DNA of 64,000 bases from Asterella californica. Lineage: Eukaryota > Streptophyta > Marchantiopsida > Marchantiales > Aytoniaceae. Shown piece by piece: positions 1 to 64,000 of this stretch; the first letter of the stretch is position 1; each line of letters begins with the position of its first letter. Position numbers and translations under genes: made by a program. Below the pieces are notes generated by a model. It was not told the DNA's origin. It searched no databases and worked only from the letters and a program-made list of their open reading frames with translations. The stretch lies in the NCBI GenBank assembly GCA_036924285.1, contig JAYKYS010000018.1, positions 2,852,001 to 2,916,000 on the forward strand, given 5' to 3'.

Positions 1-332
1 AGAGAATCCAAATCAACGGTGAGGTGCACTCTAGCACTCTTTATGACTGTAGCCTTTCTTGCTTGTAACTTACGCGCGGCTAGATTGATGATGGTTTGGA
101 TAATTCAGAGGTCGCTTTCGTGCATTCCTTCTGAAAGCAGCTCGCTTATGCTCTATTTTGAGCAATTGAAGGTCGCTTCTGGCAAGTGCATGCGCACTAA
201 TCCAATGACTTTCTTGGTCACGCCCTCCCCAAGCTTGTACATACAAAATTATCGTCACCAATTGCAAGGCTTGCAAGGAGGCCTACTATAGATTCAATGG
301 TACAGATTTTGAACTTCTATCTCTCTTTCCAG

Positions 333-579
333 GATAGAGTTCGATCATATAGATGTACATTAGTTTTGTCAACCAACAGCAAGAAGTTATATTTTGCTGA
401 TACTTTAGCTGGTCATCTCGACCAAATTCTCAAGAACAATGAGAAGTTCAACGAGAAACTTGCCACGTGTACATATCATTTGTACAAAATTATTGTTGAA
501 CTGAATTCTGCACGCAGTTATTTCTTGGATTTGTGTACTGAGCCTTACTCGCGGTTTGAGTTATACTGGAAAATTCCAG
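333..579 (+). CDS. Candidate host exon (left-arm copy)
   Basis: The stretch is open in one frame and is preceded by a pyrimidine-rich acceptor-like sequence (ctctctttccag, ending at 332). It is followed by a good donor-like sequence (CCAG then GTGCGT at 580). The ORF that contains it runs from 297 to 596; its 99-residue translation is identical to that of the mirror ORF in the right arm, and both splice-like edges are kept. The peptide is not one I recognise. It has no transmembrane run or obvious catalytic motif. The frame is phase 0 at the acceptor and leaves one base at the donor. It could be an internal exon of a gene duplicated with the palindrome, or an ORF preserved by chance because the duplication is recent. 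Confidence 0.3.
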
Positions 580-2038
580 GTGCGTGGTTTAATTGATCAA
601 CAGCCTGAGCGAATCTCGTAAATTGACATCAAGTTCTGTGACTCAAGCTGTTGGTGATCTTCAGTTTAGTTGATTCATTGGTCTTGAAATCGAAACTCTT
701 ATAGTTCTGACGTTCTATCTAGAACTTTTCTTCTGTTAGATGTGATCATGAATCTGTCGAAGAGAGCTACCTATTGCACATAATGCATGCAGATTACCAT
801 ATATATACTACGGCTGCGGTGGACGGATCTAGCCGAGCTCATAATCCCGTACATCCGGGAGCTTAGCTAGAACACTATTTACTGCTATCACACTGAAGAA
901 ATTAATATGACAGTAACTAGACTATTAAGTGTCCAAAAATATTCGGACTAGTACTCCAGCTTTTCTAGCTAGAACTACAGAGCTACGTTTCGTTAGCCTG
1001 GCCGGCCACGACGATTTCGAATTGATCTATGTGACTTTCTGCCAGTTACCTCTTTATCCGGGATCCATTGGGTCCCAAATCATGGTCATGCATGCTTAGC
1101 GCTAATGTATACATACTTGAGGGTATATATATAAGTAACTCAGCGAGTGGAGTCCAGGTTAGGTGTCGTCGACGAGATCCTTAAATTCGAGTCCGATGAA
1201 CCCGGTTGAATGGATTCTGTACGTGTTGTTCAAAGCTCCGTTGTACAGATCAGAACTTCAAGACCATCGAACGAGTCGCACTTGTGAACTTCTCGTCAAG
1301 GGATCCGACGTGTTATATATGGATCTTGCAGACCCCCTATCTAGTTCCAGACCTTGAGCGCTAATTATAAAGTGCAATCCGTTCAGTAATTCGCTATGGT
1401 CCACAGGCCCGGACTACCTAACAACAGTTCCTGTAAATGAAAGGTGATAGAGCTTCAATGTTTCTTCAGTGTGGAGTTCATGCATGCTTATAGATTTTAT
1501 TGCCCCGCCATAGAACTATAAGATACACAGGACCCTTGACGATGATCATCCGTGTAATCTTTCTGCAGGCGTTTGAGTCTATCACAACTTTGGCCTAGAT
1601 TTTCTATATCTAGATCCCAACTGGAAAGTACTTAAGTCCTAGATCTGGCCATAGTGTTGCAATTGCAGGTTACAAGGCCGGCCGGAGTAGAAAGTAGAAA
1701 AACTTTGGAAACTGTAGAAAGTACACCATTTCCTAGTTTCAAACCGAGTCTTCATTCACATGATCATGTTCAAATTAGGTACGGTGAACTGACCCGAGTT
1801 TCGACCTCATGGATGACGTTATGCTGACGAAGTTAACGTTCCTACAGTAAGTGCATAAATGTTGTTTATGTGTACGTACTCTATCACCTTTCCCAAACTC
1901 TAATTAACGTTCAGTGCCAGTGAGCACTTCATCAGGCGTTTAATTTGTTGGCATCACTTAGACGTGTCACTGGCAGAATATTCTTGCGGCACCGCGTCAT
2001 GAGCTCGGTAGCTTGCACCATACTCTCCCTCTTCACAG
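580..2038. other. Arm sequence without a clear gene
   Basis: This part of the left arm is highly similar to its mirror. It contains one ORF conserved between arms (1163-1357, 64 residues, differing at one residue near its end), but I see no domain and no convincing splice borders. The rest holds no coding signal that I can support. Confidence 0.4.
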
Positions 2039-2201
2039 GGTTCGTTTCAGTCATGGCTTTGAAGTTCTTGTTCCATGTCGAGGAAGCTTCAATACATCTT
2101 CAGCAAGGCAAGACGCCGCGTTTCAGTTTCCTTGGTCAATTTGTGGAGTTGCTGGACGCGTTTCCATCTTTGTAGCTAATGAGGAGCTAGCACTTGTTTC
2201 T
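2039..2201 (+). CDS. Second candidate host exon (left-arm copy)
   Basis: Acceptor-like ctctccctcttcacag ends at 2038 and a consensus-like donor GTAAGT starts at 2202. In between, the frame set by 2040 is open for 54 codons and ends with a plausible protein segment (GRVSIFVANEELALVS). The mirror copy in the right arm translates identically and keeps both edges. A second overlapping frame (1945-2175) is also open, so the coding frame is not certain. Another ORF conserved between arms lies at 1163-1357, with a single residue difference. If these belong to one gene, it reads left to right here and right to left in the other arm. I do not recognise the product. Confidence 0.28.
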
Positions 2202-3071
2202 GTAAGTGGGTAGGACGTTAGTTAATCTTTGTCGAGGTTCGTGTGACGCAAACTAATGGTGTGGTTCGTACGTGTGACACAAAGTAAAGAGTGGCTCCAT
2301 GAAAAAGATGTTGAACTTCAACATAAATCTCAGTAACTGTGTTTTTCAATGAATCCAACTCTGGGTTATGCATCTGATTCGAATTCTGCATTCGCCTCAG
2401 ACCCTTCAGTATATGGACCGGGATTGGCGTAGCCAAATCCAACTTGTAGTAGATACGACAATTAAACACATACACGAGCCGGAGTAAACTGTTGTTCTAA
2501 CCAACAGAGCAAAGCACCAGCCAGTAGCATCTTTCAAGCAGACTACCCTAAACTGTCAAACATGTAAGAAATATATAAAACTCTCTGAGGATTCTGAGAA
2601 AATCTTGATCTTACCGGTACCAGATTCTAATGTCTATTAGAACGTTATCATCATCAACGGTCAATGCTGCTTAATTTTATATATAATTACTGTCTGAATC
2701 AGATGGTCTATAGAAGGAAGGTCCGACGGAGAACAGAGACCAGATTGAAGGAATGCTACTTAGATCTCATTATAGTTGAGTGGTACACGCTGGGACTGAG
2801 ACACAAAATACTGCATCGAGTCGGGTAAAAGGAATATCATAATGACATACCGCACGTCTTTGTGCGTCACTAACAGGATTCCATCTGCTTCTTGATTCAG
2901 TCGGTGCTTAGCCTAGCGCTCCTCGTAGAGGAAACCAGCGAAGATTTGAGCTGGAAATTCGATACTCTGCATGAGCGTGGAATCGAGGTTTGCATGTCCT
3001 CAAGGATTCAGTAAAAGACATGAACTGTATCCAGGGACGTTCGTTTTCTTATTCGCTCCGTTTCTTTATTT

Positions 3072-3110
3072 GTTTTCCTTAAGGATTCATGGAGAAGCCT
3101 TAAGGAAAAC
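3072..3110. repeat. 13-bp perfect inverted repeat, 13-nt loop
   Basis: Bases 3072-3084 (gttttccttaagg) and 3098-3110 are exact reverse complements around a 13-base loop. The right arm has the same hairpin near 21400-21440 with one mismatch. There is no T-run or gene end beside it that would make it a terminator; the function is unknown. Confidence 0.7.
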
Positions 3111-3653
3111 GCGGATAGAAGCTCTCCTTTCGTTCAAATGCAACACCTTCATCTGCTGAATTCGTTCCAAGGTTAGATCCTGACAGTGTCATGATCAGCT
3201 GCTTGACTGGATGTGGTAGTTCAAAATTAAGAGGACCATTGTAAGCTTCGTACTTCGTAACAATTGCCTACCCTCCTGTCGGAGGGATATATAGCGCAGA
3301 ACGAGTAGTCAAATGACAGCACTTTTCATGATCAAAACTCAGCAGTAATCATTGAACCTTACGCTCACGTCAGTATGGGTCATAAGGAGATCAGACATGT
3401 ACACAGGGCCCAGGGCACTCACGGGCTACGCAGCTAGACTTAAAGATGCATTCATTTTATTTACAGAAACGGCATGAAATCAATAATTTGGATCGAATGA
3501 TGGAAAAATCTGTATACATAAATTCACAACAACGTGCTCCGCACCCGGGATTCTAGATCTGGAGACCTTGAACTCAGCTGGCCGAAGTTGACAACCCCCG
3601 TCAACGATCTACTACTGGTGCACGTGAAGAAATGTTCTTCTATCTAAATCAAG

Positions 3654-3673
3654 ATATATATATATATATATAT
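3654..3673. repeat. (TA)n microsatellite
   Basis: An uninterrupted TA run. The equivalent position in the right arm (near 20845) is shorter, as expected for a slippage-prone repeat. Confidence 0.8.
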
Positions 3674-3783
3674 GATGCTTTGGCCTTGTTATAATTCTCG
3701 AGCTCTACTGGCCACGGGATGATATCCTTCCATGCCAGCAGGGTCTGATCATGAGCTCGAGGGAGTTATCCAGGGAGTCATGG

Positions 3784-3969
3784 ATAAGTTCTATATCGTA
3801 GCTATTAGCTAGCTCTAAGCTATAACATTTTGGGCCGTTATACCTATCAACTCTGCGCATGCGTTAAATTGTGCGTATAAGTTCTATATCATAGCTATTA
3901 GCTAGCTCTAAGCTATAACATTTTGGGCCGTTATACCTATCGACTCTGCGCATGCGTTAAATTGTGAGT
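3784..3969. repeat. 93-bp tandem duplication, left arm only
   Basis: Two adjacent copies, 3784-3876 and 3877-3969, differ at a few bases. Each contains the run agctattagctagctctaa. The right arm carries one copy only (about 20655-20750), so this either arose after the arms separated or was lost from the right arm. Confidence 0.85.
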
Positions 3970-6053
3970 ATGCTTGTTTCAAGTACTCCATCAGCTAGCA
4001 CTTGCCTAGATCTGCTGGGAGCTTCGGATTTGTACATCTGACGTCCACGTAGAAGTGGAAGCCATTGTAATTGCAATTGGGCAGAGATCAGACATGGAGC
4101 ACCCCCCACACCTCGGCCTGTTACCATAGGGGACATGTTCCGGATGGGGACAATCCCTCCATCTTCCCTTCATTCATTCTCGGTCGTACAGATCCAGCTC
4201 CTCGCGATCGCATCTGCATCATCTAGTACTGTACATGTCTATATACATGCTATACATGCTACTTATAGTTGAAGGCTTCTTGGCTCTGTGTCTGTCCACT
4301 TGTTTCAACGTATTCGCTGTGGATGCGGTGTATGCGATCCTCTTCTGCGGTGCATCAGAGTCCATACCTCGAGCACTTTCCAGTTGATTATTTGTATAGT
4401 TCTCTTTCAGTTGGTTCCTTCTGTGGTTGATTTCCCCGCGTGGTGCTCTACCGTACGCTTGTGATCACAATTGAAAGTTAAACTTTCTAGTTTTGCAGAA
4501 AGTTATAGGATAGACAAACAGATGGCCATATGTATATGAACATATATATCTGATCACAATTCAGTGCGGGCTTCGAGAGCGGTACCAAATCAAGCAAGAA
4601 ATGTGAAAGTAGGAAAGAATTTAGCCCTGCTGGGTACTGCAAAGCTGCTTGACAATCGAATCATAAGCCAAATAAAACGAGAACTAGCCTTGTTCATATT
4701 TCATGTCCACTCTTCACAAATCCAGGTTCTGGATCAATCATGGCTCTAATATTGTAGAGACTTATATTACACCATTGTACAACTCGTGTGAGAAATTTCG
4801 TAAACTTCACCAGATATGCTTTTTGAATCAATTAAACGCACTGGAAATCTACAAGGAACGAACCATGCACGAACCGGGAAATAGGTAAGATACTTAAGGA
4901 TTGCTGCTAGAATCAAGAATAAGTAGAGGTGAGTTCGAAGGCGGCAGATATTTTTCTTAGCTCCTTCTTGTTGCTAGTCTGTATTTCTTACATGGTAAAG
5001 ATGTTTGGGAGACGAACGCATATGTAGAGGGCTTAGCTGCCGGTCAGAAGTTGCAATTGGATTGACTACCATCCCAATTCAAGGGGATTGACTGCTTGAG
5101 TTATCAGCTAGCTAGCGATATCGCGAGAGAGTCCCGCCTATGAGCGACTGGTCGATTCCATTGACTCGTTCGATGATAATATAGATCAGCGTTGATTATG
5201 GCCATCCAGATTCGTCTCTAGACTTGACTAATTAAGAAACACAGTCAATATATACGATTGTAGAGCAAAAGTTCTAACTGATACCAATGAGACAGACTTT
5301 AGAATATGTCATATCTGGAACATTTACTCCCATACGCGCGGAAGCTAGACCTGCGGTTACGTTGTTCATGCACATAAAGACGGCCTGATGGTTCGAATTC
5401 CACAATATGTGTGCATCAAGATCTAGAACGCGTAAAGTTTCGGCCCTCCGAATTCTGTTGTTTCCCCGCAGAAACTCGTCAAAAGATGCGCGTGGATCTT
5501 GTCACTGTGGGGGGTCGACTCCTTTCCACTGAGAAAGAGTTCTGAACCAATTACGCGCAGAGGACAATATTCATGATCACAGCTCCAGCTTTTCCTCCGA
5601 GTTCACAGTCACTTTCCAGCTGCGAATCCGGTCTGTACATGTACATGTATGAGCAATTCACTCTGAATGCTTGAATGCTGATTCAGGTGGTAAGCGGCAA
5701 GAAGCTGCGCATTGCCGTGTTCTACGTGGAAAAGCTCCCACTGTGTAAGAATTGGAGCGATTCCCACATATAACAGTGTTGATTGAACTCTTTGCCAGAC
5801 GATGCCAAACGGAAGGACGTTGGAGCCTTCTCGTCGTTCGTTTCATTTGAGCGTTTTATGTTCAAGCGTGTTGGAAGCTAGACGCGTGACTTGATCCTAC
5901 AGCTACTAAGCGAGTGCTGGCGGATCCGGAACCGCAAGCTTCTGATCCAATAGACACCTCCATGAGCAGCAGTGAGGAACATTAGTTTCAGCTTAATCCA
6001 GTCGTTTCTTGACTTTGTTTGGCTAAAATTGATGTCACTGTGGGTGCTATATT

Positions 6054-6282
6054 TATTAGAATATTGTACAATTATGAAACCTCTTTTCCAGTAACCAGTT
6101 CAGGTTATTATGTGGTGAACTTTTGTAAGTTCACCAAGGTCAAGACCAAGAGTATATTATTCAGACCCAACGTCATTGTACATTATTGAGTAATCTATTT
6201 ATTTGGTTCTGTCCACACTTTCTCACACTCTCATATTGTCCTTATGCTTTTGCTTTGTTGATGCACTAGCACAATAGCATAG
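6054..6282 (+). mobile_element. Copia A 5' LTR (degraded)
   Basis: The sequence from 6054 (TATTAGAATATTG) matches, in reverse complement, the LTR at 17677-17917, which starts TGTTAGAATACTG on the minus strand. The shared part includes the segments around gtaagttcaccaaggtcaag and cactctcatattgtccttat. The 3' end is unclear because similarity fades after about 6247; 6282 is estimated from the length of the other LTR. No initiator-Met primer site is readable downstream, unlike copia B and C, so that region has mutated. Confidence 0.7.
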
Positions 6283-6420
6283 GCACTAGGTAGGTCTTCG
6301 GTCTTTACATGAGAGCAATTGGAGGATGTTTCAACTGCTGCGAGAAAGACCCTTCACACACCCAGATTCTGTACCTTTGCTAACAGAATTTCATCGTTCC
6401 AACAATCAATCTGATATAGA

Positions 6421-6650
6421 ATGTCTGCCCCCTTTGACACCAAAGGCTGGGCTAAGTTCGACGGCACATATTTCACGCTTTGGAAACATAAGATAACATT
6501 GCGGTTCAGGGCCCATGGCATTCTTGATATCAAGTAAGGGAACGTGCAAAGACCACGTGCCACTACACCCGGAGGTACTGCAGTACCCATCCCTCCCCCT
6601 GCTACCGGACCCAGCAGCATCGTAGATTGGGATCAGCGTGATGTTAACGC
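6421..6650 (+). pseudogene. Copia A gag, N-terminal part, cut by gypsy insertion
   Basis: From the ATG at 6421 the translation reads like the start of copia C gag: both contain the run KGWAKFDGTYFT followed by W-KHK. An in-frame TAA at 6535-6537 breaks it. The frame resumes with a P-A-TGP segment and DWDQRDVNA, matching the copia C counterpart EWDRQSKNA. It stops at 6650 where the gypsy element enters. The reading frame continues on the far side at 16534. Gag would form the virus-like particle of the retrotransposon. This copy is dead. Confidence 0.85.
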
Positions 6651-8322
6651 TGTCGAGGCGAGAGTTTCCTGGGAAGGGCGAACCTTCTAGCTGTGATACG
6701 ATCGTGAAGAAGAGGACGAAAACCTCACAAGGAATACGGATCGTAAGAAAAACACACCACCACGTTCTCGATCTGGCCAAGATAAAAACACACAGCGTGC
6801 AAGTAGATCTTCAACTCCAGATCATTCAGATTTGCAAAGCTCACGTTCAGTAACTCAGAATATCAGAAAATTGCTCCTGTGAACCACCAGCGCGTTCACC
6901 TAGAAGCTTCTCGTTTTCTTTTCAGAAAGATACACGTACAAGTTCTTGGTCTTCTCTCTACTCGATTCTGCTCTCTACTCTCAATCCCTCGATATCAAAA
7001 ACTCTGATCAGACAGAAGTTCTCTTCAGACGTAACCTCTGTGTAAAATTTCTCTCCTCAGCTCTACTGTTTCTCTCTACTCGATAGCTCCCGCACGGTAA
7101 ACTCTACACTGCTCGATGATCGGCAAACTGCGATAATGCGATAATTCGCCAATGGACTGAGAATTCTCTCTCTGGAGTACACCCCTCTGGGTTTTCCTCC
7201 ACCCTACGTAACCTTCAGTGTCACCTGGCAGGGGAAAAAGACGCCCTAAACAGATGGCAGCAGAAAAATAAATCACTGATAATATATCTACACGTAAGAA
7301 GACTATTTCACTAAGCCTTCAGTGTCACCTGGCAGGGGAAAAAGACGCCCTAAACAGATGGCAGCAGAAAAATAAATCACTGATAATATATCTACACGTA
7401 AGAAGACTATTTCACTAAGCCTCGCAGGTTCATCTGTACGGACGGCCACCGTCTCGGCTGTACAGTCAGTATCTGACATCTCCACTCGAAGTAACTCCAC
7501 CACGGCTACCTCTGGCCACCGAAATCACCTCGTTCTGACACGTGGAGCTCGAGTTATCATCATTGTCGTTTCCCGGCCCCCTTAAACTTTGAATTATCCC
7601 GCCAACCCGAAGGTGAGAGGTCCATTTCGAAACCCGGTGGTAATCTCCCTCTAGCATCCACACTAGGTGACTGCACTAGTGCAGGGGTAGACGGAGGCGT
7701 CCCGCATTCACGGTACGTTTAAGGGACATCTAGTGTCCCGCCCCTAGGCAACTTGGTGCCCCTCATATTCCCCCGAAGGGGCCAGCCTACTCCAAGCCGA
7801 TTGTGAGTCTGAAGGGATTTGATCCGGAGACCTCCTCCCTACAAGTTTCTCAGCTACACCACGGAAGCTGATCTCACAACTGGTTTTGAAGACCAGTTTC
7901 TAAGCTAATATGCTAGAAAGCTGTGGTATTTCATCTTTCTTTTGCTAACACGAAGTGCCATAACTTTCTCTAAACATGCTCTTTTTGTACATTTCGAATT
8001 TCAAACAAATACTACATACCATAATCTACATGAGAAAAATCTAAAAAGTATTTTTCGAACTCACTCTGATTTATGGTAAATTTCCCGGTATCAGAAATCT
8101 TGTAGAATAACTCCAAGTAACTTTTCGCCTGCAACTCCGTTCGTAACTTTTGAACATACCACGGTGATCAGCGCGACGAGACCTACGCCGTGGTGTTTTC
8201 AGATTTTCGAATGGACACTTCCTCCAGAATCGACTTCTCTGAGGTCTTAGCTTCACTTAGAGAGACTAACTTCTAACTGAGAGATGAATTATTCACTATG
8301 TGGAATAATTCACATCACGACA
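6651..8322 (-). repeat. Gypsy LTR, 3' copy of the minus-strand element
   Basis: Direct repeat of 14644-16534. It carries a private 104-bp tandem duplication (units at about 7210-7313 and 7314-7417, each with ccttcagtgtcacctggcag). It lacks the roughly 330-bp block found at about 15481-15810 in the other LTR. The single-base identity elsewhere is high. Small ORFs on the minus strand are parts of the LTR and are not supported as genes. Confidence 0.95.
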
Positions 8323-8340
8323 TCCACCCCCTCCAAACCT
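8323..8340 (-). promoter_or_regulatory. Gypsy polypurine tract
   Basis: On the minus strand the sequence directly before the 3' LTR reads ggtttggagggggtgga. A purine tract in this position primes plus-strand DNA synthesis in LTR retrotransposons. A near-identical tract recurs at 49878-49900. Confidence 0.8.
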
Positions 8341-8368
8341 GCACATCCTCTGGCATGTGCCAACCTCT

Positions 8369-9451
8369 TCATCCTTCTGTTTGTTCTTCTTCATCGTCAC
8401 TCTCCTCCGCCTCAGCCTCTTCAGTAGCCGAGTTGTCTTCGTCCCTTGGCATCCTCTGCTCAGACTCCAGAAAGTTGAACAAATCTACTGATCCTCCACG
8501 TTGTTTGAACAACTTCACGCGTTTGCCAGCCACAGATAGTTTTAAAGGAGTACCATCTAGCTCTCGTAAACTATAAGTGGCATTCTCATACACATCTAAC
8601 ACAACATAAAGCCCGAACCATCTTCGCGAGAACTTACGAAGTGTAGAATGCTGGTTCTTCAGCGTGCTATCATACACTAGAACCCAATCACCAACACGTA
8701 TTGGCTTTGGTCGTAGTCGATGAGTCTTGTCGAAACGTTCTTTGTTTCTGACTCGAGCCACCTTCAATTTCTCTTGCGCCTCAGCAAGATCCTCCTCCCT
8801 TCGCTCCAACTGCCTAGTTCGTAAAGCAAGGAGTGAAGTATGATCTATATCATCTTCCCACGGTAGCGTAGCCCACATAGGGAAGTCCTCCTCAGCAGGC
8901 ATGATCGGTTTCTGCCCCAACATAAGCTCAACTGGCATATACCCAGTCGTGGTACAGTGTGTAGTTCTATCAGCCCATAAAGCAAATGGAAGTAGTCTCG
9001 GCCATTCTCTAGGCCTACCATCACATGCTTTCACTAAAGCGTGAACAATAGAAAGGTGTCCTCGTTCACTCTTACCAATCCCTTCTGGATTCATGGCAGT
9101 AGTAAGTCGAAGCTTTACTCCATAACGAGCAAAGAACTCCTTCGCTTCTGCACCTCTCAACTCGCCCCTATCTGCTCGTAATCTTCCAACAGATCCATAA
9201 CGACAGATAATATCTTCCAGCACGAATCTACATATGTTCTCTGTAGTCTTCGTTCGCAGTGCTCGTCCCTCCACGTAGTTGGAGAGATCTTCTCGAGCTA
9301 ACACCAAGTAGCGCATCCCCCACAGTCCCGGCGGCATCATCACAAGATCAAGGACCCACGAAAAATGAATACTAGGTGGGTAGGTAGGTACAAGTCCATC
9401 TCTGTAACGGATTTTTAGAGTAGAACTGGCAGTGCAGACACGACCCAACAA
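8369..9451 (-). pseudogene. Gypsy integrase core and C-terminal part
   Basis: This 360-residue frame carries the integrase catalytic triad: D in the run SWVLDLV (about residue 35), D in LRADRGE (94) and E in GKSERGH (129), the last two 35 positions apart, as in D,D-35-E integrases. A C-terminal segment (KPIRVGDWVLVYDSTLKNQ through RRWFGLYVVLDVYENATYSL) resembles the gypsy integrase SH3-like tail. The protein ends with an acidic stretch. The preceding HHCC zinc domain is encoded in another frame: the last His pair lies at the end of the RT ORF. A CLHC pair appears after a TGA (9516) and a TAG near 9485, followed by a frame change near 9420. The family's integrase should be fused to RT/RNase H; here the fusion is broken. 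Confidence 0.88.
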
Positions 9452-9515
9452 AATCCACTACGTCTTGATACAAACCCTTCCACTAGTATCGCTCCTTCAT
9501 CTTCGTGTATGTAGC

Positions 9516-11969
9516 TCAAACTCCACGGTGTCCAGCCCACAAGGTGTCATGAAACTCCTTCAGCAGATTCAGCTTCGTCGGTTGATCATCCACTACTCTA
9601 GCCAACATCCCATCTCTTCTCTTTGGACGTTTCCACAGATAACCTTCACGTAGAAGGTAACCGTACGCTTTTCTTCTGATCTCCTTAAACTCTGCATCAC
9701 TCCAACCCTCTCGTCTGCATAATAAACTCAGATAATATCCGATATCGCGGAACTTTTTCGTGTAGATCTCCTCGTAGAACGGCAGTGGTTCCAAGTCTGA
9801 AGTGTGCTGACCAACTTGGCACCAAACGTCTCTCTTCTCTTCATTTTCGACTTCTGCAAACATCTCTTCCTCATCTGTATAACGAGCCCTAGATAACATG
9901 TCTGCAACAGGGTTATCCTTTCCTGCTATATGCTTCAGCTCAGGATTCATACTCCGGATATAAGCAATCCATCGTAGCATTGCTATGTCTGGAGTATTAT
10001 AGTTTGCTATCATACCTAGCAAAGGCAAATAGTCTGTTTCTAGTATCACACGAGCTCCTATCAAGAACTCTCGATCTACCTTCATAGCAGTAACAGCTCC
10101 CCACAACTCACGCTTCACTTGAGGATAGTTACGTTGTCTATCTGTTAAGATCCGAGCTCCAAATCTTGAAACAAACCGCACGCCTTCTGCATCTTCTTGA
10201 CCGACTGCCCATCCGATCGCTGTTGGACTCGTGTCAACAGTTAGTATGATAGGTCTTCCGCTCTCGTAGCTAAGTCTCCTTAGTACAGGTGAAGACTTCA
10301 AAATCTCTTTCAGCTGCTCCATCGTCTCGTGATGTTCTCGCTGCCAAGTAAACCTCTTCCCTTTTCTCAGAAGTGCATACAGAGGCTCGGCAATGTGTGC
10401 ATAATGAGGAATACTCACACGAAAGAACACACAAGCTCCTAAGAATCGTCGAACCTCAGTGATGTTGGTACAGTCTGCTATCCTTGCTATAGCATCTACC
10501 TTCTTTGGGTTCGACCGTCTTCCAAAAGTACCGCATAAGTGACCAACCACCACAATCTCTGACATTCCAAAACGAGATTTGGTACCTGACAGAGTGAGGT
10601 GTACCTCTTCTAAGCGCATCAGAATCTTCTCCACATCTCGGATGTGGTCTGCAACGAACTTTCTGCAACCATCAGCAGTCATAGTTTCGTTCTTGTCTTC
10701 CACCGGACAGCCTTTCATGGGTATATCATCAAGAAATGGGATAGTAACCTCAGGTACAAAGTCTCGTAACACCTTATGCATCGCGTTTTGCATATGAGCT
10801 ACTGAGTTTGTCGCACCCTGAGGAAGAGTACACATCCGCATCAACCCCAAAGGTGTACGCATGGTAGTCAAGTCTCTACTCTCCAAAGCAAGCTGAAACT
10901 GATCGTAACCTGAAAACAGATCTCCAATAGAATAGATAGATCTTCCAGCAAATGCCTCGGCTACTTCATCCACCACAGGTCCTGTCCCAACGTTTCGAAT
11001 CGTGATGTTGTTGGCAGGCTGCAAGTCTTGGATGAAGCATAAGGCTCCTGTCTTCTTAGGTACTGTGAACCATCGGCTAGAGTACGGAGCCATAGATGGT
11101 TCAAGAATACCCATCCGCATCCTCTCTTTCAGTAACTCAATGACCTTCGGTAGCAAGGCACGAGGGACTAGAATCGGCTTCAAGTCCCAAGGTACGTGAG
11201 GAACAGTGAAGATAACCATCGGAGCTATCACACTAAGATCCACACAACCAATCTCCTCAGCTGAGAAAGAAAATGCCTTACCATGGCTAACTATCATCTG
11301 CTCAAAAGCTCGTTTCTCCACTTCAGTCAAGAAGCCACCCCCTCCTATCTGGAGCTGCTCGAGTGTCTCTTGAGTAAACTCGTGTCCTATCTGTTTAAGA
11401 TCTCTCAGTACAGGCTCAGTGGCCGCTAACTCCATCTGCTGTCGTGAATCAACAGATAACTGGGTCGCCACTGGTTTCACCTTCTTCGCTACAGATTTGT
11501 ATTTGGTGTGAACCTCTGCTTCTTCACGAGAGCCACACCAGCAGATTGCATCCTTCCATCCACTCTCCAATCTCGGATGAGGACGAGATTGCAAGCACGA
11601 GGCAATCTCCTCATAGACCTTACGAGAGTGGATAGGGATCACCACCCTTCCTCCCATCTGCTCCATCATCCTATCTACATCATCCAGCCAACGAGCAAAA
11701 AGCTGTGCACCTACAAACTCCTCGTAAACACCAGAAATCATCTCACCTTCCTTCAGAACTCCTGTACAGCGCAGATCTGTTGTATACTTCTTCATCAGCT
11801 TTCTACTTTTCTCAGTCAGATCCTTTACACGCGTGAACTCACTCCAATCATCAGAACTAAAAGTCATCAAACCAGATTTCCAACTATGTACAGTGTAACT
11901 CCTCTCAGAATCTTGAGCAACCTCTTCATCAGTCTCCTGTGATCCCACAGGCTGCTCAAGCGGGATCAT
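9516..11969 (-). CDS. Gypsy pol: reverse transcriptase and RNase H
   Basis: 817 residues from the first ATG; the open frame continues upstream to the frameshift site at 12029. The RT region spans about residues 260-490 (FIQDLQPANN, LPQGATNS, active site FLDD at about 412-415, where most gypsy RTs have YIDD or similar). RNase H spans about 570-695 (LTVDTS, RELWGAV, KDNPVADMLSR). The end (FHDTLWAGHRGV) is the start of the integrase zinc domain, cut by a TGA at 9516. The N-terminal 250 residues are a linker with no domain I can name. The protein would copy the element's RNA into DNA in cytoplasmic particles. The core looks intact, so this is the best-preserved ORF of the nested element. Confidence 0.92.
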   Translation of the reverse strand: MIPLEQPVGSQETDEEVAQDSERSYTVHSWKSGLMTFSSDDWSEFTRVKDLTEKSRKLMKKYTTDLRCTGVLKEGEMISGVYEEFVGAQLFARWLDDVDRMMEQMGGRVVIPIHSRKVYEEIASCLQSRPHPRLESGWKDAICWCGSREEAEVHTKYKSVAKKVKPVATQLSVDSRQQMELAATEPVLRDLKQIGHEFTQETLEQLQIGGGGFLTEVEKRAFEQMIVSHGKAFSFSAEEIGCVDLSVIAPMVIFTVPHVPWDLKPILVPRALLPKVIELLKERMRMGILEPSMAPYSSRWFTVPKKTGALCFIQDLQPANNITIRNVGTGPVVDEVAEAFAGRSIYSIGDLFSGYDQFQLALESRDLTTMRTPLGLMRMCTLPQGATNSVAHMQNAMHKVLRDFVPEVTIPFLDDIPMKGCPVEDKNETMTADGCRKFVADHIRDVEKILMRLEEVHLTLSGTKSRFGMSEIVVVGHLCGTFGRRSNPKKVDAIARIADCTNITEVRRFLGACVFFRVSIPHYAHIAEPLYALLRKGKRFTWQREHHETMEQLKEILKSSPVLRRLSYESGRPIILTVDTSPTAIGWAVGQEDAEGVRFVSRFGARILTDRQRNYPQVKRELWGAVTAMKVDREFLIGARVILETDYLPLLGMIANYNTPDIAMLRWIAYIRSMNPELKHIAGKDNPVADMLSRARYTDEEEMFAEVENEEKRDVWCQVGQHTSDLEPLPFYEEIYTKKFRDIGYYLSLLCRREGWSDAEFKEIRRKAYGYLLREGYLWKRPKRRDGMLARVVDDQPTKLNLLKEFHDTLWAGHRGV

Positions 11970-11986
11970 AGTAGTAGCAGATCCAT

Positions 11987-12029
11987 CACTCTTGGTATCC
12001 CGTCCTACAAGAGTGGTTTCAGAAAACCC
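11987..12029 (-). promoter_or_regulatory. Candidate -1 programmed frameshift signal between gag-pro and pol
   Basis: On the minus strand the zero-frame codons AAG GGT TTT CTG contain the heptamer G-GGT-TTT (12029-12023), which fits the X XXY YYZ slippery pattern. A 7-nt spacer (12022-12016) is followed by a stem: CACTCTT (12015-12009) pairs with AAGAGTG (11993-11987) across a 15-base loop. Slipping back one base leads straight into the pol frame with no stop, while the zero frame ends at a TAG (12007-12005). A single-base indel of an originally continuous ORF is the alternative. Confidence 0.5.
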
Positions 12030-13609
12030 TTGCCCTCACAGATGGGAGAATCTCTCAAAGTCTGTCTGTTTCGTTCGTGGTTCGAACGAACGGTCAAAAA
12101 CTGCACAGAACGTCTATCATCTGGACTACGGATCCTAGCATAGTGAGATCCGTCGTCCATCACCTTCGTCTCCATTCTAACTGCCGTGATATAAGGCTGA
12201 CCAAGAATCACAGGATATGAAGCAGAAGATTGCACAAAGAAGTGCTGATCTACCTCCACATCACCCAACTTCACTCTCACGTTAGGACAAGCGCCGTATA
12301 ACTTACCCTTCTGGTTGTTTGCAGCTCGTAGCACCCAACCATGGTTTAGTTCGATAGACCACTGTCCTCTCTCGTACACCTCTCGTGACATGATGTTGAT
12401 CTCTGAACCTTGATCAACTAACGCAGCAACAGGTTCAAGACTTCCGAGACGAACTCGTGTAGCCGTCGTAGCACGAGCCCAGTGTCTCTTCCTGAAGTCA
12501 CTATCAGCAGCTGGACTCTCATCGCCAGCTTCATCATCATCGAATTCAGCAGTATTGGTACCAGCAACCAACGCTTCTTGCTGGTACTTTGTATCATCAG
12601 CCTCCTGAAAGTGCACCTTCCCGAATTTTGCATCATTAACAAAAGCTCCTACTACATCAATCATCTGACTTTTTACTTGCTCGGACATCACCTGTCTCTT
12701 CCGCTTGATGATGTCGATGATCAGCTCGTGAAACTCCCTCTTCGCAATACCAAGAACTTCTCGAAGAGAAAACTCGATTCGCGCGTCAAGTATTCTCTGC
12801 TCCAAGATGCTCTTGAGATCAGTTGAAGTCTCTATATCTGCTGCCAACTTGTAAGCCGGTCCCTTCCCCTTCTCTTGGGCAGTGAACCGTCTCCCAGCAG
12901 TAGTTGGCTCCTGCTGGGATCTCTGCACGTCCTCCATCGGACCTGGTGCAGGTGGAGGAGCTGCAGAAGTAGAAGGGATGTCTTCGGGAGGAGCTACTCG
13001 TCTCCTTGTGACTCTTCGTCTGTCGTCAGCCTCCTCCGGAACTCCAGTATCAAGTTCAGAGGCTTCTCGCCGTCTCTTCTCCTCCACAGAAGCATCCTGC
13101 CAGTGAACGTGTCTATCCACGTCCAATAATGCTTTGATAGACGCAACATCAACAAGATCTCCCCACCCTGTGACCCTACGGATAGTTTCTGCTCCTCTCT
13201 TCAGTACTTCAGAAGGAACTTGAACAGGTTTCTTCTCAGTAGTCCTATCTAGCAACGTAGGACTAGAAGAAACTTCAATGTGACCGGCATATACATCAGG
13301 ATTTACCGGTGGTGCCATCAATGCATGTACAGTTGCAGCAGCTGTAATCTGAGGTAGACTCCTCATGCCTCCTCGTCCAAACTGCGTGCTTAACGGCTCT
13401 CCAGTAGAAGAAAGGTGCAGCCTACCGTTCCGGTAGCGAACCACACCATCTCGCAGAGCAGCCGTGAGCTCTTGACAGTCCCCTCGGAAATGATCTTGAC
13501 TGTCACACCAGATACATCTACGAACAAGAGCACCTCCTGGACGTGCAGCAGCAGGCGCCGACGGCTGCTCTCTCTGCAGACCAGCTAACTCCACCTTCAG
13601 TTCTCTCAT
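12005..13609 (-). CDS. Gypsy gag C-terminus (CCHC) and aspartic protease
   Basis: 534 residues from the first ATG. The frame also extends upstream through an in-frame TAG (13631-13633) to about 13879. A zinc knuckle, CIWCDSQDHFRGDC (C-x2-C-x4-H-x4-C), lies at residues 32-45. A retropepsin-like segment lies near the C-terminus: AALVDQGSEINIMS, with D-Q-G where D-S/T-G is usual, and later VILGQPYI, the usual LG hydrophobic strand. The central third is low-complexity and charged. The ORF ends at a TAG 18 bases after the slippery heptamer. DQG in place of DTG also occurs in other gypsy proteases, so loss of activity cannot be concluded. Confidence 0.85.
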   Translation of the reverse strand: MRELKVELAGLQREQPSAPAAARPGGALVRRCIWCDSQDHFRGDCQELTAALRDGVVRYRNGRLHLSSTGEPLSTQFGRGGMRSLPQITAAATVHALMAPPVNPDVYAGHIEVSSSPTLLDRTTEKKPVQVPSEVLKRGAETIRRVTGWGDLVDVASIKALLDVDRHVHWQDASVEEKRRREASELDTGVPEEADDRRRVTRRRVAPPEDIPSTSAAPPPAPGPMEDVQRSQQEPTTAGRRFTAQEKGKGPAYKLAADIETSTDLKSILEQRILDARIEFSLREVLGIAKREFHELIIDIIKRKRQVMSEQVKSQMIDVVGAFVNDAKFGKVHFQEADDTKYQQEALVAGTNTAEFDDDEAGDESPAADSDFRKRHWARATTATRVRLGSLEPVAALVDQGSEINIMSREVYERGQWSIELNHGWVLRAANNQKGKLYGACPNVRVKLGDVEVDQHFFVQSSASYPVILGQPYITAVRMETKVMDDGSHYARIRSPDDRRSVQFLTVRSNHERNRQTLRDSPICEGKGFLKPLL

Positions 13610-13875
13610 CTGCCGAATCAGGTCTTCGATCTAGTTCTGCTGTCCATGGTTCTCCGCAGGTCTCTGAATCGGTGTCCTTTGTGCAGGGACTGGCACCACT
13701 GGTATCAAAAGTACTGCAGCCGGTACAACAGGTCTAGGAGCCAGAGGAGCTGGAGGTTGCTGTACTTGAGGAGCAGTGCGAGGTTGAGCGGTCACTTCTG
13801 CAAGCGGACGTCCTCCCACGGCCACTCTTCCTCGCCTCTGTCTTGTTAGTACAGCAACGGCGTTTCGACTCTTCC

Positions 13876-14604
13876 TCAATCCATAGTAACTCCTCCTTCA
13901 GCAGATCGATCAGCCAACATAAAACATAACCGATCTGCCATAGCATCATCGGTAGCTTGCAGAAAAAGTTCAGTTCTCCTAGCATCTAAAGTGATGCGCT
14001 CTAGAGTTGAGAGTTGTCGGTATCTCCGATCAAACTCTCTCAACATCTCATTCAGACCCATCATACGACCAAGTTGCTGCTCAACCCAGTCCAGAAACGT
14101 TCTTATAGTGACTCTCTCTGAATCTTCTTCGACAAACTCCTCTCGAAGAGATCGCTCGAAACTCATCCAGACACCTAGATTTCTTCTCTGTACATCCCTA
14201 ACTTGGTCCCGCAACTCAGGGATTACAGCTAACTCAAAACTGGTTATCATCTCTAAATCCGTAACTCTAACCAGCTCCATCTCTCCTCGGTACTCACGCA
14301 GATACCTAGAAATGTCTCTACCATCAAATCTGCCACATCTATTCACTATCGCTTGCAAAGCTTTTGTGGATTTCAACTCACCCCCTCCAACGATCGGATG
14401 CTGTTGGACTAGGGCCGCAAACGTCTTCAGGATCTCAGCTGTATCGAGACCAGATGCAGATGTCGCAGTAGTCGCAGCAGTCGCAGGTGCAACAGTAGGT
14501 GCTACAGCAAACGTAGATGCAGCAGCCGTGGAGGTAGCACCAACAGCGCTTCCGCTCTTCCGATCCATCTTCTTCTTCGTCTTGGAACTCAACTTCACGG
14601 TCAA
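13876..14604 (-). CDS. Gypsy gag, N-terminal capsid region
   Basis: A 242-residue ORF starting 40 bases inside the 5' LTR edge. A Thr/Ala/Ser-rich N-terminus (about residues 18-50) is followed by a helical, charged region (GRFDGRDISRYLREYRGEME; RDVQRRNLGVWMSFERSLRE), the pattern of gypsy gag proteins. The ORF ends at a TGA (13878-13876). The next coding part lies in the -1 frame from about 13879. No slippery heptamer is evident at this point, so an indel is the simpler explanation. It would assemble into the particle that packages element RNA. Confidence 0.75.
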   Translation of the reverse strand: MTVKLSSKTKKKMDRKSGSAVGATSTAAASTFAVAPTVAPATAATTATSASGLDTAEILKTFAALVQQHPIVGGGELKSTKALQAIVNRCGRFDGRDISRYLREYRGEMELVRVTDLEMITSFELAVIPELRDQVRDVQRRNLGVWMSFERSLREEFVEEDSERVTIRTFLDWVEQQLGRMMGLNEMLREFDRRYRQLSTLERITLDARRTELFLQATDDAMADRLCFMLADRSAEGGVTMD

Positions 14605-14626
14605 TCACCCCAAGAAGCCTCTCAGT

Positions 14627-14643
14627 GGAAGCACCAGATTGTA
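14627..14643 (-). promoter_or_regulatory. Possible gypsy primer-binding site
   Basis: Downstream of the 5' LTR (minus strand) the sequence is TACAATCTGGTGCTTCCACTG. The TGGTGC at 14636-14631 begins with TGG, as tRNA-primer sites do. It does not match the initiator-Met site seen in the copia elements, and I cannot name the tRNA. Confidence 0.35.
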
Positions 14644-16534
14644 TGTCGAGGCGAGAGTTTCTTGGGAAGGGCGAACCTTCTAGCTGTGATACGATCGTGA
14701 AGAAGAGGACGAAAACCTCACAAGGAATACGGATCGTAAGAAAAACACACCACCACGTTCTCGATCTGGCCAAGATAAAAACACACAGCGTGCAAGTAGA
14801 TCTTCAACTCCAGATCATTCAGATTTGCAAAGCTCACGTTCAATAACTCAGAATATCAGAAAACTGCTCCTGTGAAGCACCAGCGCGTTCACCTAGAAGC
14901 TTCTCGTTTTCTTTTCAGAAAGATACACGTACAAGTTCTTGGTCTTCTCTCTACTCGATTCTGCTCTCTACTCTCAATCCCTCGATATCAAAACTCTGAT
15001 CAGACAGAAGTTCTCTTCAGACGTAACCTCTGTGTAAAATTTCTCTCCTAAGCTCTACTGTTTCTCTCTACTCGATAGCTCCCGCACGGTAAACTCTACA
15101 CTGCTCGATGATCGGCAAACTGCGATAATGCGATAATTCGTCAATGGACTGAGAATTCTCTCTCTCTGGAGTACACCCCTCTGGGTTTTCCTCCACCCTA
15201 CGTAACCTTCAGTGTCACCTGGCAGGGGAAAAAGACGCCCTAAACAGATGGCAGCAGAAAAATAAATCACTGATAATATATCTACACGTAAGAAGACTAT
15301 TTCACTAAGCCTCGCAGGTTCATCTGTACGGACGGCCACCGTCTCGGCAGTACAGTCAGTATTTGACACCTCCACTCGAAGTAACTCCACCACGGCTACC
15401 TCTGGCCACCGAAATCACCTCGTTCTGACACGTGGAGCCCGAGTTATCATCATTGTCGTTTCTCGGCCCCCTTAAACTTCGAAGTGTCGTAAGTATTGCC
15501 TCAGATATCAGTTTCACTTGATTTTTCGACCCAAGTGAATAATATTTCGAACTCTACATTTTTCTACAAAAGAATTGGTACCGACTTGGAGTATCTTTGA
15601 TGCCATCTCGCTACCCCAGGACTTAGAGGGCCGCAACCGAATTCGTACTAATTACCCCGCCAACCCGAAGGTGAGATTTTTCGACCCAAGTGAATAATAT
15701 TTCGAACTCTACATTTTTCTACAAAAGAATTGGTACCGACTTGGAGTATCTTTGATGTCATCTCGCTACCCCAAGACTTAGGGGCCGCAACCGAATTCGT
15801 ACTAATTACCCCGCCAACCCGAAGGTGAGAGGTCCATTTCGAAACCCGGTGGTAATCTCCCTCTAGCATCCACACTAGGTGACTGCACTAGTGCAGGGGT
15901 AGACGGAGGCGTCCCGCATTCACGGTACGTTTGAGGGACATCTAGTGTCCCGCCCCTAGGCAACTTGGTGCCCCTCATATTCCCCCGAAGGGGCCAGTCT
16001 ACTCCAAGCCGGTTGTGAGTCTGAAGGGATTTGATCCGGAGACCTCCTCCCTACAAGTTTCTCAGCTACACCACGGAAGCTGATCTCACAACTGGTTTTG
16101 AAGACCAGTTTCTAAGCTAATATGCTAGAAAGCTGCGGTATTTCGTCTTTCTTTTGCTAACACGAAGTGCCATAACTTTCTCTAAACATGCTCTTTTTGT
16201 ACATTTCGAATTTCAAACAAATACTACATACCATAATCTACATGAGAAAAATCTAAAAAGTATTTTTCGAACTCACTCTGATTTATGGTAAATTTCCCGG
16301 TATCAGAAATCTTGTAGAATAACTCCAAGTAACTTTTCGCCTGCAACTCCATTCGTAACTTTTGAACATACCACGGTGATCAGCGCGACGAGACCTACGC
16401 CGTGGTGTTTTCAGATTTTCGAATGGACATTTCCTCCAGAATCGACTTCTCTGAGGTCTTAGCTTCACTTAGAGAGACTAACTTCTAACTGATAGATGAA
16501 TTATTCACTATGTGGAATAATTCACATCACGACA
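14644..16534 (-). repeat. Gypsy LTR, 5' copy of the minus-strand element
   Basis: Direct repeat of 6651-8322 with the same TG..CA ends. It carries a private block at about 15481-15829, including a 155-bp tandem duplication (units at 15520-15674 and 15675-15829, each with the run ttcgacccaagtgaataata). It lacks the 104-bp duplication of the other LTR. The promoter should be in this LTR, reading toward lower coordinates. Confidence 0.95.
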
Positions 16535-17661
16535 ACGCGCTTGCAACGATCAACGAATGCTACGAGAACAGTGTGGCAAGACATCTAATGTTCTGCACCA
16601 CGTCTAACGATGCATGGTCCACCTTGACAAGACACTTTGCTGGTCAAGACATGGTGACCAAGATGCACTTAAGAGAGAAGTTGCGGGTTTTAAAGATGAA
16701 ACCCAACGAGACTGTCACCCAGCATGTGAACAACTTCAAATCTCTCATCCAGCAGATGACTTCAGCTGGATTAATAATTACCAACGAGGAATAAGTCCTC
16801 GCGTTGATGGATAGCATGTCCAACAACTACTATTTATTCTTGCAGGCGATGAGAACAAACCCAAATCTCTCGCTATAGAATCTCATCACCTTCCTCATCC
16901 AGGAGGAAACGATCGGGCGCAAGTTATCGATGGAACCATCTACTGCCTTGTTTACAGGACGCCGGCAAGGAGGACGCAATGGTAACAACCGTCGCAACAA
17001 TGGTGGCAATCGACAAGACGGTAATCAAGCACCAAAAAGATCACCAGATCCTAACGAGAAATGTTTCGAGTGCAACAAGCTCGGACACTGCATCGCCGAG
17101 TGTCCGGACAAACCCAGCAGTAGTAACGAAAACTCAAATGCTGGTAATCAGAACAAGAACAAGAACAAGAATCGTCGTTCTCAGAACAACAACAGCAACA
17201 CTCGTCGAGTTCAGGTGGCACAATGTTCATCTACAATCATGCAGACATCTGATCCTAATTGGTGTGGACACGAGTGCCACACACCACATGACACATAATC
17301 GACGACAATTTGTCGAATACTCACTTGTCTCTACTGAGAACACTGAGAATGATGCGATTCTACTCGGTGACAACACCACCATCCACGTTGCTGGTTCTGG
17401 CATGGTGGAAGTGCGCCTGCTCAACGACGACCATGTGTACATACGTGACGTTTTCCATGTGCCCGTCTTGTAGAAGAATTTATTCTCAGCTCGGCAATTT
17501 GATGCCAATGGCGGCTGGTGCTTAATTGGCAACGGACTATGTCATCTAGAAGACAGATTTGGACAAATGCTAACTCCTTGTCCCACTGTCGACGATCTCT
17601 ACATGTTGGTTTTGATCACTGACCAAACCGCGCTTGTAACTATAGCTGATAGGACTCAGTA
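16535..17661 (+). pseudogene. Copia A gag C-terminus, zinc knuckle and protease
   Basis: The frame resumes directly after the gypsy element (NALATINECYENS), matching copia C. It reads through the run KMHLREKLRVLKMKPNETVT, a TAA at 16792-16794 and a TAG at 16876-16878, then a basic Asn-rich region and the zinc knuckle CFECNKLGHCIAEC. A frame change near 17250 leads to the protease-like DTSATHHMT, then GDNTTIHVAGSG and, after another TAG, NLFSARQFDANGGWC, all aligned with copia C. The element is then cut at 17661, before the integrase. It is a dead copy. Confidence 0.88.
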
Positions 17662-17676
17662 GAAGGACGTTGGAGC
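17662..17676 (+). other. 15-bp fragment of palindrome-arm sequence at an inversion breakpoint
   Basis: The 15 bases gaaggacgttggagc equal 5812-5826 of the left arm and directly abut the outer end of the inverted copia A 3' LTR. They read as host flank that was carried along when the 3' end of the element was inverted. Confidence 0.6.
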
Positions 17677-17917
17677 TGTAGAATAGGCTAAGGCAAAACT
17701 CTAAGTCATGGCATAAGGACAATATGAGAGTGTGAGAGAGCTCCTCAAGAGAGTGTGAGCAGAACCAAGTAAATAGATTACTCAATAATGTACAATGGTC
17801 TTGGGCCTCGATAATATACTCTTGGTCTTGACTTTGGTGACCTTACGAAAGGTCACCACCTAATAACTTGAACTAGTTACTGGAAAAGGGGTTTCATACT
17901 TGTACAGTATTCTAACA
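17677..17917 (-). mobile_element. Copia A 3' LTR, now inverted
   Basis: On the minus strand it begins TGTTAGAATACTG directly after a purine tract (AAGTGGGAG, 17926-17918) and ends TTCTACA: 241 bp with TG..CA ends. It is the reverse complement of the 5' LTR at 6054. The polypurine tract and the RNase H end upstream confirm that it is a 3' LTR. Confidence 0.8.
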
Positions 17918-17951
17918 CTCCCACTTAGTAACAGTTCGGATAAAAATATTA

Positions 17952-18879
17952 TTAACTAGAAAACATTCCTAGCTTTGGCAGTAGATAATCCAACTTGGGA
18001 TCTGGTAAGTTCTTTGTCAGAATATCAGCAACCATGTCCTCAATAGGACAATATCTAACTTCTATAACTTTTCTAACGACGTGATCTTTGATGAAGTGAT
18101 ATCGGATGTCGATGTGCTTCGTACGGTCGTAGAACTTGCTAGTGTCGACAAGGGCTATTGCACTTTGGTTGTCACAATATGTAACAGTGGGCTCCTTGTC
18201 ATGCAATCCGACGTCAGTCAAGAGCTGACGTAACTAGATTGTCTCTGAACAGCTCGTGCTAAGAGCTACGTATTCTGCCTCTGTACTTGACAAGACTACT
18301 GACTTTTGTCTCTTAGAGGACCACCTGATGACTCCTCCAGAGTAGATGAAGCAATGACCTGATGTGGATCGTCTTGTCTCCGCATGTTCTCCCTAGTCAG
18401 CATCGGAGTAACCGAACAGAGAGTAGGGCTGGGGTGAGTGAGCATACTCAAGGTATAAATTTAAAGTTCTCTTGATGTAACGGAAAATCCGCTTCATAGC
18501 GGCAATGTGTCTAGGTCCAGGACTACTCATGAACTGGGAGAATACACTAATGAGATAAGACAAATCAAGACGAGCGCATACTGCGACCCAATTAATAGAG
18601 CCAGCTGCACTCTGGTAAGGATAACTATGACATAGCTTTTTTTCATCCTCAGTGACAGGAGAGTCATTCGAGGAAAGTTTCTCATCTGTAACTAGAGGGG
18701 TGCTTACAGGTTTGCAGTCCTGTAAGCCAAACTGAAATAGTTTCTGTGTCAAATACAAAGTTTGACTAAGTCTGATAGTGCCAGAAGATGGATCGCAGTT
18801 AATTTCAATGCTAAAACAATGATGGACTGGACCGATGTCAGTCATTTTGAACCTTGAGCTCAATTTCTCTTTTACATGA
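17952..18879 (-). pseudogene. Copia A reverse transcriptase C-terminus and RNase H (inverted piece)
   Basis: The translation begins inside RT (FKMTDIGPVHHCFSIEI; PLVTDEKLSS; SAAGSINWVAVCARLDLSYL) and continues through RNase H (SLFGYSDAD; STSGHCFIYSGGV; SSTEAEYVAL; YCDNQSAIALVDT; DILTKNLP). One frame runs through, with TAG stops at 18395-18393 and near 18237. Both replace the Trp usually found there (SDADWGE, TIWLRQLL). Integrase and the first half of RT are missing. The piece joins right-arm sequence at 18880. Confidence 0.88.
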
Positions 18880-21800
18880 CATCGTCTGGCAAAGAGTTCA
18901 ATCAACATTGTTATATGTGGGAATCGCTCCAATTCTGGGAGCTTTTCCACGTAGAACACGACAATGCACAGCTTCTTGCCGCTTACCACCTGAATCAGCA
19001 TTCACTCACCTCCACGACCCTCGCAGCTGGAAAGTGACTGTGAACTCGGAGGAAAAGCTCGAGCTGTGATCATGAATATTGTCCTCTGCGCGTAATTGCT
19101 TCACAACTCTTTCTCAGTGGAAAAGGAGTCGACCCCCCACAGTGATAAGATCCACGCGCATTTTTTGACGAGTTTCTGCGGGGAAACAACAGAATTCAGA
19201 GGGTAGAAACTTTACGCGTTCTAGATCTTGATGCACACATATTGTGGAATTCGAACCATCAGGCCGTCTTTATGTGCATGAACAACGTAACCGCAGCTCT
19301 AGAGTATGGGGAGTAAATGTTCCAGATATGACATATTCTAAATTTTGTCTCATTGGTATCAGTTAGAACTTTTGCTCTACAATCGTATATATTGACTGTG
19401 TTTCTTAATTAGTCAAGTCTACAGACGAATCTGGATGGTCATAATCAACGCTGATCTATATTATCATCGAACGAGTCAATGGAACCGACCAGTCGCTCAT
19501 AGACGGGACTCTCTCGCGATATCGCTAGCTAGCTGATAACTCAAGCAGTCAATCCCCTTGAATTGTGATGGTAGTCAATCCAAGTGCAACTTCTGATCGG
19601 CAGCTAAGCCCTCTACATATGCGTTCGTCTCCCAAACATCTTTACCATGTAAGAAATACAGACTAGCAACAAGAAGGAGCTAAGAAAAATATCTGTCGCC
19701 TTCGAACTCACCTCTACTTATTCTTGATTCTAGCAGCGATCCTTAAGTACCTTACCTCTTTCCCGGTTCGTGCATGGTTCGTTTCTTCTAGATTTCCAGT
19801 GCGTTTAATTGATTCAAAATGCATATCTGGTGAAGTTTACGAAATTTGTCACACGAGTTGTACAATGGTGTAATATAAATCTCTACAGTACTAGAGCTAT
19901 GATAGATCCAGAACTTGGATTTGTGGACATGAAATAGTGAACAAGGCTAGTCCTCGTTTTATTTGGCTTATGATTCGATTGTCAAGCAGCTTTGCAGTAC
20001 CTAGCAGGGCTAAATTCTTTCCTATTTTCACATTTCTTGCTTGATTTGGTACCGCTCTCGAAGCCCGCACTGAATTGTGATCAGATATATATGTTTATAT
20101 GCATATGGCCATCTGTTTGTCTATCCTATAACTTTCTGCCAAACAAGAAAGTTTAACTTTCAATTGCGATCACAAGCGTACGGTAGAGCACCACGAGGGG
20201 AAATCAACCACAGAAGGAACCAACTGAAAGAGAACTATACAAATAATCAATTGGAAAGTGCTCGAGGTATGGACTCTGATGCACCGCAGAAGAGGATCGC
20301 ATACACCGCATCCACAGCGAATACGTTGAAACAAGTGGACAGATACAGAGCCAAGAAGCCTTCTACTATAAGTAGCATGTATAGCATGTATATAACGTAC
20401 TAGATGATGCAGATGCGATCGCGAGGAGCTGGATCTGTACGACCGAGAATGAATGAAGGGAAAATGGAGGGATTGTCCCCATCCGGAACATGTCCCCTAT
20501 GGTAACAAGCCGAGGTGTGGGGGGTGCTCCATGTCTGATCTCTGTCCAATTGTAATTACAATGGCTTCCACTTCTACGTGGACGTCAGATGTACAAATCC
20601 GAAGCTCCCAGCAGATCTAGGCAAGTGCTAGCTGATGGCGTACTTGAAACAAGCATACTCACAATTTAACACATGCACAGATTCGATAGGTATAACGGCC
20701 CAAAATGTTATAGCTTAGAGCTAGCTAATAGCTACGATATAGAACTTATCCATGACTCTCGAGCTCATGATCAGACCATGGCATGGAAGGATATCATCCC
20801 GTGGTCAGTAGAGCTCGAGAATTATAACAAGGCCAAAGCATCATATATATATATCTTGATTTAGATAGAATAACATTTCTTCACGTGCACCAGTAGTAGA
20901 TCGTTGACGGGGGTTGTCAACTTCGGCCAGCTGAGTTCAAGGTCTCCAGATCTAGAATCCCGGGTGCGGAGCACGTTGTTGTGAATTTATGTATACAGAT
21001 TTTTCCATCATTCGATCCAAATTATTGATATCATGCCGTTTCTGTAAATAAAATGAATGCATCTTTAAGTCTAGCTGCGTAGCCCGTGAGTGCCCTGGTC
21101 CCTGTGTAGATGTCTAATCTCCTTATGACCCATACTGACGTGAGCGTAAGGTTCAATGATTACTGCTGAGTTTTCATCATGAAAAGTGCTATCATTTGAC
21201 TACTCGTTCTGCGCTATATATCCCTCCGACAGGAGGGTAGGCAATTGCTACGAAGTACGAAGTTTACAATGGTCCTCTTAATTTTGAACTACAACATCCA
21301 GTCAAGCAGCTGATCATGACACTGTCAGGATCTAACCTTGGAACGAATTCAGCAGATGAAGGTGTTGCATTTGAACAAAAGGAGAGCTTCTATCCGCGTT
21401 TTCCTTTAGGCTTCTCCATGAAGCCTTAAGGAAAACAAATAAAGAAACGGAGCGAATAAGAAAACGAACGTCCCTGGATGCAGTTGCGGAACGGTTCATG
21501 TCTTTTACTGAATCCTTGAGGACATGCAAACCTCGATTCCACGCTCATGCAGAGTATCGAATTTCCAGCTCAAAATCTTCCCTGGTTTCCTCTACGAGGA
21601 GCGCTAGGCTAAGCACCGACTGAATCAAGAAGCAGGTGGAATCCTGTTAGTGACGCACAAAGACGTGCGGTATATCATTATGATATTTCTTTTACCCGAC
21701 TCGATGCAGTATTTTGTGTCTCAGTCCCAGCGTGTACCACTCAACTATAATGAGATCTAAGTAGCATTCCTTCAATATGGTCTCTGTTCTCCTTCGGACC

Positions 21801-22166
21801 TTCCTTCTATAGACCATCTGATTCAGACAGTAATTATATATAAAATTAAGCAGCATTGACCGTTAATGATGATAACGTTCTAATAGACATTAGAATCTGG
21901 TACCGGTAAGATCAAGATTTTCTCAGAATCCTCAGAGAGTTTTATATATTTCTTACATGTTTGACAGCTGAGGGTAGTCTGCTTGAAAGATACTACTGGC
22001 TGGTGCTTTGCTCTGTTGGTTAGAACAACAGTTTCCTCCGGCTCGTGTATGTGTTTAATTGTAGTATCTACTACAAGTTGGATTTGGCTACGCCAATCCC
22101 GGTCCATATACTGAAGAGTCTGAGGCAAATGCAGAAGTCGAATCAGATGCATAACCCAGAGTTGGA
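18880..22166 (-). repeat. Right arm of the palindrome, inner part
   Basis: Reverse complement of about 2354-5804. Compared with the left arm it has a short deletion near 18935, a replaced stretch near 18990-19020 and one copy (not two) of the 93-bp unit. No gene is recognisable in it; the small ORFs are not conserved between arms. Confidence 0.9.
22162..22166. repeat. Copia B target-site duplication, left copy
   Basis: ttgga directly before the LTR start (TGTTGAGATC). The same five bases follow the other LTR at 27324-27328, and the left arm has a single copy (tccaa, 2354-2358). Confidence 0.9.
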
Positions 22167-22423
22167 TGTTGAGATCAAGGAACTGTAATCACTCATGAGA
22201 CAAAGCAGCCATAGCCTAAGCTTGAACTGAAGAGGGTGGAGAGAGTTTGAAAATCACACAAACGAATGAGTCGAGAGTCAACAGTCTCTCTTTACTAATA
22301 TGAGAGAGAAAAACACAAGAAAGGGATAAACTGGGGTTGGGTCCTCAAACCCTAAACTAATTAGATTAGGAATTAGAGCAAACTACGACTACAGTGCATA
22401 GTTAGCTTGCACAGTCTTTAACA
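22167..22423 (-). repeat. Copia B LTR, 3' copy
   Basis: 257 bp, TGTTGAGATC...TTTAACA on the plus strand. It matches 27068-27323. The last codons of the RNase H frame run into it, ending at 22402. Confidence 0.93.
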
Positions 22424-22962
22424 TTTTCGCTCAAGCTAGAATCTATGTCCTTAACACCTAGACACAACCTGAAATACTCAAATTTATCTCTAGGTAAGAC
22501 CTTGGTGAAAATATCAGCAACTTGCTCATAAGTAGGAAGATACCTAAGATCAATCTCTCCAGTCAACACTTTCTCTCTGATGAAGTGATAATGGACCTCT
22601 ATATGTTTGGTCCTAGCATGGAAAATAGGATTAGAAGCAAGTTTAATGCTGCTGATGTTGCCGATGTGCAAAACAACTGGATCAGAAAATGTGACATCCA
22701 CATCATCCAAAAGGGTGCGAAGCCAAACAGATTCACATGTAACATTGGTGGCACCTTTGTATTCTACTTCTGTAGAAGACAAAGCAACTATTTGTTGCTT
22801 TTTCGATTGCCAACTAAGCGCAGAATCTCCAAGGCAGAAAACGAAACCTGACGTAGATCTCCTGTCATGAGTACTTCCAACCCAATCTACATCAGTAAAG
22901 CCTTGTAACACAAGAGGCTTACCAGAAGAAAAGTAAAGTTCAAACTGAAATGTAAACTTCAC
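22402..22962 (-). pseudogene. Copia B RNase H
   Basis: A 186-residue stretch with the copia RNase H signature: GFTDVDWVGSTHDRRSTSGF, SSTEVEY, then HYHFIREKVLTGEIDLRYL and DIFTKVLPRDKF near the end. It would degrade the RNA strand of the RNA-DNA hybrid. The stop codon lies about 20 bases inside the 3' LTR. The frame is separated from the RT part by a shift near 22975. Confidence 0.9.
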
Positions 22963-22987
22963 ATACCGTAGAATCCGTTGAACTGCA

Positions 22988-23566
22988 TCAAGGTGTGGCT
23001 TCCTTGGAGCCTGTACATACTGGCTGACTAAGCCAACAGCATAAGATCATAGTTATAGTAAGGTAGATCAAGCTACCTATGATCTGTCGATACATGAAGG
23101 GATCTGTTAGCAACTCGCCATCTTCTGCATTTAGCTTAACACTAGCAGCAAGAGGGATAGAGATTGGTTTAGACGCAGTCATCCCGAACTTCTCCAACAT
23201 GTTTAGACAATATTGTCTCTGCAGCAGCCATAATGCAACACCATTCTTGACAAACTCAATGCCCAAGAAGTACTTCAGTTGTTGGAGATCCTTCATGTCA
23301 AACTCTCCCTTCAGCTGATCTTTCACCCGTTGGATGAGATGCTCACAACTCCCAGTGAGGATCAAGTCATCAACATAGATGATCAGTAGTATCAAATTCT
23401 TGGTTTGAATACAAAGAATACAACGAAGAGTCCGAATTGCACACAGTAAAGCCAAGAGATAACAAGAATGAATTGATCTTGGCATTCCAAGCTCTAGGAG
23501 CTTGCTTAAGTCCATATAATGACTTCTTGAGTCTACAGACTCTCTCAGGATACTTGGAATCCTCAT
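22988..23566 (-). pseudogene. Copia B reverse transcriptase, C-terminal part
   Basis: It contains the RT active-site run IIYVDDLILTG and the following copia segments FDMKDLQQLKYFLGIEF, PISIPLAASVKLN and RQIIGSLIYLT. The upstream part of the domain lies in another frame (23370-23987) and overlaps this one around 23400-23560, showing a frameshift inside the domain. Confidence 0.9.
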
Positions 23567-23987
23567 ATCCAGGAGGTTGCATCATGTAGACCTCTTCTTC
23601 TAAATCCTCATTAAGAAAAGCGTTGTTGAAGTCCATCTGATGAAGATGCCACCCTCTACTTGTAGCCAATGCCACAACTGTACGAATAGAAGCCATCTTG
23701 GCTACTGGACTGAATGTCTCATCGAAATCAATTCCATATTGTTGTGCACAACCCTTGGCCACAAGTCTGGTCTTGCACTTAGACACAAAACCATCAGAAT
23801 TTCTCTTGACCTTGTAAACCCACATGGAGCGAATGGCTTTCTTACTAGGGGGTAAGTCAACGAGGTCCCATGTTTGTTGATGTTGTAATGCTGCAAGTTC
23901 AGCCTCCATAGCCTGCACCCATTCTGCTTGATGCATAGCCTCCTCAAGAGGATTCTGTTCTTGTACATCTTGTACGACATTCACCAT
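23370..23987 (-). pseudogene. Copia B reverse transcriptase, N-terminal part
   Basis: Typical copia RT start: EWVQAMEAELAALQHQQTWD, KAIRSMWVYKVKRN, KTRLVAKGCAQQYGIDFDET, LHQMDFNNAFLNEDLEEEVY, LKKSLYGLKQAPRAWN. After about 23450 it runs out of frame before the YVDD motif. Confidence 0.92.
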
Positions 23988-24198
23988 GTATGCATGATGT
24001 TATGCAAAAAATCCTTCACACAGAAAACGTTATACAAGGTACTTGACCCTACTGGACCTACGCATATCAGTCATCTGAGCTGAAGGAGTAGTCTTAACTC
24101 TAAAAGGCTGAGATGAAGTGATAACGTGATCATCTATTGGAGACAAAGATTGTGCAGGACGTTGTTGATCTGCCATCTGTTGTAATACATGATGAGAG

Positions 24199-25442
24199 CT
24201 AGTGGATTGAGTAGGTGGTGCAAATAACCTGTCCTGACCAAAGAGTTCTCACATGATGTGAAGCAGTAGAGCTAGTAGATTGTGAAGTAGGTGCTATTGG
24301 TTGTATAACAGACACAACAAGTTCTACAGCGGTGGATGTAGACCTGAACCAGGACTTGGTTTCATCAAAGACAACATCTCTGCTTACATGCAAGGTATTC
24401 GAATTGGGATCATAACATCTATAGCCCTTTCGGTCTGAAGTATAACCTAAAAATACACACTTTCAAGCTTTCGGATCCAACTTACTACGCCTTTCACCTG
24501 GTAAATGAACAAAGCAGACACTCCCAAATATCCTTAGAGACACTCCCAAATATCCTTAGGGAAGCTATATCCGGCTGTTGATTGTATAGTACCTCAATGG
24601 TGTCTTCTTATGAACTGCTGCAGTTGGAGACCTGTTCATAAGATAAACAGCAGTGCATACAACTTCTGCCCAGTTATACTTAGACATAGCTTTCTCATTG
24701 AGCAAAGCTCTAGCGCATTCAGCAATATGTCTGTTCTTGCGCTCTACAACTCCATTTTGCTGAGAGTTGTAGCTGCATGTGACTTCTCTCTTTATGCCAT
24801 GTTGTTATCGAGAGGTATCAAACTGGTCAGAAATGAACTCGCCTCCTCCATCAGAACGTAGACGAAGGATGCTATGCTTGAACTACTTCTCTACTAGGCT
24901 CTTAAACGATTGAAACACAACAAAGACATCTGACTTGGTCTTCAAGAAGTAGACCCAAGTGAATCTCGAACAATATGACAATCGTCAATGAATGAGATGA
25001 AGTACTAAGAACCTTGCATACTTGCTTGAGAAGCTGTCCAAACATCTGTGTGAATAAGCTCTAACACAGTAGAAGCTCTAGTGCCCTTATGAGAGAAGGG
25101 TTGCCTAGCCTGCTTACCAAACTGACAAGTTTCACAGACCTCTACAAGATTAGCATCTGTGAATTTTGGAATACTTACAACTAGATTAGAAGTAGGCAAA
25201 GCCTTAAGGCGTGGGAAGTTCATAGGTCCGAATCTCTTATGTCACAACTGTAAAGTCGAAATCTGAGAACCGTCTATCAACATGACAGTCTCAGTTGCTG
25301 ATATAGTTGCATCTAACTTGAAGAGCCTATCAACCTTAGTTCCTTTGACCACTACAATGTGGTCTTCAATTTGAACAAAACAACCATGCTTGTTGAATCT
25401 AACCTCATAACCTTGTTCAACAATCTGATCTACTGAGATCAA
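24199..25442 (-). pseudogene. Copia B pre-integrase and integrase remnant
   Basis: Separate frames together cover the region between protease and RT. 25442-25242 is the GAG-pre-integrase lead-in. 25223-25005 contains VCETCQFGKQARQPFSHKG and ELIHTDVW, the zinc-domain end and the first catalytic Asp of a copia integrase. The rest of the catalytic core (about 25000-24400) is present only as scattered frames. A C-terminal bit (VSRDVVFDETKSWF, 24390-24350) is the conserved tail before RT. No intact integrase could be made. Confidence 0.85.
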
Positions 25443-25477
25443 ATTCTTGGTTATGGTAGGAACATACAGAACATCCC

Positions 25478-26026
25478 CTAAAGTTGAGATTTTCGGGGAT
25501 GAAACAGAGATAAGTACTGTACCGAGATGAGTAATCGGACCTGTTGAGTATCATCACCAGTGTAGACATATGCTAGAGTCTTCACATGATCTTTGCTACT
25601 GAACCACTCTCCTTGTGCGGTTATGTGATTTGAGCAACCGGAATCTATGTACCAACTTTCAGCAGATTTGATCATAACACCCATAACATGCTGCATGGTT
25701 AACATGCTACCATCTGAATGAGAGTCCTCCATGGAAGCAAAGTTCGAATTTTGAGGTTGCTTACCAGCCTTGATGTCATTCTGTTTCTTGAAGCAGTTCT
25801 TCTCAAGGTGACCCGCCTTGTTGCAGTAGTTGCAAGAACGAGTGTATGCAAAATCTTTGTTTTGGGAATATTGTTGTTGTTGACCTCGTCCAACAGAGTG
25901 GCTTCTTCCTCTGCCTCTGCCTCGACCTTTGTCTCTGTCTCTACCAGCGGACAGGGCTTGCTCTAGAGTCGAATTTGGACCAGCTGTACTCAATAGCCTC
26001 ATTTCTTCTGATACTAACATAAGCAC
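25478..26026 (-). pseudogene. Copia B gag C-terminus, zinc knuckle and protease
   Basis: A basic Arg/Gly/Gln-rich segment is followed by CNYCNKAGHLEKNC (C-x2-C-x4-H-x4-C) and the protease-type run SWYIDSGCSNHIT, in which D-S-G is the catalytic triplet. The frame is the same as the upstream gag ORF, from which it is separated by a TAA at about 26071-26069. It ends by frameshift before the pre-integrase part. Confidence 0.9.
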
Positions 26027-26071
26027 TAGTTCTTCAAATGTGGGATAAGTATCCTTGACAGCAATAGAAGT

Positions 26072-26626
26072 TTAGAAGGCCTTGTATTCCTTACCAAGTC
26101 CTTGAATGGTATGGAGAATGAGATCATCATCTTCGACCTTCACACCAATGCTGCTCAGTTGTTCGACTAGGCCTCTGATCAGGTAGACATAATCTATAAT
26201 TGTCGAAGTATTTTTCTTGACCTCTAGAAGCTGCTGCTTCAGTTGCAACTTACGTGCTTTGGTTGATGTCTGGAACACATTCGCCAAGGCATCCCAAAGT
26301 TCCTTTGGAGTGTCAACTGTCTGTATGTAACCAAACATCTGAGACGAAACACACAACGACATGTAGTGCACATCTGTCTCATTCACTATGAGCAAGTCTG
26401 TTCCATTCAGCAACAATCGGATCTCTAGCATCCTCAGGTGGTTTGCTGTCAGTGCATGTGACAAGACACTGACAGCAGGGACAAGACCATGGAGTCCTTG
26501 CCCCTTGAGAAAGGTAGTAATTTGATACTTCCATATCGAGTAGTTGTTCTTGCCAAGAGGTTCACCTGTGATGTCTGAGAATGTGTCTATCGTGTTACTC
26601 ATGACGCTATATACAACAGACGTCAA
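26072..26626 (-). pseudogene. Copia B gag, N-terminal part
   Basis: 184 residues beginning MTSVVYSVMSN, with copia gag features: NYSIWKYQITTFLKGQGL near residue 28, ELWDALANVFQTST, and KKNTSTIIDYVYLIRGLVEQ (UBN2-type gag). It ends GKEYKAF at an in-frame TAA, then continues in the same frame in the next ORF. Confidence 0.9.
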
Positions 26627-27055
26627 ATTCGCGAACCAACTCAGAATGAATCAAGAAAAGTGGCAATGAAAAGATAGCGAAGAAAAATTCTGCAAATACA
26701 TAACTCGCGGAGAATTATTAATTCCGCGATCGTCAGAATGGCCAAAATCGATAGTTAAGACCTTCAAAACAGCGGTCAAAGTCGTGTTGACTTAAACAGC
26801 AAAAATAGCAACTTCTGCATACGACCTCTGATTGAGAGAAAAAAATTTCTCTCGATAGCTGACGGCGATTCTATCACTTTCCACCTGTTTTCAGATGCTA
26901 AAACAGAGTGGAAGACCTCCAAAATCACCTTTTTGTGTTTAGAGTTTCACTCCACTTTGGTAGGTTCGACCTTGCTGAAAATCGAAGATGCCAGAAAACT
27001 TTATCACCTCGTCTTCACATTCTCGACCTCAAAACACTCTCATCTGTCCACTCTT

Positions 27056-27067
27056 GCTCTGATACCA
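27056..27067 (-). promoter_or_regulatory. Copia B primer-binding site (initiator-Met tRNA type)
   Basis: On the minus strand TGGTATCAGAGC follows the 5' LTR directly. This is the common plant copia primer site complementary to the 3' end of the initiator Met tRNA. Confidence 0.93.
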
Positions 27068-27323
27068 TGTTGAGATCAGAGAACTGTAATCACTCATGAG
27101 ACAAGGCAGCCATAGCCTAAGCTTGAACTGAAGAGAGGTGGAGAGAGTATGAAAATCACACAAGAGAATGAGTCGAGGGTCATCAGTCTCTTTACTAATA
27201 TGAGAGAGAAAAACACAAGGAAGGGGTAAACTGGGGTTGGATCTCCAAACCTTAAACTAACTAGGTTAAGAATTAGAGCAAACTACGACTACAGTGCATA
27301 GTTAGCTTGCACCCTCTTTAACA
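27068..27323 (-). repeat. Copia B LTR, 5' copy
   Basis: 256 bp, TGTTGAGATC...TTTAACA. It should carry the element promoter, reading toward lower coordinates. It is followed by the second ttgga at 27324-27328. Confidence 0.93.
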
Positions 27324-27480
27324 TTGGATTCATTAAAAAACACAGTTACTGAGATATATGTTGAAGTTCAACATCTTTTTCATGGAACCACTCTTTACTT
27401 TGTGTCACACGTATGAACCACACCATTAGTTTGCGTCACACGAACCTCGACAAAGATTAACTAACGTCCTACCCACTTAC

Positions 27481-27643
27481 AGAAACAAGTGCTAGCTCCT
27501 CATTAGCTACAAAGATGGAAACGCGTCCAGCAACTCCACAAATTGACCAAGGAAACTGAAACGCGGCGTCTTGCCTTGCTGAAGATGTATTGAAGCTTCC
27601 TCGACATGGAACAAGAACTTCAAAGCCATGACTGAAACGAACC
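27481..27643 (-). CDS. Second candidate host exon (right-arm copy)
   Basis: Mirror of 2039-2201 with the same acceptor-like and GTAAGT donor-like edges and an identical translation. See the left-arm entry for the uncertainty about frame and function. Confidence 0.28.
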
Positions 27644-29113
27644 CTGTGAAGAGGGAGAGTATGGTGCAAGCTACCGAGCTCATGACGCGGTGCCGCAAGA
27701 ATATTCTGCCAGTGACACGTCTAAGTGATGCCAACAAATTAAACGCCTGATGAAGTGCTCACTGCCACTGAACGTTAATTAGAGTTTGGGAAAGGTGATA
27801 GAGTACGTACACATAAACAACATTTATGCACTTACTGTAGGAACGTTAATTTCGTCAGCATAACGTCATCCATGAGGTCGAAACTCGGGTCAGTTCACCG
27901 TACCTAATTTGAACATGATCATGTGAATGAAGACTCGGTTTGAAACTAGGAAATGGTGTACTTTCTACAGTTTCCAAAGTTTTTCTACTTTCTACTCCGG
28001 CCGGCCTTGTAACCTGCAATTGCAACACTATGGCCAGATCTAGGACTTAAGTACTTTCCAGTTGGGATCTAGATATCGAAAATTTAGGCCAAAGTTGTGA
28101 TAGACTCAAACGCCTGCAGAAAGATTACACGGATGATCATCGTCAAGGGTCCTGTGTATCTTATAGTTCTATGGCGGGGCAATAAAATCTATAAGCATGC
28201 ATGAACTCCACACTGAAGAAACATTGAAGCTCTATCACCTTTCATTTACAGGAACTGTTGTTCGGTAGTCCGGGCCTGTGGACCATAGCGAATTACTGAA
28301 CGGATTGCACTTTATAATTAGCGCTCAAGGTCTGGAATTAGATAGGGGGTCTGCAAGATCCATATATAACACGTCGGATCCCTTGACGAGAAGTTCACAA
28401 GTGCGACTCGTTCGATGGTCTTGAAGTTCTGATCTGTACAACGGAGCTTTGAACAACACGTACAGAATCCATTCAACTGGGTTCATCGGACTCGAATTTA
28501 AGGATCTCGTCGACGACACCTAACCTGGACTCCACTCGCTGAGTTACTTATATATATACCCTCAAGTATGTATACACTAGCGCTAAGCATGCATGACCAT
28601 GATTTGGGACCCAATGGATCCCGGATAAAGAGGTAACTGGCAGAAAGTCACATAGATCAATTCGAAATCGTCGTGGCCGGCCAGGCTAACGAAACGTAGC
28701 TCTGTAGTTCTAGCTAGAAAAGCTGGAGTACTAGTCCGAATATTTTTGAACACTTAATAGTCTAGTTACTGTCATATTAATTTCTTCACCAGGCAAGCAG
28801 TGTGATAGCAGTAAATAGTGTTCTAGCTAAGCTCCCGGATGTACGGGATTATGAGCTCGGTTAGATCCGTCCACCGCAGCCGTAGTATATATATGGTAAT
28901 CTGCATGCATTATGTGCAATAGGTAGCTCTCTTCGACAGATTCATGATCACATCTAACAGAAGAAAAGTTCTAGATAGAACGTCAGAACTATAAGAGTTT
29001 CGATTTCAAGACCAATGATTCAACTAAACTGAAGATCACCAACAGCTTGAGTCACAGAACTTGATGTCAATTTACGAGATTCGCTCAGGCTGTTGATCAA
29101 TTAAACCACGCAC

Positions 29114-29360
29114 CTGGAATTTTCCAGTACAACTCAAACCGCGAGTAAGGCTCAGTACACAAATCCAAGAAATAACTGCGTGCAGAATTCAGTTCAACAA
29201 TAATTTTATACAAATGATATGTACACGTGGCAAGTTTCTCGTTGAACTTCTCATTGTTCTTGAGAATTTGGTCGAGATGACCAGCTAAAGTATCAGCAAA
29301 ATATAACTTCTTGCTGTTGGTTGACAAAACTAATGTACATCTATATGATCGAACTCTATC
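29114..29360 (-). CDS. Candidate host exon (right-arm copy)
   Basis: Mirror of 333-579. The containing ORF (29097-29396) translates to the same 99 residues, and the acceptor-like and donor-like edges are kept. In this arm sequence upstream of the gene (above 29692) is visible, which could help to find its earlier exons. Confidence 0.3.
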
Positions 29361-29692
29361 CTGGAAAGAGAGATAGAAGTTCAAAATCTGTACCAATGAA
29401 TCTATAGTAGGCCTCCTTGCAAGCCTTGCAATTGGTGACGATAATTTTGTATGTACAAGCTTGGGGAGGGCGTGACCAAGAAAGTCATTGGATTAGTGCG
29501 CATGCACTTGCCAGAAGCGACCTTCAATTGCTCAAAATAGAGCATAAGCGAGCTGCTTTCAGAAGGAATGCACGAAAGCGACCTCTGAATTATCCAAACC
29601 ATCATCAATCTAGCCGCGCGTAAGTTACAAGCAAGAAAGGCTACAGTCATAAAGAGTGCTAGAGTGCACCTCACCGTTGATTTGGATTCTCT

Positions 29693-32600
29693 AACACGCA
29701 TCTACTGATCAACGTACTACCTGTGACAAGTTAACTTACAGAACTGATATGGTATTACGAGACTCTTTGCTTATGAACCAAGAGAACAACGGTTAACGTT
29801 AAAAAAGAAGAAGTTGCGAGTAGGACTGCCTTTGCTGAAGTGTATCGTGTATTTCGATTACCGAGCACCTCCTGCGTACCAAGTTACTCAAGACACATGT
29901 CATTCCTGGCATGCGCAGAAGATCTACACTCGAACGAATTCTTGAACAACGATGCTCTTTGGAGAACGAGATTTAATTGCAAACGGAATTCGAAGGGTCA
30001 AATGTTTCTGGACATTGTGCTGGAGACTGCGCCAAGCAAGGCAGATACCTGGTGCAACAGGGTTGTAAGCCTCATGGTCACACAGTGACTTCCAACCAAT
30101 TGCAATATATGCATTCCTCCATCTTGCATTCTTCCATTTAAGGAGCCTGCGCATGCAGGTTGCTAGCTTGCAAGTGTGACTAACTACATTCTCGCATATG
30201 AAACCTGGAGTTTCCAAAGTTGGGACATATATGATTCTGGTGGTGCTCCTCGCATTCCTCAGGTTTGAATGGAGATATGACATCGACGGACATTAAAAGC
30301 TTCCAAATAAAACTATCCAAATAAAGGCAGCTATAAATTACCCCGTCAAATCCAAGTCATCACCAAGTCATCACCAACACATCAGGTTGACGAAATTCTC
30401 ACGACCAAGGATTCTTAAAACTCGATGCATATGTTCGATAGCGAAGCTTTTGTCCGATATCATATATATATTCAGAAAATGTACAGGAGATGAAGTCCAT
30501 CTTGCGCACGGTGAACCAGATTTGTTGGATGAAGCCATGGCCACTAGTTCTGATACGGCATATCCAGTGATATACACATGCCTAGCTACAACTAGCGCCG
30601 AAAGTATATCTTTCCCTCAAGATCTGCAAGGCTTTGCGCATGCCTGTTTGTATATATGCTTGCAGGGATCCGTGAGGGCGTCTGCAGCTGTGTATGCATG
30701 AAGGTGTGTCAAGCTGCTGAACATTCCGTGGAAGCTGAAGTGTAGCTTGAATCCAGAAGCGGGTTTGAGGTGCGGTCAGTTAGCGGCGCCAAGCATCCAG
30801 AAAGGAATGGAGTCGGAGTACTCGAAGGTTTTCACACCTCTGGCTTCCTGCAAAACAAATTGGGAGAGGGAATTACCCGTCAGGATTGAGAATTGCAGCT
30901 AATACACGTGAAGGTACGTGGTCAAATTGAATCCCACCAAACTTAGAAAGCGAAGAACCTAAATTTGTATTCGAGCTGTCTGCAAGTTCGATTCTGATCG
31001 CTTGGTATGCATCATCACCAAAACTATGACCGTACCTTCTCAATGTCATCCATCTTCGTAGCTAACGTAGATATAAGTCCGCCTCACGTCTCAGCTCGTT
31101 TGCAAATTAGAACTGAATTGGTGGATGATCAACTAGTACTGTAGTTCGATACTGATCAGGTTACCGCAGGTGGATATCAGTACGAGTAGGAACAGCGATT
31201 TGAATACAGCCTCCTTAAGCTCAGAACTCTCTCTCTCTCTCTACCGCATATTCTCTCTACGTTCACGATGAGGGTGTGTATTTGAGTTCTGTGTCCGTCA
31301 GTGTGGTTCTGAAAATCTCTTCTCACGTCGGTCTATATAAACGTATACATGAGTAGTCGCGGCATGAGTACTGTTTGCTGTTAGAGGTTGTCAACCATGC
31401 CACGGCGGCGTCCACACTGTCAGCCTCCCATTTGCATTCACTAGGTTTTCACTAGTCAAACAGAGAGAGTCCACGCTGTTTGGTTGAAAACTGTAGTCAA
31501 TGGATGTAAAACTACAATGAATCTCCCATATGTTACAGTGGAGTCCTTTGCTTATGGACTTCAAACCTCGACTTCCCTCAGTCAGTGACTCATTCGCTCT
31601 CTCTCTCATCTCTACATATTTTATGACCGCTTGACTTTCTTTTCACAAATCTCGCCTCCTCGTTTATGCATCATGAGTGGTCCAAACCTAGATATATTTT
31701 TACCTAAACCTAGTCCAAACATTGATTTACATAAATAAGATCGATGATTTATCAGATATAAGCCAGTTTTGAGTAAAAATACAAGAGAAGAAGGCATAAG
31801 TGGTTTATGGTTTACTAAGAGGAATCTCTTAAGACGTTTTGTTATGGAACCCTTCGGAAAACCTAACGGAGTACTTCGTGTTTCCGGAGAAAATCTCCAT
31901 GTGCGAGCAGTTTTGATCTTGGATGAAAACTGAACTTCTATCTAGGATCAACTGTTTTGTTCCGAGTCTCTTCTCTGAGCCTTAAACCACCAGTCTCAGT
32001 ATTTTCCCACCGCTAAATCGTTTAATCACCAACTTTTGTGGTTTAGCAGAGGTCAGACACCGTCAGAGGTTTCGTAAATGCGCATGGGTATCATTCATTT
32101 GTTGTCCAATTCTCTTCATCTATGGATCAATAGAAACACAAACTGAATATCGTCAAAATCAGCCATTGATGTCACATATGGAACACCTGACGGCCACCTG
32201 ACGGTAATTTTTTTAGACAAAAAAAACGAGAAAGAAAAACCAATAAATAAAAGCATTCAACTCTTGAATTTGAAATCTCTAGAATCAGAAGATTGCATAT
32301 TAGAATTACCTTAAATTTTCATAAAAGAACAATCCAAACATTGAGGTCTTTGTAAAAGCAAAATGAAAACCTTCAGACCGCCTGCACGTTATGCTAGTCT
32401 CTGTAGATCCGGTCCTTGGGAAATATTTACGAGCAGCTGGAAAAGCCTGATGCAAAGGCAGAAGCAATGCATAGGGAGTACCGGAGATTAGTTATGTCAT
32501 TTCCGGTTCAAACTGTTGATTTCTGAAAAGGAGAGAAAATGTCACTACTCTCAATCTCAAGATCGGCCCGCAGTCGGGAACATCAAAACGCTAGTGGACT

Positions 32601-32699
32601 TGTGCTAGGTTGTGAACGCTACGAGTATGACTTAACAGCTTGGTATGGAAGTCGAGAACGGATGAACATTAGATGGTCCTCTGAACCAAAGTTGTAACT
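29693..32699. other. No recognisable gene or element
   Basis: Apparently single-copy within the window. Short ORFs (for example 29840-30088 plus, 29924-30283 minus, 30387-30701 plus) show no domain or conserved partner. A (CT)n run lies near 31230-31242. Nothing else is supported. Confidence 0.5.
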
Positions 32700-33500
32700 G
32701 AATTATGACATAAGGTCTATCTCAAGACGACCTCAAACGAACGTTGACCTAAGGAGGCAAATCTAGAAATATCAAAATGTAAGTATGAAACATAAGTCTG
32801 AGACATGGGTTCGAGACGTGGGTCTGACGCAGACGGGTGCTGGTCAAACTCTGATCCGAACCACAATATCTTAGTATGGCGCAGGACCGTGGTTCCTTGG
32901 AAAACTGTCAAGTGTTCGAGCTCCAACAACGTTTCAGATCGTGGACGGAGCTCTACATAAGATCTCGAGATGAGTAAGATATCATTGGAAAAGATTCTAC
33001 GAGAGTTTTTCAATGATACAAGCAACTCCTCGAACTAACATCGGAGTTGAGAATTAAGATCAATCTCGTGATCAGGTTGTGATATAATTTTCAAGGACCA
33101 AAGAGGAGGATAGGATCATCGAATCCCAGAAGTACCATGAGGGGCTCAATGCTTAGGTGGGCCAAGGCAAGTCACTCGACTCAAGAATATAATGGAAGAC
33201 TCTAGGGGCATGAGGTGATGGTTAGACTACTACCAAGATGCGTTCTGGTCTAGACTTGGACGTCTTCGATCTAGGGTCGAGGAATGAGACGACGAATTAT
33301 ATCATCGTTTGAGGACCTAGACCTAGACGGACATCACGAACGATAGGACTAGATGTGCTGGAGGCACCTTTTAAGACCCTGGACTTTCTAAGGAAGTCTG
33401 CTCCATTACTTGCTCATGTTTTAGAGGCCGTTCTAGTCCGATCTAGGTCGAGACTTAGGGAATGTTGAGCTTGAGAGTTAGGGAGACGATTCGACTTCGA
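32700..33500 (-). repeat. Diverged LTR-like fragment, inverted relative to 41220-41855
   Basis: The reverse complement of this stretch aligns with 41220-41855. Shared runs include tcctcctctttggtcc, gaaaattata, ctcgagatctta and ggagctcc, and the series of ctaagtc/acctag motifs. Identity is moderate and there are indels. Because the two are in opposite orientation they are not the LTR pair of one element. Confidence 0.65.
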
Positions 33501-34739
33501 TCTGGATCAAATGAGATAATAGTAACTGGTGCATGGACTTTAACATGTGATTGTGGTTTGTAAGAGTTTCGTGACCTACTGAGCAAGAGCTTTCGTTGGC
33601 ACAACAAAGCAGTATGTACACGAAAGAAAAATAACAGAAGTAGTCTCGATTTGTTTTAGAGGAAATTCAGAAATAAACCGAGTGACTATATAATCTGCAA
33701 AAAACTTCTAGTTGAAAGTCAAACCTTTTCGAAGAATCACTGGAAAGGATCAGTTATCAATTAAATCATTTATCATTTTAATCACCAAGAGTCGGATCAT
33801 TTATAGTAAAAAATAAACACTCCAGGAGAAAACCGGATGAGTCCAAAAATATTTGGATATGCCACGTAAGTCGTATTGATGGCTAAGTTGCCATTGACTT
33901 CATTTGAACTTATATTTATCTAGATTTGTTAGACATAGACAAGTCAACTACCGAGAGCATTTACATTTAAGGTTATTTTTCTTCTAGAGATTATCATAGG
34001 TTTCGAGGACGAACAAGAAATGATCTCGTTCTCATAGATAATGAGGTCATTAGTCTGTCGCATATGATGTGTGTATCTTGCATAGCCTACGGAGTATGGA
34101 CTATAGAACACTGTAGCTACAATATAGGTTGTGTAGCAGTGGTACTGACAATGCGGAAGTCAGGACCATATGATTGGAGAGAGGTTTTTGATATTTTGAT
34201 ATACTTATTATTTTCAATTCTTTAAAACTCACGAGAGAACACTAGGTCCATCAAATATAGTTCAGAAATTTGCAGGATAACGATACTTTTTCTGGAAGGT
34301 TCCGAATGGTAAAACTCTCAATCAAAATCTGATGATTATTTTTGTCCAAAAATGTCATTTTTGGCCAGAAAGCTCCCCGAACCTTGGGCAAAAGTACGAC
34401 CCTTCTTTCTACATGCTAAGTATGCGCCTCTCTACTTTCTACTGGATATATTAATATGTCTATGTGCCAACAAAATAGGTCTTGGCAACATTCTACGCTG
34501 GATGACAAGTTTTCAAAACCCAAAAGCGGACTTCATGTCGTGGACCTTGTCTTAGATTCTAAGGGTGGTAGAATTTGTGGTGCATGATGCAACTCTAGTC
34601 AGATCAAAGAAAATGCAGTGGAACGCGTATGTTTTTGTTTGTCGAAGCGAGAAGTAAGTTAAGCCCGTGACACTGAAAGATAAAAAATAAAAAGATTACA
34701 ATAAGTTGTCCGGTGGGCGGCTCAATAGATGACCGGTAA
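33501..34739. other. AT-rich, no recognisable gene
   Basis: No long ORF, no domain and no repeat partner seen. A short plus-strand ORF at 34352-34555 has no supporting feature. Confidence 0.5.
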
Positions 34740-35300
34740 CCATATCTACTGAAGACCTCGTGGTCCTATCGGCCATGTAACTAACCTCCATATTGTGGAG
34801 ATTAGAATTATCACAATCAAAGTTATTTTCTCTACCATTGTTCGTCCTGCTCCGTTCTCTCGAGGTATATTCTCATTTAAAAATCGAATGACGCTTGTCC
34901 CAAATCCATGGTGACATGCAACCAAATCCAAAATCCATTGAAAATGCATAGACAAAGAATATGTTGGTCTTTGTCCATCCTTGGATTGAATCTTGGATTG
35001 AACTTTACATTCAATGCATGATCCAACAAATTTCTCTACATCTCGATATAATCATGTTCACCAATATCTCTCCTTGATCTTGATAAAGGTTGTCCATGTA
35101 CCTCGATGTCCTGCCCATAAGATAAAATTATTTGAGTACTTGTTTCTTGATCTCTCAATCATCCACTACTCTCAATTGTACTCCATCTCCTCTCTTTGCT
35201 CTTCCGAAAATATCCATCTTGTAATAGATAACAAAAAGTTTGATGTCGAATCTCCTTGAAAACTTTCTCCATTCATTCTTTATACTTCTGAAGAGAGTGC
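34740..35300 (-). pseudogene. Decayed gypsy integrase fragment
   Basis: The minus-strand translation near 34955 reads MHFQWILDLVACHHGFG, aligning with the HFSWVLDLVMMPPGLWG of the gypsy integrase at 8369-9451. The plus-strand text at 35150-35240 resembles the zinc-domain DNA of that element (the run tcatccactactct occurs in both). All frames are heavily interrupted. It is an old relative of the nested gypsy family. Confidence 0.65.
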
Positions 35301-35763
35301 TTAGATAAGGTTTGATTTCCTTCAGCTCCCCATTGTAGAGTTCTTCTTTGAAGGAAGAACATCGTCCAAACGACTCTGATCCTTGCTTGAGAGTTGTAAC
35401 TCAACTGATAGGCTACGAGCTCATGAAATTTGATTTCAATCTGACGATGCACTCACTCGATCTCACAAATCTTAATATAGAAAGTTATGTAACTTTCTGA
35501 CTCCACAAACTTCAAATGGTCATAGCTCATGCCCTAGACCTCCAATTTGAACGAATCTAATCTCAAGTTGCTCCTCTCATCGAGAGCTCTCCGTCCATGT
35601 CCTCAGATCTCTCAAATTCTCTGTAAAAGTGTCCAGTCCTCTTAAAGCACTCTCTTAAGTAGATGACAATTTATCCTCACTTTTTGATGAACCAATAGGA
35701 ATTTTAAAAGACTCAACCTTATCATTTTGCACACCTTGGAGACCTCTAGAAAAAATCAGATCA
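35301..35763. other. No recognisable gene
   Basis: No domain, conserved ORF or repeat partner seen between the integrase fragment and the inverted repeat. Confidence 0.45.
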
Positions 35764-35868
35764 TTCTAAGCTCATCTTTTCACCTCATTACTTTATAAAC
35801 TAAAAAATGTGCACAAAACGTATTTATACACTACATTTACATACTAAATGTTAGTGCAACAAGAAACG
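35764..35868. repeat. Inverted repeat, left copy
   Basis: Pairs with 36969-37077 in opposite orientation. Both copies contain cttttcacctcatta, aacgtatttatacac and catactaaatgtt. The pair encloses about 1.1 kb. It could be the ends of a foldback element or two LTR fragments in opposite orientation. Confidence 0.75.
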
Positions 35869-36718
35869 TTATGCATGTTCTAGCATATGTGATCAAGGAT
35901 ACGGAAAGAGAGAACTGCAATCCACTCTCAACAACAAAAGGAGTTCACTTCATCTCATGGAATACTAGCGAGAGTGTTGGACGAAACAAAATACAAAAGC
36001 GAACACCGGAGAGTAGTCATAAGCAAGAGTTGGGAAAGAGCACTTAGTTCGATCATAGAATGAGCTAGAATTTCAGAGCTGGCAAGCTCATAGTCGGATC
36101 CAGCGAACAGTTCAGGAGATGATCGTACGGATCAAAGAAGTGAAGAGAACGCCTAAGACGACTCCACCAGTTACCATGGAATAAATTTGAGGAGCGGATG
36201 GAGGAGAGCAACATCAGAGAGTCGTCAAATATCCAAAATCCAAGAACCTTTTCTGAAAGTCCAAAATCCTTTTCTATACTACACAAGTAGCAATGTAGGT
36301 TGCGATAAAAATGTAGGCAATGCAGCTATAGCAGAGAAAGCAATTGAATCCGATAGAGATAATAAGGAGTCGTAGAGAGACCGAGTGTTTAGAAGACTCG
36401 ACAACCAAAGAGAATTCGTCGTCCTGATCGCATGATCAGGACGACGTGTACAACCACGACCAAGAGAATTCTGAAGAAAGAAGGGAAACAAAACTCGACC
36501 ATCAAAGGAGCGACAGAGAGTTCTTTGAAGTTCAAGTTAGATGAAGGTAGCGGCATTGTTGACATGAGAGAAGTGCAAGAACACCAAATTCTTGATAAGG
36601 AACATAATGCCGATGTTGAAGAGTGCACGTTGGCTCGATAATAGTTGTCCAACTTTGTAGAAGGGAGAGCTTTATGCACCAAAACTACCGAGCTTGTTTG
36701 TTGATTCATATTCGAAGA

Positions 36719-36935
36719 TATCATTTCTCGATACTGAAGCAGAGGGTTAATTCATACATATAGATGAGAGTTGAATGCAGATGAAGCACGTGAGTTCTTC
36801 AACAGATATGGGATACGATCGAGGTTGACCACTTCAGTGAATCTAGAAGCAAATGAGAAAAGTGAACGAGGACATGCACCATTGATGAAAGCATGCAAGG
36901 ATCGCCATGGTGAATATGGATAGCAAGTTGGTACA
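36719..36935 (+). pseudogene. Gypsy integrase core fragment
   Basis: The plus-strand translation around 36768-36920 reads REFFNRYGIRSRLTTSVNLE followed by KSERGH. It aligns with KEFFARYGVKLRLTTAMNPE...KSERGH of the nested gypsy integrase, including the catalytic Glu. Stops interrupt the frame before and after. Its orientation is opposite to the fragment at 34740-35300. Confidence 0.8.
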
Positions 36936-36968
36936 TATCAAAGATGTGCAGGTTTGGAGTGGGTGAAT

Positions 36969-37077
36969 GTTTTGTTGCACAAACATTTAGTATGAAAATG
37001 ACGTGTATAAATACGTTTTTGCATTTGTGTAGTTTGTAATGTAATGAGGTGAAAAGCTTTCCTAATATGAGCTTAGA
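36969..37077. repeat. Inverted repeat, right copy
   Basis: Reverse-complement partner of 35764-35868, about three quarters identical by eye. Confidence 0.75.
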
Positions 37078-37429
37078 TGGCTCAGTTTCTAACATCACAT
37101 GTAAAATGAGATCGAACATGGATGACACACAAAACAAGGATTCTTCTTGATCGGAATGATGGCTTGGAGGTTGATCTGTAAGGTTGGCAACTTCTGGATG
37201 TTGACTTTCATGGTCCGCTCATAGCAGGTTCTCATAATCATTTGGATCCTACTCATGTTGCTTGTAACTTGGCATTTGTCAATGATCGTACGTAATTCTT
37301 GGAGGTAGCTCATGACACGATGAAAGGTTGTTGGTGATTAAACGTCCGTCTCTGCAACAATGTTACACTCTTTCTCTTCGTTAGTGATATCTGACTCGGA
37401 TATATTTTGTTCATTTTCAAGTCGATGCT

Positions 37430-38150
37430 CCACCTAAAGAATCTTTGTGATGTTGATCCGCTGCTCTTTCTCGTTGTGTTTCTGGTGTGATAACTATTTC
37501 TTGATTGCTGGGATCTAGATCAAGCACCTCAAATGGATCCTTCAAGTGCGACAATAGCTTTTTCCTACGAGTTCTCCTATAAGCTAAATACACAAGGTCT
37601 CCGATTTTGGAGTTAAGACATTTCTAAACTTGTGATGTTGAGAAAAGCTTTTGACTTGACGTTGTTGAGCTCGACGGATATTTTCTCGAGCTTTCTCATG
37701 GATTGACAACATACTAGTATAAATTGACGACTTCAAGGATAGAGAATTCAGACTGAGTGTGTGGCGGGAAGAAGACTTGGTCAGATTAACTAATGATATT
37801 GGACAATCGTAAAGCATACTATAAAGATTGTGACCAATAGAAGTGTGAGGAGTTGCTCGATAAGACATGAAAAAAGAGGTTCAACACGTTTCGCAGTCAC
37901 TCACTCTTTCAATAGCAGTAAAACATGAAACGACTTATGACGCTGTTCGATTGAACTTTCTATTAGACCATTGGCTTGTGGGTTATATGCACTCGTGATC
38001 TTGTAACGAATGCTTGTTTGTTGAAGTACTTGTTGAAGTTCTCATAAGAACTCACATCCATCATCAGTTAGTATCTCCTCGCGATATCCATGTCGAACCA
38101 AGGTGATACTCTTTTGTTAGTTGGACCCTCTCATATGCAGGTGAGACTCG
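37430..38150 (-). pseudogene. Gypsy integrase of a second minus-strand element
   Basis: The broken frames read HGYREEILTDDGCEFL, then YKITSAYNPQANGLIE (the Asp and Glu regions of the catalytic triad). They continue with SYRATPHTSIGHNLYSMLYD and the coiled ENIRRAQQRQVKSFSQHHKF that precedes the C-terminal domain. It is more like the common gypsy type than the nested element. Several stops and shifts are present. Confidence 0.8.
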
Positions 38151-38522
38151 TCTTCTTTCGGATGTCAACTTCATACGATAGTAAATGTCTCATGTGTGTG
38201 CATCAAACTGATATGACTTTACTCTAGCTCTAACAAGAGCTTTACACTTTCTCCGAACTCTATTCAGAAATTGTTTATTCTCCAAAAAATAAAGTGATAG
38301 ACGATCCTCTAAGATATCATCGCTTGTATGAAATAAACACTAAAAACATTTAGCAGGATTAGACATGTCTCGACAATTTGAGCAAATGATGTTATCACAG
38401 AACACGCAAGAGTTAGGTTCGAAGCAAGAAGAGACAAATTCACAATGTGTACATTCGACCTCTCCTTGGGTCTGAGACATACTTATCTCAGGGTTGGTGT
38501 TACTCGTGTGAGAAGTCTCCAC
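38151..38522 (-). pseudogene. Cys-rich linker upstream of the minus-strand integrase
   Basis: The 60-residue ORF at 38522-38340 contains CTHC...C...CVFCDNIICSNC, a set of CxxC pairs suggesting metal binding. After a TAG the same frame continues (LEDRLSLYFLENKQFLNRVR, then KCKALVRARVKSYQF) toward the integrase. Position suggests the RNase H-to-integrase linker and zinc region of the same element, although the spacing is not the usual HHCC. The assignment is tentative. Confidence 0.4.
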
Positions 38523-38762
38523 CTCGGTAAATGCAGTTATATATTGGAGAGATGGTAAAAAGTTGATTGTGGTGAGTTGTTTTTGTCGAGATTACCCACT
38601 TTCTGGCAGTGTTCGCAGGAAGGTCCTTTTGGCTGATCTTGCAGCTCAGACATTCAAGAAGAAACGGGGTGATTCGGTTGGAAGGCCACCAGATGTTGCG
38701 TTCAGACAGCAGATAGTCCCTGGCTCGACTGGAGGTCCGCACTTTACTGCGGGTTATCTTCC

Positions 38763-39257
38763 TCATTTCCAGACAGGAAATGCACTTGACCACTTCTCGT
38801 CGAGTGGGCCGTTGGTCCCTCTCATGGTAGGCTCTGGCACAATCTCGATAAAAACATCAACCTCTGGGATTGTCGATCCATAAATCTCCACGGCTAGTGG
38901 AATGAAGCAATGTTTCTCCTGCATACCCTTATACTTGATCACCTTCACTGCTGCCGCCACACTTGCAGTCCATCTTGGAGGATGAGTTATCATTTGTGTC
39001 ACCACCGAATCTCGTGTCGGATTCGTAACAACTACATCTATCATTGAGATCTGATCCTCTCACATCATGTACAGGTCAGCTGACGCTCCCGTCTTAAGGG
39101 CATACCAACGCTCTCTCCATGTCATATAATTGCTCTCTCGTGCTATAGCAAACACAATGTCCATGATGACATCATGAGTAACTATCCGCTCTCCACAGGA
39201 CAGCGAGCAAGGTGTCGAGCGAGACACCACACTCGCATGTGACCAGTGCCGAAGCAA
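38763..39257 (-). pseudogene. LINE-like ORF C-terminal fragment
   Basis: One frame with a single TGA (39062-39060) reads CGERIVTHDVIMDIVFAIAR and then DVVVTNPTRDSVV, PPRWTASVAAAVKVIKYKG, CFIPLAVEIYG. This succession resembles, from memory, the region after the reverse transcriptase in some plant and fungal non-LTR retrotransposons. No RT core is present. It sits between the protease and integrase remnants of a gypsy element, where RT should be, so it may be an insertion. A similarity search would settle the family. Confidence 0.4.
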
Positions 39258-39359
39258 CAGGCTAGATGTGTACAGGTTCCTTGCGACTCACATGCGTCTT
39301 CGAAGGAATCTCTTGATTTCCATCAACTTCTAGGTCATCCAAATATCATATCTTTTTCA

Positions 39360-41019
39360 TTATAGTGGTGGCATGTGTGCTTGAAGAGGCCACGGATGTA
39401 CTTGGTGTAAGAGAAATAAACATAGGACATGTGACACTACTATGATCTTCTTCAAAGCATGACAACTTATTAATCCTCTAAGTACTTTATCCAATAATTC
39501 TTTGTAGTGATTATCATCTCTCACTTCAATCATGTTTGTACATGGAGTCAACGTGCGAGAAGGATTCATGACAAAAACAGATATTGGTCATGAAATCAAT
39601 TCCTTAGTAAATGGATGGACTAATGTGACTTTCTGACTAGGTAGTAGGAGATTCATGCATAAGGGAGGCATAAAATCTATTCCCAAAAGTAGCTTCCAAC
39701 CTTCAGCAGGAGTAACCATGACATCAGTTTTGATTGTCACCTTGTCTAGTAATCTTACATGTAACTTCGATAAAACACCTACTGGTTGCATCTTTTCGCC
39801 ACTAGTTGTGATGAATCCTCCTCTGCATTTCAGAAGTTCCTTAGCTAGACCCAGTTCTCTAGCTAAACTATGTGATAATAAACTTGACATACAATTAGTA
39901 TCTAGGAGTCAATGAACCTCATACCCAAATATAAAGAGAAAACCATACACATGGCAATATTATTTAGATGCCTCAACAAAGTTTGAGTTAGTACCATCTG
40001 CTTGTAACAAATTGCTATCTCGAGAAAGAATAGACATATGAGGTGAGCTGAAGGTTTGTAAGTTTTCTTGACCTACTGTACGGTAGATGATAGGATCTCT
40101 ACCTCATTTGATGATCTTGGCTCATTGACCTGCATTCCCTTCTATGTCATGCTCCGATTTTATGTCAGCTAACTCATAGTCATGATCAAAATCTGATGAA
40201 GCACTAGTTAGAGTATGATCATAGTTTGAAGAATCAGTATACTCAACTCGATGCTTGAATGAACTTCACTTGTCTTTTGGTCTCTATATCTTGAGGTCTT
40301 TGATTGTTTGTCGGTTCTTTATTATACTGTATGTAGAATGTAGTTTTATCTTCTCTTGCTCCTATAGCGGCCATGCTGTCATGAAGACTTTTCAGCTGAG
40401 TTTCCATAAGTTTGTATTGGCGTGTGAGCTATTTGATGAACTTTGGATCCACTGGAGCTTCTTGTATTTATGTCTTTTTTCCTGAATCTTTCCTCTCTCC
40501 ACGATTTACCTCCTAGAGCTTTGATCTTTTGGTCGTTTATCAGCTGTCATAAACAGTTCTTGATAAAGATTTCTTTCTCCATAAAGAGACTGAAACTCAA
40601 CTGCATATTTAACTGCATCAAGCAACGTCCTGTGTGCACGATTGATTAGATGAATTCTGCAGACAAGATGCAATCCTGATGTAACTATCAGAATATCTCT
40701 TTATGTTCTATCCTTGCTTTTATTCAATGTTAAGAGTTTGACGTGTCATGCTTGTATCTGATGCATCGCTAAATCAATCTGCAAATTCTCTATGAAACTC
40801 ATCCCACCTCGTTTCAGGATCAGCTATCGTGTGAAGTCTGCGCTCTATCATGCTGTACCAAGTGGTTGCACAGCCGCGTAGTGACGTACCTGCCACTTCC
40901 AAGACTGCACCTGCTTGCCATGAACACGCCTTGCTAGCTACAAGTAGTTGTCGTAACCAAACTCTTGCATCTTCTAAAGCATGGAGTTTTTCACCGGTAA
41001 AATCTATGATTTGAATGTT
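39360..41019 (-). pseudogene. Gypsy gag-protease remnant of the minus-strand element
   Basis: From 41019 downward the translation gives a gag-like segment (EKLHALEDARVWLRQLLVAS; TTWYSMIERRLHTIADPETR; WDEFHREF) ending at a TGA (40776-40774). A long broken linker follows. Then comes a retropepsin-like fold: LLDTNCMSSLLSHSLARELGL, with D-T-N in place of D-T/S-G, and LLGIDFMP near 39650. The frame continues past a stop at 39588 to about 39360. Together with the integrase at 37430-38150 this marks one old gypsy copy lacking RT. Confidence 0.72.
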
Positions 41020-41219
41020 ACGTACAAGCTTGGTGTGATCACCTAGCTACACGTGGTGCGAAAGTTGTCCAATGTCTCAAAGGTTCAAAATCATACTAAG
41101 TGGATTTCGCGCACCTACCGCCTTGTTGCGCCAGCGGAAGCTCTAGCTCAGTAGGTCGCAAACTTTACACCGCTAACCTCCAAACACAAGCACAAGTTAG
41201 CGTCCATGCACCACTTACC

Positions 41220-41855
41220 TTAGTTCTGTTTGGTCCGGACCGGAGTCGGACCGTCTCCCTAACCATCAAGCTCAGCAATCCTAAGTCCCGACTTAGATCC
41301 GCCTAAGTCGGTCCCAAACATGAGCAAGTCACAATATGACTTGGGGCGGACTTCCCATAAAGTCCAGGGTCCTAAACGGTGTCTCCAGCACACCTAGCGG
41401 CCCAACCGCCCGTGATGTCTGTCTGGGTCTAGGCTCTCGAACGGTGGTCTAACCCGTCGACTCGTTCCCTAGTCTTGCCCCAGCCCTTACATCGTTCCTA
41501 AGTCCAGACATCCAAGTCTGGATCGGAACGTGCCTTGGAACCGGCCCAGCCATCACCTCATGCCCCCAGAGTCCGCCCGCCAAACCTTGGGGTCGGGTGA
41601 CTCGTCTTGGCCCACCCAGGCATCGAGTCCCTCTCATATATACTTCTGGGGATCGACGGCTCCGCCCTCCTCTTTGGTCCCTGAAAATTATACCACAACT
41701 CGATTGTGGTTCGGCCATAACTTCCAGCTCGGAGGTCAGATCGAGGAGTGTTATATATCACTGGAAAGCTCTCGACGAGACCTTTCTAATGATACCTCAC
41801 TCGCCTCGAGATCTTACGTGGAGCTCCATCCACGGAGTAGATACATGTGGTTCTT
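41220..41855 (+). repeat. LTR-like fragment joined to a gypsy pol
   Basis: It is the opposite-orientation partner of 32700-33500. It ends abruptly at about 41855, where gypsy coding sequence begins (SDEETSEDEEFDMDCITPH). Overlapping ORFs in both orientations here are by-products of its GC-rich composition. Confidence 0.6.
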
Positions 41856-42024
41856 CTGATGAGGAGACGTCAGAAGATGAAGAGTTTGATATGGATTGTA
41901 TCACGCCTCATATTGGAGCTATTGATTTTCTCTCTCGTCCATCTGCTGAGAAGGACCGGACAAAACAAAATTAAGTGGAGAGGAGCTAGAGCGAAGACTA
42001 GCAACCATCAAGTTTGATCCCAAG

Positions 42025-42952
42025 GTGACTTTGGAAGAGAAGAGAAGATTCTTGGAGATATTCAGGAAGTACATCCACGTGTTTGCTTTCAGCTATAAAG
42101 ATCTGAAGGAGGTGACATTGGAGACGCATCGGATCGACGTGGAGGAGGACGCAAGACCTGTTCGGCAAAAACAACGAAGGATCAGCCCGTCAATAGCAGT
42201 GATCGTCAAAGAAGAGATTGATAAACTGAAGGAAGCTGGGTTCATTTATGAGGTGGAGAATTCAGAATGGGTATCACCCATCGTGATCGTGAAGAAGAAG
42301 AACGGTAAGCTTTGCGTGTGTGTGGATTACAAGAAGTTGAATGCGATCACGAAAAAGGATTACTACCCGTTCCCATTCATCGATGAGATCTTGGAAGAAG
42401 TCGTAGGTCACGAATGGTACAGTTTTGGAGACGATTATAGTGGATATAACCAGATCCATATAGTCCCTGAGCATCAACACTTAACGACCTTCACTACTCC
42501 GTGGGGTACATTTGCGTTTATGTAATGCTCCAGCTACTTTTCAACGGTTCATGAACAAAGTGTTCACACCGTTTCTTGGGAAGTTTGTTAGAGACTTCAT
42601 TGATGACTTTTGTGTGTATGGGCGGAAGGAGGATCACTTTGATCATCTGATCAAAGTATTAGAGCGATTGGAGCAAGCTAATGCATCTTTGAATCCAGAA
42701 AAATGCATTTTTGGATGCGAGGAGGGTTTGTTGTTGCGGCATATCGTCTCCAAAAATGGAATAGGAGTGGATCCAGACAAGGTGAAGAAGATAATCGAAC
42801 TGCCATTCTTTACTAGCTTGACCAAGTTGAGACAATTTCTTGGGATGGTGGGATATTATCGTAGATTCATTTCATCCTTTTCCAATAAAGCTCAATCGTT
42901 GACCAACTACATGAAGAAGGGTGTAGTCTTTGAGTTGATACTTCAAGATTAG
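42025..42952 (+). pseudogene. Gypsy reverse transcriptase, frameshifted
   Basis: 42025-42525 holds the fingers part (EEIDKLKEAGFIYEVENSEW; VCVDYKKLNAITKKDYYPFP; DDYSGYNQIH). At about 42515-42525 the frame shifts within FAFMRLCNAPATFQRFM. 42512-42952 carries the palm and thumb (FIDDFCVYGRKEDHFDHLI; LRQFLGMVGYYRRFI). The active site is FIDD. A TAG at 42950-42952 then interrupts the RT-RNase H junction. Confidence 0.92.
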
Positions 42953-44399
42953 AAGGCTAAGGAGACGTTTGAAGAGTTGAAGAAGGCATTGGTGGTAGCC
43001 CCAATCCTCACCAAACCTGACTGGAGTAAGTCATTCATTGTTTATACTGATGCATCCAATGTTGCGATTGGATGTACCTTGAGTCAGTTAGATGAGAAAT
43101 GGACACGACCATCCAATAGCTTATGCTAGTAGACACATGGTGCAAGCTGAGAAGAACTATTCCGTGACAGAGAGAGAAGGGTTGGCCGTAATCTTTGCTT
43201 TGAAGAAGTTTCGGCACTATTTGTTAAGAGGAAAATTTTCTATAGTGACTGATCACAAAGCTTTGAAGTACATCTTCAATAAGTCCAACGCGGAGGGAAG
43301 GATAGCTCGATGGAAGATCCTCATGGCAGAATATGATTACGTCATTGAGGATAGACTGGGGAGGAAGCATGCCAACGCAGATTTGTTGTCCAGAGCTTAC
43401 GACGAATTGGGAGAAGAACCATTAGATGATACTTTCCCGGATGAAGACTTGATGACCATCACGTTGAGCAACGAGGTGCCGGAAGAGTACAAGGAGGTGT
43501 GGAATTTCCTTTCTTACGGATCATTTCCTGAAGGTATGCGAGCGAGAGAGAAGAATGCTCTGATGAGAAGGTGTAAGCGATACACCATTGTTGAAGGAGT
43601 TCTTTTTCATCAAGGTGCTGATGGATTGCTACGACGAGCTGTGGACAAGGAGGAAGCTGCGAGGTTGATGCTGCAGTTCCACGATGGACCTGTATGTGGT
43701 GGTCACTTCGCTGGTAAGGTGACGGCTTTCAAAATCTTAGACGCTGGATATCATTGGAAGGGTATTTTCAAGGACTGTTTGGAGTATTGCAGAACTTGCG
43801 ATGTATGCCAAGCCTTTGCCAAGAAGTCTACTAGCACTCCTCCCTTGAGATCAGATCCTGTGCTAGGTCCGTTTGAGAAGTGGAGAATTGATCATATCGG
43901 TCCTTTAAACAAAACACCTCGTGGCACCAGATATATCGTGATTGCAACCGATTATTTGACCAAGTGGGTGGAAGTCAGACCACTTAAAGCCACAAGTGAG
44001 GAAGAGGTTGGCCGTTTCTTATGGGAACGGATCATTACTAGGTTTGGATGTCCTCTTGAGTTGGTTTCTGATAGGGGTGGTGAATTTGTGGGAAGCATCA
44101 TAACTGCTATGTTGGAACATTTCTCCATCAAGCTGCGAGTGACAACTTCTTACAAACCAAACGTTAACGGGTTAGCTGAGAAGACCAATCATACCTTGTG
44201 TGCGATGCTGGCCAAGGATGCTGATATGGAGGATGCGAAGCACAACTGGGATAAGAGGTTACATGCAATCTTGTGGGAGTACAGGACTTTTCGAAGACTT
44301 CGACGGGGTACACTCCTTTTCATCTTGTTTACGGTGTGGAATCGAAGTTGCCCATACAGTTTGATTTACCTACCTTTCAAACTGTCCACAAGAGGTTAA
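42953..44399 (+). pseudogene. Gypsy RNase H and integrase
   Basis: After the TAG the frame goes on with FEELKKALVVAPILTKPDWS and FIVYTDASNVAIGCTLSQ. It shifts at about 43095 into the 43092-44399 ORF: IAYASRHMVQAEKNYSVTER, FSIVTDHKALKYIF, then HHCC integrase (GGHFAGK; CRTCDVC), DHIGPLN, SDRGGEFVGS and GLAEKTNHT, which carry the D, D and E positions. A shift near 44285-44300 ends the integrase early. Confidence 0.9.
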
Positions 44400-44787
44400 A
44401 GAGGTCGATTGGAGCAACAGCTGAGAAGTCTAGAAGGGAGCAACTATTGGAGTTGGAGGAGCACGAGTGGTGGCAATGGTTCAGATGGATAAGGCGCAAG
44501 AACGTCAGAAGAAGTATTACGACAAGCGTCTCGGTAAGAGGAAAGTGAAGCCGTTCAAGGAAGGAGATATGGTAATGCTTTTTGATGCCATTAGATATAA
44601 GAGAGCTAGAAAGAAGTTCCTTCCACGTTACTTTGGTCCTTTCATTGTCAATAAGGTATGGAGTAATTTTACATACGACTTGAAAGAGCTAGGAGGACGG
44701 AGGTTTGACTGGGTGAATCACGACAAGCTCAAGCTCTTTCATCCAAAGAAAGTCACCGTTCACTCCGAGGACGGAGTGAAAACTTAG
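44273..44787 (+). pseudogene. Gypsy integrase C-terminal region
   Basis: The shifted frame carries TGYTPFHLVYGVESKLPIQF up to about 44460. A further shift leads to 44467-44787 with KKYYDKRLGKRKVKPFKEGD, RYFGPFIVNKVWSNFTYDLK and HDKLKLFHPKK, the SH3-like tail. The stop (44785-44787) lies 12 bases before the 3' LTR. Confidence 0.88.
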
Positions 44788-44799
44788 TCCGGGGGTAAA
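44787..44799 (+). promoter_or_regulatory. Gypsy polypurine tract
   Basis: gtccgggggtaaa directly before the LTR start TGTAACACC. Confidence 0.8.
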
Positions 44800-45616
44800 T
44801 GTAACACCTAGGGGTTGCATAGTAGTAAATATGTGATAAGTTATAACTATGTGTGGTGAGTCTTCTGAATAAGTCCCAATGCTAGACCATACTCTAAGTT
44901 AGTCACAGATAACTAGGAGTAGTCACAGTTAGAGTTAGAGGTATTTGAGGACAGAATATTAGAATATTCTAAAGTGTGAGAACTACTATTTTGTTTGGTT
45001 GTGCATAAAATGACAAGGATATGAATAATACACTCTTGTCTTATGCGTGACTTTTTTATTGGTTGTAGAGACTTATGGGTCAAACAATCAAGAGGGTTGT
45101 TGACCTTTTTGGCTCAATTATGTGTTAGTATTTTGTCTTATAAGGAGCAATCCGAGATTCCTTTCAAAGATTCCTTTATACTTCTAGAAGGATCCTAATT
45201 ATTAGAGTAGGGTCAAAAGAGGAGAAATCTACTCTTGACTTAGGATTTTTATCTTTGACTTGGTCTCAGTAAATTACAGTAAATCAGATTTACAAGTAGT
45301 TATTGTGGTAAATCTAGAGTAGTATAAATAGAGGGGTTGTGGAGTGATCCCTCATCCTCCCTTTGCTTTGTATTTGAAAGCCGTTAGGTCATATCTATAA
45401 AGGGTGTGTTTTTCATCTCTTTGTCTCCATGAGAGTTCATGTCTCGAGTGTGGAAGTAATATGGGTGTGTTGAGAGCTGGATTTAGCCGAGGCCTCCTAG
45501 TTCTATGATGCGCCTCATCAAAAGCCATCAGAGGTTTACTCTGGGTGAGAGACAGGACCGGTAGCAAGCTTGAGGGTCACAGTTCGAGCTCGCTGTTCCA
45601 AGCATATTGAGTAACA
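44800..45616 (+). repeat. Gypsy 3' LTR (tentative end)
   Basis: Starts TGTAACACCTAGG after the purine tract. The end is placed at gtaaca (45611-45616) because it mirrors the start and gives a plausible length; no second LTR is in the window to confirm this. A TATA-like tataaata lies near 45324 and could be the LTR promoter. Confidence 0.6.
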
Positions 45617-46458
45617 GGTCTACCCAGCTCCATGTTTATAATCATCTTTTGAAGGAGCATACATCTTAGGGGCATTTTACTCGCTGTGAGGTTTAGGCAA
45701 TAAGAAGAAAGAAACATCGATCCTGACGCGGTGGCGTGGTGGATATCTTCGAGGTGGTCTTAGAACAGTTACTTCTCTCCAATGTACATCAGTGAAGTAA
45801 TCTTCCCGCATCTGGTTAAAATATGTTAATTGGCGTTAGTAAGTGTATAAGAAAAGATACTCCTCTCTCAAGGTACAGTACTGTATTGAAGAAATCGTCC
45901 CGCATCTCGAAGCCCACTTACGTTTATAACTGTCCCAGGATCTTCCTTTGTGACAATCGAGTATCTTGGGAGTTTTGAAAACTTCAAACGGAAGTTCTTT
46001 ATGGACCAGTTGGAGAGAAACAACCACATTGAATTTGATGAAGCAAAAAGGAAATAAACGTCTTCAGTGCAATGCATTTAGGTTCATTTCAGTATGCACA
46101 TAGACTTTTACGTGCAACATGCATTTTCTCACGTTCAGTGTCTTTAGTCAACTGCAGTAGGGGTTATCAGTTTCATGACAAAGGGGTTTTGAAGCTCCAT
46201 AACTGATTCATCATTACATCGCTCCCTTTTTTGTTTGTTTGTCTTCTCATCCAGACAATCCAATCAACCTTCAATGATAATTATAAGAATCCTTTGAAAT
46301 CCGGAAAGCTGATCTGCCCCGCCTGCTCGAATCCCAGCTTCGACGGATCCTGTACTGTGATCAGTGTGGTGTGTCAGTCCATTATATGCTCCATTTTCAT
46401 CCTGTCATTCGTACAACAACTTCCCCTCTAGAATATGCAAACTGAGCTCGCTGGGAGA
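45617..46458. other. No recognisable gene
   Basis: Short ORFs without domains. No repeat partner seen. Confidence 0.45.
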
Positions 46459-46778
46459 CATTTCAGTCCTTGAAGGCTTGAAGGCAAGACAGCTTTGTTT
46501 CCTCATGATGTATAAGCCTAGGTGACCGGAATACAAACTCCCACTGCACTTTGACTCGAAGAGAAAGTTTCAAATTTCCAACTGAGAGTTCAGTCTTCTA
46601 TTGTTTTGGCTGGAGATTCATTTCAGTCCTTGAAGGCTTGAAGGCAAGACAGCTTTGTTTCCTCATGATGTATAAGCCTAGGTGACCGGAATACAAACTC
46701 CCACTGCACTTTGACTGGAAGAGATAAGTGTCAACTTTCCGACTGAGAGTTCAGTCTTCGATTGTTTTGGCTGGAGAT
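46459..46778. repeat. 160-bp tandem duplication
   Basis: Units 46459-46618 and 46619-46778 are nearly identical; both contain ttgaaggcttgaaggcaag and ttgttttggctggagatt. Not part of any gene that I can see. Confidence 0.9.
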
Positions 46779-47374
46779 TCCAACTAACTTTCGCTTCCTG
46801 TTTGTGATGAAATGTCGTCTATTTCCATCATTTACTCAGCCCTGGGAGTACCTCTGAGTGTAAACTTCTTTCTCTTAAGAAGACCAGCATCTCTCAAGGT
46901 AACTGCTCAACCCATTTATCCTCTGATGCAGTAGTGACAGAAAGGCTGAGGCAAGCGGAATGACAACTGCAGTTACTGACCGGGTTTCTTATGGTAGTCT
47001 CTCATCAAAAACCCGTATGTTCGGATAAGTCAGACGTTTTTAAACATGTAAGAAATAAAACAGATTCCTGTAGTAAGTCTAGCTTCAGCAAATGATGATG
47101 AATGCTTAGATGATGAATGAATGATGAATGCTCAGACCTGACCGTGATGTGTATGTTATTGACATCGTGATCGAATGCTGCAGTTGCACCATGTTTCCAA
47201 GTGGACATCTTCAGTTCGAATCGGATATTCTAGACTCGCAAGCTAGCCAACTCCTCTCAGGCGAGCTAAATGAAGACCAGCCGACTCAACTTCCTGGTTC
47301 TTCATCCCTTGCCGTCTTCTATGTCGTCCTCTATGCCTAGTTCATGTAATCCGAGACGCAGGTGGGAGTCTTAG
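46779..47374. other. No recognisable gene
   Basis: Short ORFs only (for example 47128-47340 plus). A simple atgatgaatg run lies at about 47091-47130. Confidence 0.45.
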
Positions 47375-48127
47375 CATATAGTTGTGCTCCTTGAGGCAAA
47401 ACGTGATCAATGGCTTGAGAGTGTTGGGGCCTCTAGTAGAGACGTCATAATAACATCTGTTGCCAAGTGGGAGGATATCATCGTGAGGATGAGAGCGAAG
47501 GGTGTTCATTGTGATCCAAAACAAGCTAAATCTAAATGAGATTTCTGCTTCTCTGGGTACAAGAAAATAAAAGATTGGAATGCTCGTTCAGGGAACGAGG
47601 CATTCCAATCGATGAGTGCTGCTGACAGAAGGGCGAATGATTTACCGTCCGCATATGAAGAGACTTGGTTTGAACTCATGGACGGGTTCATGGGAGGTCG
47701 ACCATGTGTTACCCCTCCATCTTTTGCTGATTCTAGTATGCAGGAGGATGGGTTGGATGACGCTCCTCCAGACACGGATCCTTCGAGTCCTTCCGACTCT
47801 TCTCGTAATCGAGGGAAGCATAAGAGGTAATCTGACGATAACCATAAATTCATAGTGGATGCATTCCGTGAATTTGGTTCGCCGTTGCAGCGAGTCGAGG
47901 AGTTTCGTGATGAGAAGGAATCTGCTCAATTCGATAAACAACATGAGTTGGAAATCCGTTGCCGCGTCGGATATTCCGTGAAGGATGTCCAGGAAAACGC
48001 GAGGTTCCTGGCTGTAGAGATGCTGTGTGCTGAAACAGAGACAAGACAGAGAACAACAACCACGAAAACGAACGCTGCGATATATATCAACTCCAAATGT
48101 ATGTATACTGCCGGTTCTTTCTCCTAA
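47375..48127 (+). pseudogene. Myb/SANT-like DNA-binding protein, pseudogene
   Basis: One plus-strand frame reads WLESVGASSRDVI, KWEDIIVRMRAKGVHCDP, YKKIKDWNARSGNEAFQSMS, FELMDGFMGGRPCVTPP, then an acidic Ser/Pro/Asp segment and a charged helical tail (FREFGSPLQRVEEFRDEKES). This layout matches plant Myb/SANT-like (trihelix-type) DNA-binding proteins, many of which derive from or accompany Harbinger-type transposons. A TGA (47537-47539) and a TAA (47828-47830) break the frame, and a TAG (47372-47374) precedes it. The first two helices of the domain are not complete. It could be a host pseudogene or a remnant of a DNA transposon's accessory gene. Confidence 0.6.
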
Positions 48128-48540
48128 GAGCACAGAACTGAGAACCACACCAGAGCGGTCTGTAACCTGCTTCAAAAGCCGCTAAAAACAATCCCTGAAT
48201 CACAACCCTGACCCAAAACCACCGAAGCGTAGCTCAAAGCAAGAGAAACTTCCCTTTGCTAACAAACAGAGCCACAGCAGTATCACGCGATCCAAACCCA
48301 AGTCCAAACCACATCCATGTATAAGCTCCTAGCTAAAGCTAGCTACCACAAGCTGTATATAGCCAACCAGAACTCTAACGAACTCAAAAGAGCAAAACCT
48401 GTAGCGAAGAAACCGAAAAAGGCCTATCTGTGGACTTCCTCCTTACGCTGAACGGATGTCGATAGGATCTCCTCTGACTCCGTTAACCCAAGAAACCTTC
48501 AGATCCGACTCCCAACAGCCGAGATATCGTCGATTTTTGG
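48128..48540. other. CA/AC-rich intergenic DNA, possible first degenerate repeat unit
   Basis: No gene seen. The stretch around 48400-48480 loosely resembles the ~185-bp units that follow. Confidence 0.4.
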
Positions 48541-49290
48541 TCGCAGGTGACCGAATCTTCAAAAACTCCTCCTTGCGGCTTACAACCGCACACACCGCAC
48601 AAACGGATCTTCTAAACTGATATCCGTCTTCTCTGGCAGATAGATCTAGCTACCCTGAACCCAACAAGACTCCAAACAAGCCGTTTGGAGTTCCCCTTGC
48701 AAAACCACGCAAGAAATTTAGTCGCAGGTTGCAAAAAACTGACGTAAATCTGCTCCCTACGGCTCAAACTTGCTCACCACGCTCAAACCAACAATCCAAT
48801 TCACGTACAGTCTTCTCCTATGCGTAGATGAAGACTCCCTGATCGCGTAGGCACCAAGAATGAAGAGCTTGGCTCACCGATCGCGAAGAACAACCCAATC
48901 TCAAGTCGCAGGCGAACGAAAATCTGATGTAAGTGCTTCCCTGCGAGTCAATTTCACTCAGAATTCCCAAACCGCCCAATGAAAACTCGTATCGTCTTCA
49001 ATTTCCTGTAGAACTCGGTGTTTTGATCCCGATGGATCCAAGGACAGCAAGTTTGGACTCCGGACAAGTTCAAACGGCCCGAACGATCCAACTCTCCTTC
49101 ATAGGTAACTGAAAACTCCAAATCTACTTCCTGCGTCTCAATTTCACTCAAAACACAACCCCCGATTCGTCTCTTCCCAAACCGTTTGAACCAATGCGTA
49201 GCCTGCACAGATCTGAACCCAACGACGTCTTGCGCGCTTGCATTGGACTCCTAAATCTCCCGAACCGTCCGTTGACAAGTCGCAGACGCA
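48541..49290. repeat. Degenerate tandem repeat, period about 180-200 bp
   Basis: Units begin at about 48541, 48722, 48906, 49103 and 49280 with (tcgc)aggt or tcgcag. They share a following block of the type aaaa-ctcc...ttcc-tgcg-ctcaatttcactca. Divergence between units is high. ORFs within it are not supported as genes. Confidence 0.6.
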
Positions 49291-49479
49291 AGCTAGCCCG
49301 TAAGCTGCCCCCTTGTCACAGTCTCTGTACGTACGAAGTTCTCTCAGTAATAATAAGAAGCAGGCCCCTTGCGTCTTTGAAATAACACCTGAAGTCCTAA
49401 ATACCCAGTCAGCAAGTAACTAGGGGCCTAGCTTGATCTATGTGATGAAAGTGAAGATCCGAAGTTGCGCCAAAAGTCC

Positions 49480-49870
49480 GTAAGCTGGAGCCTAGCTTGT
49501 TTTCTCCATCTTTCGAGTCTTGTAACTTTTCCACTAAGCGTCCAAATGAAGTAGATGAAGTGCCTATGGAAAGCTAACAAGGAGCTCTATCCACTGGTGC
49601 GATAAAAATGAAGATCCGAAGTGGTGCTAAAAACCCGTAAGCTGGGGCCTAGCTTGTTTTCTCCATCTTTTGAGTCCTGTAACTTCTCCACTAGGCGTCC
49701 AAACGAAGTAGACAAAGTGCTTATGAAAAGCTGACAAGTAGCTCTACCCATCTATGCGATGAAAATGGAGATCTGAAATTGTACCAAAAACCTGTAAGCT
49801 GGGGCCTAGCTTGTCTTCTCATGAGTGTCTTTGGAGCGACAAGCATCGAAGTTTGAATTTCAGATAGGAG
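49480..49870. repeat. 157-bp tandem repeat, about 2.5 units
   Basis: gtaagctgg(a/g)gcctagcttgt recurs at 49480, 49637 and 49794, exactly 157 bp apart. Each full unit contains gtaacttctccacta-gcgtccaa and tgaagatc-gaa. A partial unit lies upstream (49425-49479). Confidence 0.9.
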
Positions 49871-49871
49871 C

Positions 49872-49935
49872 CGGTCCACGACACGACATCCACCCCCTCC
49901 AAACCTGTGCATCCTCCGGTATGCACCAGAGATAT
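49872..49935 (-). mobile_element. Fragment of gypsy LTR edge and polypurine tract
   Basis: cacgacatccaccccctccaaacct and the following ca-cctc-ggcatg/tatgc match 8316-8360 of the nested gypsy, i.e. the junction of 3' LTR and internal sequence. Only this short piece is recognisable. The tandem repeats to its left sit where an LTR would be. Confidence 0.65.
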
Positions 49936-51222
49936 CAACCAAGGAGTGGACCGGCACGCACTTCGTCATTCTCATCTTGTCATCCTCCCTCCCATCTCAG
50001 TCAACCTTATCCTCAAGTCCGCAACTTGATCGTCATCTTGAAGTTGCTACCCTGCCATGATCCTCCCTAGATCCATGCTCATCGACCTTCACCTCGAACC
50101 TCCCACCCAATCACCCCCTCTAAATCTACACATCTTGAATATACGAAGACATAGAAAGAATAACCCATCATATCATAGAATTGTCTTCCATCCGTCTTGT
50201 AGAACCTCATCGTCGAGGTTTGTGACGCAAGTGTCGTAGTAGACATCCCTCATCCTGCCAATCATCATCCGTATCCTGACTGTAACCCTCAACCTCAAGT
50301 CTGTACATGTCATCGTACGTATCCATCTCTTTTTTTTTTTGTTTTCTGAAAAAAAAGAACCACACTGCTGCAACCAAAATCCTCAGACAACTCTTTTCTT
50401 CGAAAATCACGAAGGTAAACAATATGTGATGAGAAGACTCCACTATCGCGCCTGCAGTAGTTACCAGAAACTGCAGGACTGGAAGCTGTACCCTTCAGGT
50501 CCGGCGGGACTCATTAGGCGCGTTAAAGAACATAGTCGAAAGAGACCCTTAGACGTTATCTGCCACCGCTTACTGCAGCCTGATTCAGCTGATGTAATGA
50601 TATACGAGAACTGTCCTTTTGAAATCTAACTTCAGATACTCTATTCTGATGTCGATTAGTTTTTTAATAATTTCCAAATAAATCTTGATGGGAATTACAT
50701 AGCTGAGCAAACTGATCAAACGATACTTCTGAAAACTGTCTTACTCACCTACGTCTTAGATCCACTAGGGAATGTAGTAGGATCTACGACCATTATGTTA
50801 GTCTCAAGGTCTTCAAACTGTTTAGATGAAGATGCAGAGGTTGTAGCTTCACGAAGAATTATTTATTCTTGTCTTGAGTTTTTGGTGCCATATTAGGATA
50901 ACGGTCAGAGTATGTGAAATTCAATTAAACATCCAACATAACTTTTAATGCATACATTCATAACACATTTACTTACAGAATAAATTAACTTTTTTACTAT
51001 AGTATATCATATATGGAGTAGGCGGAAGGAGTTGGTGACCCAAACAACTCAAGAAGGAATGAGTCTTAGTTCATTCCCTAATTCAATATGGAAAATGATC
51101 TTCAACACGTATAATGACACAAGGTTAGAAAACTGTCAAAAACAACAAGTAGCACATCTAATGAAAACTTCAATTTCTCACTGCGGCTGTAACTTCAGTA
51201 CATAATTTCACATCAATCGCTA
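49936..51222. other. No recognisable gene
   Basis: A T10 run at 50331-50340 and an A-run near 50350 occur. A plus-strand ORF at 50339-50629 (96 residues) has no domain I can identify. The rest is AT-rich. Confidence 0.45.
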
Positions 51223-51475
51223 TTAAACAGTTGAAGGTTCAGGGTTTAGAATCTTGCTCTGATACCACATACATGTACTGTGCTGGTTCTTGTTCAGTCT
51301 TCCGGGCAAGAAGTAAGCACGCTCTTCACACCATGCCATGACTTGATCATGAATCTTGCTTTTCACTTCTTGAAACTTTAGAGGATCTCGAGCGACTGAA
51401 CATAAACTATAACAATGTTCTCTTATTGGTTCACTCAGTGAGAGATTCACGAGAAAGTGCTCAAATCATGTTGAT
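51223..51475 (-). other. Possible relic of a copia 5' end
   Basis: Minus-strand TGGTATCAGAGCAAGATTC (51267-51249) matches the initiator-Met primer site of copia elements. The 75-residue minus-strand ORF (51450-51223) runs through it, so it cannot be both a clean primer site and an intact gene. No matching LTR pair or gag frame was found nearby. Confidence 0.35.
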
Positions 51476-51520
51476 TACTGCAACATAAGTATACCGAGAA
51501 ACTGTCAACCATAAAAAGTG

Positions 51521-51682
51521 ACTGAGATGTTTTCAACAATGGAGGAACTAAAAATTCTATGGATGCCAACTGCATAAACTACTGAATAGTCTAGGACTGA
51601 AACTGAGATGTTTTCGACAATGGAGGAACTAAAAATTCTATGGATGCCAACTGCATAAACTACTGAATAGTCTAGGACTGGT
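51521..51682. repeat. 81-bp tandem duplication
   Basis: Units 51521-51601 and 51602-51682 differ at one or two bases (ttttcaac / ttttcgac). Very recent in appearance. Confidence 0.93.
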
Positions 51683-52814
51683 TTCAGAACTAGTTAGATG
51701 AAGGTTTGTCTATCCTCTAATTACGATGATAAAGACATTTTATGTTCTTCTCAATCATCAAGTGTTATCGCTCCTCAATACCAGTTTATCCCTAGCAACT
51801 ACCGGTTTCTAATCCTGTCTGGGAACATGGAAAACTATTTCTGAATCTAAAATTAAAATTAAAATTCTATCGCATCAGTCAGACATGCGAGGAGTAGTGG
51901 TGAAAAATGTAAGTTATATAGCTACTCCTCCCGGTTTGCTCCATGCTTTGAAAACTTCACATGGAACACTTTGGTCTGGAATCATTTGGTCTACAGTCTG
52001 GTATGTATTGGCTTTGACAATATTGTTCTCCGCTGCTTCTGCACGTCAGAGAGCCAGTGCTCACATGTAATAGCATGCTCATGTCAGAGCATGTTACACC
52101 TCTCTGTGTGTTTTCGGTTAACTAAGTTCGGGCGTTCTGCAGTATTCAGCTCCTCCCCTCCCCTCCCGTGAAGCTCACTGTTGCAGCGCGTTGCCCATAA
52201 GTAGCGGCGACATTTTAGGTTCTATAGAGTATGGACAATTCCGCGTGCTCGACTGCTTCTTCGTGCTTGCTTGCATGGATACTACCATTCCCGGAACCCG
52301 ACCCCACCGCTCGCTAGTGCTTTAAGCGTAGCTAGGCTGAGACACTTGCAACTGCGACGCGCTTCTTCGCGGATCTGGACGCGTATGGTGAACAGAGACG
52401 GGATGATCTCTGTTATACTGTTTCTCGAGGTGAAATTGGTCCCTTACTACAGATTCAAACAAAGCGGACGAATCTGAACAATGGGACAAATCCATGGTCA
52501 ATCCACACGCGCACTTGATCATGAAGAGATTAAGATTCCCCCCAGTATATAGCTCAAAGGATTCCTCAGCTCTTCTTCCTCAATATCCATTGCGGTGACG
52601 TTTTTAGTTGCTGATCAGAAGACAAATTCCTACACGCAAATGCTCACGAACATGCTCGACGTTGGTGTATAATGTCGACTTTTCGACTGTATAGCTTGCT
52701 CGAAAGTGCAGGGATGTTTACGTTGTGGGAATCAACGAATTTTGTATTGGGGCCATTCACACGACGTCGTTGAGCACTTCTACGCGCTTTAGAAACCCCG
52801 ACCGTGTCACATAA
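51683..52814. other. No recognisable gene
   Basis: Short ORFs on both strands around 51885-52522 have no domain. Nothing else is supported. Confidence 0.45.
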
Positions 52815-54670
52815 ATATAGCACCCACCGTGACATCAGTTTTAGCCAAACAAAGTCAAGAAACGACGGGATTCAGCTGAAGCTAATGTTCCTCACTGCTG
52901 TGCATGTAGGTGTCTATTGGAGCCGAAGCTTGCAGTGCATGTAGGTGTTCCGGATCGGCCAGCACTCGCTAAGTAGCTGTAGGATCAAGTCACGCGTCTA
53001 GCTTCCAACACGCTTGAACATAAAACGCTCAAATGAAACGAACGACGAGAAAGCTCCAACGTCCTTCCGTTTGGCATCGTCTGGCAAACAGTTCAATCAA
53101 CACTGTTATATGTGGGAATCGCTCCAATTCTTACACAGTGAGAGCTTTTCCACGTAGAACACGGCAATGCGCAGCTTCTTGCCGCTTACCACCTGAGTCA
53201 GCATTCACGCATGCAGAGTGAGTTGCTCATAAATGTACACAGACCGGATTCGCAGCTGGAAGGTGACTGCGAACTCGGAGGGAAAGCTCGAGCTGTGATC
53301 ATGAATATTGTCCTCTGCGCGTAGTTAGTGCACATCTCTTTCTCAGTGTAAAAGGAGTCGACCCCCATAGTGATAAGATCCACGCACATTTTTTGACTTA
53401 ATTTCTGCGGGGAAACAACAGAATTCGGAGGGCCAAAACTTTACGCGTTCTAGATCTTGATGCACAAATATTGTCGAATTCGAACCATCAGGTCGTCGTC
53501 ATGTGCATGAATAACGTAAACCGCGGGCCTAGCTTCCACGCGTATGGGGAGTAACTGTTGCAGATATGACATATTCTTAGGTCTGTCTCATTGGTATCAG
53601 TTAGAACTTCTGCTCTATAATTCGTAGATACTGACAGTCTTTCTTAATTAGTCAAGTCTAGAGACGAATCTGGATGGTCATAATCAACGCTGATATAAAT
53701 TATCATCGAACGAGTCAATGGAACCGACCAGTCGCTCATATGCGGGACTCGCTCGGCTATTGCTAGCTGATAACTCGCTCTCGATGGATCCCCTTGAACT
53801 AGGATGGTAGTTAACCCAATTGCAACTTCTGACCTGCAGCTAGACCGTCTACATATGCGTTCGTCTGCCACAATATCTTTATCATGTGAGAAATACAGGC
53901 TAGCAACTTCTACGTGTTCTTGACTCTAGCTACGATCGTTAATTTAGTATCTTACCTCTTTCCTGATTCCTGCATGGTCGTTCAGTCTAGATCTTCCAGC
54001 TGTGTTTAATTTAAACGCGTACCTGGCGAAATTTGTAAGGCGAGTTGGACAATGGCGTAATATAAGTCTCCATAATATTAGAGCCATGATCCAGAATCGG
54101 GATCTGTGAAGAGTGGACATGAAACATGAATAAGTTTAGTCGATGAAAAGGACAGTAATCCTCATTTTAGTCGGATTATGAGTCGGTTGTCAAGCAGCTT
54201 TGCAGTACCAGCAGGGCTAAATTTTTCCTAATACTCACATTTCTTGCTCGATTTGGTACCGCTCTCGAAGCCCGCACTGCATTTTGACTAATCATTAGTG
54301 ATCAGATAGATATGTATATAGCCGTATGGCCATCCGTCAGATTGTCGATCCTATAACTTTCTGCCAAACTAGAAAGTTAACTTTCAATTGCAAGAAATAG
54401 TATGTACTTTTGCGTGCTGTAGCGAAGGAACTTTTTCACAAAGAAACACGGCAAGAAGCTAGATCATAATGCTTCACCAAGCAAGGATCACAAGCGTACG
54501 GTAGAGCACCACGCGGCGAAATCAACCACAGAAGGAACCAACTGACAGAGAACTATACGAATAATCAACTGGAAAATGCTCGAGGTATGGACTCTGATGC
54601 ACCGCAGAAGAGGAGCGAATACGTTGAAACAAGCAGACAGACACAGAGCCAAGAAGTGTTCTGCTATACG
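52815..54670 (-). repeat. Third, partial copy of the palindrome unit
   Basis: It aligns with the reverse complement of about 4265-6053. Unlike the right arm it contains the segment matching 5805-6053, and it has no copia insertion at the site used by copia A, so it shows the pre-insertion state. It carries an extra block of about 90 bp at 54395-54485 and lacks part of the sequence near 53915. No gene seen in it. Confidence 0.9.
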
Positions 54671-57216
54671 TTGTACAAACCCTTAGTGCTAATATGTATA
54701 GCCTGTATACACACTTTGTGTTGAATCTTACTCAAACTAATTAACTGTATACCCATTTAGGGCACAACTAGGTTATCAAGAAACATGGAAAGCACTCATT
54801 TAAAACGTTACGGGAGGGAGAGCGTGTCTAAATACACTAGAATTGGAGAGAGCGAAAAAATTCATAAGTTTTTACTACGGGGTGAGGGTCACGAAAAACT
54901 GGGCAGAAATCGACGTTTCGACTGTTTACCATGTTTACAGCATCTCCAGCGGGGTAACAATGGTAAATGCCACACTAGTACCGGTCGCACATTATAGGTT
55001 ATCAAGTTTTCTCCAAATCCGAAGCAGATTATATTAGCCAACTTGTAACACATCGGTTTTTCAGTGCACAAACATCGCATTGGTTAATTGTTGTGCACTG
55101 AAATATGATCTCTCTTTTTAGGTTTAATGCTAGTGAAGAGGTTACCGTAGTTTTCTGTATTTTACGTCTACTTTAACAAATATTATTTACACGAGTTAAC
55201 ATAGAAAAATATCACTCTTCAGCAAAACCTAGCTAGCTTTGGGAAAGAAACTAGTCGGGAAAAAGCTATTTTGCGGCTGGGTCCTAATCGATTCCTGTAG
55301 GCAGTAGTTTGTTTTGCATGATGTGATCTAAAATGCATGGAACGTTTTCTCACATGATATATCGATGATGTTTATTCTGAAGTAAGCGTTAACATTCAAA
55401 CTATCCTTCGAATTAACCAGTTAAAGGATATTGATGACATATACAATCTATTTATCTTTTTAAATCCACTCTCGCTAGTGAATGGATGTAACCAAATTGC
55501 AAGACTGGAAACAGGATCGAACAGTATTACGGTGGAGATATAAATGCTTTAGGCTAGTAAGTTAGTAATGGAGCTCTGACTTTGCTCAAGTATAAATATG
55601 CGAATTCACTTTGAATTCCAGAGTTAGATATGATAATAATGTTTATATATTTACAAACTATTGTTAACTTTGTATGGTATATACTGGCTACACATTTTGA
55701 TATCTACTGTAGTTCGATCTATACTCAATTAATGGTATATTTTAGGATAAGTGGCCAATCCCTTTGTATCTCTCTGTATACACAAGAGAGTCATTTCATT
55801 CCGTAGCTTCTAGATCTTGGTGATATTAGTCTTTCTCCTTCTTGTATGTTTCTTGTCTTGGACTGCTATCCTTATTCTAAATTAATATTTCGGTAATAAT
55901 TTCTAACACTCGAGGATAACGAGAGGAACCGCCGTTCACTGAAAACTCTTCCGTCCATTATGCAAGGTTTCAGAATCACGAAGTTCAAGCGGAGTTGAGT
56001 TTATCGGAATCTGCGCCTGCGCTCAGTCGTAAGTTGGGCAATCGCAGTCGTTAGAAAGGCGCTGAATATATATGAACTGAAATGACGCATAAACTCTGAA
56101 GCCTTGCCTGAAGTTGTTGCAAGCTATTTCTTCTTCAAGGTTAATATTGGACAAGAGTAAGGTACAAGATGGTCGACGAGAGAAACTTGTTTCATCACCT
56201 TTATTTCCAGCGTTCCTAGCTGAAGGCTAGCTGCTCATGCTGTGTCGAGTCTATCGATACCCCTGTGGATGTTGTGTCGCGTACTAGCTACGAATTACAG
56301 ACGAAGCGCAACAGTTGTGAGAACTGGTGTTAGATACAATGTTATAGATTCATACTGTGTATGTATTATAGCTCACAGTCAACAGTTGACATCTTCTTAC
56401 TATAACGGTGTTCGCAAAGTCCCCAGAAACTTAATGATTCGTTCAACTGTATGGCATTGCTTACTTCGTAGAAGAAGCGATGGTTTGTTGTACACTCTGG
56501 AAGATCATACGAAGCTTGGAAGCATGCAAACATCAGTCAAACTTACAAACTGGAGAGAGTTGACTAAATTAAAATATTTTACCTATTTGTCCACATGAAA
56601 AACTGCTAGCTCATCATGATTGAAATCACTAGTAAAATTCAATGTTAAATGACGACGACAAATGATGTGTAGTATCATATAAATTTTGTGGTTTCAAATT
56701 ACGTAGTCGTATAATCATCCGAGTTATTACTTTTCTTCACGAAAGTGGTAATAATCACAAAAAAATTAACACTAATCTCTATCAAATTATTATTTTTACA
56801 TTCATTTGTATTATTGAAACTTATTGCATCCTAAATACTCATCTGTTAATTCATATCTAAGAGTTCCATATGTCATTTAAATACATATCATTACACTTCA
56901 GTCATTTAACTAAAATCATTAATACTTTTATAATATAAACATATTAAATAACTTAAATTATTAAATTATATCATCTTGTTTCTTAAGTCTAAGAGTTATC
57001 ATGGCAAAAGTTTTTAAAGTTCAAAATCATACTGTTGAAATAAACGTCCGACTTTATGTTTCAAACAACAAAAAGGACTGTATATATACATTAGGTGGTT
57101 TCACCTTGGTGCTCATAATAGTAACTATAAGATCCATGAGTGAAAAGAGGGAAATCTAAGGTTCAAATCTCTTAATTCTACAGTGAAATCATGATTTATT
57201 GAAATCATATTGTGAT
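54671..57216. other. AT-rich DNA without recognisable gene
   Basis: ORFs at 54785-54997, 54843-55037 and 56242-56598 show no domains and overlap in different frames. No repeat partner in the window. Confidence 0.5.
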
Positions 57217-57480
57217 GGTAGAGGTGAGATGGCAAGAGAGAGATATGTTAGGCACTAGAGTTGACATATCGCAAGATATGTTGTGACAGGATATTTGCAT
57301 CTGTGGTGGTAGAGGTGACATGGCAAGAGAAATATACGTTAGGCACTAGAGTTGACATGGCGCGAGATACGTTGTTACAGGATATTTGTATGTGTGGTGG
57401 TAGAGGTGACATGGCAAAAGAGAGATATGTTATGATGAGGCACTGGAGGTGACATGGCGAGAAAAATATTATGAAATGGT
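57217..57480. repeat. 91-bp tandem repeat, about 2.8 units
   Basis: ggtagaggtga recurs at 57217, 57308 and 57399, exactly 91 bp apart. Units share atggcaagaga-a-ata, ttaggcactagagttgacat and caggatattt. The third unit is shortened and diverged. Confidence 0.9.
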
Positions 57481-59380
57481 ATTCACATGTGTGATATCGT
57501 AACACTAGATGATGAAATATGATGACATGGCAAGATAGTAAAGCATTGGTATTCAATATAATTATTTTTAATAATATCATATATTTATATATTTTACATA
57601 GTCATTTATAATAACATCATAAATAATAATATTATTCTTGACACAAAGTATAGTTTGATTGGTCACTAAACCGTTTCAACACAATTCTCTCTATCATTTA
57701 AACACAAATCATACAATAATTATGATTTAAATATATCATATTTATACATAAAGAGAAAAACACTATGTTTCATAAACTTCTGAACAAAAAAACCTTTTAT
57801 GATATAGTCATAAAAAAAGTTAATTTGAATAATACAATACACATAATTCTAACAGTCATTTAAACCACTCATTTCTACTGTGAATAAATGTTAAAATTTG
57901 CTATGCAGCATCTGAGTCCATGTGACTTGAAGATCTGCATGACAGTGACTAGAAACGTACTAGGCTATTCATGAAGTATATATCGCATGGTACTGAACCT
58001 AGACCAACAACTGAAAGTTGAAAAGTAAGCCGACAATATCCTCTCTGACACTACCGTATATTCTGACTAGAATCGAAGACATGTACACTCACCCTCTTTA
58101 CCTAGGTAGTATATGAAAGCTAGGCATTATACGGTTGTACATATAGAATGCAAAGTAACGTTTTGAATTCTCCTGCCTCCAGAGTGATTCTTTGGGATTG
58201 ATGCATCAAGGCAATGACAAATCGAATTCGGTGGCACACGTACATTAGGATGCAGATGATTTAGCAAAGGCAGCCTGTCCTGCTTTTGAACACGTCTCAA
58301 CTTAAGAGTTTATGACGGAACTTTCCTTCCCATGAAACAAATACTTCCATCATTTAAGTTGTTGACACTGCGTAATATATACTGATCGAAAATATGTACT
58401 GCATATATAACGGACATACAACCTGCAGGTCGAAGGAGGATCTACGTGTAATTCACATGCACTGAATGTGGATTGCGGCCTGACAATTCTTAGGTTCCAT
58501 GGAGAAACTATGACCTCTCTCTCTCTCTATATATATATATCGCTACGATAGTTTTCTTTTTGTCTCTAAATCGGATCATTCAGGGAGAGGTTATATATAT
58601 ACACATGATTTCCATTCAGCTTTTACCAGGTTGCTTTCACTGACTGACGAAATATGCAGTGAAAAAGTGCCACTTTTTCGAGAACTGTAACTTGTTTCTG
58701 CTGCACTTCCACTGCTTTTGACCGCATTAATTCTAGCTCCACTGTAATCTAGCTAGTTAGATCAACTCAATAGACTAGTAGTGATCATGACAATCCACAG
58801 CCTAGACCGTCTTCAAGTTCATTATGCCATCTTTATTCAACAGTCTTAGAGAGTCCTTCAAAGCTGCCTATTGCTATAGCCATGCAGTCCTCTATACAAT
58901 TATGAGAACTTCGTGACTCTACTATCTTTCTGCTCAGTGTGGAAATATGGACTTATAGGGGAAGTTACAACTCTCTAGAACTCAGTCTCAACGAGATTAC
59001 ATCTCTGAAGCCGCGCCTGGGTCGAGGTGGAGTCGAGGTGGAGATGTAGACTTTATGTTAGTAACTAATTACATCAGAGGATTTCTGTAGGTACTTTGAC
59101 TGCTTCTTGTGGGATCTGTTTGGTTCAGCCTGTCTCTGCTCTGAGTATGCATAAGCTAAGTTTCATTTACTAGCGTAAAGGCGTGACCGAAACCATCAGC
59201 TGAAACCTGCAATCGGTCATTGCTGGTTGGATTTCAGCCTTGATCTCGTTACTCTCGTTACGCTGATCTCGTTACGATATATTGATGATGATATGGTCAG
59301 CGGGTCTTTCAGGTCGAAGCTCCTGACAGCTAGGGAGGAGGGGAAGGTAAGTCTGCACTTTCACTTTGCTTTTTGGTTTG
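57481..59380. other. AT-rich DNA with microsatellite, no gene
   Basis: Long A/T-rich tracts (57540-57870). A (CT)n-(TA)n run lies at about 58514-58540. No coding stretch is supported. Confidence 0.5.
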
Positions 59381-59730
59381 GTTGCTTGTGACCTCGTAAG
59401 CTTTTGTGTAGTAGCTTTTGCTGGTTTTCGAGCCTTGTTGGTTACCATTTCTTTCATGTTATGCTCTCAGCTTTTGCCTTGAGAATCGAAATCACTGAAT
59501 ATTATGCGGATAATCTTCTGAAGCTTTTGTCCTCATAAGCCTACATGCCGCCAGTTTTATCTATTCTTATCTGCACATAAGCTTCTCTAGCTTTTGCTTC
59601 GAAAAGTCTTCGTGCGGCTCTTTGAGCTCTTCCTTACGCGCGAAAGCTTCTGTAGCTTTTGTGCTTATAAGCAGCAGCTTTCTCATTTTGCGCTCATAAG
59701 CTATCATTCCTCGATGTTTGGTTGGAGTTC
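59381..59730. repeat. Dispersed short motif agcttttg / ataagc
   Basis: The word agctttt(g) or its neighbourhood (taagcttttg, tagcttttgctgg, cagcttttgcc, gaagcttttgtcctcataagc, tagcttttgcttcg, tagcttttgtgcttataagc) occurs at least seven times in 350 bases with irregular spacing. No gene is evident. Confidence 0.55.
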
Positions 59731-60002
59731 TTGTTCTACCTTGGTTGAGTTGGTCGTAGCTTCTTCTAGCGTATGTGCTAACCGTTTCTCCGCTGCATCT
59801 TTGTTATTTGTTTTTTACAGTTGTTCTTGTGATTTTCTTTTCCGTCTGTCACGTTTTTTTAATGTGTCTTTGCTGGTTTACTCTCCTTTGGCCGTGTTCT
59901 TTTTGCTGAAAAATGTTGTTTATCTTGTTCGTGCTCTGTCGATATTGCAGTTCTTTTATTTTGTTGACCACTAGACATCCACTCACCACGATAAGCACAA
60001 GA

Positions 60003-60690
60003 TGGAACGAGATGTTGTGAAGTGGACCTTTTCCATGGAAATTTTGGCTCACCCTGTTCTTAAGGGTGTTTCTTCAACTCGTGCTGTGGATATGTGCTTA
60101 CCTCTCCCGAACTACGAAGAATGGGACACCTTTTGGTCGCTGAAGCTCCGGATGGATGTTGGCATTAATGATGGAGCTGGTGCTAGTGCAGAGATTCATG
60201 CTTCTTGTTGGGGTGGTCTGCTTTAACGATAAGATGCTGGTCGTGTTCCGAAGAAGCTCCATGTTGATCTTGTTGGAATTGAAGATTGGTATGCTCTGCA
60301 CGTTCACTCGGAGACTATAGTGCGAACAATTCTTCAAGAGGTCGCTATCCTGTATCAATTCTGTCAGTGCTATCTCTAGTCATGCTGCCGAGCTTCCTGG
60401 TTTGTTTTTCCATGTCAGCGGTTCTAGGCAAACCATGCTTGATAGTATTAAGCTTGTTGAACATCAACCTCGGACCTTGAAGGAACTTGACTTTACAGAA
60501 ACTCAAGTTGTTGGTTCCATAGACAAGAACAGGATCCACAAAGAGGTCATTCGTCATTATCGTGTTCGCACTTCCATAACTATTAACCTTGATCAGTTCC
60601 ACATTGAGAAGCTCAAGAAAGAGGATTGGTTGCCTTATCAGATTCGTCAACTGAACGAGCATTTTGTTGATTTGCTCGTGGAGAAAATAG
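60003..60690 (+). pseudogene. Unidentified coding-like region, ending at the copia C LTR
   Basis: From the ATG at 60003 a frame reads MERDVVKWTFSMEILAHPVL, LPLPNYEEWDTFWSLKLRMD and stops at 60224-60226. After shifts another frame (from about 60390) reads GLFFHVSGSRQTMLDSIKLV, VVGSIDKNRIHKEVIRHYRV and LKKEDWLPYQIRQLNEHFVD up to the LTR start. Composition and flow look like protein, not random ORFs, but I do not recognise the family. It may be a gene fragment interrupted by copia C, or coding sequence of an unknown transposon. Confidence 0.4.
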
Positions 60691-60698
60691 TGCACATG

Positions 60699-60906
60699 TG
60701 TTAGAACTGGATGTACAGTATAAACATAACATACAGCAACTAGTTCAGACCTTTTGGGCTCATGCCCTTTCGCAGGCTTTGCCTGCCCTTGTACCAAAGT
60801 ATAAGTACCTGGCCTTTGGGCCTCCTACCTCATTATTATTCATTTCAGTAAACAAGCTTACACATACTTGGTCTCTCACATTGATCCTCTCTCTCCTTTT
60901 CCTATA
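60699..60906 (+). repeat. Copia C 5' LTR
   Basis: Starts TGTTAGAAC and ends directly before the primer site at 60907; about 208 bp. It has a tata-like stretch (aagtataagtacc, 60797-60809). The 3' LTR lies outside the window, so the ends are inferred from the primer site and the TGTTAG start shared with copia A. Confidence 0.75.
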
Positions 60907-60918
60907 TGGTATCAGAGC
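60907..60918 (+). promoter_or_regulatory. Copia C primer-binding site (initiator-Met tRNA type)
   Basis: TGGTATCAGAGC directly after the LTR, the same site as in copia B. Confidence 0.93.
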
Positions 60919-61085
60919 TACGGGTTGTTATTTTCCCAGCACAATAACGTAGGCTTCAGGTAGACCCTAGGCACAGGTGAAGGAGCAATCAGGGGACGCC
61001 TTGATTGCTAAAGCGCGAAGGACGCTTCTCGCTTAGACGATCGCAGCGCTCAATAGAACCTCAGTAGTTCAGCGATAAATCTGCG

Positions 61086-64000
61086 ATGGCGAACACGTTC
61101 AGCACTAAAGGCTGGGCAAAGTTCGATGGGACGTACTTCACGTACTGGAAACACAAGATGAAACTCCAGTTAGACGCTGAAGGTGTTCTCGGAATTGTCG
61201 ATGGTAGTGTACCTCGACCAGTAGCCACTGCCGCTAATCCTCTACCCGCCACCGGACCAGGTAGCATTGCGGAGTGGGATCGTCAGAGCAAGAATGCTCT
61301 GACGGCAATAAATCAGTGTTGCGAGAACACTGTTATCGGTCACATTATTTCTTGCCGCTCGGCAACAGAAGCTTGGAACACACTGACTTCTAACTTCGCC
61401 GCGCAAGACACAGTGACCCAGATGCACTTGAAAGAAAAGCTGCGAATGCTCAAGATGAAGGCGAACGACACAGTCACATCGCATGTAAACACTTTCAAGT
61501 CGATAGTTGAGCAGCTGGCGTCTGCAGGCGTACAAGTAGGCGCACAAGAGCAGCTACTCACACTCATGGGTAGCATGCCTGACAGCTACCAAATGTTCCT
61601 ACAAGTGATGAGATGCAACACCAATTTGACGTTGCAAGATCTCATCTCGTTTCTTCTCACTGAAGAAACTTTTCGTCGAAGAATGCAGCATGAACCTTCG
61701 ACCGCATTGTTTGCAGGAAAGAGGCAACCACCCAAGCAAGGCAAGAACGGCAACCGTTCTAAGAAGCGGACACCAGATTCCAACATTCAGTGCTTCGGGT
61801 GCAACTTAACTGGACATCGTGTCCAGAATTGCCCAAATCAAGCCTCAAGCAGCAGCGCTCCGCCCAATCAACCTCAGCAACAAGGCGGAAATCAGAAGAA
61901 CCGGAACCAGAAGAATCGCCAGCGCAACAACAACAACACTAGGCGAGTACTGATGACCCAGCTCTACAACGAATTTGCACCTCGAACCGTGGACCGTCAT
62001 TGGTACGTTGACACCGGCGCCACCCATCACATGGCATTCGACCGCGACCAATTTTGTAAGTACACTGAACGAGAAAGTGCTCTTCAAGATCAAATTCTCT
62101 TAGGAGATGACACTACAGTTCAAATTGAAGGTCACGGCGATGTTGAAGTTAAACTTCTTAACGGCGAAAACGTCTTAATTAAGGATGTCTTGCACGTCCC
62201 TGCACTACGGAAGAACTTGTTTTCAGCTCGAATGTTTGACTCCAAGGGTGGGTGGTGCATTATCGGTAATGGTACTTGCCATCTAGAGGACAAGAACAGA
62301 CGTCCAATTGCCCCATGCCCGCTAAGCAATGATCTCTACTTGCTAGGCTCGTCTGTAATCCCAGTGCACACTATTTCACTCCCGCAAGCACACAATGCCC
62401 AGCTGAAGGCAGAGCACTCCCAATCCCTGCTTCCAACAATGCCCCCTGAAACGCCCTCTCGGAAAAGACTGGGGGGTCCGGGAGGTGGCCGTGGTGGCAG
62501 ATCGACCAACCGTGGTCGACCACGGCTGATCCTCCCCTTACACCCCTTCGCACAGTCGCACTCAACTAACACAGTCGCATTCCCTGAAAATTCACGCATT
62601 CCTGCACCCTTTCTGCCACCGAATTTTGAGGGAGGCACGGATCGCCACGAGGGCGATCCGCGGCCCCAGGACCAAGGCACAAACCGCGATCCTGCACGGA
62701 ACCCCAACCGGCACGCCCCCCCATGGAGGGGCGATGCCCCTAAAGTCCAGGAGGGCACGGATCGCCACCAGGGCGATCCGTGCCTCGACCCTAACGGCAC
62801 GTCCCCCTATGGGGACGCGCCGCGCCAAGGGCACGGCCAGCCAGCCGGCCAACAGCCAGCCAGCCAAGGGGCGCGGCCCCACATGTGGGGCCACGCCCCC
62901 TCATCTTCCCGGGGCGGCCCCCAAGGCTGGGGCGCGAACCCCGGGAGCCTTAACTCCCTGAGCCCCGCTGCCCCCGCCCCTGGCACTCACCCCCCGAGCC
63001 CCGCCCCCCAACCCGCCCTTCTCGGAAGGGCGGCGGCGGCGGCCCCTAACCCCTCCCTTTTCGGAGGAGCTCCCAGCTCCTCGGAGCTGGGAAGCTCCCC
63101 CTTCGAGGGAGTCAACCCGCGCGGGGTTGACTCCCCTCACAGGGGAGGGACTGAAAGTCCCTCCCCCACAGGAGGAACCGTCCTCCCCCGTGGAGTACTC
63201 TCCATGGAAGTATCCTCTCACAGGAATGTTCTTTCCGGCATCATTCCCTTAGATGAAAATTTTTCTACAGATCTTCCAGCAGAAATTTTCGACTCAACAG
63301 TAGGCACTCTGCTTTCAGCTCGCCACACACACGGTGATGACTCATCCACTCCTACATGTCTTGCATCTACACCTTACATAGTCGATGAGTCCAACACACC
63401 TATTTCCACTCTTTACCGATCTGTCACCCGCCCGCGCTTTGCCTACCTTACATTTGCCACTCCTACCGCCGACCTCTGGCACAGGCGGCTTGGCCACATC
63501 AGTCTCACCCGGCTTGACCAACTCCGTCGCCATCAATCTGTTATTGGCCTAAATCTGCCCACTATTCACAATTTCACTTGCCCTCCGTGCTTGCATGGCA
63601 AGCAAGCCCGCACAAAATTTCCACGTGCCGCCACTACCCGCGCCACCGAAATTCTCGAAATTGTCCACTCTGACATCAGCGGCCGAATTTCCCCTTGCAC
63701 TTTTTCCGGCTATGAGTACTTCATGACCATGACCGACGACTACTCCCGTTATACCGTTGTCCGCCTACTGCACTACAAGAGCGACTGCTTTACAGCATTC
63801 AAGGAGTTTCACACTTTTGCCGAGCGTCAGACCGGCAAGAAGCTCAAGACCCTACGCTCCGACAACGGTGGTGAGTTCCGATCCACCCTCTTTGATGCTT
63901 ATTGTCAGGAACACGGTATCCAACGTCAGCTGACCGTCCCTGACACTCCTCAGCAAAACGGGGTAGCTGAGCGTAAAAATCGCACCCTCTTAAACTCTGT
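61086..64000 (+). CDS. Copia C gag-pol polyprotein (open to window end)
   Basis: The frame from ATG 61086 has no stop through 64000 (971 codons visible). Gag is at about residues 1-230 (KGWAKFDGTYFTYWKHKM; QMHLKEKLRMLKMKANDTVT). The zinc knuckle CFGCNLTGHRVQNC starts at 236 and protease WYVDTGATHHM at about 307. NLFSARMFDSKGGWC (about 377-391) and NDLYLLGSS (about 416-424) follow. A long insert then separates this from WHRRLGHISLTRLDQL (about 799), the integrase zinc pair (CPPCLHGKQ), HSDISG, TMTDDYSR, SDNGGEFRS and PQQNGVAERKN with D, D and E in place. RT and RNase H must lie beyond 64000. It is the same family as copia A, which lacks any trace of the insert as far as it can be read (it is cut just at that point). 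This is the only retroelement here whose visible coding part is intact, so it may be young. Confidence 0.95.
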   Translation, partial: MANTFSTKGWAKFDGTYFTYWKHKMKLQLDAEGVLGIVDGSVPRPVATAANPLPATGPGSIAEWDRQSKNALTAINQCCENTVIGHIISCRSATEAWNTLTSNFAAQDTVTQMHLKEKLRMLKMKANDTVTSHVNTFKSIVEQLASAGVQVGAQEQLLTLMGSMPDSYQMFLQVMRCNTNLTLQDLISFLLTEETFRRRMQHEPSTALFAGKRQPPKQGKNGNRSKKRTPDSNIQCFGCNLTGHRVQNCPNQASSSSAPPNQPQQQGGNQKNRNQKNRQRNNNNTRRVLMTQLYNEFAPRTVDRHWYVDTGATHHMAFDRDQFCKYTERESALQDQILLGDDTTVQIEGHGDVEVKLLNGENVLIKDVLHVPALRKNLFSARMFDSKGGWCIIGNGTCHLEDKNRRPIAPCPLSNDLYLLGSSVIPVHTISLPQAHNAQLKAEHSQSLLPTMPPETPSRKRLGGPGGGRGGRSTNRGRPRLILPLHPFAQSHSTNTVAFPENSRIPAPFLPPNFEGGTDRHEGDPRPQDQGTNRDPARNPNRHAPPWRGDAPKVQEGTDRHQGDPCLDPNGTSPYGDAPRQGHGQPAGQQPASQGARPHMWGHAPSSSRGGPQGWGANPGSLNSLSPAAPAPGTHPPSPAPQPALLGRAAAAAPNPSLFGGAPSSSELGSSPFEGVNPRGVDSPHRGGTESPSPTGGTVLPRGVLSMEVSSHRNVLSGIIPLDENFSTDLPAEIFDSTVGTLLSARHTHGDDSSTPTCLASTPYIVDESNTPISTLYRSVTRPRFAYLTFATPTADLWHRRLGHISLTRLDQLRRHQSVIGLNLPTIHNFTCPPCLHGKQARTKFPRAATTRATEILEIVHSDISGRISPCTFSGYEYFMTMTDDYSRYTVVRLLHYKSDCFTAFKEFHTFAERQTGKKLKTLRSDNGGEFRSTLFDAYCQEHGIQRQLTVPDTPQQNGVAERKNRTLLNS
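62510..63208. repeat. GC-rich in-frame insert built of consecutive hairpins
   Basis: Perfect or near-perfect inverted repeats follow one another: 62510-62525 (16-bp palindrome), 62638-62660 (9-bp stem), 62755-62783 (12-bp stem), 62800-62817 (7), 62875-62892 (18-bp palindrome), 62943-62958 (5), 63013-63033 (9), 63052-63067 (5), 63071-63092 (10-bp stem, 2-nt loop), 63107-63135 (12), 63131-63147 (7), 63142-63166 (11), 63171-63186 (6), 63193-63200 and 63201-63208 (8-bp palindromes). The ggcacggatcgccac hairpin is repeated at an exact 120-bp step (62634 and 62754), in frame. Hand counting gives 77% G+C for 62941-63000 against 40% for 62041-62100 in the same ORF. It lies between protease and integrase and encodes a Pro/Gly/Ala/Arg-rich stretch. 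Confidence 0.9.

Follow-up and report, generated by a model that had tools for sequence, protein, structure and literature searches.

A fast-evolving RNA hairpin array at the gag-protease/pol junction of a Ty1/copia clade in Asterella californica

In a young Ty1/copia retrotransposon of Asterella californica, the junction between gag-protease (gag-PR) and pol is occupied by a fast-evolving array of RNA hairpins. In two related families of this genome the corresponding site holds other hairpins, which points either to an unusual kind of control element or to a hotspot of mutation. Judging from sequence, we tentatively favor the reading that the block is a structured gag-PR/pol junction that would limit the translation of pol, with a probability of roughly 0.38. 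The broader proposal, that the clade sets its gag-PR:pol ratio by a hypervariable, sequence-independent and self-renewing in-frame hairpin array to which family B adds a leaky UGA, is more speculative and on balance doubtful. The first-pass annotation of this DNA knew of no described copia feature of such a kind, and the papers listed by our literature searches likewise showed none.

The element and its hairpin block

The window is the whole stretch of DNA analyzed, 64,000 nucleotides of contig JAYKYS010000018.1. Its element, a member of what we call family A, encodes gag, the protease side, integrase and reverse transcriptase (RT) in one polyprotein; hmmscan found PF14223, PF22936, PF13976 and PF00665 in that order, and RT follows integrase by eye in the translation. 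As expected of a copia element, it carries paired LTRs, a target-site duplication and a primer binding site, TGGTATCAGAGC, which we take to be of the initiator tRNA-Met type (Table 1). The 3′ LTR lies beyond the window (G000:C81:2918616-2918824) and aligns with the 5′ LTR by blastn over 209 bases with a single mismatch. The reading frame, described in the annotation as open from 61086 to 64000, is indeed open and actually continues to a stop in pol, so that the window copy is interrupted once. A gypsy protein also present in the window is closest to one from Riccia sorocarpa (73%).

Table 1. Features of the window copy, in window coordinates
Feature	Position	Strand	Remarks
Target-site duplication ACATG, 5 bp	60694-60698		Repeated past the 3′ LTR; read from sequence
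5′ LTR (TGTTAG...CCTATA), 208 bp	60699..60906	+	blastn of window against downstream DNA
Primer binding site TGGTATCAGAGC	60907..60918	+	Abuts LTR; from sequence
gag-pol ORF	61086..64000	+	Open past window end; first stop 64749, within next linker of pol
gag domain (PF14223)	61158..61682	+	hmmscan E 5.6e-33
Pol_BBD domain, protease side (PF22936)	62001..62249	+	hmmscan E 2.6e-23
Entire linker, protease-side segment to LWHRRLGHI	62367..63473	+	1107 nt, in frame, stop-free
Hairpin-array block	62621..63200	+	71.7% G+C, C-skewed
Hairpin, 9-bp stem, 5-nt loop	62638..62660	+	
Hairpin, 13-bp stem, 5-nt loop	62754..62784	+	
Hairpin, 8-bp perfect stem, 2-nt loop	62875..62892	+	Longer imperfect stem 62868-62899
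Hairpin, 9-bp stem, 3-nt loop	63013..63033	+	
Hairpin, 10-bp stem, 2-nt loop	63071..63092	+	Lost with differing ends in some copies
Hairpin, 12-bp stem, 5-nt loop	63107..63135	+	Doubled in several copies
Hairpin, 11-bp stem, 3-nt loop	63142..63166	+	
GAG-pre-integrase domain (PF13976)	63456..63605	+	hmmscan E 1e-10
Integrase core (PF00665)	63699..63950	+	Runs on beyond; hmmscan E 1.2e-9

The linker between the protease side and the pre-integrase domain spans 369 codons with zero stops, compared by eye with roughly 20-40 residues for the equivalent interval in four database copia proteins, in agreement with the annotation's remark that it exceeds the copia norm. Its translation is rich in proline, and a protein search for relatives carrying the linker returned four distant matches, none of them near in another species.

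The hairpin array is real. Between 62380 and 63240 lie 11 perfect stems of 6 bp or more that do not overlap, against a mean of 2.7 and a maximum of 6 in 200 dinucleotide shuffles. Seven perfect stems reach at least 8 bp (8, 9, 9, 10, 11, 12 and 13 bp, with loops of 2-5 nt), against a mean of 0.31 and a maximum of 2 in 300 shuffles of 62440-63219. A repeat search over 62200-63400 gives 20 inverted pairs, including ones that are imperfect, that overlap or that fall beyond the block. The array first described as about fifteen inverted repeats, many with perfect 9-12 bp stems and 2-5 nt loops, is thus confirmed with corrections. The G+C content given as about 77% is the maximum of any 300-nt window, with 71.7% over 62621-63200, and the rest of the ORF measures 49-51% rather than near 40%.

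The predicted fold of 62440-63220 has a minimum free energy of −414 kcal/mol, compared with −330 ± 7.9 for 20 dinucleotide shuffles, none of which equaled it (z −10.6). Against 12 shuffles that preserve the protein and the codon usage in frame, the z-score is −7.3, so the block far outperforms both kinds of shuffled control. Within the block, 120-nt windows starting at 62686-63086 give z-scores of −2.1 to −6.1; the segments 61586-61705 (−5.5) and 61186-61305 (−3.8) also score low, so the block is not the sole locally structured part. In Rfam, no family reached threshold over 60600-64000, the one match (E 0.57) scoring 20.6 bits where the gathering score is 80.

Copies, sister families and the UGA of family B

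For family A, 40 copies were fetched and 38 linkers analyzed, L010 and L015 being dropped because they had no integrase anchor. The samples of the two sister families are not exhaustive: for family B, 12 loci with 11 measured linkers (L085 was omitted from the linker table, its integrase start not being found), the older relative L079, and 13 short segments surrounding the stop; for family C, three linkers. Families B and C have hairpin-rich linkers at the position of that in family A, almost without sequence similarity, a single 41-base match being all the sequence that the A, B and C blocks share. In 37 of the 38 family A linkers, the number of 8-bp stems exceeds that in every one of 30 shuffles of the same linker (L038 ties), with 1 to 10 such stems per copy. 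One copy contains a CCCTAAA repeat (L036). With 12 shuffles each, the fold z-scores against dinucleotide and codon shuffles are −14.5 and −7.3 for family A copy L001, −4.8 to −9.9 and −3.7 to −9.8 for three family B copies, and −9.6 to −25.6 and −9.3 to −21.4 for three family C copies, the codon shuffles being less meaningful where the frame of a copy is broken, for example in L074 and L076.

These codon-preserving shuffles bear on the idea that the block is a flexible, Pro/Gly/Ala/Ser-rich protein spacer between protease and integrase, with hairpins that merely follow from composition. The proline-rich translation and the open frame of the best copies fit a spacer, but the structure is lost when the codons are shuffled (z −7.3 in A, −3.7 to −21.4 in B and C) and linkers are out of frame in several young copies; we consider it distinctly improbable. 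That the block is an RNA packaging or dimerization signal, with hairpins read by gag on the genomic RNA or aiding dimer linkage, is unlikely, though slightly less so. Clusters of hairpins typify the packaging signals of retroviruses, and the genomic RNA does contain a long stable structure; a recognition site, however, would not be expected to share almost no sequence among A, B and C or to vary from 1 to 10 in its 8-bp stems across family A copies.

The annotation had proposed a foreign, hairpin-propagating sequence that colonized the linker. Searching the genome with one hairpin, GGGAGTCAACCCGCGCGGGGTTGACTCCC, and allowing up to 3 mismatches gave 87 matches. Of these, 78 adjoin PR, IN or linker matches, which came from searches scoring 40 of 164, 150 of 2355 and 150 of 2619 candidates (one further genome search scored 40 of 132), and 6 more run into family A element sequence. 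Thus 84 of the 87 matches lie within family A copies and 3 are undecided; this hairpin, the only one traced to family genome-wide, stays with its copia family instead of recurring at many unrelated places. A roaming element is unlikely given this distribution, and the location of the three blocks at the same point, with one 41-base match between them, fits local evolution within the copia clade. Whole hairpins do come and go between copies, as an invasion of mobile elements or a misassembly might produce, but the confinement of GGGAGTCAACCCGCGCGGGGTTGACTCCC and the recovery of 37 of 38 linkers as hairpin-rich from many contigs largely refute both.

The annotation had proposed to check whether other copies have the insert, vary in hairpin number and always keep a multiple of three. 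The insert recurs and its hairpin number varies, but its length is not always a multiple of three: 19 of 38 linkers in family A and 4 of 11 in family B depart from it, some of them in young copies whose pol frame is open over a long stretch. In the best family A and C copies the array is nonetheless stop-free; 6 of 38 family A and 2 of 3 family C linkers lack any stop, with shuffle probabilities of at most 0.001. In family B the corresponding probabilities are 0.01-0.03 for related copies that were chosen for being open, which makes weak evidence for a maintained frame there.

An in-frame stop between ORFs, absent from the window copy of family A, is present in family B as a conserved UGA at the 5′ edge of the block, in 22 of 26 copies examined. 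The other four comprise two with AGA, one with AGT in a doubtful alignment and one that is not alignable; neither UAA nor UAG occurs at the position among the 26. CGC directly follows the UGA in 19 of the 22, and L079 retains the UGA despite differing from L081 at 53 of 366 PR sites. An 11-bp hairpin begins 4 nt past the UGA in L081 and L075, the corresponding values in the L076 fold being 10 bp and 5 nt; these folds used 101-nt pieces, since 60-nt pieces split the hairpin (z −0.4). From its sequence context, the UGA with its nearby hairpin looks like a readthrough signal. It is the sole in-frame stop in 3 of 11 family B linkers, and in L082 the frame is restored by offsetting indels.

The stop at the block edge, the variable frame after it and the long open pol frames of family B could also indicate an Ogre-type intron removed by splicing, and separated ORFs are described for Ogre and Bianca (PMC6317226). 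Freedom from stops beyond chance, as in the best A and C copies, would not be required of an intron, and we regard this explanation as very unlikely.

Turnover of the array and tests for selection

The block evolves quickly. Across 703 pairs of copies it differs at 0.129 per site, compared with 0.062 at PR third codon positions, and a pair has on average 144.5 gap columns in the block versus 1.1 in PR; hairpins are gained and lost as whole units between young copies. Family C copies L072 and L073 differ at 46 of 741 positions before the block region, 257 of 812 inside it and 12 of 437 after it, that is, 32% in the core versus 3-6% in the flanks, with a further 213 gap columns inside. Both are hairpin-rich, and BLAST of the two cores finds displaced short pieces only.

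A slower rate in stem columns was examined as a sign of selection and rejected. In the first parsimony contrast, the internal/terminal ratio was 0.26 for stem columns and 0.42 for the remaining columns of the block, and a CpG-split version gave p 0.03 and 0.01; because those stems had been picked for wide conservation, we suspected ascertainment bias. With stems defined from copies outside the tested clade, the ratios became 0.69 versus 0.62 (p 0.88) and 0.33 versus 0.35 (p 0.79), and we do not claim selection on stems. The compensatory stem changes that the annotation had suggested looking for are absent from internal branches, and every double change listed from the final replicate falls in L036, a copy with an unrelated insert. 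At unpaired positions, 9.6 of 10.7 changes on internal branches restore a pair, but so do 12.3 of 15.3 on terminal branches. G-U changes, set against breaks, are no more frequent on internal (15.0 of 47.3) than on terminal branches (56.3 of 171.3). The three codon positions of the block have similar internal/terminal ratios (0.35, 0.32 and 0.43), and gaps that are multiples of three are 12 of 24 among shared and 23 of 61 among private gaps (Fisher p 0.33), giving no sign of frame selection on indels.

Several of these results suit the strongest rival, which we hold to be nearly as likely as the favored reading: almost any sequence would do in the linker as long as it is in frame, and the array would be the functionless by-product of a palindrome hotspot at which template switching and slippage during reverse transcription make and perfect hairpins. 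Such a hotspot would reinforce itself, as hairpins provoke more switching. It is consistent with the loss of the stem effect once bias is removed, the missing compensatory changes, the excess of differences and gaps over PR and the near equality of codon positions. The longer the terminal branch of a copy, the fewer its hairpin bases tend to be (Spearman −0.46, p 0.004), and in three copies (L008, L029 and L031) the loop of the hairpin at 62754..62784 is reverse-complemented (CTGGT for ACCAG), a mark of copying across a palindrome. Coding palindromes of nematomorphs are discussed in similar terms (PMC6649704). However, a hotspot leaves unexplained why differing arrays occupy the same junction in three families and why family B conserves a UGA and hairpin at the block edge. 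Nor was palindrome creation caught in the act: there is a single loop inversion, and 1 of 50 gap segments of at least 12 nt resembles an inverted copy of its neighborhood. A search for template switches found reverse-complement matches of at least 9 nt, in some copy, for 50 of 763 clusters of differences in family A and 0 of 22 in family B, which carries no weight because it had no chance control.

A structured junction and its known relatives

If the block is a structured gag-PR/pol junction, the array would exert its effect as RNA while the message is being translated. After finishing gag and protease, ribosomes would run into stable hairpins, in family B into a leaky UGA plus hairpin, and only a fraction would proceed to integrase and RT, which would yield a high gag-PR to pol ratio. 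The requirement would be stability and an open frame, with no particular sequence, so that fast turnover could be tolerated; slippage and template switching in reverse transcription would renew the array while hairpin richness is retained. The annotation's alternative of a structured RNA used by the retrotransposon, for translation control, pausing or packaging, is still tenable: the conserved UGA at the block edge in family B favors translation control, whereas testing the stems for selection gave a negative result, and attenuation in families A and C, which have no stop there, lacks direct sequence support. Retroelements need more gag than pol (PMC2194720). A structured junction would, if true, provide a testable answer to how single-ORF plant copia elements reach this excess, with the family B UGA allowing a direct comparison within one genome. 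How such elements do so is, to our knowledge, often unclear. If the array is functionless, its dozens of copies of differing age would form a natural system for the birth and decay of palindromes.

Rickettsia palindromic elements and mitochondrial GC clusters are short units, palindromic or rich in G+C, that lie within genes or between them and spread to many unrelated loci, whereas the searched hairpin GGGAGTCAACCCGCGCGGGGTTGACTCCC is confined to one element family. The byp elements are left untranslated, whereas no stop interrupts the array in the best A and C copies; this open frame, beyond chance, would speak against a byp-type bypass of the block. The Rickettsia elements are mentioned in PMC6649704, as are the byp elements of Magnusiomyces mitochondria, palindromic inserts in coding sequence. 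The coding palindromes of mitochondrial genes in Nematomorpha resemble our array as perfect inverted repeats in translated genes with dynamic gain and loss, but there the arms are up to 284 bp long and code for conserved residues (PMC6649704). The copia hairpins, by comparison, measure 8-13 bp and lie in an unconserved linker of a nuclear retrotransposon, where codon positions vary almost alike, stem columns included.

A precedent for family B is Tca2, a Ty1/copia element of Candida albicans with a gag-UGA-pol arrangement in which RNA structure follows the in-frame UGA; its own junction did not suffice for readthrough in yeast (PMC2194720). The Tca2 stop lies between gag and pol, whereas that of family B follows gag-PR and precedes integrase; family A, that of the window, has no such stop, and the excerpted text of PMC2194720 notes no hairpin array for Tca2. 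Bianca (copia) and Ogre (gypsy) likewise have a special region at the gag-PROT/pol boundary that is taken as expression control, but the intervals there are on average 172 and 274 bp long, that of Ogre being an intron (PMC6317226). In the copia clade described here, the interval is 0.9-1.3 kb long, hairpin-rich and, in the best A and C copies, stop-free.

The host element and its hairpin array

The host of the array is a young, + strand Ty1/copia element that runs off the end of the window. The element is flanked on either side by an ACATG target duplication, and its LTR pair differs by a single mismatch over 209 aligned bases. The Pfam domains follow copia order, with gag, a protease-side barrel, the pre-integrase domain and the integrase core. 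The copy is incomplete, as an in-frame stop at 64749 falls within the next, Pro/Ser-rich, pol linker. Elsewhere in the window, we observe a large gypsy element (8369-13630, - strand) whose pol shares 73% identity with a Riccia sorocarpa (liverwort) protein. Read by eye, a decayed copia remnant similar to sister family C (16700-17650) extends from gag to the protease side (PR), stopping just short of the expected start of the G+C-rich block, with different sequence beyond.

Features of the copia element in the window
Feature	Position	Strand	Remarks
5' LTR	60699-60906	+	primer binding site also present
Single copia ORF	starts 61086	+	
Linker, protease side to pre-integrase domain	62367-63473	+	1107 bases, in frame

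The in-frame hairpin array described in the first-pass annotation is borne out by our analysis, with seven perfect stems of 8-13 bp and loops of 2-5 nt relative to 0.31 in dinucleotide shuffles. The fold energy surpasses that of both dinucleotide shuffles (z -10.6) and in-frame codon shuffles (z -7.3); the folding is therefore not accounted for by composition or by the encoded peptide. Folding beyond the shuffled level also occurs in two 120-nt windows of gag (z -3.8 and -5.5). The G+C content is 71.7% in 62621-63200, as compared with 49.0% upstream (61086-62380) and 51.3% downstream (63241-64000), values that replace the earlier estimate of near 40% for the remaining ORF.

Copies across the genome

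A genome-wide search (516.7 Mb, 773 contigs), in which the best 40 of 164 candidates were scored, revealed at least 40 copies of the linker. Of the 40 copies fetched, we kept the 38 with both anchors as family A, the family of the window's copy. Their linkers span 930-1244 nt; 6 are stop-free, 19 have a length that is a multiple of three, and in 37 the 8-bp stems exceed every one of 30 shuffles. Between the blocks of the window's copy (L001) and L002, the 99 gap columns comprise an 81-base hairpin stretch and an 18-base tandem copy, indicating that entire hairpins vary among copies.

The array had also been proposed to be a foreign, hairpin-propagating sequence. One hairpin yielded 87 genomic matches at ≤3 mismatches and its reversed control none. 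By hand count from the tables, 78 of these adjoin hits of the linker, PR and integrase searches, and six more then run into family A sequence; the last three have no assignment after 181 bases each. With 84 of the 87 matches to the one tested hairpin thus inside copies of this copia family, a roaming element is unlikely.

Across the 38 copies, including two with branches inflated probably by inserts, the number of hairpin bases falls as terminal branches lengthen (Spearman -0.46, p 0.004). The palindromes therefore decay after insertion, apparently without upkeep by the host genome. Individual copies carry further irregularities. In L036, CCCTAAA-type telomere-like repeats replace the hairpin equivalent to window 62751-62787, as if telomeric sequence had served to repair a break at the palindrome. 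L035 has at least 20 consecutive G in place of the hairpin equivalent to 62711-62735, through either slippage or misassembly. In L008, L029 and L031, a perfect hairpin (62757-62784) has its 5-nt loop in reverse complement, a signature of copying or recombination through the palindrome. The young copies L001-L006 look mosaic, as from recombination during reverse transcription: the linker haplotype after the block unites L002 and L006 against L001, L004 and L005, and block indels group them otherwise.

Sister families and turnover of the block

A genome search with PR, scoring the best 150 of 2355 candidates, identified two sister families. Among the matches listed, a 559-residue open frame occurs in 13 copies of family B (~72% identical in PR), and in 4 copies of family C (~64%) the open frame measures 1897-1900. 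In an initial sample of three linkers from each family, all are long and rich in G+C, fold better than their shuffles and carry 2-11 perfect stems of at least 8 bp; the structure is less marked in an older B relative (1 stem; z -3.4 and -6.9). BLAST among linkers of the three families (two A, two B and three C copies) returned a single 41-base A-B match at 80% and no A-C or B-C match; with the same settings, their PR DNA matches at 65-81%.

Within family A, differences amount to 0.129 in the block against 0.062 at PR third positions, i.e. twofold (703 pairs, leaving out block columns near gaps), and gap columns per pair average 144.5 against 1.1. The block is thus a hotspot of change, yet still hairpin-rich. 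The family C block is scrambled and its surroundings alike: L072 and L073 differ by 6.2% before, 31.7% in and 2.7% after the block region, and L072 and L074 by 5.1%, 34% and 5.6%, the in-block values resting on uncertain alignment. BLAST among these linkers gives matches of 87-93% at the starts and of 73-78% at the tails, and aligns only short displaced pieces of the middle. Among 40 scored candidates, the L072 block has a full-length match at 94-100% in 7 and a partial match in the others. The best A and C copies, chosen for being stop-free, remain so through the block with a shuffle P of 0.001 or less.

In family B, a UGA occupies a single site at the 5' edge of the block in 22 of 26 B-type copies examined, directly followed by CGC in 19 of the 22. 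The other four have AGA (two), AGT in a doubtful alignment (one) or no alignable site (one), and neither UAA nor UAG occurs there in any of the 26. An 11-bp stem starts 4 nt 3' of the UGA in L081 and L075, and the L076 fold has a 10-bp stem 5 nt after it; 101-nt folds around the stop in these three copies give z of -2.6 to -2.8. The UGA is the sole in-frame stop in 3 of 11 family B linkers, and the open frame that follows it in those three has a shuffle P of only 0.01-0.03.

Selection, mutation and comparison with other copia elements

The hairpin structure is real and persistent, and is either selected or made by mutation. Constraint on the stems vanishes once ascertainment is removed, compensatory changes are absent from internal branches, no G-U asymmetry is found and a multiple-of-three bias in shared gaps is not significant. 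We lean slightly toward function because the structure turns up at the same junction in three families that differ in sequence there, and because the family B UGA sits at the block's edge.

We found no description of such a copia hairpin array among the open-licence PubMed Central papers searched. The best protein match in the database (P0001, 439 aa, contig 2524; 34% identity) terminates ~10 residues before the expected linker start, perhaps because the assembly in another species broke at the variable, structured linker. Four database copia proteins have, by eye, ~20-40 residues in the equivalent interval, and in an ordinary copia on the - strand of the window the protease and integrase matches lie ~160 bases apart, compared with ~1.2 kb for the equivalent stretch in family A.
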